Assembly: GCF_927797785.1 (NCBI RefSeq)
Contig: NZ_CAKMLL010000062.1
Span: 1-64,000 of the forward strand
Reading direction: 5' to 3'
DNA from: Candidatus Nitrotoga sp. BS
Lineage (GTDB): Bacteria > Pseudomonadota > Gammaproteobacteria > Burkholderiales > Gallionellaceae
DNA: 64,000 bases
The notes below the pieces were generated by a model, which saw nothing but the letters and a program-made list of their open reading frames with translations, did no database searches and was not told the DNA's origin. Below, one piece after another: positions 1 to 64,000 of this stretch (the first letter of the stretch is position 1; every line of letters starts with the position of its first letter). The translations under genes and the position numbers were made by a program.

Positions 1-82
1 ACAGCAAAACAACAACCAATTGAATCTATTTAATTAAATCTCCGGACTCTACTGATCTAACCTATTCGGCTTCTAACAGATG

Positions 83-108
83 GCGGATTCAAGTTAGAAG
101 TGCAACAG
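83..108. repeat. Short dispersed repeat, copy A (IS30-end-like)
   Basis: A 26-bp segment that recurs at 10777-10802 with 24 of 26 identical bases (core GATTCAAGTT then GAAGTG). Its form resembles the terminal inverted repeats of IS30-family elements, but no transposase is nearby and I cannot confirm the family. It may be a solo end or scar of a lost insertion. Confidence 0.4.
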
Positions 109-203
109 CCAGATTTAACTGTATCTCAAACCATGGTCTGTCCCCTCAAGGTTCACACTGAAAGTTCAGGTTTTGCTTCCTGCGTTGGTTCTACAGTTCG
201 AAA

Positions 204-1337
204 TCAGCCGCCCAACAGCTCACCGAAACTCTGCAAATTTTTTACATGATCACAGACGCATTTGACAACGAGCATCGCGGGTGTCGCAACGACAAGTCCG
301 ATCGGCCCCCATAACCAGCCCCAGAACAATAAACTGATAAAAACCACTGCAGCATTCATGGCCAATGTGCGACTGGTCATCAAGGGCGTCAAAATATTCC
401 CTTGAAAGCTGGTGATGGCCAGCGAGACTGCGGCCACGATCAACGCCATCCCCAGGGTGGCGAATTGCAGAAAAGCGACCAAGCCGGTGGCGAAAAAGAT
501 CACCCCAGGACCCAGATACGGAACCATGCTGGCAATGCCGGCAAGCACACCCCACAAGGCGGCCTGCTCCACGCCCAACCAAATGAACGCAAGCCAAGTG
601 CCAACCCCGACGAATACCGCACCGAACAGCATGACAAAGAAAAACAGACGCAATTGGCGGTTAATGTCTTCAAGAATTTCAACCGTCAGTTTCTTCTTGC
701 TAAGCGTATTACCGGATATTTTCACCAACTTTTCTTTATACAGTCGGCCGGAGGCGAGGATAAAAAATACCAGCAGCAGAACCGAAATATACTGGCTCAT
801 GAATACCACTGCATTCATCGATCCACCAAGTAAATACTCCCGAAAGTCAAACGGATCGTCCTGAATTTGTACTTTCACTACGTCATTTGACGTCACCTTG
901 TCAGCCTTTGCGGCGTCGGCACCGGCCGCTTTCTCGACTTGAACTGCGGCAGATTGCAGTTTTTCCAGTACTGAAGGCGATTTGTCGCGTGCGACGTCGT
1001 TCTCGCGAGTGAATTTCTTGACGGCGTTCGGCAGCTTGTCGAGGAGGGAAACCGCTTGTTCCTGCAATGAGCCGACGGCAAACCAGGACGCTCCGACCAG
1101 TGCAGACACAACCAGCAAAGCACCCACCCAGTGCGGTAGCCACAAGCGGCGCTTGAGGAATGAAACGATCGGATACAACGCGTAGCTCAGCAACATGCCA
1201 ACTACAATCGGTGCAAAAAAACTTTGAGCCCATTCGAGAAATACGATCAGCGCCATAATCGTCAATGTGGCGAGGGCGGTACTACGGATATTGATCGGCG
1301 CACCGACGATTTTTTTGTCCGAGGTATTTGAGTCCAT
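204..1337 (-). CDS. AI-2E family transporter (PerM/YdiK-like permease)
   Basis: A 377-residue integral membrane protein. An N-terminal hydrophobic pair (residues ~20-80) is followed by a long soluble loop (~90-165), then a cluster of four to five membrane helices. The C-terminal half has the pattern typical of the AI-2E/PerM family (Gly-rich stretch with PYLGPG, then a helix with an FQGNIL-type motif). Family members export small signals or ions; TqsA exports autoinducer-2 and others act as Na+/H+ antiporters, so the substrate here is open. It stands alone, transcribed leftward, with 430 bp of noncoding DNA upstream. Length is normal for the family and the ATG start gives a short polar N-terminus before the first helix. 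Confidence 0.85.
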   Translation of the reverse strand: MDSNTSDKKIVGAPINIRSTALATLTIMALIVFLEWAQSFFAPIVVGMLLSYALYPIVSFLKRRLWLPHWVGALLVVSALVGASWFAVGSLQEQAVSLLDKLPNAVKKFTRENDVARDKSPSVLEKLQSAAVQVEKAAGADAAKADKVTSNDVVKVQIQDDPFDFREYLLGGSMNAVVFMSQYISVLLLVFFILASGRLYKEKLVKISGNTLSKKKLTVEILEDINRQLRLFFFVMLFGAVFVGVGTWLAFIWLGVEQAALWGVLAGIASMVPYLGPGVIFFATGLVAFLQFATLGMALIVAAVSLAITSFQGNILTPLMTSRTLAMNAAVVFISLLFWGWLWGPIGLVVATPAMLVVKCVCDHVKNLQSFGELLGG

Positions 1338-1770
1338 GGCGTGATGGCTGGCTGGCGTTTAAACGCACAGTGTAACAGCGTAAGGGATCGCTTGAGGGCA
1401 ACACGGTTGCAGCTCAGAACAATCGCATGATCGTCTCATGTTGCAGTTTGGTGTAGGAAAAATGAACCACTTTTCCCAAGTTTATGAATATACTAAAGCT
1501 TGCTTAGCAGTCAAACACGGTAATAATCGATCTACAAATAACTGCATTCCGGCTCAGTTAACACGAAAAATCAATGGTTTTGCGGCGTTTTGGCGATTCA
1601 GACAAAAGACGCTCAGAGGTAAAGGTCAGCCCGGTGATGAAGAGGGTTGAACGGCGCGAGCACGAGATCAGGTTGGCTCAAAAGATCGTGGATTTGTGCA
1701 GATGCTCCAAGCAGTGCCCGGGAAGGTAGATGGAAACATTTTGCACGATGCGTATAAATAAGGAATTAAG
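1338..1770. other. Intergenic region, no convincing gene
   Basis: About 430 bp between two divergently transcribed genes, presumably carrying both promoters. A 70-codon frame at 1438-1650 has no ribosome binding site and an unremarkable composition, so it is not called. A GGAATTAAG stretch just before 1771 serves as the ribosome binding region of the next gene. Confidence 0.5.
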
Positions 1771-2748
1771 ATGGGAATATTAATCGATGGGAAGTGGCAG
1801 GACATTTGGTATCTGACGGAGGAAACCCAAGGGCGCTTTGTTCGTTCAGCGGCCCAGTTTCGTAACTGGATTACCGCAGATGGTTCTGCTGGGCCAAGTG
1901 GGCGTGCGGGGTTTAAAGCAGAAGCGGGACGCTATCATTTATATGTGTCTTATGCCTGCCCCTGGGCAAATCGCACCCTGATCTTTCGCAAAATTAAAGG
2001 TCTGGAAAAAATGATTTCCTTATCCGTCGTGCATTGGCATATGGCTGAAGAAGGCTGGACTTTTGACGACGGTGAGGGTGTTATTGCCGATCCACTTTTT
2101 AATGCAGCCTATTTACGCGATATTTATCTACAAGCTAACAACAGCTACTCAGGCCGTGTTACGGTTCCCGTTCTTTGGGATAAAAAGACTCACACCATTG
2201 TTTCCAACGAGTCGGCGGAAATCATCCGCATGTTTAACAGTCCTTTTGATGATTTAGGGGCTGCCGATGGCGATTATTATCCTGAAAAATTGCGCGAAGA
2301 TATTGAGCTTCTCAATGACCGTATCTATGACACAGTAAACAACGGCGTTTATAAAGCGGGCTTTGCCACCACGCAGGAAGCTTATGAGGAAGCGGTGACT
2401 CCGTTATTCGAAACTCTGGATTGGTTAGAGCAAAGGCTGGCAACTCAACGCTATTTAACCGGCAATCAAATCACTGAAGCAGACTGGCGTTTATTTACAA
2501 CGTTGACTCGTTTTGATCCCGTATATGTTGGACATTTCAAATGTAACTTAAAACGTCTGGTTGATTATCCGAATCTTTGGGCCTACACGCGCGATCTTTA
2601 TCAACAGCCGGGCGTTGCTGGAACGATTAATATGCACCATATTAAAAATCATTACTATGGCAGTCACACCACTATCAATCCAAGCGGTGTAGTGCCTTTA
2701 GGACCAGTGCTGGACTTTAACGAATCGCATTCCCGCGATAAGCTATAA
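1771..2748 (+). CDS. Glutathionyl-hydroquinone reductase (Xi-class GST, YqjG/ECM4 family)
   Basis: A 325-residue cytosolic protein of the Xi-class glutathione transferases. These reduce glutathionyl-(hydro)quinones through a catalytic cysteine. The N-terminal thioredoxin-like domain shows YACPWANRT near residue 60, whose CPWA is the hallmark of the class, and the SNESAEI segment near residue 145 fits the glutathione site. The C-terminal helical domain includes the NNGVYKAGFA stretch typical of the family. Length matches YqjG (about 328). It is followed 76 bp later by a beta-hydroxyacid dehydrogenase gene on the same strand, so the two may be co-transcribed. Role inferred: quinone or xenobiotic detoxification. 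Confidence 0.9.
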   Translation: MGILIDGKWQDIWYLTEETQGRFVRSAAQFRNWITADGSAGPSGRAGFKAEAGRYHLYVSYACPWANRTLIFRKIKGLEKMISLSVVHWHMAEEGWTFDDGEGVIADPLFNAAYLRDIYLQANNSYSGRVTVPVLWDKKTHTIVSNESAEIIRMFNSPFDDLGAADGDYYPEKLREDIELLNDRIYDTVNNGVYKAGFATTQEAYEEAVTPLFETLDWLEQRLATQRYLTGNQITEADWRLFTTLTRFDPVYVGHFKCNLKRLVDYPNLWAYTRDLYQQPGVAGTINMHHIKNHYYGSHTTINPSGVVPLGPVLDFNESHSRDKL

Positions 2749-2824
2749 ATCCAAGCTTAATTTTTATTTTCTATCAATTGGTAAAAAATAAAATCAACGT
2801 AAATTACATATCCAAGAAATTATT

Positions 2825-3694
2825 ATGAAAACAGGCGTCATCGGTTTAGGAGCTATGGGTATCGGCATGGCTATGAATCTTTACAAAACAAATCATCTTC
2901 AATCTTTCTGGAATCGAAGTCCAGATCGTGCACAGAATCTGGCGGATCAAACAGGCCTTGTCGCTGCAGGTTCTCCAGCTGAAGTAGCTGAACAATGTGA
3001 GTTAATCATTATTTGTGTGTCACGAGATACTGATCTATTAGAAGTAGTCAACGCGATGTTATCAGGGGTGCGAAAAAACTCTGTGGTTATCGACACTTCG
3101 ACGGTGAGTTCTGACACAGCGAAACAAGTTGCCGCCCTGTTAAAAACAGTTGGTGCGGACTTTCTTGATAGTCCGGTTTCAGGCGGTGTAGAAGGTGCGA
3201 AAAACGGCACAATGGCGATGATGATCGGTGGCGATGAAGCCGTGCTTGAATCGGTGCGTCCCGTACTTGAAACCATTGGTGGCAATATCGTTTATATGGG
3301 GCCGACTGGTAGCGGTCAGGCGACCAAAGCGGTGAATCAAATTATGGCAGCCGGGATTAACCAGGCTGTGACCGAAGCGTTAGCGTTTGGTCAGTCGATG
3401 AATCTAAATATGGATAAGGTGGTCGACGTGGTTGGATCGGGGGCAGCTGCAAACTGGTTTCTGGATCACCGTGGCAAGACAATGCTGCAGAATAAATTTG
3501 ATACAGGGTTTAAGGTCGCCTTGCACCATAAAGATTTAATGATCTGTCGGGATATGGCTGAGAAAAATTCTGGAACGATACTACCCACCGTAGAAATGAC
3601 CTTATCCAATTACCAAAAACTTATGGACGATGGTCATGGAGAGGAAGATATTTCTGCTTTGTTTCGGATAAAGAAAGGTATGCACGAAAAATAG
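2825..3694 (+). CDS. NAD(P)-dependent beta-hydroxyacid dehydrogenase (3-hydroxyisobutyrate / tartronate semialdehyde reductase family)
   Basis: A 289-residue oxidoreductase. The N-terminal Rossmann fold has the GLGAMGIGMA motif at residues ~7-16. The substrate-binding signature DSPVSGGVEGA lies near residue 117, and the catalytic lysine is in GQATKAVNQIM near residue 165. The C-terminal all-helical domain follows. The family includes 3-hydroxyisobutyrate dehydrogenase, tartronate semialdehyde reductase and glyoxylate/succinic semialdehyde reductases, and motifs alone do not settle the substrate. Length is normal. It lies downstream of the hydroquinone reductase gene on the same strand. Confidence 0.88.
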   Translation: MKTGVIGLGAMGIGMAMNLYKTNHLQSFWNRSPDRAQNLADQTGLVAAGSPAEVAEQCELIIICVSRDTDLLEVVNAMLSGVRKNSVVIDTSTVSSDTAKQVAALLKTVGADFLDSPVSGGVEGAKNGTMAMMIGGDEAVLESVRPVLETIGGNIVYMGPTGSGQATKAVNQIMAAGINQAVTEALAFGQSMNLNMDKVVDVVGSGAAANWFLDHRGKTMLQNKFDTGFKVALHHKDLMICRDMAEKNSGTILPTVEMTLSNYQKLMDDGHGEEDISALFRIKKGMHEK

Positions 3695-3765
3695 CAGCTC
3701 AGGCTAATCGTCATTCAGTAACGTCACTTTTTTTCAGATAACGCTAATGCGGCACATGACACTTA

Positions 3766-6700
3766 TCACTTCAACGTGAAATCGACACGGTTAGGCTTAC
3801 CCTTATCCTTCATGGCTTCTGCCGTCAATTTGGGTGCCACTAGGAACATTCGCTCGTTCGCCACTTTACCTTGCTCTTCCAGATGTCGCTTGACCAACAA
3901 TGCACGGTGCTCAGCTAGCGCCTTCAGTTCGTTATTGCCGATCGGTGCGTTTAATATCATTAAATTTTCCATTTCTTTCGGCGGTAGGGATTTTAAAAAG
4001 CCGATAAAATTGCGCGGTTTTGAAAACTTCTCTGCCTTGTAGGCTCGCTCAAGAAATTTTGGGTATTCCTCAGGACTGATAGTCACCTCCTCAAGGTTGA
4101 CGGTAGCGCCATCAGATTTCAGACTGCGAATTTTTTGCGCCTTTATTTTTTGCGTGACATAGACACGACGGGCGCCATCACGATCGGTGACAGGGTCAAC
4201 ACGGCCGGCGATTTCCAGTTTAAGCGCAGGGCGATCATTAAGTGCTTTGGCCAGTGTAGCGAGCTTGGTCAGTGCCTCCGGTGTCAAGCTGCTTATGCCG
4301 GGTGCAAATTCTACATAACCCAGTTCATCACCACCGCCAAAAGCTGAGGCCAGCAGCGAGAACGGCGAAATGATGGCTTTGGTTATCAGATTAATGAAGA
4401 CCTTGAAAATGATACCGCCAATGCTGAATTTCGGGTCGGATAGTGAACCAGAAATCGGCAGGTTAATGTCGATTTCACCACGGCTATTTTTCAACAGTGA
4501 GACAGCAAGTAACACTGGCAATTTGAGCGCATCAGGGCTATCCACCTTTTTGCCGAAGGTTAACTGATCGAGAAATATGTTGTTCTTGGCATTCAACTTG
4601 CCATTCTCGATATGATATTTTACATCGACTCTCAGCTTACCTTTGGTGATCGGATACCCCGCATATTTTGCCGCATAGGGTGTTAGACGAGTCAGTTCGA
4701 TTCCCTGAGCTTTGGCTGCCAAGTCAAGAAATAGTAGGGTACCAAGCGGGTTGATCTTGCCGGTTATTTCCAATACGCCATCATCGTCAATTTTGCCATT
4801 CATAACGAGGTCAGCTGGTGCGGTGTCGTCAGACGCAACCTTTGAAACTGAGCCGGTCAGACCAGTCAGGTTAGCACTGTAGCTGGGCTTGATGAAGTTG
4901 TCGGAAAAAGAGATGTTGCCGCCTTGTAGTGTAGTTTGTCCAATGCGTATTAATGGTCTTACACTTGCCTTTTGAATGGCCGGAGCTTCGCCTGTCGCCT
5001 GCGCTGGGATAATGGCAGCCGCTTCTGAGGAATTGTCTTTTGAGGGTGTAGCTTGCGTCAGGCTGGTGGGGGTGAGCTGTCCCTGTCCATTTTTTGTTGC
5101 GATATCCTGTAAATTAATGTGCCCGTCGGCATTAACAATAATCCGTGCATAAAAGTCAGAAAGCGCAATATTACCTAGCGTTACTGCCAAGGGGTTTTTC
5201 TGTGTGTTGTTCTGTGCATTTATATTGCCGATGTACAACGATTTCCAACGTATGAAGTCATCGCCGCTGATTTTGTCCAATGTGTGGATATCGGCCAGAT
5301 TAATTGAGCCAACGTAGCTAGCGCGCAGCGGTCGATGTTCAGGTAGTTGCACCATCAGCTCGCCCTTGGCACTAACATTGCCACTGGTAAAAATGGCATT
5401 GATCTGGTCTGCGAAGTAAGGCTGAAATGCCTTTACACCAAGCTTTTTGCTATCGATTTTAAGAGTTACGCCGAACGGACGTAATGTCAGGGTGCCATTA
5501 GCACTCAGATTGGCCCGCTTGTTGTGGCTAAGTTTGAGGGTCAATGGCGAGGGAGTTGAAGTGGCAGCTTCAGTCATTAGGGCAATATTTTCAAGTGTGA
5601 AGTCCACGTTACTCAGTTGCTGCACTGCAGCCTTGCCCTCATTTTGAGGTGCCACCTTGGCGTCGCTAAAGTGAATATCGGATTGCTCGACTTTCAGCTG
5701 CTTCAATGATGCCTCCCAAGCGCCGCGCTTGGCAGGCGTATCGAGGTTAGGCGTGGGGGTTTTTGTTGCACGGCGATTGCCTGCAAGCATTGCCATTAAA
5801 TCTATTTCACCTTTTGAGTTGCGCTCGACTTTTATTTTGGCAGCATTAACGACTAGGCCATCGAGCACGGCGATTTGTTTGACGAGGTCAAACTGAAAGC
5901 CATCAAGCATGATGTCTTTGGCAGTGATGCTGCTGTTTTTTTCTTTTGGCAGCTTCACTTGCAGGTTGTGCAGGTGGGCACTGGCATTAGTGAGCACCAG
6001 ATTAACGCCGCTTTCCGGCCAAGTCAGTTGATAAGGTAATTTGGCATCCAGCAGCGTATCTTCCAGTTCGGCGGCAAAAGCTGGGGCAAAATATGTGCGA
6101 AAGTGTTGCGGCTGCAGAGCCGTGATTTCCAAATCGCCTTGTAAAGATTTACCGTTGAGCATGAGGGCTCCCTGATGACTCAAGGTTTCACCCGCGTCGG
6201 TTTCTAACTTGATATTTACAAGTGCTGGCGTATTTCCTTCCGTGCTGAATTTAGACAGACTGGCATCCAGTCGCTTGATCGTCAGTGCCGCAGGGCCAAA
6301 CGCAGGGTCAGTCGTGGCATCCTGCCAATTTATGTGCCCGTCCACAATCTCGGCACCGGCGAGCAAAAATTCAAATGGCTTGGACTCGGTGGTTGTGGCA
6401 GGCTGTTTGCTTGAAGGTACACCTGAGCTGTTGCTGGATTTTTCTTGCTGAACTGTCGAAGGCGATGTAAATGCATGCACAAGATTAAGCGAACCATCCT
6501 GCAGACGCTTCACTTGCACATCTGGCTTTTCCAGTTTAATTTCTCGTAAACGCACCACACTGTTCAACGGCTCCACGCTATCAAGCACAACCGATAGTTT
6601 GTCCCATTGCACCAACGGTGCTCCCGATTTTTCCTGCAGCTGTAATTTACTGACGCTGGCATCACCGCTGATGACGACACTTTGCGTGCTATCGCTTGTT

Positions 6701-7512
6701 TTAAAATCGACATTCAGGCGTGTATCCAACAAGCCGGAGACCAATTTGAAATTTAACTGAACGGGTACAAATGGCATATAGGTTGCCAGCGACAGGCCAT
6801 CGATGTTGATCTGTGCTGAAGCGTCGTGTGACGTGGCAAACGGCTTGGCTTTAGCCTTGATAGCGAGTGGCGTGCCATTTAGTTTTGCGCTAAACGCCGG
6901 GAAAGTAAAAATCTCGACATCGCGCGGCAGGTTTGAAAGAAAGGGAATCGATAGGTCGAAATCTGAAATGGTGTGACGAGATTGCAGCACACGGTCGTCG
7001 AAATCAATGCGACCTTGCTGGATGTGAATATTGTTTAGCGAGAAACGTGCAGGCGCATTATCAGATTTTGGATTAGCCAAAATTTTGTTGACTATGTCCG
7101 AAAAATTGAAGCGGTTTTCTTCTAGACGGATGATGCGCACAACCGGTTGTGTAACTCGAATTTCATTGATTACGGGTGCCAAACGTCTAACGCTAGCCAA
7201 CGAGGCATTCACGTAAAGTTCATCTATCGCCAGAGTCTTTTCTTGTTGTTGACCCGCTTCATAGATGGAGATGTCACGTATCGTTGCTGACAGCGTAAAG
7301 GGGTTAATATTGACTTCGCCGAAATCAACCTTTCGTCCTATTTCTTCGCCAATTTTTTTGGCTACAAATGATTTGACGATTGGTGGCCCGGCAAAAAAAA
7401 GAAGTGTGATTAAAACGAGAAAAACTATAACAACGATTTTGCCAATTGAAAGCAATTGTCGCTTATGCTTCTGAGTAAGGTTCAGTGCGGGTTTGCGCAT
7501 AAAAGCCATCAT
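3766..7512 (-). CDS. DUF748 / AsmA-like giant envelope protein
   Basis: A 1248-residue protein with one N-terminal membrane anchor (residues ~25-48, rich in Ile, Val and Leu) after a basic start. A very long predicted periplasmic beta-rich region then carries DUF748/AsmA-type repeats. The KIGEEIGRKVDFGEVNINPFTL stretch right after the anchor is characteristic, as is the C-terminal segment with FAPGISSLTPEAL and LEIAGRVDPVTD, which resembles an OmpA-like module. AsmA-like proteins are thought to form hydrophobic grooves that bridge the periplasm for phospholipid transport, and DUF748 proteins are related by fold. A low-complexity linker near residues 355-385 is rich in Ser, Thr and Pro. Single gene, transcribed leftward; function inferred from family only. 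Confidence 0.82.
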   Translation of the reverse strand: MMAFMRKPALNLTQKHKRQLLSIGKIVVIVFLVLITLLFFAGPPIVKSFVAKKIGEEIGRKVDFGEVNINPFTLSATIRDISIYEAGQQQEKTLAIDELYVNASLASVRRLAPVINEIRVTQPVVRIIRLEENRFNFSDIVNKILANPKSDNAPARFSLNNIHIQQGRIDFDDRVLQSRHTISDFDLSIPFLSNLPRDVEIFTFPAFSAKLNGTPLAIKAKAKPFATSHDASAQINIDGLSLATYMPFVPVQLNFKLVSGLLDTRLNVDFKTSDSTQSVVISGDASVSKLQLQEKSGAPLVQWDKLSVVLDSVEPLNSVVRLREIKLEKPDVQVKRLQDGSLNLVHAFTSPSTVQQEKSSNSSGVPSSKQPATTTESKPFEFLLAGAEIVDGHINWQDATTDPAFGPAALTIKRLDASLSKFSTEGNTPALVNIKLETDAGETLSHQGALMLNGKSLQGDLEITALQPQHFRTYFAPAFAAELEDTLLDAKLPYQLTWPESGVNLVLTNASAHLHNLQVKLPKEKNSSITAKDIMLDGFQFDLVKQIAVLDGLVVNAAKIKVERNSKGEIDLMAMLAGNRRATKTPTPNLDTPAKRGAWEASLKQLKVEQSDIHFSDAKVAPQNEGKAAVQQLSNVDFTLENIALMTEAATSTPSPLTLKLSHNKRANLSANGTLTLRPFGVTLKIDSKKLGVKAFQPYFADQINAIFTSGNVSAKGELMVQLPEHRPLRASYVGSINLADIHTLDKISGDDFIRWKSLYIGNINAQNNTQKNPLAVTLGNIALSDFYARIIVNADGHINLQDIATKNGQGQLTPTSLTQATPSKDNSSEAAAIIPAQATGEAPAIQKASVRPLIRIGQTTLQGGNISFSDNFIKPSYSANLTGLTGSVSKVASDDTAPADLVMNGKIDDDGVLEITGKINPLGTLLFLDLAAKAQGIELTRLTPYAAKYAGYPITKGKLRVDVKYHIENGKLNAKNNIFLDQLTFGKKVDSPDALKLPVLLAVSLLKNSRGEIDINLPISGSLSDPKFSIGGIIFKVFINLITKAIISPFSLLASAFGGGDELGYVEFAPGISSLTPEALTKLATLAKALNDRPALKLEIAGRVDPVTDRDGARRVYVTQKIKAQKIRSLKSDGATVNLEEVTISPEEYPKFLERAYKAEKFSKPRNFIGFLKSLPPKEMENLMILNAPIGNNELKALAEHRALLVKRHLEEQGKVANERMFLVAPKLTAEAMKDKGKPNRVDFTLK

Positions 7513-8395
7513 AAGATTACTCGTTTTCCATCAAAATAACCGCGTCTTCAGCAGCTGGCTTAACGGATCAACTTTAAAACAATGTGATTATCCTGTCCGT
7601 ATTAAGACTCTAGCAAAGAATCAATGGTTCACACCGAAACAGCTTTATGAACTTACCTAAAAAAGCCAAGAATGTTTGCCCATAAACCAAACAGTTTATG
7701 CCTTACTGTAAGTGCCATTTTCCATACCACCCAGGTCGGAGCCATCTAATCACAAGGATTACTGTGAATGGTCAAGTCTGGCAAGCAGCATCCTACCGAT
7801 GCTGATGCATCATTTTCCACCACGGGTCGTGGTAGCGAGCAACGAAAAAATTGATTCAGAGAGCGAGATATGGCAAGAAAAACAAGGCTAATATTTTGCT
7901 ACATTGTTTGACCGCCACCAGAATTATACTTTACACATAAAAAAGACCTACATTACTGCAAACTTTATAATTTATTTGGTGGATTGTGAAAGACTCGAAC
8001 TCTCGACCAACGGATTAAAAGGCAGCATTAATAAATTAATAACTATTATATAACAACAACTTGAAAATATTTCCAGCTTAAAACAATGTCAAATCTGCCT
8101 AAATAAATGTCTATAACGCTCACTTAGACACAAATTTGGCACCATAAAGTTTATTAAATACCCATGGTCCAAGCTTGCCAAGTATGTAACAAATCCATTT
8201 TAGATATTTAGCATTTATGGCGGTTATATGCGCCTTGCCATAATGTTAAAACTAATAGTTTCCGTAAGCTATGTAGTGCGCTGGAAGAGATAAATCTGGA
8301 CAATGGAAAGTATCTGTAAAATTATCATAATGTATAATCAGTCTAATCAATGGGCAACAATACTGCGGCAGTACCCGTAACTTTGGTTAACATGC
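7513..8395. other. Intergenic region containing the distal island boundary
   Basis: About 880 bp with no convincing frame on either strand. The left part should hold the promoter of the leftward DUF748 gene. A small 6-bp hairpin (ACCACG...CGTGGT) lies near 7819-7833. The tRNA-Lys-derived att remnant lies at 7971-8021. The rest is AT-rich and featureless. Confidence 0.5.
7971..8021 (-). repeat. Distal att repeat: tRNA-Lys 3'-half remnant
   Basis: Read on the minus strand this is a tRNA-Lys from position 32 of the anticodon loop (CTTTTAA, anticodon TTT) through the T arm to CCA. Compared with the intact tRNA at 10570-10645 it has five substitutions. In the T stem, C-G became A-T and one G-C became G-T, so the stem still pairs. 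It lacks the 5' half and cannot be a functional tRNA. It is best read as the far attachment site of the island. Confidence 0.72.
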
Positions 8396-9823
8396 TTATA
8401 AAATCTGAAGCGAACGGTACAATCCTCGATGGACAATAATATTTTCTTTCATGTTCAGTCGAGCATCTTTATTTTTATACCGGAAAACTTGGTGCGTTTG
8501 TTGCTTAGGCTGATTGCCTATAACACTAAAGTGAAACAGGGTTTCAAGTACGCGCTGATAATCGTTTGATGTTATTTTTCCTTCTGCCACAGCAAGCTCA
8601 AATTGCTGTTTAAATTCCTCTATCCTGATAGTCTGTTTTCGTAGAATTGTAAATAGATTTAAAATTTTGTGAATGTCCGGTATAACGCCATGAATTTCGT
8701 CTTCTAATTCGCTGCGAAGATGATTGGAAAATGCTGTATCGGCATCGGCCACAATTGCAGGTGTTATTCTGTTTAGATGTTTGTTATTGGCTTTTTCTGC
8801 ACATATTTGCAAATATCGTATGTAATCTCGAGGTCGTAGAAATGAACTGCGGGTAATATAGTCAAAGATTGGCATTCCGCTTCTTTTTTGGTGACCATAT
8901 TTCACGTCCCCACTTTCCATAATTTTCATCCAAGCTTGATTGAAGGTTAAAATCGAGCCATTTGGGTCAATGGCACGTGAGATTCGGAAAGCAAGCATGT
9001 TTTGTATAGAAATACGTTCCCAATCTAGGTCAATCCGATAATCAGTCCATTTAGTTTTGTCTGGATCTTGTAGTATCTCGTAAATATCATCCCGCAAGAA
9101 AATTACTGGGTAATATGCCCATTTTGAGAACTTCGATCTAACGTCTTGAGCAGCTTTAAAAAGACCAGTCAATAACTGAGTGTACCTTATGTGTTTTTCA
9201 GGCTCGGCAATGTCTTTATAATCTTCATCAAGTTCATCAAAAATAATCAAATATTTCGAATCGCCAAGATTCTGAATTAGAAACTTCTCAAGAACATCAA
9301 CTCGTTCAATCCAATTTGAATTTTCTACTGTTATGTGCTTTTTGTTTCCGCCGATACCAAAACCGATCTCTAAAATTTTTACATCAAACTTAAAACCAGT
9401 CCATCGCTCAACTGCAGCAGGTAACGCGCTAGAAATATCATCATTAAACAAATTTTTTAGTTTATCTCTAACATCGCCAGCAACACTGTTGTTTTCAATT
9501 AATAACTTGCAAGTCGTAGAGTAAATCAAATATTTCCATAAAGTTATATATTGATTTGGCGAAGTAAATCCTTTGTCCTCCAGCTCATAGAACTTATTGA
9601 ATGGAAAGTTTTTAAAGGTCAGCTTTTGCGAAAAAGTACATGCTTCTTTCTTTGTGATGAGATTTTCAGTAATAGCGGTTTTACCAGTGCCTTTCCTTCC
9701 AATTATATAAAGTTTTTTCCCATTAACAATACGATCAACTGTACGTGTGTGATAAAAATAGCGCTCGTTATCCTCCAATTTTGCTTCTAATTTCCATTCT
9801 TCAATCTCTTCAAGTACTGACAT
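8396..9823 (-). CDS. P-loop ATPase, Sll1717/FunZ-like (island cargo)
   Basis: A 475-residue AAA/STAND-like NTPase. Walker A is IIGRKGTGKTAITENL (residues ~36-51), and Walker B is KYLIIFDELDED (residues ~197-208). The remaining two thirds is helical and charged, ending in a winged-helix-like region with KQQFELAVAEGKITSNDYQRVL. The N-terminus and spacing recall the bacterial Sll1717-type P-loop ATPases. These are scattered on mobile elements, and several relatives are linked to phage defence, but no partner effector gene is present here. Codon use is AT-rich compared with flanking genes. It is the only intact gene inside the tRNA-Lys-bounded island. Biochemical role unknown. Confidence 0.75.
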   Translation of the reverse strand: MSVLEEIEEWKLEAKLEDNERYFYHTRTVDRIVNGKKLYIIGRKGTGKTAITENLITKKEACTFSQKLTFKNFPFNKFYELEDKGFTSPNQYITLWKYLIYSTTCKLLIENNSVAGDVRDKLKNLFNDDISSALPAAVERWTGFKFDVKILEIGFGIGGNKKHITVENSNWIERVDVLEKFLIQNLGDSKYLIIFDELDEDYKDIAEPEKHIRYTQLLTGLFKAAQDVRSKFSKWAYYPVIFLRDDIYEILQDPDKTKWTDYRIDLDWERISIQNMLAFRISRAIDPNGSILTFNQAWMKIMESGDVKYGHQKRSGMPIFDYITRSSFLRPRDYIRYLQICAEKANNKHLNRITPAIVADADTAFSNHLRSELEDEIHGVIPDIHKILNLFTILRKQTIRIEEFKQQFELAVAEGKITSNDYQRVLETLFHFSVIGNQPKQQTHQVFRYKNKDARLNMKENIIVHRGLYRSLQIL

Positions 9824-10124
9824 TATTTATCCTTCATTAATTCTCCCGCTCAAGTAACACGGGGGGCTCCAAATACATTACCCAACAATCTAACAGCAAA
9901 ATCTCCTCGCTACTAGACTAAAAACTCAAGGCAGACGATTTTTGACAGCGCGCGCTGGGTGCTCGTCGGCCTAACCATTACATTTGAACCGTACGATGAT
10001 GCACGAGGTAGAAGCACGCAGAATGGACAGACTCTCACCAAACTAGCTGCACTCCGTATAAAGACCAGAGTGCGGAGTGCGGTAGCATGTCAAGGCTGCG
10101 AAGAACCGAAGATTTGGCCTTTAC
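9824..10124. other. Degenerate region upstream of integrase remnant
   Basis: About 300 bp between the ATPase start and the recognisable integrase remnant. A 77-codon frame at 9959-10192 has no recognisable domain and overlaps the integrase remnant. The missing N-terminal half of the integrase is not detectable in any frame, so it has been deleted or diverged beyond recognition. Confidence 0.4.
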
Positions 10125-10556
10125 ATGCTGCGGCGCGCAGCAATACATCCCGATCAAGCCAAAGCGACAAAAGCAATTCACGTCCCGCTTAATTCGGTTG
10201 CAATGGCTGTATTACTTCAGCAGGTTGGTAAACACACCACAAAGGTATTCACGCGTTCAAGGGAAACCCAATTGTTGGGCAAACACACTTGCATGGCGGG
10301 CGCTCTAAAGCGTGTTGATATTGGGGAATTTAGATGGCACGATCTGCGGCATACATGGGCGAGTTGGTTGGCGCAACAAGGTACGCCCCTAAATGTTCTC
10401 AAAGGACTGAGTGGATGGGAGTCGGATGTGATGGTGAATCGGTATGCTCATCTGTCTAAACCGCAACTTATGGAACTTTCCGAGTTAGTTTCAAATGTCC
10501 TTGATAGCACAATTTTGGCACAATCCAAAAACAAAAAGGCTAGCAAAATTCGCTAA
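10125..10556 (+). pseudogene. Tyrosine recombinase (phage integrase) C-terminal remnant with frameshifts
   Basis: Only the catalytic domain is left. HPDQAKATKAIHVPLN (from ~10146) and GKHTTKVFT match the phage-integrase core, followed by the catalytic box HDLRHTWASWLAQQGTP and the active-site tyrosine in MVNRYAHLS. Between VFT and ALKRVD the sensible protein (VQGKPNCWANTLAWR) is in another frame: one extra base near 10251 and a compensating shift near 10304. No N-terminal arm-binding or core-binding domain is present, and the first catalytic arginine region is missing. It ends just before the tRNA-Lys 3' end, the expected place for an island integrase. Almost certainly inactive. Confidence 0.8.
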
Positions 10557-10569
10557 CCTTATGTTTATT

Positions 10570-10645
10570 TGGTGGGTTGTGAGCGACTCGAACGCTCGAC
10601 CAACGGATTAAGAGTCCGATGCTCTACCAACTGAGCTAACAACCC
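10570..10645 (-). tRNA. tRNA-Lys (anticodon CTT)
   Basis: A 76-nt cloverleaf on the minus strand with encoded CCA. The acceptor stem GGGTTGT pairs with ACAACCC. The D arm is GCTC..GAGC, the anticodon loop is CTCTTAA (anticodon CTT), and the T arm GAGCG-TTCGAGT-CGCTC pairs perfectly. The discriminator base is A. Its 3' half is the integration target of the neighbouring degraded element, whose insertion left the tRNA complete. Confidence 0.95.
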
Positions 10646-11189
10646 ATAGAAAAATCTGAGGGGCGAATTGTAGGCAGACTGGCGAAATTGTCAAATTTTT
10701 TTCTGTTTTTAGCCCCTGTTTTTGGTGAACGTTAATGTGTCCCGTAACAAATAAATTATGCATGATTTTTCAGCAGGCGGATTCAAGTTCGAAGTGAAAC
10801 ATAGGTTGTAGCAGGCGTTCTCATTGCCTTTTAAAGTTTGATTGATACTTCTGACTGCATCGCAATCAGCCCCTTCCCCGCCCGCAAAATATAGCTGCCG
10901 CACAATCCTAATAACTACGTACCTGAACCCCTGATTTTCACAAAACGATAGCAGGTAACAGATATTTAAGGGCGCCTCTAAGTTTAAAAAAGACCAAAAA
11001 CATACGCAGGCTTTGAATTGTTGTGCCTGAATAATATGCTATGTTATAGTTTTTATCAGGTAACTTGTAACTAGGTTATGTCACTGCTGGTTGATTCTAA
11101 AAAAATATCGCTATTGGACAATCTGGGTTGATAACAGAATTATTATTTGGAATGCTGCCTAAGTTTTCTACCCATCACGACTCTAAGGT
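10646..11189. other. Intergenic region with two short repeat traces
   Basis: About 540 bp with no supported gene. It holds the second copy of the 26-bp IS30-end-like repeat (10777-10802). At about 10970-10983 there is a solo GGGCGCCTCTAA motif, identical to the outer end of the MITE-like repeats found at 12.5, 14.2 and 15.3 kb. A 64-codon minus-strand frame at 10709-10903 has no ribosome binding site and is not called. The tRNA-Lys promoter should lie in its left part. Confidence 0.5.
10777..10802. repeat. Short dispersed repeat, copy B (IS30-end-like)
   Basis: Second copy of the 26-bp motif seen at 83-108, 24 of 26 bases identical and in the same orientation. It lies 130 bp beyond the tRNA-Lys 5' end. 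No transposase or partner end is seen. Confidence 0.4.
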
Positions 11190-11597
11190 ATGAATGCCAT
11201 GGACGAAAAAAATGATAACGCCAAGTTTCGTATAGACCAATGGCTGTGGGCTGCACGTTTTTTTAAAACGCGATCATTATCTGTGGATGCTTTAGCGTGC
11301 GGCAAGGTATTATGCAATGGCGTGCGTGTTAAGCCTGCAAAATCGGTTGTAGTAGGCGATGTGCTTTCTATCCGCCTTGGGCCATACCAATTCGTAGTAG
11401 AGGTGTTAGCTCTGTCCAGTAAACGAGGGCCCGCTCCCCAAGCGCAGATGCTTTACAGTGAGACGGAAGAAAGTCTCCTGATGAGGAAAACTCTATCTGA
11501 TGAGTTAAAAGCACAACCGACACCCACTTTTCTCAAAGGAAGGCCAACTAAACGCGATCGAAGAGAAATTGAGAAGCTAAAGGATAGTGTTTGGTAA
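11190..11597 (+). CDS. hslR: S4-domain RNA-binding protein, Hsp15 family
   Basis: A 135-residue basic protein. The S4 RNA-binding fold covers residues ~12-70 (RIDQWLWAARFFKTRSL, then VLCNGVRVKPAKSVVVGD). A charged C-terminal tail follows with GRPTKRDRREIEKL, typical of Hsp15/HslR. In E. coli Hsp15 binds 50S subunits that carry stalled nascent tRNA and helps recycle them. Two in-frame ATGs lie at 11190 and 11199; TCTAAGG just upstream favours one of them without deciding which. It is transcribed alone. Confidence 0.87.
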   Translation: MNAMDEKNDNAKFRIDQWLWAARFFKTRSLSVDALACGKVLCNGVRVKPAKSVVVGDVLSIRLGPYQFVVEVLALSSKRGPAPQAQMLYSETEESLLMRKTLSDELKAQPTPTFLKGRPTKRDRREIEKLKDSVW

Positions 11598-11950
11598 TAA
11601 TAACCTTGCACGCTTACTCTAGAGATACTGCCTGCTAATGGTGTTATTTTTGTTCTAAATTCGGTATGAATACTTGTTTTCTACATTTTCAGTGTCTGAT
11701 ATTCAGCTAAATGCCGGAGCATGCATAATGTACAGCATGTTGTGGCAGTACCGTTCCGCTGCATAAAGAAATTACCGCTTAAAAAAATTCGATGCTTTCT
11801 GAAATCTTGTTGGAGGGCTACTGTAATTTCCAGTTAGTCTTTGAAGTGTGTGCGTTAGCGAACAGACCGAAATTAAAAATTGTAAGAAACTTCCACTGAG
11901 TTCTATTACCGCCAATTTCACTCTAATCAAAATTAAAGGAGATAGTAATT
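11598..11950. other. Intergenic region upstream of the DUF883 gene
   Basis: About 350 bp without a coding frame of note. AAAGGAGA at about 11936-11943 is a strong ribosome binding site for the next gene. The remainder presumably carries its promoter. No repeat or hairpin stands out. Confidence 0.5.
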
Positions 11951-12361
11951 ATGCAAAATACAACTTCAACTAAAGTAGAAGACACAGTGGCCAACGCAGA
12001 AAAATTGGCTCATCGGACGGGAACCGCAGTTGGGAATGTTGTGGATGCTACAACATCCGCCGGAAAGCAGGTTGGAGCAGTCGCAAGTAGCGAAATGTCC
12101 AACCTGCGGGACGAATTAGATGATTTAATTTCTCGCATGCCTAGCTTATCTGATGTTGATTTAGAGGAGGCCAAGGATAAATTGATGGAGAAAATGGCAT
12201 CTGCAAAAGTAGTTGCAAAAATCGTGGCCGCCGATGCGCGCAAACATTTCAATGATGGAGTCGATTGCTCCAGAGGATATGTTAAAGAACACCCTTTACA
12301 AGCAGTGGGATATGCAGCTGCAATTGGTTTTTTACTTGGTCTATTAGTTTCACGGCGCTAA
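11951..12361 (+). CDS. DUF883 family membrane-anchored protein (ElaB/YqjD-like)
   Basis: A 136-residue protein. The N-terminal two thirds is polar, Ala/Asp/Glu-rich and likely amphipathic or coiled. The C-terminus is one transmembrane helix starting with the family signature HPLQAVGYAAAIGFLLGLL and ending in SRR. YqjD and ElaB of E. coli are tail-anchored inner-membrane proteins that associate with ribosomes in stationary phase and are stress induced. A strong Shine-Dalgarno (AAAGGAGA) precedes the ATG by about 7 bp. Homology-based role only. Confidence 0.85.
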   Translation: MQNTTSTKVEDTVANAEKLAHRTGTAVGNVVDATTSAGKQVGAVASSEMSNLRDELDDLISRMPSLSDVDLEEAKDKLMEKMASAKVVAKIVAADARKHFNDGVDCSRGYVKEHPLQAVGYAAAIGFLLGLLVSRR

Positions 12362-12465
12362 ATTGATTCGCTGCAGTGAACTTGAACTCCTAAGTTGAGA
12401 TAAATGTCATGTTCATACAAGTCAATAAAGTAAAACAGCTGAGCTTGAAGGTTTACTGAATCCAT

Positions 12466-12646
12466 AGGGCACCTCTAAAATTCCAATTTTGCGAGCAGCC
12501 GCTTTGCGGCTAGCCTGCTTACCTACTTCGTCACAGCTCGGCGTTACTCTAAAAAATTATCGCTTACATATCAAATATATGCTGCACTAAAATTTTATAC
12601 TCGTGCCTTGTCTTGCTTAAAAAATTGAATTTATTAGAGGCGCCCC
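12466..12646. repeat. MITE-like repeat, copy 1 (complete)
   Basis: A 181-bp element with imperfect terminal inverted repeats: GGGCACCTCTAAAATTC at the left and, on the opposite strand from the right end, GGGCGCCTCTAATAAATTC. Inside is a strong hairpin AGCCGC-TTT-GCGGCT (12497-12511) and a conserved block CTTGTCTTGCTTA near the right end. The flanks both contain CCAT, a possible target duplication. There is no coding capacity. It lies 105 bp past the DUF883 gene, before lysC. Confidence 0.75.
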
Positions 12647-12858
12647 ATTGTTATTCTTTGTGGAAAATTCAACTGTAGAAAGTATTATCAGTGAGTCGCT
12701 TGTCAATTGTAAAAAATCATTTCAGTTTTTCTAAATAAAACAGATAGCATGACGCATGCGCTTAACGGCATATTGTTGTGCCAGAAGCATTTGGAACTTG
12801 GGTTGCATTCTGGTTTTAGGTTAGAATTCACTCGGTTTTTTTCTGGGTATAGGAATTC

Positions 12859-14091
12859 GTGGCATTAATTGTTCAGAAATATGGTGGCACTTCGGTAGGC
12901 AGTCCGGAACGCATGAAGAACGTGGTGCGTCGCGTTGCGAAATTTAAAGCACTTGGACATCAAATAGTCGTCGTGGTCTCCGCCATGAGCGGTGAAACCA
13001 ATCGATTGATCGGGCTGGCGAAAGAAATGCAAGCACAGCCTGATCCGCGTGAGCTTGATATGGTAATTTCTACCGGCGAACAAGTGACCATTGGGTTAGT
13101 GTCGATGGGGTTGATGCAGGAGGGATTGAAGGCTAAAAGCTACACGGGTGCGCAAGTCAAGATTATCACCGACAGCGCTTTCACCAAGGCACGTATTCTT
13201 AGTATAGATGAGCAAAACATTCGCGCCGATTTGGCTAACGGATATGTGGTTGTAGTGGCAGGGTTTCAAGGCATAGACAGCAAGGGAAATATTACCACCT
13301 TGGGACGAGGTGGTTCTGATACTACTGGAGTGGCTATTGCTGCAGCGCTTCACGCAGACGAATGCCAGATTTATACCGATGTTGATGGCGTATACACTAC
13401 CGATCCTCGCCTAGTGCCGGAAGCACGCCGCCTCAAGACCATTACCTTCGAGGAGATGCTAGAGATGGCTAGCCTCGGCTCCAAGGTATTGCAAATCCGC
13501 GCCGTTGAATTTGCCGGGAAATATAGGGTTAAGCTGCGCGTGCTATCAAGCTTCGATGAAGAAGGCGATGGTACGCTGATCACTTTTGAGGAAAACGATA
13601 AGATGGAACAGGCGATAATTTCAGGTATAGCCTTCAACCGTGACGAAGCCAAGATCACCGTACGCGGCGTACCGGACAAACCGGGCATTGCTTACCAGAT
13701 ACTGGGGTCCATAAGTGAAGCCAATATTGACGTGGACATGATAATTCAGAACGTCGGCGTGGATGGTACTACTGATTTTTCCTTTACCGTGCATCGCAAT
13801 GAATTCGATAAAGCGATGGATATTCTAAAAAACCAAGTGCAAAGTCACATAGGTGCACGAGATGTAGTGGGCGACAATAAGACTGCCAAAGTATCGGTAG
13901 TTGGCGTCGGAATGCGTTCGCACGTCGGTATCGCCAGCAAAATGTTTCGCACCTTAGCGGAAGAGGGAATTAATATTCAGATGATTTCCACTTCGGAAAT
14001 TAAAATCTCCGTTGTTATTCATGAAAAATACCTGGAGTTGGCTGTGCGCGTGCTTCACAAGGCATTCGATTTGGATCAAGAACCAGCATAG
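12859..14091 (+). CDS. lysC: Aspartate kinase
   Basis: A 410-residue monofunctional aspartokinase. It phosphorylates aspartate at the head of the lysine, threonine, methionine and diaminopimelate pathways. The kinase domain starts with VQKYGGTSVGS (residues ~5-15), with VVSAMSGETNRL and TLGRGGSDTTGVA further on. Two C-terminal ACT domains (from ~265 and ~345, e.g. VRGVPDKPGIAYQILG) give feedback control. The start is GTG with AGGA four bases upstream. Length matches betaproteobacterial LysC (about 405-415). Repeat copies 1 and 2 of the MITE-like family lie on either side. Confidence 0.96.
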   Translation: MALIVQKYGGTSVGSPERMKNVVRRVAKFKALGHQIVVVVSAMSGETNRLIGLAKEMQAQPDPRELDMVISTGEQVTIGLVSMGLMQEGLKAKSYTGAQVKIITDSAFTKARILSIDEQNIRADLANGYVVVVAGFQGIDSKGNITTLGRGGSDTTGVAIAAALHADECQIYTDVDGVYTTDPRLVPEARRLKTITFEEMLEMASLGSKVLQIRAVEFAGKYRVKLRVLSSFDEEGDGTLITFEENDKMEQAIISGIAFNRDEAKITVRGVPDKPGIAYQILGSISEANIDVDMIIQNVGVDGTTDFSFTVHRNEFDKAMDILKNQVQSHIGARDVVGDNKTAKVSVVGVGMRSHVGIASKMFRTLAEEGINIQMISTSEIKISVVIHEKYLELAVRVLHKAFDLDQEPA

Positions 14092-14110
14092 CGGTATTTT
14101 TTAATACAGA

Positions 14111-14288
14111 GCATTTTATAAACATCCAATTTTGCGGGCAGCCGCTTTGCGGCTAGCCTGCTTACCCGCTTCGTCACAATACAACGTTATTCGGAAAAAA
14201 TGATCGCTAACATATCAACCATATGCCGCGCTCAAATTTTCACGCGTGCCTTGTCTTGCTTGGACATTTGAATTTTTAGAAGCACCCT
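14111..14288. repeat. MITE-like repeat, copy 2 (left end degraded)
   Basis: About 178 bp similar to copy 1 through its whole internal part: identical AGCCGC-TTT-GCGGCT hairpin, CATATCAACCATATGC segment, and CTTGTCTTGCTT block. The right terminus reads GAATTTTTAGAAGCACCC. The left terminus has decayed to GCATTTTATAAACATCC. It starts 20 bp after the lysC stop codon and may act as its 3' end structure. Confidence 0.72.
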
Positions 14289-14523
14289 AAAGAAATTAGT
14301 CTGAACGAGGAGTGTTTGCACTACATGACTGGTAGTGGGTAAGCACTTCGATAAGTGCGAGATGAACAAGAGGTTTTAGCTATCATTGCCGGAATGCTAG
14401 CCAGAAAGGATCGAAAAAGCACGGGTGCTTCGTGCCTAACCTCTGAGCATAGTTTTGGATGACGTCGAATACAATAGCGCGCCACCAATGGCATCCTCCT
14501 TGAGAGTATGTGTTCCAACATAA

Positions 14524-15075
14524 TCATTTGTCAGTGCTCACTGATGCTATTCGTACAACGTGGGGTATCGACATGAGGCGATCAATGTAAGCCATCGCAA
14601 TCGCTGAAGCCACGAATGTCACGTGTATCATGGTTTGCCACAACAAGGTTTTTTCGTCCAGGTTCGGGGCATTGATAAATGCCTTTAGCAGGTGAATGGA
14701 TGAGATGCCGATAATGGCGGTGGCCAATTTTATCTTAAGCAGATTTGCATTGACGTGCGATAACCAGTCCGGTTCATCTGGGTGGCCTTCTAGATTTAAG
14801 CGGGAAACGAAAGTTTCGTAACCACCCACGATCACCATAATGAGGAGATTAGAAATCATCACCACATCGATCAAGCCGAGAACGATTAACATGATGTCGG
14901 ATTCACCAAGGTGCGGAACTTTTTCAACCAGGTGTATTAGCTCTACCATGAAGTGAAATACGTAAACGCATTGAGCAATAATTAATCCAAGATACAGCGG
15001 CAATTGCAGCCAGCGGCTCCCAAACAAAATGGCCGTCATCGGTTTATAACGTTTGTACGTACTTTTTTGTTGCAT
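14524..15075 (-). CDS. YqhA/UPF0114 family membrane protein
   Basis: A 183-residue inner-membrane protein with about four hydrophobic helices (residues ~20-42, 58-80, 115-135, 148-165). It contains the family-typical FGSRWLQLPLYLGL near the N-terminus and the RLNLEGHPDEPDWLSHVN loop between helices 2 and 3, characteristic of the TIGR00645/YqhA family. Function is unknown; distant relation to voltage-gated channel folds has been suggested for the family. It is transcribed leftward and is convergent with lysC. Confidence 0.85.
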   Translation of the reverse strand: MQQKSTYKRYKPMTAILFGSRWLQLPLYLGLIIAQCVYVFHFMVELIHLVEKVPHLGESDIMLIVLGLIDVVMISNLLIMVIVGGYETFVSRLNLEGHPDEPDWLSHVNANLLKIKLATAIIGISSIHLLKAFINAPNLDEKTLLWQTMIHVTFVASAIAMAYIDRLMSIPHVVRIASVSTDK

Positions 15076-15243
15076 GATTTTCCTTGAGTGGTGTTGCTAT
15101 ATTTAGAATGTTGTGTCGCTTTTGTGTTGTCATTGGTTTCGGATACGCCCACTGTCGCATTGAAGTAACCCGGCACAGCAAAGGACAGAAAAGCAAAGCG
15201 CCATCCGCCGTATGATAACCTCATTTCGTTTATTCGCAGTTAC

Positions 15244-15400
15244 GAGCCCCCCTAAAAATTCAATTTTGCGAGCAACTGCTTTGCAGCTTGCTTGCCTGCT
15301 TACCTCGCCTCATTACAATGCGGCGTTACTAAAAAAATAATCAATTACGTATCAAGCATATGTAGCACTTAATTTTTTTACTTATGTCTTGTCTTGCTTA
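15244..15400. repeat. MITE-like repeat, copy 3 (right end missing, fused to cysB 3' end)
   Basis: About 157 bp aligning with copies 1 and 2. The left end is GCCCCCCTAAAAATTCAATTTTGCG. The central hairpin is changed to AACTGC-TTT-GCAGCT, where one C-G pair is replaced by T-A on both arms. The right block CTTGTCTTGCTTA is intact, and its last three bases form the stop codon of the adjacent leftward LysR-type gene. The right terminal repeat is absent, as if deleted or replaced at the junction. Confidence 0.7.
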
Positions 15401-16318
15401 AGTGCGCAGGGCTTTAGTCACGACTTCGCGGGTAAGGTGAGGGGCAAATAGCTCGATGAAGTGATATGTAAAGCCGCGCAGGAACTCGTTGCGACGGATG
15501 GCAATGCGCGTCGTGCTGGATTGAAATAGATTGCCAGTATCTATCGTGCGTAAAAGTGTATCTCGTTCTGGAATAAATGCCATTTGGGCGACTATGCCGA
15601 TACCTAAGCCTAATTCCACATAAGTTTTAATTACGTCTGCATCAATAGCAGTGAGTACGATGTTTGGCGTTATGTTGTGTGCATTGAAGGCGGCGTTGAT
15701 TTTACCGCGTCCACTAAATGCGAAGTCGTAAGTGATAATGGGATATTGAGCAATTTTTTTCAGCGTCAATTTTTTTTCCGCCAATAGCGGGTGCCCAATC
15801 GGCACCACGATACAGTGGTGCCATTCATAGCAAGGCAAGGTTGTCAGCTCGCCGTACATAATAAGACTTTCAGTGGCGATAGCGATGTCTGCTTCTCCAT
15901 CAAGTACCTGCTGCGCAATTTGAGTGGGGCTACCCTGATGCAGGCTGAGTTTAACTTCTGGATAACGCTTAATAAATTGTTTGACCACTGGCGGCAAGGC
16001 ATAGCGTGCCTGGGTATGAGTGGTAGCGATGGTAAGTGAGCCACTACTCTGGCTGCGGAATTCCTGTCCCACTTGTTTTAAGTTACCTACATCATGAAGC
16101 ATGCGCTGGGCAATTTCGAGCACGGCCTTGCCGGGTTCGGTGATTGCGGTGAGGCGTTTGCCATTACGCACAAATATCTCGATTCCCAATTCCTCTTCCA
16201 AAGATTTTATCTGCTTGCTCAGCCCGGGTTGCGAGGTGTAAAGCGCTTTCGCTGCATCGGAAATATTTAGTTCTTGGTGAACAATCTCATGCAGGTAGCG
16301 CAATTGTTGCAAATTCAT
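15398..16318 (-). CDS. cysB: CysB-type LysR family regulator
   Basis: A 306-residue LysR-type transcriptional regulator. The N-terminal winged helix-turn-helix (MNLQQLRYLHEIV..NISDAAKALYTSQPGLSKQIK) is followed by a periplasmic-binding-like effector domain. The N-terminus, the TTHTQARYALP segment and the DADVIKTYVELGLGIGIVA segment are typical of CysB/Cbl, which sense O- or N-acetylserine and sulfate or APS. It is divergent from the TauE permease and the sulfate reduction operon, which supports the call. It is shorter than CysB proteins of about 313-324 residues; its stop codon lies in repeat copy 3, so the natural C-terminus may have been trimmed. Confidence 0.9.
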   Translation of the reverse strand: MNLQQLRYLHEIVHQELNISDAAKALYTSQPGLSKQIKSLEEELGIEIFVRNGKRLTAITEPGKAVLEIAQRMLHDVGNLKQVGQEFRSQSSGSLTIATTHTQARYALPPVVKQFIKRYPEVKLSLHQGSPTQIAQQVLDGEADIAIATESLIMYGELTTLPCYEWHHCIVVPIGHPLLAEKKLTLKKIAQYPIITYDFAFSGRGKINAAFNAHNITPNIVLTAIDADVIKTYVELGLGIGIVAQMAFIPERDTLLRTIDTGNLFQSSTTRIAIRRNEFLRGFTYHFIELFAPHLTREVVTKALRT

Positions 16319-16331
16319 GGCGAATTTTCTT

Positions 16332-16367
16332 ATAACAATAAATTATAAAATACTAACATATTGTTAT
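16332..16367. promoter_or_regulatory. Candidate CysB operator between cysB and the TauE gene
   Basis: A perfect 9-bp inverted repeat, ATAACAATA at 16332-16340 and TATTGTTAT at 16359-16367, with an AT-rich 18-bp spacer. It lies 14 bp upstream of the cysB start in the divergent cysB/permease gap. The position and AT-rich dyad fit a LysR-type site that could autoregulate cysB and control the permease. Assignment to CysB is inferred. Confidence 0.5.
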
Positions 16368-16419
16368 TTGATAACCATATGGAGGTAGGCTACTATGCGC
16401 GCCGATTTAGGGAGTTTAG

Positions 16420-17202
16420 ATGGATTGGCTTTATACATTTTCTGGTTTTGTGGTCGGCTTTGTCGTCGGCGTAACCGGTGTTGGCGGCGGCTCCTTAATG
16501 ACACCGTTACTCGTGCTTGTGTTCGGCATTGCCCCGGCCACGGCAGTCGGCACTGACTTGCTGTATGCGTCGTTGACAAAAATGGGCGGCATTTGGGTTC
16601 ATGGGCGACGCGGCACCGTAGATTGGAAGGTGGTTAAGCAGCTGGCTATGGGCAGCTTGCCCGCCGCGTTGCTCAGTATGGCGCTGCTTCATTATTTGGC
16701 GTTAGACGAGAAGCATCTGAAGTCGCTGATTACCAGCGTATTGAGTGTTGCATTGCTGCTGACTGCTATGGCACTGCTGTTCAAGCCATATTTGACAAAG
16801 CTCGGGAAACGCCCGGATGGTGTGATGTTTGAACTGCATGCGCATCATTTAACCGGTGCGACTATATTAACTGGTGCGGTTTTAGGTGTGCTGGTAACCA
16901 TTTCATCGGTTGGTGCAGGTGCGCTGGGCGTGGTGGTGTTGTTGTTCCTGTATCCGCGCGCACCTATGGCGAAGATCGTCGGCACTGATATTGCACACGC
17001 AGTGCCGCTTACTTTGGTCGCCGGGTTGGGTCACGCCGCGCTAGGTACGGTAGATTACGGGCTACTGGGCAGTTTGTTGCTGGGTTCGTTGCCTGGAATT
17101 TATCTGGGCAGCCATATTGGTATAAAGATCCCAGACCAGGTGTTGCGCCCGATTCTGGCGACCATGTTGACTGCTATTGGTGTCAAGTTGATGCTGTACT
17201 GA
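16420..17202 (+). CDS. TauE/SafE family anion permease
   Basis: A 260-residue inner-membrane protein with about eight hydrophobic segments in two homologous halves. Each half carries a Gly-rich motif (FVVGVTGVGGGSLMTPLL near residue 11; ISSVGAGALGVVVL near residue 160) followed by a VGTDL/VGTDI motif, as is typical of TauE/SafE proteins. The family exports or imports sulfite, sulfoacetate and related anions. Its place between cysB and cysI suggests movement of sulfate or sulfite for assimilation, by inference. GGAG precedes the ATG by 5 bp. Confidence 0.87.
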   Translation: MDWLYTFSGFVVGFVVGVTGVGGGSLMTPLLVLVFGIAPATAVGTDLLYASLTKMGGIWVHGRRGTVDWKVVKQLAMGSLPAALLSMALLHYLALDEKHLKSLITSVLSVALLLTAMALLFKPYLTKLGKRPDGVMFELHAHHLTGATILTGAVLGVLVTISSVGAGALGVVVLLFLYPRAPMAKIVGTDIAHAVPLTLVAGLGHAALGTVDYGLLGSLLLGSLPGIYLGSHIGIKIPDQVLRPILATMLTAIGVKLMLY

Positions 17203-17250
17203 AAATTATTACTTGATTGATAAAATGTGTTTTTAAAATGGGCCGCAGAG

Positions 17251-17278
17251 GCAAGTTTACTTAACTTGGCTTTATAAT
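17251..17278 (+). promoter_or_regulatory. Promoter region of the cys operon
   Basis: TATAAT at 17273-17278 is a perfect -10 hexamer 27 bp before the cysI ATG. Just upstream is a dyad CAAGTT-TACTT-AACTTG (17252-17268) covering the expected -35 region, with no good -35 hexamer. A poor -35 overlapped by a dyad fits activator-dependent transcription, plausibly by CysB. AAGGAA at 17291-17296 is the ribosome binding site. Confidence 0.5.
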
Positions 17279-17304
17279 ACGCCGTTATGTAAGGAAATTG
17301 AAAA

Positions 17305-19050
17305 ATGTATAAATACGATTTTTATGACCAACAAATTGTTGATGAGCGCGTAGTCCAGTATCGTGACCAAGTGCGCCGCCGTTTGTCAGATGAACTGTCA
17401 GAAGATGAGTTTCGTATGCTGCGATTGCAGAACGGACTTTATATGCAAATCCATGCCTATATGCTGCGTATCGCAGTGCCCTATGGCATGCTGTCCTCTG
17501 CACAGATGCGCATGTTTGCGCACATAGCACGCAAATACGATCGTGGCTATGGTCACTTCACAACGCGTCAAAATATCCAATTTAATTGGATCAAACTGGA
17601 GGAAACACCGGATATTTTAGCTGATCTTGCCTCAGTTGAAATGCACGGAATTCAGACCTCTGGTAACTGCATCCGCAACATCACATCCGATGAATATGCT
17701 GGCGTTGCGGCAGATGAGATTATTGACCCGCGCCCGTATGCCGAAATTCTTCGCCAGTGGAGCACTTTCCATCCGGAGTTTGCCTACTTGCCGCGCAAAT
17801 TCAAAATCGCAATAAATGGTGCAACCGAAGACCGCGCCGCGATCGCGGTGCATGATATCGGGCTGTCCGTGCTCAAAAATGAGCAAGGTGAAATTGGTTT
17901 CCGGGTGTTGGTAGGTGGCGGCACGGCACGCACACCTATTGTCGGTAGCGAAATATGCGGCTTTTTGCCATGGCAGCATGTGTTGACGTACATTGAATCC
18001 ATAATGCGTGTTTACAACCAATATGGCCGCCGCGACAATATGTACAAGTCACGCATCAAGATACTGGTTAAAGCCATCGGGATTGAAGAGTTCAGACGTC
18101 AGGTCGAAGCAGATTGGGCTGATATAAAAGATGGTCCAGGCACTTTGACGCTGGAAGAGCTAAACCGTGTCGCGGCCTACTTTACAGCGCCCGCTTATGA
18201 ATCATTACCGGAAAATGATCCTGCTGTGGCGTTATTCAAGGCCGAAAACAAAGCTTTTGCAAACTGGTTACAACGCAACGTGAAGCCACACAAGATTCTT
18301 GGCTATGCAGCTGTGGTGCTGTCTCTTAAAAAAACGGACATAGCGCCGGGAGATGCGAGCGCGGAGCAAATGGATGTTGTTGCAGATATGGCAGATCGTT
18401 TCAGTTTCGGCGAACTGCGAGTCACGCATAAGCAAAACTTGGTGCTGGCCGACGTTAAACAATCTGACCTTATCCGCCTTTGGGAAGAATCAACAGAGCA
18501 TGGCATGGCGTCGCCAAATATTGGTTTGCTAACCGATGTCATCTGCTGCCCCGGTGCAGATTTCTGCACCTTGGCATTTGCTCGATCGATCCCGCTGGCA
18601 AAATTGATTGCAGAGCGTTTCGACAACCTCGATTTTCTTCATGACATTGGTGAAATCGAGCTTAATATTTCAGGTTGCGTCAATGCTTGCGGACATAATC
18701 ATATTGGCAATATTGGCGTTATCGGTGTCGACAAGAAGGATGGTGGTGAGTGGTATCAGGTGTCGGTTGGTGGTGCACAGGGTAACGATACGGCAATCGG
18801 TAAAATAATTGGCCCATCCTTTAACTTTCAACAAATGCCTGAGGTAATTGATCGGCTGCTGCAAGTTTATGTGCGTGAGCGCTTTGAAGAAGAACTTTTT
18901 ATCGACACGGTACGCAGGATAGGCATGGCACCTTTTAAAGAATATGTGTATGCAACACCGATCAATACAGAAGGTGCGATTGATAAAGATGCTTATGGGT
19001 TTATAAATAAGCCAGATAATTATACAGTTCAACGTAAATCGAGGTTTTAA
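17305..19050 (+). CDS. cysI: Assimilatory sulfite reductase, siroheme hemoprotein (CysI-type)
   Basis: A 581-residue nitrite/sulfite reductase family protein. It reduces sulfite to sulfide with siroheme and a [4Fe-4S] cluster. It shows the two ferredoxin-like half domains, the FTTRQNIQFNWI segment near residue 80, and the cluster ligands C415-x5-C421 (in CCPGADFC) and C458-x3-C462 (in SGCVNACGHNHIG). No flavoprotein CysJ gene lies nearby. A DUF934 gene follows instead, an arrangement common in betaproteobacteria that implies another electron donor such as ferredoxin. First gene of the cysI-DUF934-cysH-cysD-cysN operon. Confidence 0.95.
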   Translation: MYKYDFYDQQIVDERVVQYRDQVRRRLSDELSEDEFRMLRLQNGLYMQIHAYMLRIAVPYGMLSSAQMRMFAHIARKYDRGYGHFTTRQNIQFNWIKLEETPDILADLASVEMHGIQTSGNCIRNITSDEYAGVAADEIIDPRPYAEILRQWSTFHPEFAYLPRKFKIAINGATEDRAAIAVHDIGLSVLKNEQGEIGFRVLVGGGTARTPIVGSEICGFLPWQHVLTYIESIMRVYNQYGRRDNMYKSRIKILVKAIGIEEFRRQVEADWADIKDGPGTLTLEELNRVAAYFTAPAYESLPENDPAVALFKAENKAFANWLQRNVKPHKILGYAAVVLSLKKTDIAPGDASAEQMDVVADMADRFSFGELRVTHKQNLVLADVKQSDLIRLWEESTEHGMASPNIGLLTDVICCPGADFCTLAFARSIPLAKLIAERFDNLDFLHDIGEIELNISGCVNACGHNHIGNIGVIGVDKKDGGEWYQVSVGGAQGNDTAIGKIIGPSFNFQQMPEVIDRLLQVYVRERFEEELFIDTVRRIGMAPFKEYVYATPINTEGAIDKDAYGFINKPDNYTVQRKSRF

Positions 19051-19055
19051 CAAAC

Positions 19056-19589
19056 ATGATTATTAAAAATAAAGCCATTGTCAGCGATGATTGGACCATC
19101 CTCCGTCTGAGTGAAAATGAGACGCCAGAATCAATCACCGTTCCTGCCGGCAAAATGATTGTTCCGCTCACAGTGTGGCAGGCGCAACGGGATAATCTGC
19201 AAGCTCGTGCTGAGCTGGGTGTCTGGCTTGCCAGTCATGAGAGGCCGGAAGAGTTGAAAGGCGAGGTGGGAAAATTTGATGTCATCGCTGTTGATTTCCC
19301 TAAATTCGGGGATGGCCGTGGTTATTCAATTGCTTACAATTTACGCGCCCGTCTCGGCTATGTTGGCGAATTACGTGCTATCGGTGATGTGTTGCGTGAC
19401 CAGATGTTCTACATGCAACGCGTCGGCTTTGATTCATTTGCGCCACGCCCGGACAAGAACATCCATGATGCACTAAAGGGTTTGACTGACTTTTCAGAAA
19501 TCTATCAAATTTCTTTGGATCAAAAATTACCACTATTCCGTCGTGTAAAACGCGATGGAATTGCAACAGCAGGTTCCGCAAATGACTGA
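19056..19589 (+). CDS. DUF934 protein, sulfite-reduction accessory
   Basis: A 177-residue soluble protein of the DUF934 family, found almost always next to CysJ-less cysI genes. It shows the conserved IAVDFPKFGDGRGYSIAYNLR block near residue 74 and LRAIGDVLRDQMFYMQRVGFDSF near residue 105. Role unknown; genetic linkage suggests help with electron delivery to or maturation of CysI. It begins 5 bp after cysI, and its last 8 bp overlap the likely cysH start, so all three are probably translated as a unit. Confidence 0.88.
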   Translation: MIIKNKAIVSDDWTILRLSENETPESITVPAGKMIVPLTVWQAQRDNLQARAELGVWLASHERPEELKGEVGKFDVIAVDFPKFGDGRGYSIAYNLRARLGYVGELRAIGDVLRDQMFYMQRVGFDSFAPRPDKNIHDALKGLTDFSEIYQISLDQKLPLFRRVKRDGIATAGSAND

Positions 19590-20286
19590 GTTTCAACAAA
19601 AAATTGATCAAGTACGCTCTGTGTTGGCGGATGCTGTGCACGACTACGCACCCGTTATTTTTGCTAACAGTTTGGGAGCGGAAGATATGGTGCTGACCGA
19701 TTTGATCGACAAATATCAGCCCGAGATCGAAATGTTTAGCTTGGACACCGGCCGTCTGCCGCAAGAAACTTACGACCTGATGCAAGAAGTTCGTGCACAT
19801 TACAGCGTGCCGCTGCAAATTTTTTTCCCCGAGGCTCAGCGGGTCGAAGAGTACGCTGCCCAAAATGGGGTGAACGGCTTTTATGAGAGTGTCGAGCTGC
19901 GTAAACGCTGCTGCCATATTCGCAAGGTAGAGCCGTTGCGTCGCGCTCTATCCGGCAAACGTGCCTGGATTACTGGTATGCGTCGTGAGCAAGCGCCCAC
20001 GCGGGATGTTTTGCAGGTATCCGAGTTTGATGCCGATAATGGATTGCAAAAATTCAATCCGCTACTCGACTGGAGTAATGCTGATGTGTGGAAATACCTC
20101 AAGCAGTTTGAGGTGCCCTACAACAAACTGCATGACCGTTTTTTTCCCAGCATTGGTTGCGCACCCTGTTCGCGTGCTATCACACCGGGCGAGAATATCC
20201 GCTCCGGGCGCTGGTGGTGGGAGGATACGCAAAATAAGGAGTGCGGTTTACACGTGAACAAGATCACTCCGATCAAGCAGGTATAG
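19582..20286 (+). CDS. cysH: Adenylyl-sulfate (APS) reductase, assimilatory
   Basis: A 234-residue PAPS/APS reductase family enzyme that makes sulfite from activated sulfate. The PP-loop domain contains ANSLGAEDMVLTDL. Cysteines C110-C111 (RKRCCHIRK) and C193-x2-C196 (GCAPCSRAI) are the [4Fe-4S] ligands that mark the APS-using bacterial form. The catalytic cysteine is in KECGLHV near the C-terminus. No cysC gene is seen, consistent with direct APS reduction. I prefer the ATG at 19582 over the in-frame ATG at 19555, which has no ribosome binding site and would lie 35 bp inside the DUF934 gene. Confidence 0.93.
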   Translation: MTEFQQKIDQVRSVLADAVHDYAPVIFANSLGAEDMVLTDLIDKYQPEIEMFSLDTGRLPQETYDLMQEVRAHYSVPLQIFFPEAQRVEEYAAQNGVNGFYESVELRKRCCHIRKVEPLRRALSGKRAWITGMRREQAPTRDVLQVSEFDADNGLQKFNPLLDWSNADVWKYLKQFEVPYNKLHDRFFPSIGCAPCSRAITPGENIRSGRWWWEDTQNKECGLHVNKITPIKQV

Positions 20287-20403
20287 TCTGTTTCGGGCTT
20301 CGGTAGGTGTCTAAAAAGGTGTGCCTTATCCGCTCGCGACATTTTATTTGTTGAACCATAAATTCAGTTATTTTGAGTTTGTATTTTTAGAAGTTGAGGA
20401 AAA

Positions 20404-21309
20404 ATGAGTAATCAATCTTTTACCCATCTGGATGTGCTGGAAAGTGAATCTATCCACATCATGAGAGAGGTGGCGGCAGAATGCAAAAATCCTGCGTTGC
20501 TATTCTCAGGCGGCAAGGATTCCATCGTTATGCTGCGCTTGGCAGAAAAGGCTTTTCGCCCGGCGCGCTTGCCTTTCCCACTGGTACATATCGATACTGA
20601 GCACAACTTTCCAGAAGTAATCGCTTGTCGCGATAAGCTGGCAGCAGATTTGGGCGAACGGCTAATTGTTCGTTCGCTGGAGGGCTCGATCAAAAAGGGC
20701 ACGATTGTGCTGAAAAATGCAGATCAGGGACGCAATGCTTTTCAGTCTGTGACCTTACTGGAAACGATTGCCGAGTTTGGGTTCGACGCTTGTATTGGCG
20801 GTGCACGCCGTGACGAAGAGAAAGCACGAGCCAAGGAGCGCATCTTTTCTTTCCGCGACGAGTTCGGTCAGTGGGATCCGAAAAATCAGCGTCCAGAGTT
20901 GTGGGATACATACAACACTCGGGTGCATGCCGGGGAAAATATTCGCGTGTTCCCGATCAGCAATTGGACGGAAATGGATATTTGGGAATACATAGCACGC
21001 GAGAAGCTATATATTCCCGACATCTATTACGCGCATGAGCGCGAGGTGATTAACCGTGATAATGGGATTTTGCCCGTGTCCCATCTGGTGCAACCGAGGC
21101 CGGGTGAAAAAGTGGAAAAAATGATGGTGCGTTTCCGTACTGTGGGCGATATGACTTGCACCTGTCCGGTAGCGTCACATGCACGCAACGCGCAGGAAAT
21201 TATTGAAGAAACGGCTATCACACGCATTACCGAGCGCGGTGCGACACGTATGGACGATCAGACCTCTGAGGCATCCATGGAACTGCGCAAAAAAGAAGGT
21301 TATTTTTAA
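20404..21309 (+). CDS. cysD: Sulfate adenylyltransferase small subunit
   Basis: A 301-residue ATP sulfurylase catalytic subunit. It forms APS from sulfate and ATP, driven by GTP hydrolysis in CysN. The PP-loop SGGKDSIVMLRLAEKA lies at residues ~36-50, and the sulfate/ATP-site segments CIGGARRDEEKARAKER and RVFPISNWTEMDIWEYI are as in CysD. GTTGAGG precedes the ATG. The gap to cysH is 117 bp with no terminator seen, and cysN begins 2 bp after its stop. Confidence 0.96.
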   Translation: MSNQSFTHLDVLESESIHIMREVAAECKNPALLFSGGKDSIVMLRLAEKAFRPARLPFPLVHIDTEHNFPEVIACRDKLAADLGERLIVRSLEGSIKKGTIVLKNADQGRNAFQSVTLLETIAEFGFDACIGGARRDEEKARAKERIFSFRDEFGQWDPKNQRPELWDTYNTRVHAGENIRVFPISNWTEMDIWEYIAREKLYIPDIYYAHEREVINRDNGILPVSHLVQPRPGEKVEKMMVRFRTVGDMTCTCPVASHARNAQEIIEETAITRITERGATRMDDQTSEASMELRKKEGYF

Positions 21310-21311
21310 TT

Positions 21312-22565
21312 ATGAGCAATACCACACAGCTACTTCGTTTTATCACTGCCGGCAGCGTTGACGATGGCAAAAGCACGTTAATTGGCCGCTTGTTACACGA
21401 CTCCAAATCTATTTTCGAGGATCAACTTTCTGCCATTACCAAAACCAGCGAGCGGCGCGGCGGAATGGGCGCAGTGGATTTGTCACTGCTCACCGACGGT
21501 TTGCAGGCGGAGCGTGAGCAGGGAATTACCATTGACGTCGCTTATCGTTACTTTGCTACGCCCAAGCGCAAATTTATCATCGGTGACACGCCAGGGCATG
21601 AGCAGTACACGCGCAACATGGTTACTGCAGCCAGCACAGCAAACCTTACGGTCATTTTGATTGATGCACGCAAGGGCGTGCTTACGCAAACACGCCGCCA
21701 TACTTATATCGCCAGTCTGGTAGGTGTGCCGCACATTGTGCTGGCCGTTAACAAAATGGATATGGTGGATTATTCGGAAGAAACGTTCGATGCGATTTGC
21801 GCAGAGTATCGTGCATTTGCCGCCCAGCTAGGCCTGCATGATATGACCTGCATTCCAATGTCGGCATTAAATGGCGACATGGTGGTGGAGCGCGGCGAAA
21901 ATTTAAATTGGTATCAAGGCAGCCCACTATTGGAACTGCTGGAAAATGTGGTGATTGACTATGATATCAACACAACCGATTTCCGTTACCCAGTGCAATG
22001 GGTATGCCGTCCGCAAACGCAGGAATACCACGATTTCCGCGGTTACATGGGGCGTATTGAGTCGGGCGTTATCACAGTGGGCGATGAAATTACTATCCAG
22101 CCTTCCGGTCGCACCACCAAGGTGAAGGAGATCGTCACCTACGATGGCAACCTGCAAAGCGCTCGCGCGCCACAATCGGTTACGCTAACCTTGACGGATG
22201 AGATCGATATCTCGCGCGGCGATATGTTCGTGATGTCTGCCACTATGCCGCAAGTTTCCAAGGAATTTGAGGCTATGCTGTGCTGGCTGTCTGAATTACC
22301 GCTTGATCTGAATCGAAAATACATAATCAAGCACACCACGCGTGTAGTGAAATGTTCGTTTGCGCGCCTTGACTATCGTGTGGATGTTAATACGCTGGAA
22401 CAACACAGTAGCGCCACACTCAATATGAACGACATTGCCCGCGTGGCGATGAAGGTGCAGCTGCCGCTGGTATTTGATAGCTACATCAAAAACCGTTTTA
22501 CCGGCAGCTTTATCGTCATTGATGAGGCAACGAATAACACCGTTGCGGCGGGAATGATTACATAA
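21312..22565 (+). CDS. cysN: Sulfate adenylyltransferase large (GTPase) subunit
   Basis: A 417-residue translation-factor-like GTPase. G1 is AGSVDDGKSTLIGRLL (residues ~12-27), G3 is DTPGHEQYTRNM and G4 is NKMD. Two beta-barrel domains follow. There is no C-terminal APS kinase (CysC) fusion, which agrees with the APS-type CysH. The gene overlaps no neighbour but starts 2 bp after cysD, so the two are coupled. It is the last gene of the sulfate operon; a perfect hairpin follows 24 bp downstream. Confidence 0.96.
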   Translation: MSNTTQLLRFITAGSVDDGKSTLIGRLLHDSKSIFEDQLSAITKTSERRGGMGAVDLSLLTDGLQAEREQGITIDVAYRYFATPKRKFIIGDTPGHEQYTRNMVTAASTANLTVILIDARKGVLTQTRRHTYIASLVGVPHIVLAVNKMDMVDYSEETFDAICAEYRAFAAQLGLHDMTCIPMSALNGDMVVERGENLNWYQGSPLLELLENVVIDYDINTTDFRYPVQWVCRPQTQEYHDFRGYMGRIESGVITVGDEITIQPSGRTTKVKEIVTYDGNLQSARAPQSVTLTLTDEIDISRGDMFVMSATMPQVSKEFEAMLCWLSELPLDLNRKYIIKHTTRVVKCSFARLDYRVDVNTLEQHSSATLNMNDIARVAMKVQLPLVFDSYIKNRFTGSFIVIDEATNNTVAAGMIT

Positions 22566-22589
22566 CCTGCAAACTTCACAAATTCGCGT

Positions 22590-22615
22590 GCTGGCACGAT
22601 GAAAATCGTGCCAGC
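22590..22615 (+). terminator. Hairpin after the cys operon
   Basis: A perfect 11-bp stem, GCTGGCACGAT paired with ATCGTGCCAGC, closed by a GAAA loop, 24 bp after the cysN stop. It is not followed by a T tract, so it may be a Rho-associated or 3'-protecting structure and not a classical intrinsic terminator. Confidence 0.65.
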
Positions 22616-22985
22616 CGTGACAGGCACCCATTTACGTCCGCGCATATCACCACCAGGGGTATTCTATATATTCATGTGCCAACCATGAATGCCAAGACAT
22701 ATAGTGCAGGAGAACCCATCCCTCCAGCGAATCCAATCAAGGTAGTCAAGGCCGGCGACACCAACCGACAAATAAGCGAGAAATTCAGCATAGTTGCGCG
22801 TGTAATCAGCCCCAGCCAGAGGAGTCGAGGATTGTGATTGAGCATTCTCTGATTACAATGCATAACTGTACAATTTCAGCAAATAGCTGGATACCCCATC
22901 AAAGCAAGCCTGAAAATCATATATAAAGCTATACATGATTCTGTATTGCAACATCTTTAACGCTTTATAAAGCCAAAGCAAAAAA
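22616..22985. other. Intergenic region before the ATP-grasp gene
   Basis: About 370 bp with only short non-convincing frames on the minus strand. It turns AT-rich towards the ATP-grasp gene, whose promoter it should carry. No repeat recognised. Confidence 0.4.
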
Positions 22986-24176
22986 ATGCAAAATTTACAA
23001 GCTTTGCTAGTGGGCGAAAATGCCGAATTAATGATAGCTGTGCCAACTTTATTGAGCAGGGCAGGTTTTGCAGTGGACATCATAACCAATAACTATATTT
23101 TTAAAAAACATCCCGCTATAAGAAATTTTGAATTTGTAGCCAACTCTGATGACATAGCTAAAGTTGTTTCTGAAAAAAACAAAAATAATTACTCGTTAAT
23201 TGTTATTGGTGACGACGGAACATTAAAAAAAATCTTGGATTCAGATTTGTCAGCTGAAGAAAAAATAGAGCTCTTACCAATTCAGACAAGAAAAAATCTT
23301 GATCACATATATTCCAAAATTGGGCTTTCCAGAGTATTTCAAGAGTTTGGAGTTAACACGCCCGAATTCCGCATAGCAAATGATAAATCAGAGTTAAAAC
23401 GATCCGTTGAGACTTTAGGATATCCAGTTTTCGTCAAGGTTGATTCCTCAGGCGGAGGTTTCGGCGTATTTGATTGTTCGAGCAATGACGATGTTGAAAT
23501 TTTATTAAATAAATTGCAAACATATCCTGTGCTGATACAAAAAAAGATTCAAGGCGTTGAGTTAGATTTAAGTGGCTTTTATCAAAATAGCAAGTTGATA
23601 CATTTTAGCTATTCAAGGATAGAGAGGGCTAAAAGCAAATTTGGCGCATCTGTACTAAGAACGTATGTACAAATAGCACATCTACAAAAAAATATTTTTG
23701 ATGAATTAGTTTGTTTAGGTGAGGCGCTTGGAGCAAATGGCTTCGTGAATATTGCCTGTATCAAATCAGATCACGATAAAAAATTATATTTTATTGAAGC
23801 AGACATGAGACCTACCGCTTGGGTTGATTTCTCAAAATTTTTCGGGGATGACCCCGCCGTTCAAATTAAAAAATTCTTTTCGAATGGGCATACATTACAA
23901 CATCCTTATCCAATTAGTTCCGCGTATCCTGACAAAATTCTCTTGCCATATTTTTCAAGAATCAAGTTATGGGAGTTAGCAATAAATCGTTATTACGTTT
24001 GGAGGTACATTCCAAATAAAGATCATCTTGCAATTATTTTATATCTCATTATCAGAAAAATTAAAACAATGGTAATTAACAAATTTAAGCCATTGATACC
24101 TGAAAAGCACTGGATAAGACTTAAACGCAGCTATCAGAAATCGAGGAATTGCATTCTTCATATACTTGTGAAATAA
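22986..24176 (+). CDS. Orphan ATP-grasp ligase-like protein
   Basis: A 396-residue protein with an ATP-grasp fold. The N-terminal pre-ATP-grasp part (LLVGENAELMIAVPTLLSRAGF) is followed by an ATP-binding region with FVKVDSSGGGFGVFD (residues ~155-170) and metal-site-like FIEADMRPTAW (~277-287). The C-terminal ~70 residues are hydrophobic then very basic, which may make it membrane associated. ATP-grasp enzymes join a carboxylate to an amine or thiol, as in carbamoyl phosphate synthase, biotin carboxylases and peptide ligases; the substrate here is unknown. The gene is AT-rich with many Lys and Asn codons, unlike the flanking cysN and fbp, so it was probably acquired. No ligand or transporter genes accompany it and no strong ribosome binding site is seen. 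Confidence 0.78.
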   Translation: MQNLQALLVGENAELMIAVPTLLSRAGFAVDIITNNYIFKKHPAIRNFEFVANSDDIAKVVSEKNKNNYSLIVIGDDGTLKKILDSDLSAEEKIELLPIQTRKNLDHIYSKIGLSRVFQEFGVNTPEFRIANDKSELKRSVETLGYPVFVKVDSSGGGFGVFDCSSNDDVEILLNKLQTYPVLIQKKIQGVELDLSGFYQNSKLIHFSYSRIERAKSKFGASVLRTYVQIAHLQKNIFDELVCLGEALGANGFVNIACIKSDHDKKLYFIEADMRPTAWVDFSKFFGDDPAVQIKKFFSNGHTLQHPYPISSAYPDKILLPYFSRIKLWELAINRYYVWRYIPNKDHLAIILYLIIRKIKTMVINKFKPLIPEKHWIRLKRSYQKSRNCILHILVK

Positions 24177-24181
24177 ATTAA

Positions 24182-24198
24182 AGGGCACCTCTAAAATG
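24182..24198. repeat. Solo MITE-like left end
   Basis: AGGGCACCTCTAAAAT matches the left terminus of repeat copy 1 (12466 onward) but the internal part does not follow. It lies just after the ATP-grasp gene. With the inverted end at about 25618-25634 it brackets fbp. Confidence 0.45.
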
Positions 24199-24442
24199 AC
24201 GCGCGCGAATTAAACAGAAGTACTTTTGTAAATTTATTATTAATCAAGTAACTTGACCTTTTATTTCATTATTCTCTCAGCACTACAACTTTCGGGGCAC
24301 GCAAGGTTGTGGGTTGCATGTCTAAAGTTCAGTTAATGTTGTAAATGCAAAGCTTAAGTATCTTATAGGCGTGGAGAGGGAATGCAAAAACCTGTAAAAT
24401 GTTGAAATTCAAAACTCTCTTAATTTAAGGTAAGGAAAACAC

Positions 24443-25447
24443 ATGAGCAAAAATCTGGTGAAATTCATTATCGAAGAACAAAGGCAATTGTCAAGTGCAA
24501 CTGGTGACTTCACTGGGTTGCTCAGTGACATCATTTTGGCCTGCAAGCAAATTGCCCATAGTGTTAACAAAGGTGCCTTGACTGGTGTTCTGGGGAGTGC
24601 AGGCAGTGAGAATATTCAAGGTGAAACGCAGAAGAAGCTGGATGTAATAACCAATGACATTTTCATCGCAGCAAACCAATGGAACGGCCATCTTGCCGCG
24701 ATGGCATCTGAGGAAATGGATGACATCTATCCAATACCTGCTAAATATCCAAAAGGTAAGTACTTACTTACATTTGATCCACTGGATGGCTCATCCAACA
24801 TTGACGTAAATATCTCCGTCGGCACGATTTTTTCGATTTTACGTTGCCCCGAAGGAGTGACCAACCCAACTGCAGAGGATTTCTTGCAGCCGGGCACTAA
24901 ACAAGTCTGCGCTGGATATGCACTATATGGCCCTTCCACAATGTTAGTGCTTACTACCGGACATGGGGTAAATGGCTTTACGCTGAACAATGACATTGGG
25001 GAGTTTATGCTGACTCATCCGAATATGAGCATTCCGGCCGATACCCAGGAATTCGCCATCAATATGTCCAACCAGCGTTTCTGGGAAGCTCCGGTACAGC
25101 GATATGTGGATGAATGCGTAAAGGGTAAAACGCCAGGGGGACGTGAAAAAAACTTCAATATGCGCTGGGTGGCTTCGATGGTTGCAGAAGTGCATCGCAT
25201 TCTGATTCGCGGCGGCATCTTTATGTATCCATTCGACAACAAGGAGGTAGGCAAGGCAGGAAAATTGCGTTTACTCTATGAAGCCAATCCGATGTCTTTC
25301 ATCGTGGAACAAGCAGGCGGGGTATGCTCCACGGGTCGCGGACGCATAATGGAACTTAAGCCAACGGGATTGCATCAACGTGTACCAGTGATTCTTGGCT
25401 CGAAGAATGAAGTAGAGCGTGTGGTGGGTTATCACAAAGAAGCGTGA
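24443..25447 (+). CDS. fbp: Fructose-1,6-bisphosphatase class I
   Basis: A 334-residue class I FBPase, acting in gluconeogenesis and the Calvin cycle. The metal and phosphate-site motif [12 protein letters not shown] lies at residues ~112-123, with the substrate-binding segment [11 protein letters not shown] near residue 257 and [19 protein letters not shown] near residue 275. TAAGGAAAAC precedes the ATG. It is a single gene flanked by inverted solo ends of the MITE-like family. No other Calvin-cycle gene is present here. Confidence 0.95.
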
Positions 25448-25617
25448 CACAATTGCATGAATGCCGCTGACCTACTATCAAAACCAATCGGGTGGGGCAG
25501 TCCGCTTGGTTTTGAAGCGGTTTCACGAACTGGCAGGGCAATTCAGGTTGAAACAGTCAGCATCTCCATACGTCAAAAGCACTACACTGATTAATCTTAG
25601 TCGTCCCTGAAAAGCCT

Positions 25618-25634
25618 CATTTTTAATGGCGCCC
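25618..25634. repeat. Solo MITE-like right end
   Basis: ATTTTTAATGGCGCCCT resembles the right termini of copies 1 and 2 (TTATTAGAGGCGCCCC; TTTTTAGAAGCACCC). It sits between fbp and ubiB, inverted relative to the end at 24182. This may be the scar of a larger element or chance; the matched length is short. Confidence 0.35.
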
Positions 25635-25672
25635 TAAGTTAACCGAAGAGTTACTCAATCAAAATACTCTGC

Positions 25673-27190
25673 CTAACCGCGCACAAAATACAAAACAATC
25701 AGCCCGAATAAAATTAACGCGACCAATGTAACCAGTTGGTTTATTTGTTTTTGTTGTGACACTAGTTCACGCAATACGCTTGCAATTTGCACACCGGATT
25801 TTTCATTTAAGGTCTGGTGCAGCAGACGCGGTAGCTGCGGTAATAGAATCGCATAGTGTGGTGCCTCTATTTTTAGCGCATTAAGAAAACCGCGCCAACC
25901 AATTTGTTCGCTCATCCAACGCTCCAGCCACGGCTTGGCGGTTTTCCACAAATCCAATTCTGGATCAAGTTGCAGGCCCAGCCCCTCGATATTAAGCAAG
26001 GTTTTTTGCAATAGCACGAGTTGTGGCTGGACTTCGATGCCGAATTGGCGCGAGGTCTGAAACAGGCGCAGCAACACACGTCCGAAAGAAACTTCACGCA
26101 AGGGGCGGTCAAATATTGGCTCGCACACTGCTCGAATGGCGGCCTCCAGCTCATCAACCCGTGTATTCGCAGGTGCCCAACCAGACTCTATGTGTGCCTC
26201 TGCCACACGTTTGTAGTCGCGCTGAAAAAAAGCAATGAAATTCTGTGCGAGATAATGCTTGTCGGAATCTGTGAGAGTACCCATGATGCCGAAATCCAGT
26301 GCAATGTAGCGGCCATCCGCTGCTACCTGCACATTGCCGGGGTGCATGTCAGCATGGAAAAAACCATCGCGAAATACTTGGGTGTAGAAAATTTCCACGC
26401 CATTGGCCGCCAGCGTAGGAAGGTCAATACCGGCCGCACGTAGCGCGTCCACATGGTTGACGGGAAGGCCATCCATGCGTTCCATCACCATTACTTCTTC
26501 TGTACACCAATCCCAATAAATTTCCGGGACTAACAGCAGTTTTGAATTGGCAAAGTTGCGTTTTAATTGGCTGGCACTGGAGGCTTCACGCATCAGATCG
26601 AGTTCATTACGCAGATGCTTTTCAAATTCCTCTACCACTTCGCGTGGTTTGAGTCGCCTACCGTCTTCCCACCAGCGTTCAATTAAACTGGCGCATATCT
26701 CAAGTAGTGCGATGTCATGCGCAATAACAGGTGCGATGCCGGGGCGCAGTATTTTTATTGCGACTTCGCGTCCATTCGGCAGCACTGCAAAATGTACTTG
26801 AGCGACCGAGGCACTGGCAATGGGTGTTTCCTCAAAGCTGTAAAATACGTCATTAAGGTTTTTATTGTAGGCAGCTTCCAGTAAAGCCACTGCTTGTGCA
26901 GAAGGAAAGGGCGGCACTTGGTCTTGCAGTTTGGCGAGTTCGTCGGCGAGATCGACAGGAATTAGGTCGCGGCGGGTGGAAAGCATTTGTCCGAATTTTA
27001 CAAAAATCGGACCCAGGCTTTCCAAAGCATGGCGCAATCTCACGGCACGCGGTGCAGAGGTGTCACGTGCGAATAGCAGCAGGTTGATTGGCACCAGTAG
27101 CCAGCGCGTGCGTGAATGCGCAAGCAAAAACTCATCCAAGCCGAAGCGCAGTACGACAAAAATTATTTTTAGTAGGCGTAACAGGCGCAT
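25673..27190 (-). CDS. ubiB: Ubiquinone biosynthesis atypical kinase/ATPase
   Basis: A 505-residue ABC1/ADCK family protein needed for ubiquinone synthesis. The KxGQ motif is in [16 protein letters not shown] (residues ~60-75) and the Ala-rich nucleotide loop is [12 protein letters not shown] near 120. The catalytic region has FHADMHPGN and [10 protein letters not shown]-terminal membrane helix ([18 protein letters not shown]) anchors it. Last gene of a leftward cluster DUF971-ubiE-Tim44-ubiJ-ubiB; a 206-bp gap separates it from ubiJ. Confidence 0.95.
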
Positions 27191-27396
27191 GAAAATTTCA
27201 CGAAGATTTGATTGTTTTGTGGTCCGAGTGAAGTATTCGGCCGTATTTTAGAAAATTGCTCTTTGTTTTATTTTATTCCAGTCGTCTCAAAGCCGCATAA
27301 ACACGACCGCTGTATACCTTGAAAGAAAATCAGCTTTGTGTCTTTTAAAGAACAGTTAAATGGTTTGCGGCATACTATAAAGACTAGCAAGAGTTT

Positions 27397-27969
27397 TCAG
27401 GAATTAGATAATCGACTGATGCGTTGCTCCAGTCGCGCTACGTCGTCGCGCAGCTTGTCCGTCTGTTGGACGAAATCTGCAATATGAGTGGATTTAGCAA
27501 GCAACGGGGACTCTTCCGTCCAGTATTCTGCCAGCGCTTGCGACAGGTTAAATGCCGCATCCTGTACATGTTGCTGGCCAGACTTGGCATATAGCACGAT
27601 ACGTTCGGCAGCAATATCGCCAGTCACCCGGCTTAAGTCTTCTGCTGCATCCCAGTGCAGATGACGACTGAGATAAAAAATTTCGGTGAGTAGTGCGGTA
27701 TCGCCGCAACTTTCAATTTGCGCGGAAGCAGCTTCATCATGCAATACCAGACGCGGCAGCAATGAAGGCGGAATGACACAGCTTGCATCGGCACTTACAT
27801 CGGTTGAGGCAGCGCACAGCGTGCCATCATTTTGAATAGTATATGAAAAAATAAACGGCGCGATGGTGAACCGCGCCGTCTTGCCTGCATGGATTGCCAT
27901 CCGCTGCAACGCCCAGCCACTTTGGGTAAGCAAGTGGTTCAGTGCAGAAACGGTCGGCTGAAACAGCAT
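27397..27969 (-). CDS. ubiJ: Ubiquinone biosynthesis accessory factor UbiJ (SCP2 domain)
   Basis: A 190-residue protein with an SCP2-like lipid-binding domain over most of its length and a C-terminal helix (VQQTDKLRDDVARLEQRISRL) that looks coiled. UbiJ binds ubiquinone intermediates in the soluble Ubi complex. The sequence is divergent, so the call leans on position between ubiE and ubiB, as in E. coli, plus SCP2 features such as RFTIAPFIFSYTIQNDG. It begins 2 bp after the stop of the Tim44-like gene. Confidence 0.85.
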   Translation of the reverse strand: MLFQPTVSALNHLLTQSGWALQRMAIHAGKTARFTIAPFIFSYTIQNDGTLCAASTDVSADASCVIPPSLLPRLVLHDEAASAQIESCGDTALLTEIFYLSRHLHWDAAEDLSRVTGDIAAERIVLYAKSGQQHVQDAAFNLSQALAEYWTEESPLLAKSTHIADFVQQTDKLRDDVARLEQRISRLSNS

Positions 27970-27971
27970 GT

Positions 27972-28817
27972 TTAAGCTACTTGCTGGATTCCGGATAGTA
28001 ACCAGACTGCCTTTTCATCGCGTAAGTTTTTCTGCACATGCCACACTTCATCGAAGCTCTCCGACATGCCGTTATTTTCGCTCAATTGGCCGCTCATACG
28101 CACACTGGCAATGGCATAGTCGCCTTCATTGACCACCTCAATAATCTGAGTATCGATCGCCTGCACATCTGTTTTTTGGGGGGCATCACCACGTTCCTGT
28201 AACTGCAAGGAAATTTCAGCGAACATTTCCGGCGTAGTGTATTCACGAATGTCATTGAGATCCTTACGGTCATTTGCGGCCTGCAGGCGGATAAATGAAG
28301 TCTTGGCGCTACGCAGGAAAGCTGCAACCGGGAAGTCTGCCGGAATGTTATTACTGCTATTGGATAAAGGTGCATTGCTTGCTGCGCTACCGCCTGCAAA
28401 CGGCTGTTGTCTAGATTCTGGCTGGTAAGATGATGTGCCACTACTTACATACTGCATGGCGGGTTGCTGCGTCTGCGATTTGCGAAACCGGGAAATCAGG
28501 AACATCACCAAACCTACGGCCAGTAGCGCCATCAGAATGGCACCCATTACGCCACCTAAACCGCCTAGACCACCAGCGAACATAGCGCCCAAGCCTGCAC
28601 CTATTGCCAAACCAGCCAAGGGTCCAAGCCATTTATTACCTGCCGCAGGCGCTACCGGGGCAGGTGCGGCAGCGGGTGCCTTGGCCGCTTGCTGCGGACT
28701 CATGGTGCGTTGTTTACCAATGTTGCCGCCCCCGCCCATGCGCCTAGCCTCGGCGGTTACGGTAAGCATGGAGAAAATAGCCAGGGTAAAAGTCAAAAAC
28801 AATAGGAAACGTTTCAT
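27972..28817 (-). CDS. Tim44-like domain protein with signal peptide
   Basis: A 281-residue protein. A signal peptide (MKRFLLFLTFTLAIFSML) is followed by a low-complexity Ala/Pro linker, then a Gly-rich membrane segment (LAGLAIGAGLGAMFAGGLGG). The soluble Tim44-like domain covers residues ~165-280, including FLRSAKTSFIRLQAAND and the ending SFDEVWHVQKNL. The family is common between ubiE and ubiJ in betaproteobacteria; function is not established. I start it at 28817, where AAGG stands 6 bp upstream and a clean signal peptide follows; a longer frame begins at 28844. Confidence 0.83.
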   Translation of the reverse strand: MKRFLLFLTFTLAIFSMLTVTAEARRMGGGGNIGKQRTMSPQQAAKAPAAAPAPVAPAAGNKWLGPLAGLAIGAGLGAMFAGGLGGLGGVMGAILMALLAVGLVMFLISRFRKSQTQQPAMQYVSSGTSSYQPESRQQPFAGGSAASNAPLSNSSNNIPADFPVAAFLRSAKTSFIRLQAANDRKDLNDIREYTTPEMFAEISLQLQERGDAPQKTDVQAIDTQIIEVVNEGDYAIASVRMSGQLSENNGMSESFDEVWHVQKNLRDEKAVWLLSGIQQVA

Positions 28818-29038
28818 GGAATACCTTAATTTAATAGCTGACAAAAAAGGGAATAAAGTATAACACTACATTTTTAGTTCACGTGCAAAATGTAAAGTTG
28901 CATTTTGCAGACAAAATTTTCTATGTCCTTAAAATATTTGAATATTAAATCCGAGTTTCAACTTTGTCAGCTTGCATGAGGTAAGTTAAATATTGAACGT
29001 TTATGGAGTGCGTTGCAGAAATTTTTGAAACATTCATG

Positions 29039-29773
29039 TTAAATTTTATAACCCTTGTGCAACGCTACTATTCCAGCATTTAGGTTGAAATATTCAACAC
29101 GAGAGAGCCCGGCTTCTTCCATCATGCGCTTAAGCTCCTCTTGCGATGGATGCATGCGGATAGATTCTGCCAGGTAGCGGTAACTGCCTGCATCCTTGGC
29201 GATCAATTCACCCAATTTGGGCAGCAGTTTGAACGAGTAAGCATCATACATCGGCTCCAGCGGTTTCCATACCTTGGAAAACTCAAGCACCAGCAAACGA
29301 CCACCGGGCTTAAGTACTCGCTGCATTTCACGTAGCGCAACATCCTTGTGAGTCACATTGCGCAGGCCAAAAGCAATGCTGACACAGTTGAAATAATTAG
29401 AGGGAAATGGCAAATTCTCTGCATCACACTGTACAGCAGGCATAATTAGGCCATTATCAATCAAGCGGTCACGGCCGACACGCAACATAGCGTTGTTAAT
29501 GTCGGTGAGCAAAACTTGGCCGCTGTTGCCAACACGCTGGGCAAACTGACGTGAGAGATCGCCAGAGCCCCCCGCTACATCCAGTACTCGTTCCCCTTCT
29601 CGCACGCCGCTGATCTGGATGGCGAAGCGCTTCCATAGCCGATGTAGACCAACTGACATGAGGTCGTTCATAACATCATATTTGCTGGCGACGGATGTGA
29701 ATACCTTAGCTACGCGCTCGGCTTTTTCTGTTTCCGCGATAGTTGCGAAACCGAAATGAGTTGATTTGTTCAT
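29039..29773 (-). CDS. ubiE: Ubiquinone/menaquinone C-methyltransferase
   Basis: A 244-residue SAM-dependent class I methyltransferase of ubiquinone and menaquinone synthesis. The SAM-binding motif [16 protein letters not shown] lies near residue 65, with [22 protein letters not shown] near 130 and [16 protein letters not shown] near 157, all standard UbiE signatures. I place the start at 29773 ([12 protein letters not shown]), 1 bp after the DUF971 stop codon. This gives the usual length; the frame stays open to 29872 inside the upstream gene. Confidence 0.95.
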
Positions 29774-29774
29774 T

Positions 29775-30170
29775 TTATTTTCCGGGTTTATCGAGTGCGT
29801 CGTCGGGAAGATGTGGAACACGGCTCTCTCCCGCTTCTGCCAATTTGCATAAATATTCGTGCCACAACGCATCCTGATACTTCCCTAACTCATGCAAGTA
29901 ATCCCAAGAATAAAGACCGGTATTGTGGCCATCATCGAAAGTCACTTTGATGGCGTAGCTACCTACGGGTTGGACGTCAATCACGCTCACATCTTGCTTG
30001 CCGATCTGCAGCACTTCCTGACTCGGGCCGTGCCCACGTACGGCGGCAGAAGGCGAATGCACGCGCAGAAATTCATAAGGCAAGCGGTAGCGTGAGCCGT
30101 CATCGAAGGCGATTTCCAGCAGCTTCGATTGCTGATGCAGGGTAATTTCTGTGGGGTTAAGCATGGTCAT
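29775..30170 (-). CDS. DUF971 protein (GBBH-like N-terminal domain)
   Basis: A 131-residue protein with the gamma-butyrobetaine hydroxylase N-terminal-like fold. It shows [25 protein letters not shown] and the [20 protein letters not shown] block, which are diagnostic for DUF971. Proteins of this type are usually encoded next to ubiE in beta- and gammaproteobacteria; their role is unclear. I choose MTMLNPTEI (30170) as the start; the frame is open to 30245 without a convincing signal. Its stop is 1 bp from the ubiE ATG, so the two are coupled. Confidence 0.85.
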
Positions 30171-30323
30171 TAAAATGGACGCACATATTTTGTTCGGCAG
30201 CGTAATCATAAAAAGGTGGGGCAGCAATAGAACGTCGTGTTCCATGCCGCCTTGGTTTTTCTAGCACAAATTTTGCGTAGAAATTTTTTCTGTTTGAAAC
30301 TTGGCGAGCTAAACAGGCGGCAT

Positions 30324-30893
30324 TTAATCGAGGTATTCAAATACCTTTACGACACGCTCCACGCCGCGCGAGTTGCTGGCGATCTCTGCGGCTGCTTCTG
30401 CTTCCTTGTGATAGACCAGACCCATCAAGAATACTGAGCTGTTTTCAGTAATGACTTTGACATGCTCAGGCTGAAATCCTTGGCGGTTATTGAGGAAACG
30501 CAGCTTAATATTGCTAGTAATTATGCCGTCATTACTACGCCAGGATAAACTAGTCAGAGTGGATACCTGCAGTTCGTTATTAACCGTTTTTACATTCATC
30601 AAGCTTGAAACTGTTTTTTCAACATCAGCTTTAATTGTTTCGTTAGGTACTTGGCCAGTAATGAGCACACGGCGATTGAAACTAGTGACATTCACATAAA
30701 CGGTGTCTTTATATTGGGCATTGATTTGATGGAGTGCCTTGTTTTCGATGTTTTGATCTTCAAGAATAATGCCGGCAGTACGGCGATCTGATGATACTAG
30801 CGCACCCGCGCCGACACCCGCAGCGATTATCGGAAAGCATCCTTGCATCGCACCTAGCAAGATAGCCAGTAATAGGTAATTTAAATAACGCAT
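30324..30893 (-). CDS. dolP: BON-domain lipoprotein (DolP/YraP-like)
   Basis: A 189-residue outer-membrane-type lipoprotein with a hydrophobic signal ending at Cys19 (LLAILLGAMQGC; the lipobox is imperfect). Two BON domains follow (from ~45 and ~120), with VNVTSFNRRVLITGQVPNE and SSVFLMGLVYHKEAEAA. DolP binds anionic phospholipid and supports envelope integrity and the BAM complex. Linkage with yraN and rsmI is as in E. coli, where yraL (rsmI), yraN and yraP sit together. Confidence 0.88.
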   Translation of the reverse strand: MRYLNYLLLAILLGAMQGCFPIIAAGVGAGALVSSDRRTAGIILEDQNIENKALHQINAQYKDTVYVNVTSFNRRVLITGQVPNETIKADVEKTVSSLMNVKTVNNELQVSTLTSLSWRSNDGIITSNIKLRFLNNRQGFQPEHVKVITENSSVFLMGLVYHKEAEAAAEIASNSRGVERVVKVFEYLD

Positions 30894-30995
30894 GTTCCCC
30901 TCTCACTAATATGTCGTCTAAGTGCTGACAGACTCTGCTGATCTAAGTCCATTGTGCCAAAAATCTGCTGCGATACATTTGAATGTTACCCGAAA

Positions 30996-31340
30996 TCAGG
31001 CGGTAAAAGCATTCTTGATCCATTCCACTTGAGCGCTATCCAGCGTATTAAGCAACAGCGCATCAAAACGGCAAGGTGGAGTACGGCTCAGTGTGGCGAG
31101 GTAATGCTGAGCGGTGCGTATCAGTCGAGCCTGCTTGGTCGCATTAATGCTGGCCGCAGCTCCCCCGAAATCACCACGACTACGCAAACGTACCTCGGCA
31201 AATACCAGTGTGTCGCCATCTTGCAGAATCAGGTCAATTTCGCCATAACGGCAGCTATAGTTTCGTTGCAGCAACTTGAGGCCATGTCGTTGCAGAAACT
31301 CTGCCGCCAATTGCTCGGCCAGAACTCCCCGTGTACTCAT
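30996..31340 (-). CDS. yraN: YraN family (UPF0102) endonuclease-like protein
   Basis: A 114-residue restriction-endonuclease-fold protein. It has GVLAEQLAAEFLQRHGLKLLQRNYSCRYGEIDLI at the N-terminus and LVFAEVRLRS near residue 50. The E-I-D and E-V-R pattern is the PD-(D/E)xK-like core of UPF0102. Function is unproven; a role linked to DNA or RNA processing is suspected from the fold. The ATG overlaps the TGA of an upstream small lipoprotein frame by 4 bp. Confidence 0.88.
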   Translation of the reverse strand: MSTRGVLAEQLAAEFLQRHGLKLLQRNYSCRYGEIDLILQDGDTLVFAEVRLRSRGDFGGAAASINATKQARLIRTAQHYLATLSRTPPCRFDALLLNTLDSAQVEWIKNAFTA

Positions 31341-31546
31341 ACTCGCTGCGGTACTGATCTCTGTGCATACAAATCTCTGTGCATACGAAACGTATTGACC
31401 GCGAGCGCATAAAAACGTTCCATTTCAGGGTGTAATGGTGGGTTTGCATGCAGGCAATCATCCATGTCAAGTTTCAAATAAGGGACGACCGAACCTTTGA
31501 GAGTGGCACAGCCTCCCACGCTCACGTATAGTACGACGGCTAACAA
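31337..31546 (-). CDS. Possible small lipoprotein coupled to yraN
   Basis: A frame of about 69 codons that would start at TTG 31546. It encodes a short hydrophobic signal with a good lipobox (VSVGGC), then a polar tail with VPYLKLDMDDCLHANPP and HPEMERFYALAVNTFRMHRDL. Its TGA overlaps the yraN ATG (ATGA). Against it: no ATG or ribosome binding site is obvious, and I do not recognise the family. The frame stays open to 31702, but the part beyond 31569 would run antisense into rsmI. Confidence 0.4.
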   Translation of the reverse strand: MLAVVLYVSVGGCATLKGSVVPYLKLDMDDCLHANPPLHPEMERFYALAVNTFRMHRDLYAQRSVPQRV

Positions 31547-31568
31547 GCAACAAGTAAAAGGAAGTGCA

Positions 31569-32435
31569 GTGCATAGTGGCCAAAAACAAAAATTAGAATG
31601 TGCATTATATGTGGTTGCCACCCCAATTGGGAATTTGCGAGATATCAGTTTGCGCGCATTGGATGTGCTGATATCGGCCGATTTCATTGCTGCTGAAGAC
31701 ACGCGTAATACTGCAAATCTGCTGATGCATTACTCCATAGCGGCAAATAAGTTAATGGCATTGCACCAACACAATGAACGGGGGGCGGCAGAAAAAGTGA
31801 TCTCGCTGCTGGCCAGAGGTCAGTCAGTTACCTTGGTATCCGATGCCGGCACGCCGGCGATAAGCGACCCCGGTGCGATATTAGTGGCAGAAGTGCGCGC
31901 CGCCGGTTATCGCGTGATCCCCATCCCTGGAGCGAACGCCGCATTAGCAGCCCTGTCTGCCGCCGGCCTGGCTGAACCGCACTTCCTGTTTTATGGGTTC
32001 CTGCCTAACAAATCAGCTGCACGTTGCCGCGCGTTACAAGAGCTGATCGCCTTACCTTATACCTTGATATTTTATGAAGCTCCGCATCGCATTTTGGAAT
32101 GCGTGACTGACCTGCAAGGCATTTTCGGCGGTGATCGGGAAATTGTATTTGCGCGCGAAATAACCAAACTTTTCGAAAGTATTCAACGATGTTCCCTCGC
32201 CGAGGCACTGGTTTGGCTGAATGGTGATACCAACCGTCAACGGGGTGAGTTCGTATTACTGGTTTCCGGCGCGGTAGCGCGACAGGAAGGGTTGGATGCA
32301 GACGTTGAACATGTATTGGCGGCGCTGTTGCACGAATTACCGCTTAAGCAGGCGGTACAGCTCGCTGTGCGTATTACTGGGGCAGGACGTAACGAACTAT
32401 ATCAACGCGCACTTTCACTCAAGTCCTCAGCTTAA
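31569..32435 (+). CDS. rsmI: 16S rRNA (cytidine1402-2'-O)-methyltransferase
   Basis: A 288-residue tetrapyrrole-methylase-fold RNA methyltransferase acting on C1402 of 16S rRNA. Conserved blocks are LYVVATPIGNLRDISLRAL, AAEDTRNTANLLMHY, VSDAGTPAISDPG (SAM binding) and PIPGANAALAALSAAGL, all at expected spacing. I start at the GTG 31569 because AAGGAAG lies about 6 bp upstream and the length then matches the family (about 286). The frame is open to an ATG at 31497 that has no such signal. Confidence 0.93.
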   Translation: MHSGQKQKLECALYVVATPIGNLRDISLRALDVLISADFIAAEDTRNTANLLMHYSIAANKLMALHQHNERGAAEKVISLLARGQSVTLVSDAGTPAISDPGAILVAEVRAAGYRVIPIPGANAALAALSAAGLAEPHFLFYGFLPNKSAARCRALQELIALPYTLIFYEAPHRILECVTDLQGIFGGDREIVFAREITKLFESIQRCSLAEALVWLNGDTNRQRGEFVLLVSGAVARQEGLDADVEHVLAALLHELPLKQAVQLAVRITGAGRNELYQRALSLKSSA

Positions 32436-32479
32436 TCCAGGACTCAGTATCATTTTGACAATCGGATAAAATATCTGCC

Positions 32480-33511
32480 ATGGAACTAAAACTAACCCGA
32501 CCCGACGACTGGCACCTGCATTTGCGCGATGGGTCGTTAATGCACGCCGTGCTACCTGACACCGCACGCCAATTCGCCCGCGCCATCGTCATGCCCAACC
32601 TTCGCCCACCGATTACAACCACCGAACAGGCGCAGACCTACCGCGCGCGTATCCTCGCCGCGTTACCTATAGGTTCGCATTTCGAACCGCTGATGACTTT
32701 ATATCTAACCGACAACACTACTGCGCAAGAAATTCGGTCAGCAAAGCAAAGCGGCATAGTGCATGCAGTTAAATATTATCCTGCAGGCGCCACCACCAAC
32801 TCCGATTCGGGCGTCACTGACATTCGTAAGACCTATCCCGCTCTGGAAGAAATGCAGCATTGTGGAATGCCGTTGCTTATGCATGGTGAAGTAACAGATA
32901 CAGCGGTAGATATGTTCGACCGCGAGGCAGTATTCATAGCCCGCGTGCTGCAACCACTGCTGCACGACCTACCCGATTTGCGCGTAGTTTTCGAACATAT
33001 CAGCACGATAGACGCCGCGCAGTTTGTGAAGAACGCGCCAGAAAATGTCGCCGCCACGATCACCGCGCACCATCTGCTATACAATCGCAATGCCATGCTC
33101 AGCGGCGGTATCCATCCGCACTATTACTGCCTGCCCGTGTTGAAGCGCGAAACACATCGTGAAGCATTGCTTTCAGCGGCTACCAGTGGTAACAAAAAAT
33201 TCTTCCTCGGCACCGACAGTGCCCCCCATGCACAACATACCAAAGAGTCTGCTTGCGGCTGCGCCGGCATTTACACCGCCCACACCGCCATCGAGCTATA
33301 TGCAGAAGTTTTCGAGCAGGTTGGGGCGCTAGATAAGTTAGAAGGTTTTGCCAGTTTTTATGGCGCTGATTTTTATCGTCTGCCGCGTAACGCTCAAAGC
33401 ATTACCTTGCGTAAGCAGGAATGGCAAGTGCCTGCGACAGTTGGGTTTGGAGAGCATCAATTAGTGCCATTGAGAGCAAGTGAAATGGTGAAGTGGAAGC
33501 TGGTAGAGTGA
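32480..33511 (+). CDS. pyrC: Dihydroorotase (class II, PyrC type)
   Basis: A 343-residue zinc amidohydrolase of pyrimidine synthesis. The metal ligands HLHLRDG (residues ~13-19), the carboxylated lysine in [16 protein letters not shown] (~95), HGE near 137, and the final Asp in [15 protein letters not shown] (~250) are present. Length matches E. coli PyrC (348). It starts 44 bp after rsmI on the same strand. Confidence 0.95.
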
Positions 33512-33576
33512 AATTGTGAGCTAACAACCTGCAAGCAGTGGTACTCTATTTCAGGTTAAGGCGTCCTGTTTGAAAA

Positions 33577-34359
33577 TCAAACTGCCACTCTTTCTTCAAA
33601 AAATCCGCTTTTAATCAACTCTATTGTTAACGCCTTGTAATCCGCTGCACCGGGACTGTGCGGAGCGTAAGTAAAGACATCTTTACCATGCATTGGGCTC
33701 GTGGCAAGCGCAACGTTTTCACTAATGCGCGTATTGCATACCAATGAACCATAACGATCCCGAAGTTTGTCGAAAATTTCATACGAAAGCTTACGCCGCG
33801 CATCGAAGCGGGTCACCACAATGCGACGCTCGAATATACGTTTGAGTTTGACCTCAAGCACATTAAGTGCTGAATCCAGGAGATGTACGCCGTGTAGCGA
33901 AAGAAAGTCCGCCGAAACCGGAATCAACACTCGATCAGATGCGAGCAGCGCGTTAAGCGTTAGCACGCCTAACATAGGGCAACAATCAATCAGGATAGGC
34001 GCGCCAGTGAGTGCCAAATCTTCACTCAAGCCTTTTTTTAACATGGTTGCAGCCTTGGGATTGCTACCATAAAGCACGTCGATCTTGGATAACTCGAGCG
34101 AAGAAGAAATGATCTGCCAGCCAGCTGGTGTATCGCGCAGAAGGTTGGCAAGCGGGGTATTCAACCTAAAAAAAGCAGCCATGCCGGCATCAGCTAAAGT
34201 GACATCCTTCAGCCCACATGCCAAGCTTAAATGTCCTTGGGGGTCAAGATCAAGAACGATGGGATTCCGCTGCCCCCTGGCCAGCGCAGCGGCAAGATTG
34301 AGGCAGGTGGTGGTTTTGCCCACCCCGCCCTTTTGATTGAATACAGCGATAACCGCCAT
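33577..34359 (-). CDS. ParA/MinD-type ATPase
   Basis: A 260-residue deviant Walker A ATPase. VFNQKGGVGKTTTCLNLA (residues ~5-22) is the ParA Walker A, DLDPQGHLS the A' region, and PILIDCCPMLGVLTLNAL the Walker B. No ParB or centromere-like repeats lie nearby, so it is an orphan, perhaps positioning a cytoplasmic cargo. The start MAVIAVF at 34359 has GGAG upstream and gives a normal N-terminus; the frame extends to 34398. It lies convergent to pyrC and just downstream of glmS. Confidence 0.85.
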   Translation of the reverse strand: MAVIAVFNQKGGVGKTTTCLNLAAALARGQRNPIVLDLDPQGHLSLACGLKDVTLADAGMAAFFRLNTPLANLLRDTPAGWQIISSSLELSKIDVLYGSNPKAATMLKKGLSEDLALTGAPILIDCCPMLGVLTLNALLASDRVLIPVSADFLSLHGVHLLDSALNVLEVKLKRIFERRIVVTRFDARRKLSYEIFDKLRDRYGSLVCNTRISENVALATSPMHGKDVFTYAPHSPGAADYKALTIELIKSGFFEERVAV

Positions 34360-34416
34360 TCTGGAAAAACTCCATGGTAATGGGCAGATGCGAAACAAGC
34401 ATAACGAGCTGCCCTA

Positions 34417-36243
34417 TCACTCTACCGTGACAGATTTGGCCAGATTGCGCGGCTTGTCGACATCAGTTCCCTTTTGCAATGCCACGTAATATGCCAGCAG
34501 TTGCAATGCAATGGTGTGCAGAATAGGGCTTAAATATCCGGCGTGCTCGGGCATTTGCATTAGATGTACGCCCTCGCCCGAATGAAAACGCGTGTCCGCA
34601 TCGGCGAATACATACAATTCGCCACCTCGTGCGCGCACCTCTTGCAGGTTGGATTTGAGTTTTTCCAGCAATGCGTCGTTAGTGGCAACGGCGATAACCG
34701 GCATGTCCTTGTCCACCAAGGCTAGTGGTCCGTGCTTTAATTCACCAGCGGGGTAGGCTTCGGCGTGAATGTAAGATATTTCTTTAAGCTTAAGCGCGCC
34801 TTCCAGTGCGATGGGATAGTGTAGCCCGCGCCCGAGGAACAGAGCATGATGCTTGCTGGCAAAACGCTCGGCCATCAGCGCAATATCAGGCTCGAGTGTC
34901 AATACCAATTGAACCGCGCTGGGCAAATGGCGCAACGCTTGCAAGTGGTACTGTTCTTTTTCTACACTCAATTTGCCACGCAACTTGGCGAAAACCAGAG
35001 TAAGCAGGAACAAAGCCGCTAATTGTGTGGTAAATGCCTTGGTTGAGGCGACCCCAATTTCCGGTCCAGCGCGCGTCAAAAAATGTAGCTTTGAGAGTCT
35101 AACCAGCGCGCTTTCCGGCACATTGCAGATAGAAAGCGTATGTGGGTGCCCTAATGTTATAGCGTGGTTGAGTGCAGCCAGAGTATCGGCGGTTTCACCT
35201 GATTGAGAAATGGTAACTACTAGCGCTTTGGGATTGGGCACGCTCACACGGTAGCGATATTCGCTGGCGATTTCCACGACACATGGAATGCCGGCGATTT
35301 CTTCGAGCCAGTAGCGTGCCACTAGCCCCGCATGGTGACTAGTACCACAGGCGAGAATGAGGATGCTTTCAACTTGTGCGAATGCAGCTGCGGCCTCGGC
35401 ACCGAAAATGCCGGGTATCAGCGACTGGCTGTTACATACACCTTCCAACGTATCCGCAAGCGCTTGCGGCTGCTCGTGAATTTCTTTCTGCATGTAGTGA
35501 CGATATTCGCCCAGCTCCATGCTTGCGCTAGACAGTTTACTGACGTGCATCAGACGCTCCACAGATTGTCCCTTGGCATCGAAAATCCGGTAACCTTTCA
35601 AGCTGACTTCTGCCACATCGCCTTCTTCCAGATACACCACATTATTTGTCACCGGCAACAGCGCTGATACATCCGATGCGACGAAATGCTCCTCAATTCC
35701 CACACCCAACAACAACGGGCTACCCTTGCGCGCACAAATAAGCTGGTTTGGATTGTCTGCTGCCACCACGCCAATGGCGTAAGCGCCCACCAATTCGGCA
35801 AGCGCCGCCTGAGTTGCAATCAACAAGCTATTACCGCGCGCATAGTGATGGTTAATAAGATGAGCAATAACTTCGCTGTCAGTGTCGGACGTGAATACGG
35901 CACCTTGCGCAGCCAAGCGTGTACGTAGTGCTTCATAGTTTTCGATTATGCCATTGTGTACCACGGCAATGAGATTGCTACTCAAGTGCGGGTGCGCGTT
36001 ACGCTCACTGGGCACACCGTGAGTAGCCCAGCGTGTATGTGCAATACCGATAAAACCGCTGGTAGCCGTGCTTTGCGTGGATAACTCCGCAACTCGTCCG
36101 ATACTGCGAATGCGTTGCAACGCATTGTCCTCAACGACCACCAATCCAGCCGAGTCATAACCCCGATATTCCAAGCGCTGCAGGCCTTGCAGAAGAATAG
36201 GGACGACATTACGTTGCGCTATTGCACCAATTATTCCGCACAT
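34417..36243 (-). CDS. glmS: Glutamine-fructose-6-phosphate aminotransferase (isomerizing)
   Basis: A 608-residue enzyme making glucosamine-6-phosphate for peptidoglycan and lipopolysaccharide. After Met removal Cys1 of [10 protein letters not shown] is the glutaminase nucleophile, so the start is 36243 and not the upstream end of the frame. The N-terminal Ntn glutaminase domain has HTRWATHG. Two SIS domains follow, with [14 protein letters not shown] and [15 protein letters not shown], and the C-terminal [13 protein letters not shown] closes the isomerase site. Full length. No glmS ribozyme-like leader is recognised. Confidence 0.97.
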
Positions 36244-36729
36244 GATTAATTCCGTATGTATTACAAAAACTAATTGTAGCAAGAATGAGACTTGTGCCGT
36301 AAGGTCGAATATTTTTAAAACGTAACTCATTGATGATAGCGCACGTCTTGAACCGTGCAATCTTCGGGTGGCTTTTCAAGTAGCTCCCATATCTTTAATC
36401 TTTGCTGCGTTCATTTTGACATCAGATAGTTTTGTTCAATTGAGCACTTACCGTTAAAATCGGGACTTGAAATTTGCTCCCTTTTGTTTTCGTCTGATGA
36501 GCTGTTGGCGATCACAAAAAACTAAATCTAGGCAATGAAAAGCAGTTGCTTTACTATCTGCAATTTCCGCTTATTGCTGTAAGCCTTTATTCATGGTTGA
36601 AAGTGCGCTGTCTGAAACCGGATTGTCGTGAAGATCCACAATGTACGCGACCAGCAAGTTGTTTGATCTAGAGTTGCGGTAGCAGCATTTGAACAATTAT
36701 TATTAAATATTAATCCATTAGGAGGCGAC
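36244..36729. other. Intergenic region between glmS and the HDOD gene
   Basis: About 485 bp between divergent genes, holding both promoters. No coding frame has support. GGAGG at 36721-36725 is the ribosome binding site of the HDOD gene. Confidence 0.5.
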
Positions 36730-37605
36730 ATGAGTGCCAGCAGTTCACCAGTTAATCTGAAAGACGCTATACAACGCCTGGACACGCTGCCAACTATGCC
36801 AGCTATCGCTCAGAAGATTCTCGCCCTTGATCTTGAAAGCGACGAGGGTGAACGGACAATGCTCAAACTAGTTGAAAAAGACCCACAGATCGCTGCGAAG
36901 CTTATCGGCTTGGCAAACACGCCTTTATTCGGTGCCTCCAGACGTGTCTCCTCTGTTACAGACGCTTCGATGTTACTTGGCATTACACGCGTCAAAGCTG
37001 TCACCTTGGGTATTGCGGTGATGTCATCAATGATAAAGGAACCTGTGGGTAAGCTGGATGCTCAAGGTCTCTGGTTACACAGCTTGGCTATTTCTTTGGC
37101 TGTGAGAATCATTTCACAAGCTATGCCGCGCAACACACGCCCTCTCGACGACGAAATATTTTTGGCGGGACTGCTGCATGATATCGGCTATATGGTGCTG
37201 AATTATCTCGACCAGAAACGTAGTGATGAATTACAGACCCAATTTATTTCTCAACCGGATCGACCTTCCGCTGAAATCGAAGCCGAACTGCTGGAAATGA
37301 ACCACTGTGAACTGGGTGCCGAGCTAGCCCGCTTTTGGAATCTACCGGAAAGCATCATTGCAGTGTTGCGCTACCACCATGACCCTGACAATGAGCTTGC
37401 GGCTATTGGCCAACCGTTGGTCAGCATGGTTAACATCGCGGAAAAAGTGCTAGTCGCCTTCGGCATTCCAGAGCATGGGCCAACCGAAATCAGTCCTGGA
37501 GAGTGGCAAGCTTTGGGCATTGATCCGTCAAAGGCAGATGACTTGATAACGCAGATTAACAAGCAGGCGGAAGAAGCGCGGCAGGCAGCAGCTAATTTAT
37601 CCTAA
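36730..37605 (+). CDS. HDOD domain signalling protein
   Basis: A 291-residue protein that is almost entirely an HDOD domain, a catalytically altered HD-like fold. LDTLPTMPAIAQKIL near the start, GASRRVSSVTDASMLLGITRVKAV, FLAGLLHDIGYMVLNYL and VLRYHHDP are typical. HDOD proteins act in signalling and cell-cycle or motility control; there is no fused receiver or GGDEF domain here. A very good GGAGG stands 5 bp before the ATG. Convergent with the Mrp-like operon. Confidence 0.88.
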   Translation: MSASSSPVNLKDAIQRLDTLPTMPAIAQKILALDLESDEGERTMLKLVEKDPQIAAKLIGLANTPLFGASRRVSSVTDASMLLGITRVKAVTLGIAVMSSMIKEPVGKLDAQGLWLHSLAISLAVRIISQAMPRNTRPLDDEIFLAGLLHDIGYMVLNYLDQKRSDELQTQFISQPDRPSAEIEAELLEMNHCELGAELARFWNLPESIIAVLRYHHDPDNELAAIGQPLVSMVNIAEKVLVAFGIPEHGPTEISPGEWQALGIDPSKADDLITQINKQAEEARQAAANLS

Positions 37606-37666
37606 ATTCAAATATTCAATCTCCGTTATTTGTATTCTTTGAATCGAAATATTGTCGGTGTTGCTA

Positions 37667-39346
37667 TCAAACTGTCGGGGAGTGCGCCACCAGCAGCAGC
37701 GCACATGCCAGGGCGACAAGCACAAACAACCACAAGCCCCCAACCAGCGGCCAGTTGCACAGAATTTTCTCCAAGTGACAGATTCTGGAGATATATACCA
37801 GCGCAGCGGGAAAGACTCTTTTTGATCGGAATGAATAGGGTAAGGAAACACGGCGCAGGGTAGCCGCCGCCCGTTCCAGCCACACCAACACATCCCCCGG
37901 CGGGATGGCCGGGCCACGCCATCCGCGCCACCAAGCGGCATAGGCGAGAAGTGCGACCACGAGCATCGGCCAAGCCGCAGATACCAGACCCGAGCCAGAC
38001 AGCACTGCTACCACGGTGCTGTCATCGGCTTGCATCCAGGCCAGTGCCGCTACCGCCGTCAGCACCACCAGCCAAGGTGGCAACAGGCCGATACCGTCAT
38101 CCTGCTTGCCTCCACTAGGTGTCAACAGCAGAAAGCGGACCATGAGCATACCTGTACCCACGGCGGCCAGGGGTAAGGTCCAGGCCAGTAGTTCCGGCCA
38201 GGGCGTGGGCAGTCCCGCCAAGGCAGCCTTCAATTGCGTCTTGGCGAGCGCACCACTGGTGAACGGCGCGCCTGCCAAGGCCAGGGCGGGCAGCAGCAGG
38301 CCTGCCATCACCCAGCCGTTGCGACCGAACCGCTGCGCCACCCCCACGCCCAGGAACAATGCGCCCTTGGCCAAACCATGATGCAGGGAATATAGGCCAA
38401 TCGCCGGCAGCAGCAGAGACCATGCCTTCGGCAGCAACAGGCCGGCACCCACGGCCAGGGTCATGAGGCCCATCTGGCTGATGCTGGAATAGGCCAGTAG
38501 TGTTTTCGGCTGTCGCTGTACCAGCCCTGCCACGACCCCAAAGAACGCCGCAAAAAGACCCAGGCCCAGTATCACCGCACCCAATGCTGGCACGGTCGCC
38601 TCGCCCAGAGGCAGGAAACGCAGCCAACCCAGCAAACCTGCCTTGATCATGGCTCCGGAAAGCACAGCGGAGGCCGGCGTGGGCGCGACTGGGTGCGCAA
38701 GTGGCAGCCACATATGCAGCAACGGCACCCCGGCCTTGACGCCAAAGCCCAGAAACAATAAGGCATAGGCAAGATTGGGCATCTCCATTGCCGCTGCCCG
38801 CGCCATTTCCGGCAGAAAGTGAGTTTGCGCCGCCCCTGCCAGCAGGAGCAAACCAGCGATAAGCAGTGCTTCTCCGAGCACCGCCATGATGAGATAAACC
38901 CGCCCGGCTCGCCGCGCCTCGGCATCGCCCTCGTGCACCACCAATCCATAAGCTGCGAAGGTCATTACCGCGAAGGTGAGATAGAAACTGGCCGCATCCA
39001 TCGCCAGGCATACCCCCAGGTTGCCACTCAGGGTGGCCAGAAAAAAGGCGATAAAGATATGTCGGCGCGGATCCTTGGCCAGATAGCTGTGGGCATATAA
39101 CCCTGCCGTCAACCACAACAAGGCGGTGAAAAACAGAAACAAGCGCCCAGTTTCATCCAAACCGAAACGACTGCCCAGCAGAAGCCAGGGTATATCTAGC
39201 GTGTAAGCATCGGGTGCCACCAGCGAAAATGCCAGGCCCGGTAACGCTGCCCAAGGCGCCAGCAGCATACCCATGCGCCGAGTAGCCGGGAGCAGCACCA
39301 GTCCGGCTAGCAGCAGTGGGAGAATGAGGACAATTGACAGGTTCAT
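37667..39346 (-). CDS. Mrp-like antiporter subunit, third NuoL/M/N homologue (TM5 Glu missing)
   Basis: A 559-residue polytopic protein of the proton-conducting NuoL/M/N-MrpA/D family, last gene of the cluster. The TM7-8 block GVKAGVPLLHMWLPLAHPVAPTPASAVLSGAMIKAG keeps the conserved lysines. At the place where the sister subunits have ELL in TM5 (YELLTLS, LELLGLA) this protein reads TFAVMTFAAYGLVVH, so the ion-pathway glutamate seems replaced by alanine. About 14 or more helices are expected, and a C-terminal extension ends with a hydrophobic helix. The ATG overlaps the previous stop (ATGA), so 39346 is chosen. A structural or altered-specificity role is inferred. Confidence 0.85.
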   Translation of the reverse strand: MNLSIVLILPLLLAGLVLLPATRRMGMLLAPWAALPGLAFSLVAPDAYTLDIPWLLLGSRFGLDETGRLFLFFTALLWLTAGLYAHSYLAKDPRRHIFIAFFLATLSGNLGVCLAMDAASFYLTFAVMTFAAYGLVVHEGDAEARRAGRVYLIMAVLGEALLIAGLLLLAGAAQTHFLPEMARAAAMEMPNLAYALLFLGFGVKAGVPLLHMWLPLAHPVAPTPASAVLSGAMIKAGLLGWLRFLPLGEATVPALGAVILGLGLFAAFFGVVAGLVQRQPKTLLAYSSISQMGLMTLAVGAGLLLPKAWSLLLPAIGLYSLHHGLAKGALFLGVGVAQRFGRNGWVMAGLLLPALALAGAPFTSGALAKTQLKAALAGLPTPWPELLAWTLPLAAVGTGMLMVRFLLLTPSGGKQDDGIGLLPPWLVVLTAVAALAWMQADDSTVVAVLSGSGLVSAAWPMLVVALLAYAAWWRGWRGPAIPPGDVLVWLERAAATLRRVSLPYSFRSKRVFPAALVYISRICHLEKILCNWPLVGGLWLFVLVALACALLLVAHSPTV

Positions 39347-40854
39347 GGCAGCCAATACAGATATTCACGATCGGCGATCAGCTTGACCCAGTTCAGAGGC
39401 GACATCGCGCTGGCGGCGAACAAACCCACAAGCACTGTGGCAACGGCGGTGACGAGTGGCGGGACGAGCAGCAGCCAGGCGGTCTCACGTCCGTTTTGCA
39501 TCGGTATGTGCTCCCCCGGCCACGCTTCCGTTCGCGGCTGAAACCAGACCCGGTACAAGACCGGTAGGAAGTAGGCTGCATTGAGCAGGCTCGATGCCAG
39601 CAGCACCGCAATCACCCAGGGCATCTGCGCCTCCAGAGCACCCAAGCCCAGATACCACTTACTAATGAAGCCGGCGAGCGGCGGCAAGCCGATCATGCCG
39701 AAGGCGCCGATCGTGAAGGCGGCAGTGGTCCACGGCATGCGCCGGCCGACGCCATCCATCTCGCTGATCTTGTGGATGCCCAAGGTCTCGGCATAATTGC
39801 CAGCACAAAAGAATAACGTAATCTTCATGATGCCCTGATGTACCAGATGCACCATGCCTCCGATGGTGGCCATCGGGCCGAAGATGGCCACTCCCAGAGC
39901 GATGTAAGATACCTGGCTGATGGTGGAATAGGCCAGGCGCCGTTTTAGATCGTCCTGAAATAACGCGCACAACGACCCCCAAATGATGGTAACCGAGGCC
40001 ATTACGGCCAGCGGCATCAGCAAATGCAGCGACTGGGCGAATTCCACGCCATAGACGTCGTACACCACGCGCACGATACCGAAAGCACCAGCTTTCACTA
40101 CTGCCACAGCATGCAGCAACGCCGATACCGGCGCCGGCGCCACCATCGCCAGGGGCAACCAACCATGCAGTGGAACCAGAGCGGCCTTCACCCCCAACCC
40201 GGCGATGAGCAGAAAGAAGATGACCTGCAACTGGCCGGTGTATTCCGGCCCCAAAGCCGCTAACATGCCGCCCTGGGTAAACTCCACCTGTCCGGCCAGG
40301 CCGTACAGCCAGACGGTGCCGATCAGGAGCAGCGCGCCACCACCGAGGGTGTAGGAGAGATAGACCTGTCCCGCACGCATGGCCTGTTCAGTGCCGCGAT
40401 GCACCACCAGCGGATAGGTGGACAGGGTCAAAAGTTCGTAGAAAACAAAAAAAGTGAACAGATTGCCTGCCATCGCCACCCCCATGGTGGCGGTGACGCA
40501 CAGACTGAAGAAACCGAAGAAACGACTGCGATGCGGCGAGCCTTCCATGTAGCCGATGGCATACAGCGTGGTCAGGAACCACAGTGCCGCCGAAAGGGTA
40601 ACGAACAGCATAGCCAACGCATCGGCCTTGAAAACCAGATCCAGCCCGGGCAGGATGGTATGGCGGAAGATATATTCCTCGCCGAGCATTACACCTCTCA
40701 GTATGTAAAAGATGAGCAGTAACTTCAAGGTCGCGCCGACCATGTTGAACAGGTTACGCAGGCCGCGCCGCTCCTCGGGCAAAGTGAAGATGATCAGGCC
40801 TGGCAGTAGAGAACTGACCAGCACCAGCAGGGGCAGGGTTTCGTTGAGACTCAT
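39343..40854 (-). CDS. Mrp-like antiporter subunit, second NuoL/M/N homologue
   Basis: A 503-residue polytopic antiporter-like subunit. TM5 carries the conserved glutamate (FFVFYELLTLSTYPLVVH), TM7-8 has GVKAALVPLHGWLPLAMVAPAPVSALLHAVAVVKAG, and the broken-helix region AYSTISQVSYIALG is present. All residues of a working proton channel seem in place. Start MSLNETLP overlaps the preceding stop by 4 bp. Family members move H+ against Na+ in Mrp complexes or pump H+ in complex I and Mbh-type enzymes. Confidence 0.88.
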   Translation of the reverse strand: MSLNETLPLLVLVSSLLPGLIIFTLPEERRGLRNLFNMVGATLKLLLIFYILRGVMLGEEYIFRHTILPGLDLVFKADALAMLFVTLSAALWFLTTLYAIGYMEGSPHRSRFFGFFSLCVTATMGVAMAGNLFTFFVFYELLTLSTYPLVVHRGTEQAMRAGQVYLSYTLGGGALLLIGTVWLYGLAGQVEFTQGGMLAALGPEYTGQLQVIFFLLIAGLGVKAALVPLHGWLPLAMVAPAPVSALLHAVAVVKAGAFGIVRVVYDVYGVEFAQSLHLLMPLAVMASVTIIWGSLCALFQDDLKRRLAYSTISQVSYIALGVAIFGPMATIGGMVHLVHQGIMKITLFFCAGNYAETLGIHKISEMDGVGRRMPWTTAAFTIGAFGMIGLPPLAGFISKWYLGLGALEAQMPWVIAVLLASSLLNAAYFLPVLYRVWFQPRTEAWPGEHIPMQNGRETAWLLLVPPLVTAVATVLVGLFAASAMSPLNWVKLIADREYLYWLP

Positions 40855-42293
40855 GTTGCCCCCAGCAAGCTCAATACCTCGCCGCCGCCTAGCCCCAAAA
40901 CGAGACTGGCCAGGGCGAGCAGTAAAACGGGCCACTCCAACATGCGCGGCAAAAGTTTGAAATTCGCTGTCTCCTCGACTGGCAGAAAGGCCTGGCGCAA
41001 CACCTTGAATATGTAGGCTGCGGAGAGCAGGCCGCCCACCACCATCACCACGATCCACCACCATTGCCCGCTGGCCTGCGCCGCACCCAGCAGCAGCCAC
41101 TTCGCAGCAAAACCGCCCGACGGTGGCAGACCCATGATCGTCACGCCGGCTAGCGCGAAGGTGAACAGGGTCAGTGGCAGGCGCGCAGCCACGCCGGCGA
41201 TGCCTGATATCTCGTCGCGCCCGGTGGCGATGATCATCGCCCCTACCGCCGCGAACATGGCAGCTTTCGCCAGCCCGTGCGCAACCACCTGCAGCACGCC
41301 ACCCTGCCAGGCGCTTGCCGCTACCTCCGCCGATACCCCTGTAGCGAGCGGGAAAAGCAAAAATAGATAGCCTATCTGCGCCACTGTGGAATAGGCCACC
41401 AACATCTTCAGATGGGTCTGCCGTAGCGCCAGAAACGAACCCCAGAGTATCGCGGCAGCACCCAGCGCGCCTAGCAACTGTGCCGCCGCAACGCTGGTGA
41501 TGGGTTCAAACAGATCGAACCACAACCGCAAGATGAGATAGAACGAGGCCTTGATTACGAGGGCCGAGAGCAGGGCCGACACCGGCGCCGGCGCGCCGCC
41601 ATGAGCGGGCGGCAACCAGATGTGGAAGGGAAACAGTGCGGTCTTGAGCATCAACCCAAGTAGCATCAGTGCCGCTGCCAGCGACACCACTGCGGGCGCA
41701 TCCGCAGCGATCAAGGGTATCAGCGCCGCCAGTGATACGCTACCGTAAACGCCATAGAGCAGCGCTACACCCAGAAGGTAGGCGCCGGAACCGAGCAAGG
41801 CGGCCAGAAGATAGCGCATGGCCGCCGTGATTGGCCCTGCTCCGCCCGCCAATGCCACCAGCCCCACCGCTGCCAGACCGAGCAACTCCAGCGTAACGTA
41901 AATATTGAACACATCGGCAGACAGGAACAGCGCGTTCATGGCTGCCAACAGATAACCGGTCAGCGGCCAGAAATATCGCAGGGAATTGGCATGACCTGCG
42001 AAGTAGGCGCGCGCGTAAAAAACGAGCGGCAAAGCCACTGTTTGGGTCAGCAACAGCATCACCGCGCTGAGTCCGTCGGCCATTAGGTCGATACCCAGCG
42101 GCGCGCCCCAGCCGCCGACGGCGTACACGCGCACGCCGCCGGCCACGATCTGCTGCGCCAGCATTGCCGCCAAGGCAAGTTGCAGTATCAGGCCCGCCAC
42201 AGGCAGTCGGCCACCCTGCCCCGGTCCATGCACAAAGGCCAGGGTCGCCCAGATCAAGGGCGACAGGATCAGCCAGGGAATGGGATCAAACAT
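40851..42293 (-). CDS. mrpD: Mrp-like antiporter subunit D
   Basis: A 480-residue NuoL/M/N homologue placed right after the MrpC-like gene, as MrpD is in Mrp and MbhH is in Mbh clusters. TM5 glutamate is in NIYVTLELLGLAAVG, and TM7-8 is KTALFPFHIWLPPAHGGAPAPVSALLSALVIKAS. The TM12 region AYSTVAQIGYLFLL is conserved. About 14 helices are expected. Its ATG lies 8 bp inside the MrpC-like gene, so the two are coupled. Confidence 0.9.
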   Translation of the reverse strand: MFDPIPWLILSPLIWATLAFVHGPGQGGRLPVAGLILQLALAAMLAQQIVAGGVRVYAVGGWGAPLGIDLMADGLSAVMLLLTQTVALPLVFYARAYFAGHANSLRYFWPLTGYLLAAMNALFLSADVFNIYVTLELLGLAAVGLVALAGGAGPITAAMRYLLAALLGSGAYLLGVALLYGVYGSVSLAALIPLIAADAPAVVSLAAALMLLGLMLKTALFPFHIWLPPAHGGAPAPVSALLSALVIKASFYLILRLWFDLFEPITSVAAAQLLGALGAAAILWGSFLALRQTHLKMLVAYSTVAQIGYLFLLFPLATGVSAEVAASAWQGGVLQVVAHGLAKAAMFAAVGAMIIATGRDEISGIAGVAARLPLTLFTFALAGVTIMGLPPSGGFAAKWLLLGAAQASGQWWWIVVMVVGGLLSAAYIFKVLRQAFLPVEETANFKLLPRMLEWPVLLLALASLVLGLGGGEVLSLLGAT

Positions 42294-42606
42294 CCAGCCT
42301 GTCCTTTCCCGACTTTTCTTCCGGCAGTCGCATCTCGCCGCTCATATCCAGCAGTTGCCGCGCCAGTGCCAAGGCCAGGGCAGTGGCGGCGATAGCGACG
42401 ACGATACCGGTCAGCACCATAGCCTGAGGTACGGGGTCGGGGGTGCCGGCGCGCTGGGCCAGACCAACCATCACCAAGAAAATACCGCTGCCCATGATGT
42501 TAAAGGCAAGAATCTTACGCAACAAATGTGGCTGTAGTATTAAGCCAGCCACGCCGAGGACAAACAGCGCCGTGCCGGTGAGGGCGTAAACCAAGGCAGC
42601 GTTCAT
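42286..42606 (-). CDS. mrpC: Mrp-like subunit C (NuoK homologue)
   Basis: A 106-residue protein with three membrane helices, homologous to NuoK. LVYALTGTALFVLGVAGLIL, then LLRKILAFNIMGSGIFLVMVG, then DPVPQAMVLTGIVVAIAATALALAL is the MrpC/MbhG/NuoK pattern. The DPVPQAMVLTGIVV motif is the family signature. A polar C-terminal tail follows. Start 42606 overlaps the previous stop (ATGA). Confidence 0.92.
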   Translation of the reverse strand: MNAALVYALTGTALFVLGVAGLILQPHLLRKILAFNIMGSGIFLVMVGLAQRAGTPDPVPQAMVLTGIVVAIAATALALALARQLLDMSGEMRLPEEKSGKDRLDV

Positions 42607-43271
42607 GCCTGAGCCCTCGAATCGGCCAGTATGAGATAAAGCCCGGCCAGTATGAGGCCAAGCGAAAAAGTCAGGCTTGCCTCGATCATTAAGATCAGCG
42701 CACCGGCCCAGCCGGGCGGATATTGCAATAGGGTGCCTTGCGCCATGAGCGCTACCGCTACCGCGATAAAGACCAACAAGCCAACCGCGAGCCCGGCGCG
42801 CAATGTCCGACCCGGCGTGACCCAAGCTGGCAGCAGGCCGGCCAGATGCAAAAGCACCCCTGCCCCAGCCAACACCGCCCCAGCTTGGAATGCGCCGCCT
42901 GGCCGGTGCGCCCCCGCCCACAATATATAACCTGCTACCAGCAGCATCAGTGGAACCAGCACCCGGGCCAGGGTTTGCAGCACCGGGTTGGCGGTGAAAG
43001 GGCGATGTTGGTGGTCGGACACGTGACGCGGCAAGGCCAGAATGCCTAACAGAGCCAGCAGCAATACGGCTATCTCCAGTAATGTATCGTAGCCGCGAAA
43101 ATTGAGCAGCACCGCAGTCACCGGGTGCACCACGCCGCTCATGTCGAGCTGCGCCGTTAGCTGTTCCGGCAGGTTCACGGCGGCAACCGGTAGGTCCAGT
43201 ATTGCCCAGCCAAGGGCCAAGCCGAACGCACCGGCCAAAAACAGTACCGCGACATTCAACAGGGTTTTCAT
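42603..43271 (-). CDS. mrpB: Fused MbhE-like + MrpB subunit
   Basis: A 222-residue protein joining two modules. Residues ~1-85 (ending VTAVLLNFRGYDTLLEIAVLLLALLGILAL) match the C-terminal MbhE-like part of MrpA. Residues ~100-215 (LVPLMLLVAGYILWAGAHRPGGAFQAGAVLAG and TLSLGL-like end) match MrpB/MbhF. In classical Mrp operons the first part belongs to MrpA. ATGA overlap with the preceding DUF4040 gene fixes the start at 43271. Confidence 0.88.
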   Translation of the reverse strand: MKTLLNVAVLFLAGAFGLALGWAILDLPVAAVNLPEQLTAQLDMSGVVHPVTAVLLNFRGYDTLLEIAVLLLALLGILALPRHVSDHQHRPFTANPVLQTLARVLVPLMLLVAGYILWAGAHRPGGAFQAGAVLAGAGVLLHLAGLLPAWVTPGRTLRAGLAVGLLVFIAVAVALMAQGTLLQYPPGWAGALILMIEASLTFSLGLILAGLYLILADSRAQA

Positions 43272-43516
43272 GGAGACTGCTCCTGCCGTTTCTTGTGCAG
43301 ATGCGCTACTGCATCGAGCAGTAGCGCCCCAGTGAGGCCTGCGCCAATGGCTGCTTCGGCCAGGGCGATATCGGGGGCGTCCAGGCGCGCCCAGGCCAGC
43401 GCCATGAGCAGTCCGAAGACGATAAACAACACCACTGCACGAAACAAGTCTGGCGTGGTAAGCACTCGCACAGCACTCCACAATAGGGCGGCGACCAGCA
43501 ACAGGTCGAAGATCAC
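43268..43516 (-). CDS. MbhD-like (DUF4040) subunit, split-off piece of MrpA
   Basis: An 82-residue protein with three hydrophobic stretches. FRAVVLFIVFGLLMALAWARLDAPDIALAEAAIGAGLTGALLL is the DUF4040/MbhD signature that in Mrp lies in the C-terminal domain of MrpA. Start is GTG at 43516, overlapping the MrpG stop (GTGA arrangement); the frame extends upstream without a better signal. Together with the next gene it forms the lateral half of MrpA as separate polypeptides. Confidence 0.88.
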   Translation of the reverse strand: MIFDLLLVAALLWSAVRVLTTPDLFRAVVLFIVFGLLMALAWARLDAPDIALAEAAIGAGLTGALLLDAVAHLHKKRQEQSP

Positions 43517-43827
43517 AGCTCGTGCTCCTCGGGTTTCCAAGGTGAGATACCCTTGGCGAAAGCGCGTCGGGCGATCAGAAAACTCAGCGTAGCGCTGGCG
43601 GCCAAGGCCAGCAGCCAAACCAGGATCAGCTTTAATCCCGCCGCCACGCCGGGCGCCTGGAGCACCAGTCCGAGCACAGTGAAACCCAGACCCAGGTTGT
43701 CCGCCTTGGCCAGAGCATGCAGCCGGGTGTACACATCCGGAAAGCGCAGCAGGCCCACCGTACCGGCCAGGAAAAATGCGGCGCCAATAATCAGTAGCAC
43801 CGCGCTCGATAAATCAAGAATGTCCAT
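43513..43827 (-). CDS. mrpG: Mrp-like subunit G
   Basis: A 104-residue three-helix protein: SAVLLIIGAAFFLAGTVGLLRFPDVYTRLHALAKADNLGLGFTVLGL carries the MrpG/MbhC signature GLLRFPDVYTRLHA. Start MDILDLSS at 43827, 14 bp inside the MrpF-like gene. Followed directly by the DUF4040 gene. Confidence 0.93.
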   Translation of the reverse strand: MDILDLSSAVLLIIGAAFFLAGTVGLLRFPDVYTRLHALAKADNLGLGFTVLGLVLQAPGVAAGLKLILVWLLALAASATLSFLIARRAFAKGISPWKPEEHEL

Positions 43828-44086
43828 TGCTCTCCCTCCCCCATACCCGTCGAACGAAGGCGGCGCCGGTGATGACAGCCAGCAGGGCGAACACCAGTGC
43901 CACATCTACCAGTGTCTGCCCTCCCCCCGCATAAGCCAGTAGTAATAGCACCGCCACGCCCATGGTGCCGAACAGCAGTGCGGCCAGCAAGCGATCGGCG
44001 GGTGTCGGCCCGCGCGCGATTCGCCACAGCGCCGCCAGCAGGTTTATGAGCAGGAATACGGCAAGGATCAAATAAAGGTCAGTCAC
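43814..44086 (-). CDS. mrpF: Mrp-like subunit F
   Basis: A 90-residue three-helix protein. The signature RIARGPTPADRLLAALLFGTMGVAVLLLLAYAGG is that of MrpF/MbhB, and VDVALVFALLAVITGAAFVRR follows. The start is GTG 44086, overlapping the MrpE stop as GTGA. The same frame is open far upstream (to 44545) antisense to nothing but inside MrpE, so the GTG start is preferred on coupling and length. Confidence 0.9.
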   Translation of the reverse strand: MTDLYLILAVFLLINLLAALWRIARGPTPADRLLAALLFGTMGVAVLLLLAYAGGGQTLVDVALVFALLAVITGAAFVRRVWGRESNGHS

Positions 44087-44595
44087 AGTTCCTCCAGAGG
44101 CAAGCTCAACATGCGCGCGATGCACACCTCGGCCTCGTGCACTCCGCTTTCCACCGGGATCCGTTTGTCCAGCAGGTGCATCCGCAAATATCTGCCCTCC
44201 AAGCCGATACTCAAAGTGCCGGGCAGCAGGTTCAGAGTATTGGCCAGTAAGACGCGCGAACGCCCCTCCGGCAAGCGCATCGTAATATCGAGCACGGCGG
44301 GGCGCAAGTCGAGGCGGGGACGCAGGGCTATGAGGGCCACTTGAACGCCGCCCTTTACTGATTGCACCAGAAAAAAACCGAGAAAGCCCGCAAGTCCGGT
44401 CAAGGACAGTCGGGATGTGCCAGGTGGGAACAGGATGAGACTGGCCACCAAGGCCAGAATGACGCTCACCAGCCCCACGCCCCAAGCAACGAAATTGCCT
44501 TCTGTCAGAATCCACCACAGCGCGGTGAATAAGGTAGCGCGCCAAACCAATACTTTAATTGGATATTTCCGGGGAGTATTCAGAGGATTTTGCAT
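44083..44595 (-). CDS. mrpE: Mrp-like subunit E
   Basis: A 170-residue protein with two N-terminal hydrophobic helices (WRATLFTALWWILTEGNF; VGLVSVILALVASLILF), a third helix, and a cytoplasmic domain with VLLANTLNLLPGTLSIGLEG, the MrpE/MbhA signature. First gene of the nine-gene membrane module, 91 bp downstream of a P-type ATPase gene on the same strand and likely in the same transcript. Confidence 0.92.
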   Translation of the reverse strand: MQNPLNTPRKYPIKVLVWRATLFTALWWILTEGNFVAWGVGLVSVILALVASLILFPPGTSRLSLTGLAGFLGFFLVQSVKGGVQVALIALRPRLDLRPAVLDITMRLPEGRSRVLLANTLNLLPGTLSIGLEGRYLRMHLLDKRIPVESGVHEAEVCIARMLSLPLEEL

Positions 44596-44686
44596 GGCTC
44601 AGCGTGCCTTGTTCAGCCAGCATGCCATATGCGGAGAGGCTATCATGGTTTTACCGCCCACGCTGAGGCCAGATAAAGGGGTTCGT

Positions 44687-47416
44687 TCATGGATTGAATC
44701 TTGTTTGCGTGCGTTTGAGGTGTTGGATGAGCTTGTACGCCTCTTCCAACACCAGCACGCTAGAAGAGGTCAACGCAGCCAAGCCCCAATCATGCAGGCT
44801 CAAGTCTACGGTGCTGAATAGGGTTTGAGCCGGATTCCAGTGCACCACCACGACCTGCAACCCCACTACCCCGATCAGCGCCAGCCACAGCTTGCCATTG
44901 CGGAAAAAGTGCATATTGAAAGTGCTGCCAGTTTCGGCGCGCGCATTGAACACGTTGAAGAACTGGAATAAGACGAAAGTGGTAAAGGCCAAGGTCAGGG
45001 CATAAGTTTTTCCATGCGTTTCCAGGCCGTGCCAGAACAGGTAAAGCGTTCCAACCATCATGGTTACCCCATACAATGCTAGTCTGGCGAGGCGCGGGCC
45101 AGTGAGTATCTGCGCTGCCTGGCGGCGCGGACGCTCGTGCATGATGCCGACGCGTGCCGGTTCTACCCCCAGCGTCATCGCGGGCGGGCCGTCCATGATG
45201 ATGTTGATCCACAATAGTTGGATCGCTGTAAAAGGTGCCGGCAATCCAAACAAAGTGGCGGCGAGCACGGTGAGAATGGCGCCGATGTTGGTGGAGAGCT
45301 GAAAACGCACAAACTTAACGATGTTGTCGTAGATCACACGGCCTTCTTCCACGGCTTTTACAATGGTGGCGAAGTTATCGTCGGTCAGCACCATGACGGC
45401 CGCCTCTTTAGTGACGGCCGTGCCGGTGATGCCCATCGCCACGCCGATATCGGCAGCCTTCAAGGCTGGCGCGTCGTTCACGCCATCGCCGGTCATCGCG
45501 ACGATGTGGCCGTCGACTTGCAGCGCCCGGACGATTTTTACCTTGTGCTCGGGGGCAACGCGCGCGAACACGAAAATGTCGTTAATGCGGCGCGATAACT
45601 CCGTCTCACTCATGACATCAAGTTCTCGGCCTTCGATTACCTCGCCGATAAGTCCCAACTCGCGACCGATGGCGGTAGCAGTAATTTTATGGTCGCCGGT
45701 AATCATCTTGACTTGGATGCCGGCTCGGGCGCAGTGAGCGATGGCGGCCTTCGCCTCGGGCCGTGGCGGATCCATGAGTCCGGCCAACCCCAGGAAAGTC
45801 CAGCCTTCTGCCCATGCCCACAGGTCGCCCGCCGGGTCGAAGTCGGCGGCGGGGATAATCTTGCGCGCCACAGCCAGCACACGTAGCGCCTGTGCAGCGA
45901 GATACTCGTTCTCGGCCTCGATTGCGGCGCGCGCTGACACATCCAGAAGCTGCTCTCCATTTTCCGCCAGATTAAGGGTAGAACGCTCCAGCAGCACATC
46001 GGGCGCACCCTTGATGAACATCTCTACCGTTGCGCCGACTTGGTGGAACGTGGCCATGAACTTGTGGCCGGAATCGAAAGGAATCTCGGCGATGCGCGGC
46101 TGCTTTTCCTGCTTCGCTTCCGGGTCGAGACCGCCTTTTTCCGCCAGCACCCACAATGCGCCCTCGGTGGGATCACCAATCAGTTGCCCGTCACGTACAC
46201 GTGAATCGGTGCAGAGCGTCATCGGCAATAGTAAATGCTCAAGCTCCCCTCTTTCGCAGGCGGGAGAGGGCTCGGCCTGCTCTGAGCTTGTCGAAGGAGG
46301 GGTGAGGGGGTTAAACGTGATTGTGCCTTCCGCCCGATAGCCCTCGCCGCTGACCGCAAAGCGCCGTCCGGCGAACCAGCCGGCGCGAGCGGTCATCTGA
46401 TTCAGGGTGAGAGTACCGGTCTTGTCTGAGCAGATTACCGTGGTAGAACCCAGCGTTTCCACGGCTGAAAGTTTCTTGAGGATGGCCCGGTTCTGTGCCA
46501 TGCGCCACATGCCGATGGACAGCGTCACCGTTACCACCGCTGGCAGTCCCTCGGGAATGGCAGCGACAGCCAACGCTACCGCAGTCATCGCGGCCTCCAT
46601 CCAAGGCAGGCCGTGCGCAAAATCAAGCGCAAAGATGACAGTCACCACTACACCTGCAATCACTGCCAGCTTTTTTCCCAGCGTGTCGAGTTGTTTTTGC
46701 AGTGGGGTTTCCGACTCTTCGGCACTGGCGATCATACTGGCGAGCTTGCCCATTTCAGTGGTCATGCCGGTGGCGGTTACCAGCATTTCGGCGCGACCGC
46801 GCGTTACCACCGTGTTCATATAGAGCAGGTTGACGCGGTCGCCCAAGGGTAGTTCGGCTTGGTCCAATGCTGCCACCGACTTGCAGACGGCATGAGATTC
46901 GCCGGTCAGTGCCGCTTCTTCTATTTCGAGACTGTGCTCGTCCAGTATTCGACCATCAGCAGGAATTCGGTCACCCGCTTCGAGCAGCACGATATCGCCG
47001 GGAACGAGCAACGCCGCGTCGATTTCCTCCATGCGCGCGTTGCGGCGCACCCGGGTACGTGCCGCCAGCATGTCTTTCAGCGCCGCCAGCGTTTGTTCCG
47101 CCCGCCGCTCCTGATAAAAACCCAAGCTGGCGTTGAACAGCACAACGACGAGAATTACCACTGCGTCCTTGAGATCGCCGATCACCCAAGCCAGAGTGGC
47201 GGCGAATAACAACACAATTACCAAAATGTTCTTGAACTGGTCGAAAAACTTCAACCACAGCGGGCGCGGTTTGGCCTCTATCAGCTTGTTCTCGCCATAG
47301 CGGGCGAGGCGTGCATCAGCTTCAGGGGTGGCCAGACCGCGGGTCGCATTCACATCAAACGCCGTTGTCGCGGCTTCGGGCGTCAGGGTATGCCAAGAGC
47401 GGGTTTCAATGTCCAT
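44687..47416 (-). CDS. P2-type cation ATPase (Ca2+-type motifs) with in-frame repeat insertion
   Basis: A 909-residue P-type ATPase. The N-terminal cation-ATPase domain (RSWHTLTPEAATTAFDV) is followed by the actuator TGES and TM4 VAAIPEGLPAVVTVTL. The phosphorylated Asp is D331 in ICSDKTGTLT, with hinge MTGDGVNDAPALKAADIG. TM6 keeps NIIMDGPPA, the N-x3-D ligand pair of SERCA/PMR1-like pumps, so Ca2+ (or Mn2+) export is plausible. In the nucleotide-binding domain, residues ~370-392 are encoded by a repetitive element (see repeat at 46242-46310). Start 47416 overlaps a 49-aa small gene. The promoter is probably shared with the upstream ATPase. Confidence 0.93.
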   Translation of the reverse strand: MDIETRSWHTLTPEAATTAFDVNATRGLATPEADARLARYGENKLIEAKPRPLWLKFFDQFKNILVIVLLFAATLAWVIGDLKDAVVILVVVLFNASLGFYQERRAEQTLAALKDMLAARTRVRRNARMEEIDAALLVPGDIVLLEAGDRIPADGRILDEHSLEIEEAALTGESHAVCKSVAALDQAELPLGDRVNLLYMNTVVTRGRAEMLVTATGMTTEMGKLASMIASAEESETPLQKQLDTLGKKLAVIAGVVVTVIFALDFAHGLPWMEAAMTAVALAVAAIPEGLPAVVTVTLSIGMWRMAQNRAILKKLSAVETLGSTTVICSDKTGTLTLNQMTARAGWFAGRRFAVSGEGYRAEGTITFNPLTPPSTSSEQAEPSPACERGELEHLLLPMTLCTDSRVRDGQLIGDPTEGALWVLAEKGGLDPEAKQEKQPRIAEIPFDSGHKFMATFHQVGATVEMFIKGAPDVLLERSTLNLAENGEQLLDVSARAAIEAENEYLAAQALRVLAVARKIIPAADFDPAGDLWAWAEGWTFLGLAGLMDPPRPEAKAAIAHCARAGIQVKMITGDHKITATAIGRELGLIGEVIEGRELDVMSETELSRRINDIFVFARVAPEHKVKIVRALQVDGHIVAMTGDGVNDAPALKAADIGVAMGITGTAVTKEAAVMVLTDDNFATIVKAVEEGRVIYDNIVKFVRFQLSTNIGAILTVLAATLFGLPAPFTAIQLLWINIIMDGPPAMTLGVEPARVGIMHERPRRQAAQILTGPRLARLALYGVTMMVGTLYLFWHGLETHGKTYALTLAFTTFVLFQFFNVFNARAETGSTFNMHFFRNGKLWLALIGVVGLQVVVVHWNPAQTLFSTVDLSLHDWGLAALTSSSVLVLEEAYKLIQHLKRTQTRFNP
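46242..46310. repeat. Repetitive palindromic element inserted in frame in the ATPase gene
   Basis: On the coding strand this reads CCCCTCACCCC, CCTTCGACAAGCTCAG, then CCCTCTCCCGCCTGCGAAAGAGGG. These are the building blocks of intergenic repeats common in proteobacteria, and the last forms a hairpin CCCTCT/AGAGGG. It is 69 bp, a multiple of three, and adds PLTPPSTSSEQAEPSPACERGE between GTITFN and LEHLLLPM in the nucleotide-binding domain, where related pumps have no such segment as far as I know. Confidence 0.65.
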
Positions 47417-47555
47417 TTTTCAGTGCCCGTTTTGATTCAACAGCCAAGTGTTGAGGCAGGGTGCGCGATATCTTCGGAAAATGCTGAAAGCCACGCAGAA
47501 ACAACATGACGACAGCTAGGACCGAGAAGATCAAAGTGGTGAATAGTCGATTCAT
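47406..47555 (-). CDS. Small 49-residue membrane protein between DUF2062 and P-type ATPase genes
   Basis: A short frame not long enough for usual gene lists: MNRLFTTLIFSVLAVVMLFL, then a polar tail (RGFQHFPKISRTLPQHL...ALKNGH). One N-terminal membrane helix is likely. Both ends are coupled: its ATG overlaps the DUF2062 stop (ATGA) and its TGA lies 8 bp inside the ATPase gene. The C-terminal half is duplicated with conserved frame at ~54780-54838 next to a copy of the ATPase 5' end. Possible role: small regulatory subunit of the pump, like other single-helix P-type ATPase peptides; this is inference. Confidence 0.6.
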   Translation of the reverse strand: MNRLFTTLIFSVLAVVMLFLRGFQHFPKISRTLPQHLAVESKRALKNGH

Positions 47556-48094
47556 AAGTGCATCCTGCCGCGCCGCTTAAACAAGGTTCGCCATCGCCAG
47601 ATCAGGGAGATCAACCCGTAAGTACAAAATCCAATCAGCGTGGCCGTGATGGACAGACCTACCAGCAGCGGTTTACCTAAACCGATAAAGCGCTGCCAAA
47701 GATTCGCATCATCTTCGACGGCACCGATTTTCTGTGCGCTTAGTTTGTCGGCTGAAGTCACTGGCACCTCTTCGCCGGTCACCCAGGCGCCCAGCCGGTA
47801 GGCGCCGTAATAAATGGGGGCGAAGGTGATCGGATTGGTAATAAGGGTGCTCGCTGCAGCAACCGGGACGTTGGCTCGCATCACTATGGCTGCAGTCACT
47901 GTGAGTGGAATTTGCGCGATAGGAACAAGCAGACCGAAAAATACGCCTAACGCCACACCCAAGGCGACTCCGCGACGCGACCAATGCCATAACTTGGGAT
48001 CGTGCAGCCAAGGGCTTAGCCAGACGAGCCAGCGGTTGCCGAAAATCTGTTCCCGACTCGGTATATAGCGTTGTAAATGTTCTCGTAAACTCAT
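47552..48094 (-). CDS. DUF2062 membrane protein
   Basis: A 180-residue protein with an N-terminal amphipathic part (HLQRYIPSREQIFGNRWLVWL) and a Gly/Val/Leu-rich double helix (GVALGVALGVFFGLLVPIAQIPLTVTAAIVMRANV), then NPITFAPIYYGAYRLG, which is the DUF2062 signature. A further C-terminal helix (LLVGLSITATLIGFCTYGLISL) is present. Function unknown. It begins directly after the ATPase stop at 48095 and is followed by the coupled 49-residue peptide. Confidence 0.88.
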   Translation of the reverse strand: MSLREHLQRYIPSREQIFGNRWLVWLSPWLHDPKLWHWSRRGVALGVALGVFFGLLVPIAQIPLTVTAAIVMRANVPVAAASTLITNPITFAPIYYGAYRLGAWVTGEEVPVTSADKLSAQKIGAVEDDANLWQRFIGLGKPLLVGLSITATLIGFCTYGLISLIWRWRTLFKRRGRMHL

Positions 48095-50806
48095 TCACAT
48101 ACTCCGGACATGCAGACGCCGCAGGAGGGTCTTTTCCGCCTCGACTGCGATAAAAATGAAGAAACCCAATGCGACGATGGCCAGCCAAGACGCGGCGTCT
48201 AGTGCGGAAGTGTGGAACATCTGCTGCATCGGGGGTGCGTAGGTGAACAGGAGCTGGAAACCAATCAACACCACACTCATCCAGAACGCCACAGGATTGC
48301 CGGTAAGGATGTCCCGGGTAAAGGCCGCAGCGGTAAAGTAGCGCGCGTTGAACAGATATGCCAGTTCGCCGACAACCAACATGTTCACCACTGCTGTGCG
48401 CGCCACTTCGATGCTGTTGCCGCGCGCGAGCTCCCATTCGAACACGATGAAGATCGCCATGATCATCAGCAAGCTGACGTAGGCGATACGCGCAGCCAGC
48501 ACCCGTGTAATCAAGGGTTCCAAGGGGCGGCGTGGCGGGCGGAGCATAACGCCTGGCTCGGCCGGCTCGAATGCCAGCGACAATGCCAACGTTACCGCTG
48601 TAATCATATTGACCCACAAAATCTGGGCGGCGGTAATCGGCAGTTCCAGACCGGCGAACACCGCGATCAGGATTACGCCCGCCTCGCCGCCGTTGGTGGG
48701 CAGGATAAAGAGCAACGATTTTTTGATGTTGTCGAACACCACGCGACCCTCGCGCACGGCATGGGCGATAGTGGCGAAATTGTCATCGGTGAGCACCAGA
48801 TCGGCGGCTTCGCGGGCGGCGTCCGTTCCCTTTTGTCCCATGGCTACGCCAATGTTGGCGGCCTTGAGCGCGGGGGCGTCGTTGACGCCATCACCGGTCA
48901 TGGCGACCAGTTCACCCTGGGCTTGCAAAGCGGCCACAAGTCGCAGTTTGTGCTCGGGGCTGGCGCGGGCAATTATGTCAGTTTCGAGAGCGCGGGGCCG
49001 TAGCGCCTCGTCGTCCATCGTTTCCACAGTTTCGCCGGTCAGCACGCTGTCAGCGTTCAGCCCCAATTGACGGCCGATGGCCGCTGCGGTGATGGCATGG
49101 TCACCGGTAATCATTTTGATGCGCAGCCCTGCGCGCTGGCACTCGGCCACAGCTGTGATCGCCTCCTCGCGTGGTGGGTCGATTAGGCCAATCAACCCCA
49201 GCAAGGTGAAACACCGCATGATGTCATCCATGGAGAGCGCTGTGGTACCAGCAGGCATATCGCAGCGCGCCAACGCCAGCACGCGCTGTCCGGCACCGGC
49301 CGCTTCTTCCATGCGTGCTTCCCAGTCGGCGCGATTGAGCGCCTGGCCACCGGCATCTCGTTCACACAAGTCGAGTATGCGTTCAGGCGCGCCCTTGAGC
49401 AGAACGAAGGCGTTACCCTGATGATCGTGATGCAGTGTGGCCATGAATCGATGTTCCGATTCAAAAGGAATTTCATCAATCCGGGGCATTGCCGCAACAA
49501 CTTCGAGAAGATCCAGTCGGGCCTTGCGGGCAAGGGTCAACAAAGCCCCTTCGGTAGGGTCACCCACGAGCTGCCAGCCTGTCGCGTCATCGTGTTTGAG
49601 ATGGGCGTCGTTACACAACAGAGCGCAGCGAACCAGCCCTTGCAGTGCCACATCCTGAACAAAGTCCACAGTCATGCCGTCGCAATGGAAGCCGCCCTCG
49701 GGCGCATAGCCAGCGCCGCTCACGTCCAATGTATGCGCGGGCAGCATGATCCGCACGGCGGTCATCTCGTTCTTGGTAAGCGTGCCGGTCTTGTCCGAGC
49801 AGATCACGGTGACCGAACCCAGCGTCTCCACCGCCGGCAGCCGCCGCACGATGGCGTGATTACGGGCCATGGCGCGGGTACCGATGGCCAGTACGATGGT
49901 CACGATTGCCGGCAAGCCCTCGGGGATAGCTGCTACCGCCAGCCCCACCACCGCCAGAAAGATTTCCAGCGGCGGCATCTCGCGCACGAAATGCCCATAG
50001 AAAAACGTGATCACTCCCATCGCCAAGATGAAAAGCGTGATCTGGCGAGCGAATTGATCAAGCCGTCGGGTAAGCGGCGTGACCAGCGTCTGCACCTCGC
50101 CGACCAGCTTGCCGATGCAACCGATCTCAGTCGCCTGACCAGTGCCGACCACCAGACCTTGCGCCTGGCCAAAGCTTACTACCGTACCGGCATAGGCCAT
50201 GCAGGACCGATCGCCGATGGACGCATCTTTGGCCACCGGCTCTGCGCTCTTTTCCACGGGCACAGACTCGCCGGTGAGGGCCGCCTCGTTGACGCGCAGG
50301 TTCTTCACGCGCAAAAGACGCAGATCGGCAGGCACCCGGGCACCCGACTCTAACAGCACGATATCGCCCGGCACCAAGAGAGCGGCGTCGATCTCGTGTC
50401 GCTCGCCTTCGCGCAGCACCGTAGCATGGCTGGCAAGCATGGCGCTCACTGCTTCCAGCGCTTTCTCCGCCTTGCCTTCTTGAATAAAACCGATCACAGC
50501 GTTGATGAGCACCACGCCAACTATTACCCCCGCGTCCACATAATCTTCGAGCGCGAATGTGATGGCACCAGCCACCAGCAACACATAGATCAACGGATTG
50601 TGGAACTGCAACGCAAAGCGCATCCAAGGGCCGCGTCGTTTTGATGCCGGCAGGCTGTTGCGGCCATATTGTTCAAGACGTTGGGTGGCCTCCCGGTGGC
50701 TCAGGCCAGCGTTGGCAGAAACCGACAAGGTGTGCAACACCTCATTTATGGGTTGGGCGTGCCTGGCGGGTGTGTGATCGGGTGTTAAAGGGTGTATTGG
50801 CTTCAT
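48095..50806 (-). CDS. P2-type cation ATPase lacking the TM6 Asp
   Basis: A 903-residue P-type ATPase: actuator TGESVPVEK, TM4 VAAIPEGLPAIVTIVLAIGTRAMARNHAIV, phosphorylated D338 in ICSDKTGTLTKNEM, nucleotide site and hinge MTGDGVNDAPALKAANIGVAMG. In TM6, ILWVNMITAVTLALSLAFEP has Ala where SERCA-like pumps have Asp (N-x3-A in place of N-x3-D), as in CtpF-like ATPases. The transported ion is therefore uncertain. First gene of the long leftward ion-transport array; about 600 bp of noncoding DNA lie upstream. Confidence 0.92.
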   Translation of the reverse strand: MKPIHPLTPDHTPARHAQPINEVLHTLSVSANAGLSHREATQRLEQYGRNSLPASKRRGPWMRFALQFHNPLIYVLLVAGAITFALEDYVDAGVIVGVVLINAVIGFIQEGKAEKALEAVSAMLASHATVLREGERHEIDAALLVPGDIVLLESGARVPADLRLLRVKNLRVNEAALTGESVPVEKSAEPVAKDASIGDRSCMAYAGTVVSFGQAQGLVVGTGQATEIGCIGKLVGEVQTLVTPLTRRLDQFARQITLFILAMGVITFFYGHFVREMPPLEIFLAVVGLAVAAIPEGLPAIVTIVLAIGTRAMARNHAIVRRLPAVETLGSVTVICSDKTGTLTKNEMTAVRIMLPAHTLDVSGAGYAPEGGFHCDGMTVDFVQDVALQGLVRCALLCNDAHLKHDDATGWQLVGDPTEGALLTLARKARLDLLEVVAAMPRIDEIPFESEHRFMATLHHDHQGNAFVLLKGAPERILDLCERDAGGQALNRADWEARMEEAAGAGQRVLALARCDMPAGTTALSMDDIMRCFTLLGLIGLIDPPREEAITAVAECQRAGLRIKMITGDHAITAAAIGRQLGLNADSVLTGETVETMDDEALRPRALETDIIARASPEHKLRLVAALQAQGELVAMTGDGVNDAPALKAANIGVAMGQKGTDAAREAADLVLTDDNFATIAHAVREGRVVFDNIKKSLLFILPTNGGEAGVILIAVFAGLELPITAAQILWVNMITAVTLALSLAFEPAEPGVMLRPPRRPLEPLITRVLAARIAYVSLLMIMAIFIVFEWELARGNSIEVARTAVVNMLVVGELAYLFNARYFTAAAFTRDILTGNPVAFWMSVVLIGFQLLFTYAPPMQQMFHTSALDAASWLAIVALGFFIFIAVEAEKTLLRRLHVRSM

Positions 50807-51413
50807 GATAAGTCCGCTAATTCAGTGAGGTAAGCCCCCAGCTTTGCCAGGGACTCGCCAAGCATTGGCTTTATCAACCTAAAATTTGCAGTTCATTTAC
50901 ATCGAAAAACCGCAAAATTTGACAGCTGTCCGTTGAATTAGCCACAGTATTTGTGCCATACAAATCGCGCTATGCCTAAAATCAGAATATGTTCATTAAG
51001 AATACCACTATTGGTAGCGACCAGCTTAGAACTGGCACACAAGTGTAGATGCTGGCCATTATTTGCCTTGAATTACCCGGATAGGAGTACTGCCCAGTTT
51101 TTTTGTAACGACGAACCTGTCACCGGAGCGGCCACCAATCCTAAAAAAACTTGCAATGAGGCGCGACATGGCAACTCAAACAACGATCGTAAGGCTTTTG
51201 TGTGCGATGGTGGGGCCGATATAAATGCCGACATTTCCTAAAGTTTGTCGCCTTTGTTGATGAGATAGCTATACTACTGCCATAAACACCAGACCAATTG
51301 CTACAATTGCCACAGAGAATTCCGCAAGCCGTTCGCGAAGCGTTTCTATGATAAGAATAACGCAGCTCAGTGATCCACTTTGATTTCGTGTCTAACAGCA
51401 CAGGAACAATTTT
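50807..51413. other. Intergenic region upstream of the ATPase array
   Basis: About 600 bp between divergent transcription units. It should hold promoters for the leftward ATPase array and the rightward MBL gene. Frames at 50951-51241 (+) and 51141-51623 (-) are rich in Cys and Arg with no recognisable domain and are not called. No repeat of note. Confidence 0.45.
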
Positions 51414-51581
51414 ATGAATAATCAGACACAACAAAACAGATTTTTTATCCGTGCAATTTCTCTGGCTGCAATCGGTTTCTGGCGGCTGATCCTCAAAACA
51501 GGCAGCTCGGACCTTTTCAGCGACAATACAGCGCGCATCGAGGCCGGAAAATATGCGCCATTTGTGCTGCAAAAGGCATGA
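51414..51581 (+). CDS. Possible 55-residue protein upstream of the MBL nuclease gene
   Basis: A short frame with AGGA 8 bp before its ATG: MNNQTQQNRFFIRAISL, a hydrophobic stretch (AAIGFWRLILK), then a polar end (DNTARIEAGKYAPFVLQKA). It stops 4 bp before the MBL start, so the two would be coupled. No family is recognised. The chance of an artefact is real; coding support is only the ribosome binding site and spacing. Confidence 0.4.
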   Translation: MNNQTQQNRFFIRAISLAAIGFWRLILKTGSSDLFSDNTARIEAGKYAPFVLQKA

Positions 51582-51585
51582 GATC

Positions 51586-52989
51586 ATGAAAGTCACTTTT
51601 CTTGGTGCAGCTCGTGAAGTCACCGGTTCGTGTTATCTAATTGAGACAAATGCTGTTTGTTTCCTAGTGGACTGCGGAATGTTTCAGGGTGGACGAGAAG
51701 CACCAACACGCAACCGAAAAACATTTAATTTCGACCCGCACTCACTCGATTTCGTATTGCTCACCCACGCACATATTGACCATAGTGGACTGCTGCCCCG
51801 GCTTACGCGCGAGGGATTCGATGGGGCAATCTTTACCACTACGGCGACAGCCCAACTGTTGGACATCATGTTGCCCGACAGTGCTCACATTCAGGAAATG
51901 GATGCCCTTCGAGCCGTAAAGCGCCGTGGAAAAACTTCTGCACGTACCAAAGCTGCGCTGCCTGTGCTGTATACCTTGCAGGATGCGGAAGCCTGCCTGA
52001 AACAATTAAGCCCTGTAGCATACGACGAGTGGCTGACACCGCATCCTGATGTTCGTTGTTGTTTTCGAGATGCCGGCCATATCCTCGGTTCGGCGATTAT
52101 CGAAATTCAGATCACGGAAGGCGGCAAGACCACGAAGCTCGTTATGTCGGGAGATCTCGGTCAGCCGGATCGGGTGATTTTGCGCGACCCAACAGTGATT
52201 GAGAATGCGGACATATTGTTCATTGAGTCCACCTATGGCAATCGCATGCATAAGGACTTACCAGCTACCTTGGAAGAGTTCGTACAGGTAATTGAGCACA
52301 CGCTTAATGTCAAGCACGGCAACGTCATTATTCCGGCATTCGCGGTCGGTCGCACGCAAGAGGTCATCTATTACCTGTATGAGCTGACACGTCAGGGGCG
52401 GTTGCACAATCTTGATATTTACGTAGATTCTCCGATGGCAACGGCTGTGACCCAGGTCACCATGCAGCATATGGCGCTATTCGATGACGAGGCGAAGCAA
52501 CTCACCCAGTGGCAAGCGGCGGGGCGCGGCCTGCCTAACTTGCGCTTCATCGGCAGTACAGAGGAGTCTATCGCCCTCAATCAAATTCGCTCAGGAGCCA
52601 TCATCATTTCCGCCAGCGGAATGTGCGACGCGGGGCGCATCAAGCACCATCTGCACCATAATCTTGGACATGCCGCGAACAGTGTTTTGATCACCGGTTT
52701 TCAGGCACAGGGCACACTCGGTCGACGGTTGGTGGACGGTGCAAAGCGAGTAAAAATCTTCGGCGAGGAGATTTCGGTGCACGCCTCGATTCACACCCTG
52801 GGCGGTTTCTCGGCACACGCCGACCAGGCGGCACTGCTCGCCTGGGCTGGCGGTTTCCGGCGGCCACCACGCCAGACGTTTGTAGTACATGGGGAAGAAA
52901 GTGCAGCACAAACGTTGGCTGCTCGCCTGCAAACTGACTACGGCTGGACCGTCACAGTGCCCGATCCAGGCCAGGTTATTGATTTGTAA
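51586..52989 (+). CDS. MBL-fold hydrolase with RNA-specificity (beta-CASP) domain
   Basis: A 467-residue metallo-beta-lactamase/beta-CASP protein like YSH1/CPSF73-type RNA nucleases. The zinc motif LTHAHIDHSGLLPRL (residues ~57-71), FRDAGHILGSA, MSGDLGQ, ESTYGNR and the C-terminal ISASGMCDAGRIKHHL and FSAHADQ are all present, including the beta-CASP block AFAVGRTQEVIYYLYEL. It likely processes RNA in the cytosol. I choose ATG 51586, just after AAAAGG, because MKVTFLGAAREVTGSCYLIE is the usual start. It is transcribed opposite to its neighbours in an ion-transport island. Confidence 0.9.
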   Translation: MKVTFLGAAREVTGSCYLIETNAVCFLVDCGMFQGGREAPTRNRKTFNFDPHSLDFVLLTHAHIDHSGLLPRLTREGFDGAIFTTTATAQLLDIMLPDSAHIQEMDALRAVKRRGKTSARTKAALPVLYTLQDAEACLKQLSPVAYDEWLTPHPDVRCCFRDAGHILGSAIIEIQITEGGKTTKLVMSGDLGQPDRVILRDPTVIENADILFIESTYGNRMHKDLPATLEEFVQVIEHTLNVKHGNVIIPAFAVGRTQEVIYYLYELTRQGRLHNLDIYVDSPMATAVTQVTMQHMALFDDEAKQLTQWQAAGRGLPNLRFIGSTEESIALNQIRSGAIIISASGMCDAGRIKHHLHHNLGHAANSVLITGFQAQGTLGRRLVDGAKRVKIFGEEISVHASIHTLGGFSAHADQAALLAWAGGFRRPPRQTFVVHGEESAAQTLAARLQTDYGWTVTVPDPGQVIDL

Positions 52990-53097
52990 AGTCTGAATCC
53001 AATGTCACTGTCTACCGCTGTGAAATCTAATTGACGCTGACGTGGATGAGTTTCAGATGGTCTTTCACATTTGCATCCGTGTTGTTCTTGGCGGTAC

Positions 53098-54702
53098 TTA
53101 TTCCGCTCCGCTTGCCGTCGCTTCGCCGTCGAGCAGGCGCGTCGCCTTGACGGCCTGCTGCACAGCACGTCGAATGGCGCTCGCAGCGCGCAAGCGGGCA
53201 TCCATGTCCGTCACTGACAAACGACCCTGAGCGCCCGCCTCCAGGAGTTCCTTTTTCAGGATCTGATAGTCCCCTTCCAGGCTCTGTAAGTCTGATTCGA
53301 CATCTGCGCCATGCGCCAGCACCCCCTCGGGGTCAACACGGGAAAGCAGCCGTGTTCCCTGATCGAAAAAAGTGCCGCCTGTTTCGATCAGCACCGGCAG
53401 GGGCGTTTCGCGCGCGGCGGCCGCAGCCTCCATGGCCAGTTCCGCCATCGCCTCGTAGTAGCGAGCCACGCGCAGGATATGCGGCAGACGCCGGGCGCTG
53501 TCCTGCGACATGCCGGCCTGGTTGAGGCGAGCGATAAAATTCGCGACAGTCTGATTCAATCGGGCCACGATCTGCTGGTCTTTCGCCAGTTTGCCCTGAG
53601 AGGCGCCAGTCATAGCCTCACGCATCATGCGCAGGGCGATGCCGCCCATGTGCCGCACTTCCTGTTCCATGGCATCCAGCGCCAAGACCGGTACTGTTGC
53701 GACATTGGCGTCCAGATAGCGCGGACTGGCCTCGTCCTCCTCGGCGGTGCGAAAGAGCCCTTCGAGGAACCGAGCCATGCGGTCGGCGATAGGCCAGACC
53801 AGCATCACACCGAGCAGATTGAAAGCGGTGTGGAACAGGGCCAGTTTGGCGGCGGGTGCCGAGCCGAGTTCCAGTACTTCGCCTGCCGCGCCGATGGCCG
53901 GTACCAGCCAGGGCAACAGCGCCAGCGCCACGGCACCGGTCAGGAGATTAAACAGAATATGGGCGGCAGCGGCCCGTTTGGCGTTGGGCGTGGCGCCGAT
54001 GAAAGCGATTAGCGCGGTGACGGTGGTGCCGATGTTGGCGCCGACAACCACAGCGGCAGCGCCCTGAGCCGTAAGCAGTCCACCCTGGGCGGCGGTCAGC
54101 GCAATGGTCAGGGCAGCGCTGGAGGACTGCATCAGCACGGTGAGAACGATGCCGATCAGCACCTGTACCACAGTGTCCTTGAAACCATCTCCTTCTGGTA
54201 GCTTGAAATCTGTAGATAGCCCGGAAAAGGACTCTTTTAGCATGTCTATGCCCAGGAACAGTACGCCAAAGCCTGCCAGAGCCTGTCCCAGCGCACCGCG
54301 CCGATTTCCTTCGCCGGAAAGGCGTAGCGCCATACCGACACCAATGAGCGGCAGCGCCAATACCTCGATTTTGAACTTCAGCCCCACCAGCGCTACCAAC
54401 CAGCCGGTCATGGTGGTGCCAACATTGGCACCGAAGAGCACCCACATGGACTGCCCCAGTGTGAGCAGACCGGCATTGACGAAGCCGATGGCGGCCACTG
54501 TCACGGCGCTGGAAGACTGTACCAAGGCAGTCACCAGTACACCCGAAGCCAGCCCGCGCATCCGGGTCTTGGTGGAATGGGCAAGGATGCGCCCCAGCGC
54601 CGGGCCGGCGGCAAGCTTGAGACCATCGGTCATGAGCCCCATGCCGAGCAGGAACAGGCCGATACCGCCGAGCAAGCCTCCGGCTGTAGTCCAAGCGTTC
54701 AT
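53098..54702 (-). CDS. Na/Pi cotransporter family protein (NptA-like, PhoU-like C-terminus)
   Basis: A 534-residue protein. Two inverted repeats of Na/Pi-cotransporter II helices hold GLASGVLVTALVQSSSAVTVAAIGFVNAG and IGIVLTVLMQSSSAALTIALTAAQ; the QSSSA motifs are the phosphate/sodium sites. The C-terminal ~200 residues are soluble and helical, resembling a PhoU domain (KDQQIVARLNQTVANFIARLNQ). Phosphate uptake or efflux with Na+ is expected. It lies in a group of leftward transport genes; a duplicated piece of the P-type ATPase start lies just upstream. Confidence 0.9.
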   Translation of the reverse strand: MNAWTTAGGLLGGIGLFLLGMGLMTDGLKLAAGPALGRILAHSTKTRMRGLASGVLVTALVQSSSAVTVAAIGFVNAGLLTLGQSMWVLFGANVGTTMTGWLVALVGLKFKIEVLALPLIGVGMALRLSGEGNRRGALGQALAGFGVLFLGIDMLKESFSGLSTDFKLPEGDGFKDTVVQVLIGIVLTVLMQSSSAALTIALTAAQGGLLTAQGAAAVVVGANIGTTVTALIAFIGATPNAKRAAAAHILFNLLTGAVALALLPWLVPAIGAAGEVLELGSAPAAKLALFHTAFNLLGVMLVWPIADRMARFLEGLFRTAEEDEASPRYLDANVATVPVLALDAMEQEVRHMGGIALRMMREAMTGASQGKLAKDQQIVARLNQTVANFIARLNQAGMSQDSARRLPHILRVARYYEAMAELAMEAAAAARETPLPVLIETGGTFFDQGTRLLSRVDPEGVLAHGADVESDLQSLEGDYQILKKELLEAGAQGRLSVTDMDARLRAASAIRRAVQQAVKATRLLDGEATASGAE

Positions 54703-54722
54703 TTCATTTCTTACTGGTGATT

Positions 54723-54838
54723 CACATCAAGCGCCGCTATCGCGGCTTCGGGTGTCAGGGTGAGCCAGGAACGGGTTTCAGTGTCCATTATTCAGTGTCC
54801 GTGTTGATACTACAGCCAAATATTGAAGCAGGGTGCGA
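54723..54838 (-). pseudogene. Duplicated 5' fragment of the P-type ATPase (and of the 49-aa gene)
   Basis: About 116 bp similar to 47351-47465. On the minus strand it reads MDTETRSWLTLTPEAAIAALDV, then stops, matching the ATPase N-terminus MDIETRSWHTLTPEAATTAFDV. Upstream, the frame of the small peptide is kept too (RTLLQYLAVVSTRTLNNGH against RTLPQHLAVESKRALKNGH). It is a scar of a duplication or rearrangement in this island. Confidence 0.75.
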
Positions 54839-54852
54839 GTTGCGGCCAGAAA

Positions 54853-55755
54853 TCATGGCTTCGCCTTTTGGCCTGGCGGCATCACCAACACGTCACATGG
54901 TGCCTCCAGTAACAGATGCTTGGTCATGCTACCCAGGAGCAGATCGACGATTTCCGATTGGCCATGTTTGCCCACCACCACCATGTCCGCTGCCTTTTCA
55001 CGTAGAAGTTCTGGGATGACAATTTCCGGCATACCGTGTTTCACGCGGATGTCGTAATGCTCCTCGTTTTTCAGGCTGTTCGCCAGCGTTTGTAGCGCAT
55101 CTTGGGCGTGTTGGCGTTCCTCCTGGCGAAAGCGATGAATGTGTTCATTGGAAACACCGGCAAAATTCAGCTTACCTTCGAATGGCACATCGAAAGCATG
55201 CGCCAGGGTGAGATGAGCCTCGGGCGCAACGCGACGGGCAAGCTCGGCTACCGCAAGGCTGTGGGCTGAGAGATCGAGCGGCACCAGTACGCGCTGGTAG
55301 GGCCCGTCTGGTTCGTTCCGCACCACCAAGACGGGTATGGCGGCTTCCCGTATCACCCGTTCAGCGGTAGCACCGAGGAAGAATTCGCGGGCTGGATGTT
55401 CGCCCATCGCGCCCAAAATCACCATGTCTGCGCCTATTTCCTGCGCGGCACGGCTGATCTCGCAGTGTGTCTGACCGACCGTGATCAATGGCGTCACCTC
55501 GATCTGCCAGCGCTCGGCTAGATTTTCCGCCAACAGGCGCAAAGCGTCCTCGTAATGTCTGATCAACTGTGCTTCAGCACTGGCGTAACCGTGCAGCAAT
55601 CGACCGCGTAGGTGTTCCAACGCTAGGCCGCTCAAACTGTGCAGCATCGTGAGACAAGCACCGTGCTCTGCCGCCAGCAGCGCGGCGCGTTCTTCAGCAC
55701 GTCCGGCGGTAGTGGAAAAGTCGGTAGCGGCCAGGAAAGTGGTGATCGGTTTCAT
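54853..55755 (-). CDS. Tandem universal stress protein
   Basis: A 300-residue protein with two UspA domains (about 1-145 and 150-297). The first has ATDFSTTAGRAEERAALLAAEHG and ILGAMGEHPAREFFLGATAERVIREAAIPVLVV; the second has VLVPLDLSAHSLAVAELARRVAPE and VVVGKHGQSEIVDLLLGSMTKHLLLEAPCDVLVM, both with the G-x2-G-x9-G-S/A nucleotide-binding signature in some form. Its start overlaps the stop of the KefB-like gene by 4 bp, so it is co-translated with that antiporter and may respond to the same stress. Confidence 0.9.
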   Translation of the reverse strand: MKPITTFLAATDFSTTAGRAEERAALLAAEHGACLTMLHSLSGLALEHLRGRLLHGYASAEAQLIRHYEDALRLLAENLAERWQIEVTPLITVGQTHCEISRAAQEIGADMVILGAMGEHPAREFFLGATAERVIREAAIPVLVVRNEPDGPYQRVLVPLDLSAHSLAVAELARRVAPEAHLTLAHAFDVPFEGKLNFAGVSNEHIHRFRQEERQHAQDALQTLANSLKNEEHYDIRVKHGMPEIVIPELLREKAADMVVVGKHGQSEIVDLLLGSMTKHLLLEAPCDVLVMPPGQKAKP

Positions 55756-57398
55756 ACGGGAGTCTCCTTTTCTCGTAGGATGTGTTGGAGTTTATCAGCA
55801 GCGTATTCAGCGGCGTCAAAGTAGGGATGAAAGATCAGTTCCGCCCCGGCTTTGTTCAGCATATCAATGCTTTCTTCACTGTGCGCAGTGATCGCAACCG
55901 GACCGGTGTAGCCGTGCTCGCGCAGGGCATTAATCAGGGCGCAGTTGATGCTGGTGTCGTGCAAGGTGCTGACCACCCAACGCACCTCGGCTAGGGGCAG
56001 ACTGGCGGGAAATTCGGCATCCTCAGCATCGCCGAAGCGGGAATTGAGGCCATGATGGCGGGCGCGCCGCACGGCTTCGGGGTCGAAATCCACACCCAGC
56101 GTACTGATATCCTGATCGCTCAGGCGCTGCATCAGCCTACCGCCGTAGCGCCCGAGACCGAACACAATAACTGTAGGCATCGGCTCCGATTCTGATATTG
56201 TCATTTGTTCGCGGAACGGTATCCGACGCTCGAACACACTCAATGAGAGTTTGAGTTTTTCGTACAAGCTCTGACTGTTAAGCACCAGATAAGTGCAGAC
56301 GCTGATAGTCACCAGACCGATCAGGGTGACCAGGCCCAGGGTATCGCCGCCAACGTGACCCATGCTCATGCCCATGGCGACGAAGACGATGGAAAACTCG
56401 GATATCTGCGCCACCGTGAGGCCCGCCATGAAACCGGTGCGCTTGCGGTAGCCCATATAACCCATGATAGCCATCACAATAATGGGATTGCCGATCAGCA
56501 CGAAAGCAGACAGTACCAGCGCCGCCACAATCTGACCCTCGAAGGCCTCGAATTCCAGCCTCGCCCCCAGATCGAGGAAGAAAAATAACAGCAGAAAATC
56601 ACGCACCGGGTTGAGCCGGCCACTCATGGCCTCGCGGTAGGGTGAAGTCGCGAGCGCGAAGCCGGCTAGAAAAGCACCCACCTCTTTGCTGAATCCGAAC
56701 ATTTCTCCCAGGCTCGCCAGTGCAACGCCCCAGGCGATGGCAAACAGCAGCATCAGTTCCTGCGAACGCGCCACCAGATCGAGCAGGCGCGGCAGCACAT
56801 AGCGCATGACGGCGGTCAGCAGCAGACCGGCAACGGCGAGTTTCAGCGTGATCATGCCCAGAGTTGCGGCTATACCGTCTGCTTCCGCCATGTTAAGGGT
56901 GCTCATGGTCATCATGGCAATGAGCACGGCGATATCCTGCACGATGAGGAAGCCCACAGCGATGCGCCCGTGCAGGGAGTCCAGTTCCTTTTTGTCCGAC
57001 AGCAGTTTGACGATGATGATCGTGCTGGAGAAGGTCAGCGCCACCGCTATGTAAATGGCCTTGAGGTGATCCATGCCCAAAGCAAGCCCCAGCAGGTAAC
57101 CGAACAGGATGGTGAAAAACAGCTGCCCCAGTCCCGTGGCCAGCGCCACAGCGCCCAAACGGCGCACCAGATGCAGATCGAGCTTGAGACCGACTGTAAA
57201 GAGTAGTACTGCCACTCCGACCTGAGCCAGCAGGTCGAGCGGATCATGCACCGTGATCCAGCCCAAAGCTACCGGCCCGGCCAGAATACCCACCATAATA
57301 TAGGCTAAGATCAAAGGCTGGCGTAGTCGGATCGCCAAGGCACCGATACTGGCGGCAGCGGCGAGCAGCAGAGCGATTTCCTGAAAAGCGTCGGTCAT
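55752..57398 (-). CDS. CPA2 family cation:proton antiporter (KefB/YbaL-like) with RCK domain
   Basis: A 548-residue protein. Twelve or so helices of the CPA2 Na+/H+ exchanger fold fill residues 5-385, including GILAGPVALGWI and FLIVQDIAVLIAM, and a GFALATSPYREAMSGRLNPVRDFLLLFFFLDLG stretch. A C-terminal TrkA-N/RCK domain begins at VIVFGLGRYGGRLMQRL (residue ~405). K+/H+ or Na+/H+ exchange gated by nucleotide is expected. No KefF/KefG-type regulator is adjacent; the universal stress protein is coupled instead. Confidence 0.9.
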   Translation of the reverse strand: MTDAFQEIALLLAAAASIGALAIRLRQPLILAYIMVGILAGPVALGWITVHDPLDLLAQVGVAVLLFTVGLKLDLHLVRRLGAVALATGLGQLFFTILFGYLLGLALGMDHLKAIYIAVALTFSSTIIIVKLLSDKKELDSLHGRIAVGFLIVQDIAVLIAMMTMSTLNMAEADGIAATLGMITLKLAVAGLLLTAVMRYVLPRLLDLVARSQELMLLFAIAWGVALASLGEMFGFSKEVGAFLAGFALATSPYREAMSGRLNPVRDFLLLFFFLDLGARLEFEAFEGQIVAALVLSAFVLIGNPIIVMAIMGYMGYRKRTGFMAGLTVAQISEFSIVFVAMGMSMGHVGGDTLGLVTLIGLVTISVCTYLVLNSQSLYEKLKLSLSVFERRIPFREQMTISESEPMPTVIVFGLGRYGGRLMQRLSDQDISTLGVDFDPEAVRRARHHGLNSRFGDAEDAEFPASLPLAEVRWVVSTLHDTSINCALINALREHGYTGPVAITAHSEESIDMLNKAGAELIFHPYFDAAEYAADKLQHILREKETPV

Positions 57399-57431
57399 AG
57401 TGGTCTTACCAAGGTGTGCCAGAGGCGATTG

Positions 57432-58436
57432 TCAATGTCCATGCTGAAAGAGAATCCAAGTGTTGAGGATGTACATAAGAAACAGCCCCAAGCTCACCCA
57501 GGTCAGCCCCATCACGGCATACCTTTGCGAGCGGAAGATCAAGCCCACGACCACCAGGGCGCTCATCATCACAGCGGTGAGTGCGGTCAGCGCTTGGCTA
57601 GCATCGACGTGCACAAGCAGCGGGCCATTGCTGTAAAACAAATCATCCACAGATAGAATAATGATGTTGAATAAGTTGCTGCCCAACAGGTTGGCGATGG
57701 CCATATCCAGCGCTCCAATGCGCATTGCCGAGATGGTGACGGCCGCTTCGGGGGCGGAGGTCACTGCCGCCACCAGCAAAGTTCCGACAAAAGTTTGCCC
57801 CCACCCCATCAAGTCGGAAATATCCTTGGCCACAAACGGTAACCAAGAACCCACGATTACAATTGCTGAAGCCGCCAGCGCATAACCCTTTACAGCGCTG
57901 CGCAGCGTTACATCTGGATAACGCTCGGCGGATACTTCAGTATATTCGGACAGGATGCGGCGTTCGTAGCTGAATACGGCGCGCATCGCAACGAAGTAGA
58001 TCAGCACGATGAATGGCGAGTATAGTCCCACATGTCCCAATGCCGGGCTCATCCCCGCATGATCCAGCAGCAGACTGAACCCGGCAAAAGTGATCAGGAT
58101 TGTACCCAGTGAAGCCGACAGAATATGTCCTTGAGCGGCACGACTATACAGGGTTTCGCGCCGGTACAGCGCATCCAGTATTACCAGAATAAAGAGATTA
58201 AATACCGTGCTACCCAGCACATCTCCGACAGCAATGTTCGGCGCGTTGGCGAATGTGACGGCGGAAATGCCGGTCACCAACTCGGGCAGTGAGGTGGCAG
58301 TAGACAGCAGGATGAGACCGACCCAAGAGGCAGACATGCCGGTTTTTTCGGCGATGATGTCTCCATAGCGGGAAAGAAAGTAGCCCGCGTAGCCAATGAC
58401 GGCGAGACAAAACAGAAGTTGCAACCAGAGCAGCAT
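57432..58436 (-). CDS. Sodium/calcium exchanger family protein (CaCA, YrbG-like)
   Basis: A 334-residue CaCA antiporter with about ten helices and two alpha repeats: STATSLPELVTGISAVTFANAPNIAVGDVLGSTVFNLFIL and AVTSAPEAAVTISAMRIGALDMAIANLLGSNLFNIIIL. Each carries the conserved Pro-Glu and the GS(T/N)xxN motif. It exchanges Ca2+ for Na+ or H+. I start it at MLLWLQLLF (58436), with AGGAG 10 bp upstream; the frame reaches 58478. Last gene of the ion-transport island on its right side. Confidence 0.9.
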   Translation of the reverse strand: MLLWLQLLFCLAVIGYAGYFLSRYGDIIAEKTGMSASWVGLILLSTATSLPELVTGISAVTFANAPNIAVGDVLGSTVFNLFILVILDALYRRETLYSRAAQGHILSASLGTILITFAGFSLLLDHAGMSPALGHVGLYSPFIVLIYFVAMRAVFSYERRILSEYTEVSAERYPDVTLRSAVKGYALAASAIVIVGSWLPFVAKDISDLMGWGQTFVGTLLVAAVTSAPEAAVTISAMRIGALDMAIANLLGSNLFNIIILSVDDLFYSNGPLLVHVDASQALTALTAVMMSALVVVGLIFRSQRYAVMGLTWVSLGLFLMYILNTWILFQHGH

Positions 58437-58777
58437 ATCGGGGCATCTCCTAGCTGGGTGGACGGCAGGATAGGTCAAGGTACCGGCAAGCTCACTTTAA
58501 GGAAGCCGCTAAAAGTTCTAATTCACTGAGGTTCTGAATGCTCCATCACGCCTGAAATGAATACTACGCAACGCATAGGAAGATTGCAACGGCGGCAAGG
58601 GGTTCAGAATAAACGCAGAAAATTTGCGCTGGAGCCTGGTATATACCGCGTTTATAATTACTTGACCAACCTTTGCACGTCAGATCAATGGGGGCTCTAT
58701 TGACCTCAGTCTCAAGTACATCAAAGTGTGCTCAGTTCATCTTGCATATCGCGCAGCACCTAGCAGCCTGTCGATAA
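58437..58777. other. Intergenic region, nothing recognised
   Basis: About 340 bp between the exchanger and the DUF4956 gene, both leftward. There is no coding frame of note, no repeat and no clear terminator. The composition shifts here from GC-rich to moderate. Confidence 0.4.
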
Positions 58778-59368
58778 TCATTGTGTCGGCTTATTGCGGT
58801 AGAAGGCTGTGATGCTCACCATGTCATTGACGTAGTTGACTGAGCCTACTTTATGGAATATCACCTCAACCCCAAGGCGGCGCGACAGATAAGTGCGCAT
58901 TTCTTCAGGGTTCGACAGTACATTGGGGTCGATTTTATCGAGTGTGATCTTGATCTTTATTCCATGTGCTGAGCGCAGGATACGAGGATGGTCAAGCACA
59001 TAGGCTCCTAGCAACACTATGCCGATTACAACACAAGTAACTTCAAGTGAAGTACCATGAACCGAGCAAATTACGGCAATTGCAATCGAACCGAAGAAAT
59101 AGGTAATTTCGATCTTCTCGAGTGGTTCCGAACGCAACGTGAATAATGCGAGAATAGCAAACAAGCCAAAACCAGCAGCAAGACTAAACTCCACCGAAGA
59201 CAGAATGGTCAGCACTCCAAATGCGAAGATATTGAACAGCGAGGCAGCTATCACTAGCTCTTTATCGCGATAGCGGCGGTAATAGAGACCAAAAATTAGA
59301 ATCAGCATAGCGACAACATTAATGCCAAAGCGCATTATCGTATCGAGCATAAGTGATATTTCAAGCAT
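58778..59368 (-). CDS. DUF4956 membrane protein
   Basis: A 196-residue protein with about four hydrophobic helices in the first 125 residues (including FGINVVAMLILIFGLYYRRYRDKELV and AAGFGLFAILALFTLRSEPLEKIEITYFFGSIAIAVI), then a soluble tail. The FAILSLFxLRxEPxEKxEMTYFF-like block is the DUF4956 signature. Function is unknown; members are often found beside polyphosphate VTC-domain proteins or CotH-like kinases, neither of which is seen here. AGAAAGAAAA upstream is a weak ribosome site. Confidence 0.82.
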   Translation of the reverse strand: MLEISLMLDTIMRFGINVVAMLILIFGLYYRRYRDKELVIAASLFNIFAFGVLTILSSVEFSLAAGFGLFAILALFTLRSEPLEKIEITYFFGSIAIAVICSVHGTSLEVTCVVIGIVLLGAYVLDHPRILRSAHGIKIKITLDKIDPNVLSNPEEMRTYLSRRLGVEVIFHKVGSVNYVNDMVSITAFYRNKPTQ

Positions 59369-59532
59369 GATTTTTCTTTCTCATAACGGAACAATTAGAA
59401 AACTACCCAACAGAGACGACAATTCGCCGCACAATAAATTAACACACAGAAGTTACACAGAAGTTACATAGCAGTTAGCAGAAACCAGTGTCAGACTCTG
59501 AAGTCTCCCTAAAAAACACTGTTGTATTTCAC

Positions 59533-59687
59533 TCAACTACCCTACTTTAGTCGGGGGTAGTTGAGGCTCCGACCGCCGCCCACTAAAAGTGGGCAAACCG
59601 TGGCGGACTCCGCTAAAACCATATTCAAGAACGTATGATGAAACTCATAGCGTTTAAAACCCTAAATGCACCAGCTAAAGCTGGTGG
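59533..59687. mobile_element. IS200/IS605-like palindromic end without transposase (possible solo guide-RNA scaffold)
   Basis: Three consecutive hairpins in 155 bp: CTCAACTACCC/GGGTAGTTGAG (59533-59566, enclosing CTTTAGTCGGGGG), a nested stem GCCCACT-AAA-AGTGGGC (59579-59595) inside CCGCC/GGCGG, and CACCAGC-TAAA-GCTGGTG (59670-59687). The motifs TTTAGTCGGGGGTAGTTGA and CACCAGCTAAAGCTGGTGGC are those seen at ends of IS200/IS605-family elements and TnpB-associated RNAs. No tnpA or tnpB gene is present, so this is a solo end or a mini-element. Confidence 0.5.
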
Positions 59688-59750
59688 CTTGTACCAATAG
59701 ATAGTAAATCAACCTGTCCTGGGTCGCCGCCTGCTAGTGGCGAGCAGCCA

Positions 59751-60119
59751 TTATGGTTTTCCCGAAGCTAATAGCCCGATCCGGTATTTGACCAGCAATT
59801 CATCTGCATAGGAGGAGTGTGGACGCCCTTTGGACTTGGTGTTATAAGCTTCAGTCGCTTCCTTGCCACACCAGGAAAGGAGGATATCCGGCTGCGATGG
59901 ATGTTCGGGCAAATAAGCGCTTAAATCATAGACATTACCGCGAATGGCCACCCAACAGTTTTCTGGTGTTCTATGTTTGGCCAATTCAGCCAGTGAAATC
60001 GATTTATCAACAGCAATAGCGGCGCTTTTCTCAGCAGGTGGCAACCACAAACTTCCAACCCAGAAAGCTGTCACCAGCAGCCAAAAAATAAACGTAGCGG
60101 ATAGGTAGAGTCGGCGCAT
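59751..60119 (-). CDS. Membrane-anchored cytochrome b5-like protein
   Basis: A 122-residue protein with one N-terminal membrane helix (LSATFIFWLLVTAFWVGSLW) and a cytochrome b5 domain from residue ~40: SLAELAKHRTPENCWVAIRGNVYDLSAYLPEHPSQPD. The two haem-ligand histidines are likely in the EHP motif and in GRPHSSYADELL. The ATG shares one base with the stop of the flavin reductase gene upstream, so the two are co-translated. It is a plausible electron partner of that reductase. Confidence 0.87.
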   Translation of the reverse strand: MRRLYLSATFIFWLLVTAFWVGSLWLPPAEKSAAIAVDKSISLAELAKHRTPENCWVAIRGNVYDLSAYLPEHPSQPDILLSWCGKEATEAYNTKSKGRPHSSYADELLVKYRIGLLASGKP

Positions 60120-61429
60120 TATCGGAAATCAAATTTTTCAAAGTGAATCTGGTGGGGCGTAACGCCTCGATTGTGCAGATCTTCTCTAAGTGCTGCAACC
60201 ATGCCCTGCGGCCCGCACAGATAGCACTCATAATGTGCAAGCCCTTGAGTATCGTGAAGAAGGGAATTGAGATCGGGCACTTCGTCGCCGGTAGCCAATG
60301 CCTTCAGGGAAAGCTGATGATCCACTTCGGCAAGGGCTCGGAGTTCATGTAAAAAAGCTGCATCCACCTCGGTTCGATAAAGATAGAGGAGCGTCGTCGG
60401 CTGATTGACAGGGCCAGCCCGCAGCAGCGCCAGGAAGGGCATAATACCGATGCCGCCGGCTATCCAGAGTTGCGGCCTCTGTGGCCGGTCGGCCAGAAAA
60501 GTTCCGAACGCACCATGCACCCGCACCATCGTGCCGGGCTCGACAGACTGGATGTGCCGCGTACAGTCGCCCAGGGCTTTGACCGCGATGCCTATTTCAT
60601 GATTGGCACCGATCGAGCTGACAGTGAATGGGTGAAATTCCCCGCTATCACGGAATGTCGGCCCCAAGAAAGCGACCAGCACAAACTGTCCCGGCGTTAT
60701 GGCAGCAGGGTCTGCCAGAGGCTTAAGAGAAATTTCGACTATGCCTTCGGCAACTGTCTTTACTGATCCCACAACGTATGGCCGCGCAGCCAAACCGAAA
60801 TCATCCCGAATAAGACGCCACCCCAAAAAAGAGACGGCAAGGCCTAAAATCGGCAGAACGGGTTCACTGATACCGAGCAAAACCAGGTGAACCAAACCGA
60901 GAAGCACACCTACTCCCAGCCCGAAATGGAGCCAGCGCCAAATCTGATAGGGAATGCGCATGATGAAGGTAGCTGCCAACCCAAACATCAAGAGCAGCAA
61001 CGACAGCCAACCTGCCCATATTGGCCAGCCCTGAGTGAATGGAGAAAGCGTCTGCCATGCCAACAGTCGAGAATTCGGCCAGACATCGGCAGCGAGCATT
61101 AGGGGATGCGCCAGTAGCAGAACATAAGCCGTCGTGCCGGCCCAGTGATGCCATTGATACATCCTTTCCAGCCCACCTAGCCACCGGGCCAGCCAGGTTT
61201 CCCTAATCATCAATAACAGCCCGGCAAGTAGGAGGCTGCATCCGGCCCAACCCAAGACAATACCCAAGGTGCGTGCCGTTGACAGCCCCTCAGGAAAAGT
61301 CCACCAAATAAGGCTGACCGAACTGGTCATGATCAGTAGTGGGATAGATAGGTTGCGCAGTATAGTCATGAGCCTATAGACACTCAATCTTTCAAAGAGT
61401 TGGCGGACCCTATTCCGGTTTTCAGGCAC
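60119..61429 (-). CDS. Ferric reductase-like transmembrane flavoprotein (FAD/NAD(P)H)
   Basis: A 436-residue protein. Six N-terminal helices form a ferric-reductase/YedZ-like haem domain with His residues in MYQWHHWAGTTAYVLLLAHPLML and WRWLHFGLGVGVLLGLVHL. The ferredoxin-reductase part follows: FAD motif HPFTVSS near residue 280, NAD(P) motif IAGGIGIMPFLALL near 330, and CGPQGMVAAL near 405. It would pass electrons from cytosolic NAD(P)H across the membrane, perhaps to the cytochrome b5-like partner, to metals or to oxygen. Acceptor unknown. Confidence 0.87.
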   Translation of the reverse strand: MPENRNRVRQLFERLSVYRLMTILRNLSIPLLIMTSSVSLIWWTFPEGLSTARTLGIVLGWAGCSLLLAGLLLMIRETWLARWLGGLERMYQWHHWAGTTAYVLLLAHPLMLAADVWPNSRLLAWQTLSPFTQGWPIWAGWLSLLLLMFGLAATFIMRIPYQIWRWLHFGLGVGVLLGLVHLVLLGISEPVLPILGLAVSFLGWRLIRDDFGLAARPYVVGSVKTVAEGIVEISLKPLADPAAITPGQFVLVAFLGPTFRDSGEFHPFTVSSIGANHEIGIAVKALGDCTRHIQSVEPGTMVRVHGAFGTFLADRPQRPQLWIAGGIGIMPFLALLRAGPVNQPTTLLYLYRTEVDAAFLHELRALAEVDHQLSLKALATGDEVPDLNSLLHDTQGLAHYECYLCGPQGMVAALREDLHNRGVTPHQIHFEKFDFR

Positions 61430-61726
61430 TCACAAATATCCCGTCATCCCTCGGACAGTAACACGCCCCGCTGCCTGCCCACTTTTCCATCAACTGACGA
61501 TGGATGATCAGGTAGGCATGGTATTCCTAAATCTTAACGCCATGAATTTTGGATGGGTGTTCGATCCTCACCTCCAACGTCATGAATTACTAGCCCAGTG
61601 TTGTAATCCCGCTGGCCCGCCATGACCCTCGAGCATAGGCAGGCGCAGCAAGAGAATGTCGTTGTGTTGCCTATAACAAGGTTTGCATTTTTTGTTTGCC
61701 AAACCAAAGGCAAGTTGTCACAGCGC

Positions 61727-62044
61727 TTACTTGAACTTGTAGAAATTTTTGTTCAGGTAGGCTGAAAGGTCTAGTTTTTCCTGTGGGGTAACCTGTGAGG
61801 AAAAATTAGCACGAATATTACGAACGCATACGACAACTACTGACGACAGCTGCTGTGGATCCTTCACTTTGCTGCCGGGGCGCCCGAAAATGGCATTGCC
61901 GTTACCGCCCATCATGCCGTCGTGGCAACTGTTACATTTATATTTGTCGAATGCTTTTTTACCAGCTTCAGGGTGACCATTGGCAAAGGGATCAGCTTGT
62001 GCTGTACCACACATTAATAAGAATATAGCAAAAAATTTCTTCAT
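61727..62044 (-). CDS. Small periplasmic cytochrome c
   Basis: A 105-residue monohaem c-type cytochrome. A signal peptide (MKKFFAIFLLMCGTAQA) is followed by FDKYKCNSCHDGMMGGNGNAIFG with haem motif CNSCH, and VTPQEKLDLSAYLNKNFYKF at the end. No clear axial Met is seen in the usual place, though a Met-rich GMMGG follows the haem motif. It precedes the redox pair on the same strand and may act in the same electron path; inferred. Confidence 0.85.
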   Translation of the reverse strand: MKKFFAIFLLMCGTAQADPFANGHPEAGKKAFDKYKCNSCHDGMMGGNGNAIFGRPGSKVKDPQQLSSVVVVCVRNIRANFSSQVTPQEKLDLSAYLNKNFYKFK

Positions 62045-62301
62045 GGCTAGGCTCCTTGTAAAGTTTGTGATCGAACAATACGCATCAAAGCAGTCTGATG
62101 CGAATAGTCAGATGCAGATTACTCCTGATCCGACGTAATGACTAGACTTCTTATAAACAGACCGACAACGCCCCGAATATTTCCAGTTTGCCGGTGGCTG
62201 GATGATCAAGAAATTCGGGTTGGCTGGAATAACATGAAAGCCTTTCTTGTCCCTTCCTGTCGACCACAATAGTTCTCAGCACTAGTTCATTTTGCCGATC
62301 C

Positions 62302-63333
62302 TTAATATCTGTTTCCTGCTTCGTACCAGCCATGGCTACGCTTGACCAGATACACCACAGACAGCATCACTGGAACCTCAATCAATACGCCGACCACGGT
62401 GGCAAGAGCCGCACCGGATTCAAAGCCGAACAGACTGATGGCAGCAGCGACTGCCAATTCAAAGAAGTTACTTGCACCGATAAGTGCCGACGGGCCTGCT
62501 ACACAGTGCGCTTCACCGAAGCGGCGATTCAACCAATACGCCAAGCCGGAATTGAAATAAACCTGAATGATGATGGGCACGGCGAGCATGACGATAACGA
62601 GCGGTTGCTCGACGATGGCTTTGCCCTGAAAAGCGAACAACAATATCAGCGTGAGTAACAGTGCAGCGATGGAGAGTGGATTCAGCTTGGACAGAGCATG
62701 ATTTAGCGCCGCAATTCCGCCACGTGCCAACAGGAACTTGCGCCATACCTGTGCCACCAAAACGGGCAGAACAATATATAACACCACCGACACCAGCAGC
62801 GTATCCCAAGGTACGATGATGGATGAGATGCCCAGCAACAGCGCCACCAATGGCGCAAAGGCGAACACCATGATGGCGTCGTTGAGCGCGACTTGGCTCA
62901 GGGTGAATAGCGGCTCACCGTTTACCAGCCGACTCCACACAAACACCATCGCGGTGCAGGGTGCGGCTGCAAGCAATATAAGGCCTGCAATGTAGCTGTC
63001 GAGTTGTTCTGCGGGTAGATACGGTGCGAACAATTGCCGGATGAATAACCAGCCAAGCAGCGCCATGGAAAAAGGTTTGACCGCCCAGTTGATGAACAGC
63101 GTGACTCCGATGCCGCGCCAGTATTGGCGCACTTTGTGCAAGGCCATGAAGTCTATGCGCAACAACATAGGGATGATCATCACCCAGATCAGCAGCCCGA
63201 CGGGGATGTTGACCTTGGCGATCTCCAATGCGCCCAACCAGTGAAACGGTGCGGGTATTAGTTGACCCAACACCACCCCGACGATGATGCATAGAAAAAC
63301 CCAGATGGTCAGGTAGCGCTCGAAAATACTCAT
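62302..63333 (-). CDS. acr3: Arsenite efflux transporter, ACR3 family
   Basis: A 343-residue ten-helix permease of the BART superfamily. It starts with MSIFERYLTIWVFLCIIVGVVLGQLIP, has LILLAAAPCTAMVFVWSRLVNGEP with the conserved functional cysteine, and VALNDAIMVFAFAPLVALLLG, all ACR3 signatures. It expels arsenite using the proton gradient. It lies downstream of arsC and a relic of arsA; with ArsA absent it would work alone as a secondary transporter, as ACR3 usually does. Confidence 0.94.
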   Translation of the reverse strand: MSIFERYLTIWVFLCIIVGVVLGQLIPAPFHWLGALEIAKVNIPVGLLIWVMIIPMLLRIDFMALHKVRQYWRGIGVTLFINWAVKPFSMALLGWLFIRQLFAPYLPAEQLDSYIAGLILLAAAPCTAMVFVWSRLVNGEPLFTLSQVALNDAIMVFAFAPLVALLLGISSIIVPWDTLLVSVVLYIVLPVLVAQVWRKFLLARGGIAALNHALSKLNPLSIAALLLTLILLFAFQGKAIVEQPLVIVMLAVPIIIQVYFNSGLAYWLNRRFGEAHCVAGPSALIGASNFFELAVAAAISLFGFESGAALATVVGVLIEVPVMLSVVYLVKRSHGWYEAGNRY

Positions 63334-63442
63334 GGTGCTAATCCGTTATGCGACCGATTTTTGCGAGAGATTCTTTCAAATTTCCAGTACATAACGCGTT
63401 GTATTTTTTTCACTCATGACAGGCTCCTTCGAGAATGGGAAT

Positions 63443-63550
63443 TTATCCAGCGGTCAGTTCCAGCAAGCGCGCTACGCCAACAGGTTCGTCCTTGAGTAGA
63501 GGAACAACCGCATACTGTTGCGCATAATAATTTGAGACGGAATTTATTTC
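63443..63550 (-). pseudogene. arsA C-terminal remnant
   Basis: Between arsC and acr3 a 35-codon open stretch on the minus strand encodes NSVSNYYAQQYAVVPLL, then KDEPVGVARLLELTAG and a stop. This looks like the C-terminal end of ArsA arsenite-stimulated ATPases (pattern VPxLxxEPxGxxxLxxLxG). The frame is closed by a stop at its upstream end and no start or Walker motif is present. It marks a deletion in a former arsC-arsA-acr3 operon. Confidence 0.6.
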
Positions 63551-63562
63551 GCAAAGTTATTT

Positions 63563-64000
63563 TTAAACAACGATGTTGGCAATCTTGTCCATTTCCGTTT
63601 TGAGAGCGGGCTTATCATGCTTCAGTACCTCCTGATTCAGTCCGAAAAATGCTTCAATGCGGGCGCGCAGGATGCGGTAAGCCTTCATGAAGGCCGCATC
63701 GATTTCAGCGTCCGTGCCCGTGGCATGCGCCGGGTCTTCCACGCCCCAATGGGTGCGCAGCACGGGGCCAAGGTAGACCGGGCAAGTCTCTCCCGCCGCA
63801 CTGGCACAAACGGTGATGACTATATCGGGCGCGGCGGGAAGATTTTCCCAAGACTTGCTGAAATAGCCTTCGGTGGATATCCCTTCGCTCGTCAGTAATG
63901 CCAACGAGCGGGGATGTACCTTGCCGGTGGGCTTGCTGCCAGCGCTCATGGCACGCCAACTAGCTGGGGCAAGATGATTGAAGGTAGCTTCGCCGAGGAT
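63563..64000 (-). CDS. arsC: Arsenate reductase, low-Mr phosphatase type (5' part beyond window)
   Basis: At least 145 codons; the 5' end runs past the right edge, since the frame is open to base 64000 (ILGEATFNHLAPASW before RAMSAGS). The visible part has SAGSKPTGKVHP, GYFSKSWENL, DIVITVCASAAGETCPVYLG, and THWGVEDPA, all typical of thioredoxin- or glutaredoxin-linked arsenate reductases of the LMW-PTP fold. The phosphate-binding Cys loop lies outside the window. The internal ATG at 63949 is not the true start. Upstream gene of the ars operon in view. Confidence 0.9.
   Translation of the reverse strand: MLGEATFNHLAPASWRAMSAGSKPTGKVHPRSLALLTSEGISTEGYFSKSWENLPAAPDIVITVCASAAGETCPVYLGPVLRTHWGVEDPAHATGTDAEIDAAFMKAYRILRARIEAFFGLNQEVLKHDKPALKTEMDKIANIVV

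Follow-up and report, generated by a model that had tools for sequence, protein, structure and literature searches.

The window analysed here comprises the first 64,000 nucleotides of contig NZ_CAKMLL010000062.1 from Candidatus Nitrotoga sp. BS (assembly GCF_927797785.1). It contains nine coupled genes, with overlapping start and stop codons, that run from 44595 to 37667 on the minus strand in the order E-F-G-MbhD-(MbhE+MrpB)-C-D1-D2-D3, as the first-pass annotation had read them (Table 1). The products carry the Pfam domains MNHE, MrpF_PhaF, PhaG_MnhG, MbhD, MnhB and Oxidored_q2, and three are Proton_antipo_M proteins. All of the Mrp domains (B, C, D, E, F and G) are encoded, together with the MbhD/MbhE part of the MrpA C-terminus.

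Table 1. Genes of the nine-gene operon, with window coordinates
Feature	Position	Strand	Evidence and remarks
MrpE (MnhE), 170 aa	44083..44595	-	PF01899 77.4 bits, over cut-off
MrpF, 90 aa	43814..44086	-	PF04066; refined GTG start at 44086, overlapping the mrpE stop
MrpG, 104 aa	43513..43827	-	PF03334 84.7 bits
MbhD/DUF4040 protein, 82 aa	43268..43516	-	PF13244 70 bits; refined GTG start at 43516
MbhE-MrpB fusion, 222 aa	42603..43271	-	PF04039 (MnhB) 51.4 bits, over cut-off; PF20501 (MbhE) 26.2 bits, a weak match (cut-off 27)
MrpC (NuoK-like), 106 aa	42286..42606	-	PF00420 65.2 bits
D1, MrpD/NuoN/MbhH-like channel subunit, 480 aa	40851..42293	-	PF00361, tree, residues
D2, channel subunit in a clade of its own, 503 aa	39343..40854	-	PF00361; refined ATG start at 40854
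D3, HyfB/NuoL-like antiporter-fold subunit, 559 aa	37667..39346	-	Residues, AlphaFold2 model, fold matches; refined ATG start at 39346

Both the gene order and the fusion are of the Mbh/Mbs kind, as had been proposed from the sequence, and the MbhE+MrpB fusion matches one described for MbsE (PMC8415708). For seven of the eight subunits compared (all but E), namely F, MbhD, MbhE-MrpB, C, D1, D2 and D3, the closest solved relative is a subunit of MBH or MBS; only MrpG is closer to an Mrp structure. For example, MbhD scores 43.2 bits with MbhD (6cfw_D) versus 15.2 bits with MrpA (7qru_A), and the best solved matches of the fusion protein, MrpC and D1 are MbsE (6u8y_E, 53.9 bits), an MBS chain (6u8y_G, 40.8 bits) and MbhH (177.2 bits), respectively. 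These comparisons bear out the assignment of MbhD and of the MbhE-MrpB fusion. Thus the membrane arm order and the MbhE/B fusion of MBH and MBS are present, and the redox module and NuoH-like adaptor are absent: there is no hydrogenase-like or NuoH-like gene among the nine, which bears out the earlier observation that the operon lacks redox genes.

One explanation offered for this absence was docking of the arm to a redox module whose genes lie elsewhere in the genome, for example the peripheral arm of complex I or the Hox hydrogenase. The Mbh-type order, the fusion and the MBH/MBS affinity of seven of eight subunits would suit such an arrangement, as would the precedent of rhizobial-type green complex I, where D2-like and HyfB-like subunits replace NuoL (PMC9040806). 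However, a search of the whole genome (99.23% complete, 121 contigs) for NuoD, NuoB, NuoH, the NiFe large subunit and MbhD gave no dockable module. Matches to PF00346 and PF00146 were confined to the complex I operon, those to PF01058 to complex I and a small subunit adjoining HoxH, and the one to PF00374 was HoxH itself. The sole NuoH-type adaptor is therefore that of the complex I operon, and the only second NuoB-like gene adjoins HoxH. Among relatives, no redox module was seen next to the operon, with neighbours of the NuoH, NuoCD, HyfG or HoxH type in 0/80 loci (the best 80 of at least 566 confirmed candidates, some of them short, with NuoB-like genes sought through HyfI only). Weak matches not counted as a module were NuoI-like in two loci (L104 and L115), a 90-aa HyfI-like piece in L112 and NuoF-like in L144. 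We consider docking highly improbable.

The same genome search bears on the class of the operon. PF00361 matched the L, M and N subunits of complex I, D1 to D3 and one DabB, and nothing else, while PF13244 matched only the 82-aa gene of the operon. Because PF13244 is confined to the operon, the search gave no typical mrpA, and none of the genome-wide PF00361 and PF13244 matches was a large protein joining a NuoL-like N-terminus to the MbhD/MbhE part. An operon with several mrpD genes and no mrpA is a group 3 Mrp, a group defined by the absence of mrpA and the presence of mrpD only, at times in several copies (PMC8415708). This architecture is already known. The order MrpEFGBCD1D2D3 has been published for Verruconatronum alginivorum (PMC13274419), although that source gives MrpABCD1D2D3EFG in its table and MrpEFGBCD1D2D3 in its text for the one locus. 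Of the 80 loci that most resemble this one (again the best 80 of at least 566), 54 have the full gene order; of the remaining 26, seven end at D2, 14 were too short and five are otherwise arranged. In one of the seven, L102, just 1.5 kb downstream was available and the frame is broken, but six operons have no D3 despite 10 kb of downstream sequence having been read. The operon type occurs in many salt- and alkali-tolerant bacteria; going by database entry titles, many of the relatives are halophiles or soda-lake organisms. The reading of the operon as an unusual object is not supported, and the order is common, as an ordinary Mrp assignment would have it; in the other direction, a typical mrpA is absent and D1, D2 and D3 lie outside the MrpA and MrpD clades of groups 1 and 2.

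The placement of the D proteins comes from a quick tree of 93 rows, in which each of the three forms a clade of its own. D proteins were sought in 95 loci (the 80 above, 13 further genomic ones and two on plasmids), which yielded 76 D3, 90 D2 and 91 D1 proteins that were 350-760 aa long and had the expected best match; where a locus gave no D row, the sequence was cut off, the reading frames were fused by a crude ORF finder, or the gene was absent. D2 falls in a supported clade with the D2 proteins of distant group 3 operons and with the subunit that stands in for NuoL in rhizobial-type complex I. In this tree D3 stood alone, and D1 fell on the MrpD/NuoN/MbhH side without a settled place there. 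Holding D1 with MbhH/MbsH was not rejected (p-AU 0.718) and gave a likelihood 13.55 units higher; constraining D3 to group with the HyfB-like third subunits raised it by 11.97 units (p-AU 0.657). Since both constrained trees were likelier, the unconstrained search had missed the best tree, and the two groupings are neither established nor excluded. The long branches of L056_D3, DabB, HyfF and the L157 fusion pose a risk in this tree.

The residues of the channel subunits separate D1 and D2 from D3. D1 and D2 of the window carry the TM5 glutamate and TM7 lysine, and their relatives (91 D1 and 90 D2 proteins) retain both residues almost without exception. In addition, D2 has a TM8 histidine of the NuoL/MrpA type (His248) and His336, both present in 90/90 relatives, although the TM8 histidine is not fully specific to D2, as HyfD also carries one. 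The AlphaFold2 model of D2 (pLDDT 90.8) gave fold matches that do not separate MrpD, MrpA and MbhH. D3 also has the antiporter fold, its model (pLDDT 91.5, with a weak C-terminal part at 52-79) matching NuoL with Z 43.3 over 481 residues (rmsd 4.8) and MrpA with Z 41.8 over 487 residues (rmsd 3.9), but it lacks the combination of TM5 glutamate and TM7 lysine. In the window, Ala126 replaces the TM5 glutamate, Glu159 lies on TM6 and Lys204 on TM7, at sites that map to E144, D178 and K229 of E. coli NuoL. The TM5 acid is found in none of 77 D3 proteins (76 substituted, one gap), whereas the TM6 acid and the TM7 lysine are each found in all 77. In Thermus Nqo12 the corresponding pairs are Lys216/Asp166 and Arg163/Glu132 (PMC11496545), the correspondence to E. 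coli resting on the shared R-D spacing; D3 is without the TM6 arginine of the second NuoL pair.

The operon had been described as a possible three-channel antiporter, of which the three antiporter-like genes stand; the third channel is doubtful, as D3, unlike D1 and D2, has no TM5 glutamate. It could be argued that D3 is nevertheless a fully working proton channel in which the TM6 acid does the job of the TM5 glutamate, giving three conducting subunits. The invariance of the TM6/TM7 pair would agree with this, NuoL itself pairs a TM6 aspartate with a TM7 lysine (PMC11496545), and all three further channel lysines (K235, K327 and that at 369) are kept in 59/77 D3 proteins, which argues for conduction in those. 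However, 14 D3 proteins have neither K235 nor K327, 13 of them also being without the lysine at 369, and all 14 keep the pair, while six operons do without D3 altogether. The pair thus seems to be retained apart from conduction, and full channel function for D3 appears doubtful. With a buried TM6 acid and TM7 lysine but no TM5 glutamate or TM6 arginine, D3 is less likely to be a third channel on a par with D1 and D2 than a subunit that tunes or gates its neighbour.

A second departure lies in the small subunits. In the alignment to solved chains, MrpF Leu37 falls on the sodium-path aspartate D35 of A. flavithermus, a residue described as invariably conserved and of which the D35L change fully inactivates that Mrp (PMC7419157); MrpF Asp31 is the aspartate of the DR motif and not the sodium-path residue. 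Of 71 MrpF rows, 59 have Gln at position 37, 11 have Leu and one has Asp, compared with Asn in 12/12 distant group 3 proteins and Asp in 3/3 group 2 proteins and 4/4 solved chains. The single Asp (L112) probably belongs to another Mrp set, encoded on the opposite strand of its locus, the MrpF of the operon's own clade there having been excluded by the length limit. The definition of group 3 names no MrpF Asp35, so the group assignment is kept and only the claim of a standard sodium path is dropped. The DR-motif aspartate is kept in the window and in 65/70 relatives. In MrpG, Ala79 stands where group 1 proteins have a TM3 proline (P86 in A. flavithermus, where it is called essential; PMC7419157), and proline occurs in one of 74 rows; this lone case (L088) sits in a locus with two Mrp sets. 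MrpC has Ser40 and Phe43 where the A. flavithermus alignment has His37 and His40. Acids elsewhere are maintained: MbhD Glu54, about one turn away from the MrpA glutamate in the alignment, lies in the Mbh-type motif DIALAEAAIGAG and is present in 32/32 unfused rows (a strict search for the motif recovered it from 53 of the 80 loci that have an MbhD match), and Asp62 and Glu66 of the fusion protein, in RGYDTLLE, are each kept in 77/78 rows. These two may be equivalent to MrpA D792 and E796, going by spacing rather than alignment. Neither the MrpF change nor the loss of the D3 TM5 glutamate was found described in the parts of the open-access literature consulted, and both features, changed throughout the relatives, look new.

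Taken together, the sequence evidence suggests, with a probability of about 0.65, a stand-alone group 3 Mrp-type cation/H+ antiporter driven by the proton motive force, in which D1 and D2 would be standard channels, D3 would be accessory and the cation would take an altered route. Protons would enter down the proton motive force through D1, of the MrpD/MbhH type, and D2, with its NuoL/MrpA-type TM8 histidine, and their entry would drive cation export through the small-subunit part. With Leu at the MrpF Asp35 position in the window, and Gln there in most relatives, the standard entry would be closed to the cation; the DR-motif Asp31, MbhD Glu54 and MbhE Asp62/Glu66 remain, which points to a shifted route. 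D3 would probably sit at the far tip of the complex as a NuoL-shaped accessory subunit, with Glu159 and Lys204 in contact.

The cation is most likely Na+ or K+, and exchange of Ca2+ or another cation for H+ is unlikely, but several observations give the latter some weight. The sodium-path aspartate of MrpF is replaced, two P-type ATPases predicted to be of the Ca2+ type and a Na+/Ca2+ exchanger family protein adjoin the operon, such an ATPase occurs in 10 of the 80 relatives' loci (best 80 of at least 566), and PMC5703873 cites an Mrp that exchanges Ca2+ for H+. On the other hand, the genes near the operon also include a Na+/Pi cotransporter and a member of the Na+/H+ exchanger family, many relatives come from halophiles or soda-lake organisms (by entry titles), and the specificity of the pumps is a prediction. 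The pumps and the Na+/Ca2+ exchanger nearby weigh against settling the cation as Na+ or K+. The window carries the D35L state that inactivates the A. flavithermus Mrp, which speaks against a standard Na+/H+ exchanger; the missing MrpG proline and MrpC Ser40/Phe43 count against a standard antiporter as well. A bolder proposal, which we advance tentatively and at less than even odds, is that the operon represents an Mrp subtype in which both hallmark ion sites have been rebuilt: that of cation entry, with MrpF Asp35 changed to Gln or Leu and MrpG Pro86 to Ala, and the buried carboxylate of D3, shifted from TM5 to TM6, leaving only a pair of the NuoL Asp178/Lys229 type. Such a subtype would use another route or another cation, and D3 would be an electrostatic gate and not a proton channel.

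It is debated how antiporter-like subunits couple to each other in complex I and Mrp, and which path the cation takes in Mrp; buried carboxylates are central to the models (PMC11496545, PMC9568556, PMC7419157). Here the operon type offers a natural test, in that MrpF of the window normally carries a residue whose introduction inactivates a group 1 Mrp. The D3 series offers another, running from the full lysine set through proteins that have lost channel lysines and kept the ion pair to operons with no D3. If D3 is a gate, it would be a natural protein that separates two functions not distinguished in complex I models. More generally, an Mbh-type membrane arm with no redox module is widespread in bacteria.

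Among known systems, the V. alginivorum locus (PMC13274419) has several mrpD genes and the same gene order. Several mrpD genes are also present in Ca. Nitrospira alkalitolerans (PMC7784846), whose Mrp locus has two NuoM/NuoL-like genes following mrpD as here; the passages describing these loci, compared by description only, mention no loss of the D3 TM5 glutamate or the MrpF aspartate. Group 1 and 2 Mrp systems (mrpABCDEFG, mrpA'CDEFG) share the component domains and the DR-motif aspartate of MrpF, but the operon differs in having no large MrpA, another order, extra D subunits and altered MrpF Asp35 and MrpG Pro86 positions. Pyrococcus MBH and MBS share the membrane arm order and the MbsE-type fusion, but their MrpF equivalents retain the aspartate, and the operon has two further antiporter-like subunits in place of hydrogenase-like and NuoH-like genes. 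In rhizobial-type green complex I (PMC9040806, citing Degli Esposti and Martinez Romero), two MrpD-like subunits replace NuoL, the first of which groups with D2 and is followed by a HyfB-like one; that complex, however, is a full NADH dehydrogenase, and its second extra subunit keeps the TM5 glutamate and has Asn for the TM7 lysine in 5/5 cases. The stand-alone Mrp of P. furiosus, mrpEFGBB'CD (PMC8415708), is likewise a group 3 operon that begins with E-F-G, has MbhD/MbhE in place of the MrpA C-terminus and has no redox module, but it encodes one antiporter-like subunit versus three here, and it fuses MbhD with MbhE where the Nitrotoga operon fuses MbhE with MrpB.

Nine head-to-tail genes with overlapping start and stop codons make up the operon (see table), which lies in a G+C-rich ion-homeostasis island. 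The ten 2-kb blocks between 38 and 58 kb range from 52 to 62% G+C, with eight exceeding 57%, and the remaining window is at 36-53%. Neighbouring genes encode two cation P-type ATPases, a DUF2062 protein, a beta-CASP protein, a Na+/Pi cotransporter, a universal stress protein, a Na+/H+ exchanger with a TrkA domain and a Na+/Ca2+ exchanger; a P-type ATPase was also seen in 10 of 80 related loci. Among 17 other genomes sampled from the same genus, a close D2 (90%) was present in one (G061), with identical gene order. The island was perhaps acquired.

Components of the operon and its surroundings
Feature	Position	Strand	Basis
Nine-gene operon	44595-37667	-	
MrpE, MrpF, MrpG, MbhD (DUF4040)	within the operon; MbhD at 43268-43516	-	Pfam
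MnhB protein, weak MbhE domain N-terminal of it	within the operon	-	Pfam
MrpC, NuoK-like	42286-42606	-	Pfam
D1 (480 aa), D2 (503 aa), D3 (559 aa)	within the operon	-	Pfam Proton_antipo_M, all three
Ion-homeostasis island	37600-58500		G+C-rich

In its architecture, the operon belongs to a known and common class, group 3 Mrp, which has no mrpA and one or more mrpD genes and includes the Mrp parts of the Pyrococcus complexes MBH and MBS, as described in PMC8415708. The first-pass annotation had contrasted the gene order with that of classical Mrp operons; the order is real in the window but is not new, being shared by most close relatives and already published for group 3. In the 80 named loci closest in D2 (the best 80 of at least 566 candidates), the full order E-F-G-MbhD-MbhE-B-C-D1-D2-D3 was found in 54, while D2 was the last gene in 7, 14 were too short and 5 were different. 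Judging from record titles, 71 of the 80 are from Pseudomonadota, with the others in Verrucomicrobiota, Kiritimatiellota, Myxococcota, Chloroflexota, Actinomycetota and Binatota, and one locus unplaced. Besides the host's own, 12 of 398 sampled genomes of the phylum carry D2 at 57-69% identity. A haloarchaeal plasmid has an annotated gene order identical to that of the window operon. In print, MrpEFGBCD1D2D3 is given for Verruconatronum alginivorum, with an A added in a table of the same paper (PMC13274419), and the group 3 locus reported for Ca. Nitrospira alkalitolerans has mrpD followed by NuoM- and NuoL-like genes (PMC7784846). Variants also occur. For example, a Rubrobacter radiotolerans plasmid locus (L151) reads E-F-G-MbhD/MbhE/B-D3-D1-D2, with D3 shifted forward, the TM5/TM6 pattern of a window-type D3 and no mrpC found, and four loci (L074, L076, L088 and L112) have a second Mrp set, MrpA-type or group 1/2-like, beside the group 3 set. 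The conserved residue changes described below, in D3 and in MrpF, were not found in the open-access literature searched and appear to be what is new.

The absence of redox genes from the operon, also claimed at first pass, was confirmed, and no redox partner was found in the rest of the host genome. PF00361 is confined to three complex I proteins, three in the nine-gene operon and one DabB adjoining DabA. We could not detect NuoD- or NuoH-type proteins outside the complex I operon, and the second NuoB-type protein adjoins HoxH, leaving no redox partner of the NuoD, NuoH or NuoB type. Likewise, because MbhD was found only in the nine-gene operon, no typical mrpA was found in the host. In the available DNA of the 80 named loci, which is short for some, homologues of NuoH, NuoCD, HyfG or HoxH were found in none. 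Two other host loci, L055 (G000 contig C80) and L054 (G000 contig C29), hold the DabA/DabB pair adjoining a SulP-like transporter, plus a Hox-type hydrogenase.

The resemblance to an Mbh-type membrane arm, as first proposed, was borne out for seven of the eight subunits compared. MBS or MBH gave the best solved match for MrpF (31.9 bits), the MbhE-MrpB protein (53.9, MbsE), MrpC (40.8) and MbhD (43.2, versus 15.2 for MrpA), and MbhH for D1 (177.2), D2 (164) and D3 (83.6); MrpG was closer to an Mrp (51.4 bits). The MbhE-MrpB fusion is the one described for MbsE (PMC8415708). At the level of sequence, then, the likeness to Mbh is real. In trees, D1 groups on the MrpD/NuoN/MbhH/MbsH side and D3 stands separate, while the D2 clade takes in the D2s of more distant group 3 operons as well as a subunit of rhizobial-type complex I that, with a HyfB-like partner, takes the place of NuoL. 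Constrained trees, with D1 placed with MbhH/MbsH or D3 with HyfB-like subunits, were not rejected and had better likelihoods.

The proposed Na+ path of the A. flavithermus Mrp runs through MrpF D35, a residue termed invariably conserved, and D35L is reported to inactivate the complex completely (PMC7419157). The same source reports that Glu or Asn at this site in B. subtilis had little effect there and was harmful upon expression in E. coli. The equivalent Asp38 of B. pseudofirmus bound Na+ in simulations, although a second, more direct route has also been proposed (PMC9568556). In the window the site is Leu37, and among 71 clade rows it is Gln in 59, Leu in 11 and Asp in one. Elsewhere it is Asn in 12 of 12 distant group 3 operons (the haloarchaeon included) and Asp in three of three group 2 operons and four of four solved MrpF/MbhB/MbsB chains. 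The MrpG proline said to face this site is mostly Ala in the clade (Pro in 1 of 74 rows, 11 of 11 in distant group 3); Dietzia MrpG likewise lacks it. Other acids are retained: the DR-motif Asp31 of MrpF, whose equivalent D29 is essential in A. flavithermus (PMC7419157), in 65 of 70 relatives (Glu in three), MbhD Glu54 in 32 of 32, and MbhE Asp62 and Glu66 each in 77 of 78. MbhD Glu54 occupies the place seen in Mbh-type proteins, roughly one helical turn ahead of Glu687 of B. pseudofirmus MrpA. In the window's MrpC, Ser40 and Phe43 appear to align with the A. flavithermus histidines H37 and H40, which are near the cation site (PMC7419157). Because the MrpF site is changed, the family name is a less secure guide to the cation, and even to exchange itself.

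D1 and D2 keep the residues of the family. The D1 relatives have TM5 Glu in 91 of 91 and TM7 Lys in 89 (Arg in two); those of D2 have TM5 Glu in 89 of 90 (Asp in one) and both TM7 Lys and TM8 His in all 90. The TM8 His is conserved in NuoL and MrpA (PMC4938563) and is also carried by HyfD. The AlphaFold2 model of D2 (pLDDT 90.8) is closest in fold to MrpD, MrpA and MbhH. D3 also models as an antiporter fold (pLDDT 91.5, last 80 residues weak), for which the top structural matches are NuoL (Z 43.3, rmsd 4.8 over 481 residues) and MrpA (Z 41.8, rmsd 3.9 over 487).

D3 has lost the TM5 Glu. The window protein carries Ala there, and of its 76 relatives 75 carry Ala, Ser, Thr, Val or Gly and one has a gap. 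All keep the TM7 Lys, and the TM6 acid, Glu159 in the window, is Glu in 62 and Asp in 14 of the 76; the usual residue at this position is Ser in D1 and Gly in D2. K235, K327 and K369 are all present in 59 of 77 D3s. Fourteen have lost both K235 and K327. In 13 of these, position 369 is not lysine either, being uncharged in 8 and a different charged residue or His in 5, and all 14 keep the TM6 acid and K204. D3 is missing from six operons (L070, L074, L075, L085, L106 and the Dechloromonas-type L090), with 10 kb downstream read. Given these lysine-poor D3s and the operons without D3, the TM6/TM7 pair seems to be retained, at least in the former, for a role other than conduction. Most likely, the operon encodes a pmf-driven cation/H+ antiporter in which protons would enter via D1 and D2, cation entry would be altered, and D3, as the tip subunit, would tune D2 through its remaining pair.

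Third subunits elsewhere show other patterns. In distant group 3 operons they have TM5 Glu in 10 of 10 and TM7 Lys in 8 (Asn in two), the haloarchaeal one has TM5 Glu and TM7 Asn, and the HyfB-like subunit of rhizobial-type complex I has the same two residues in five of five. The third-position pair has thus changed in at least two ways, by loss of the TM5 Glu in the D3 clade and by exchange of the TM7 Lys for Asn in distant third subunits. Complex I operons with D2-like and HyfB-like subunits in place of NuoL were seen at L051, L052 and L053 (from the window's family), L068 and L173, and they belong to the green complex I type already described in PMC9040806. In another genome of the host family (G075), locus L157 has a D2-like match at ~8.5-9.6 kb on the minus strand. 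The D2-like open frame there is 1281 aa long and is accompanied by NuoH-, HyfI-, NuoI- and HyfG-like genes, so in this host relative an antiporter arm does come with a redox module.

The D3 sites in TM5, TM6 and TM7 align with E144, D178 and K229 of E. coli NuoL. NuoL and DabB have the TM6 acid as D3 does, but they also have the TM5 Glu and, three residues ahead of the acid, an Arg; the Arg position is Val, Ile, Leu or Met in 77 of 77 D3s. Simulations of Thermus Nqo12 describe two pairs, Lys216/Asp166 and Arg163/Glu132 (PMC11496545). With the TM6 acid and TM7 Lys kept and the TM5 Glu and TM6 Arg gone, D3 looks, from its aligned residues, like a NuoL that retains the first pair without the second.
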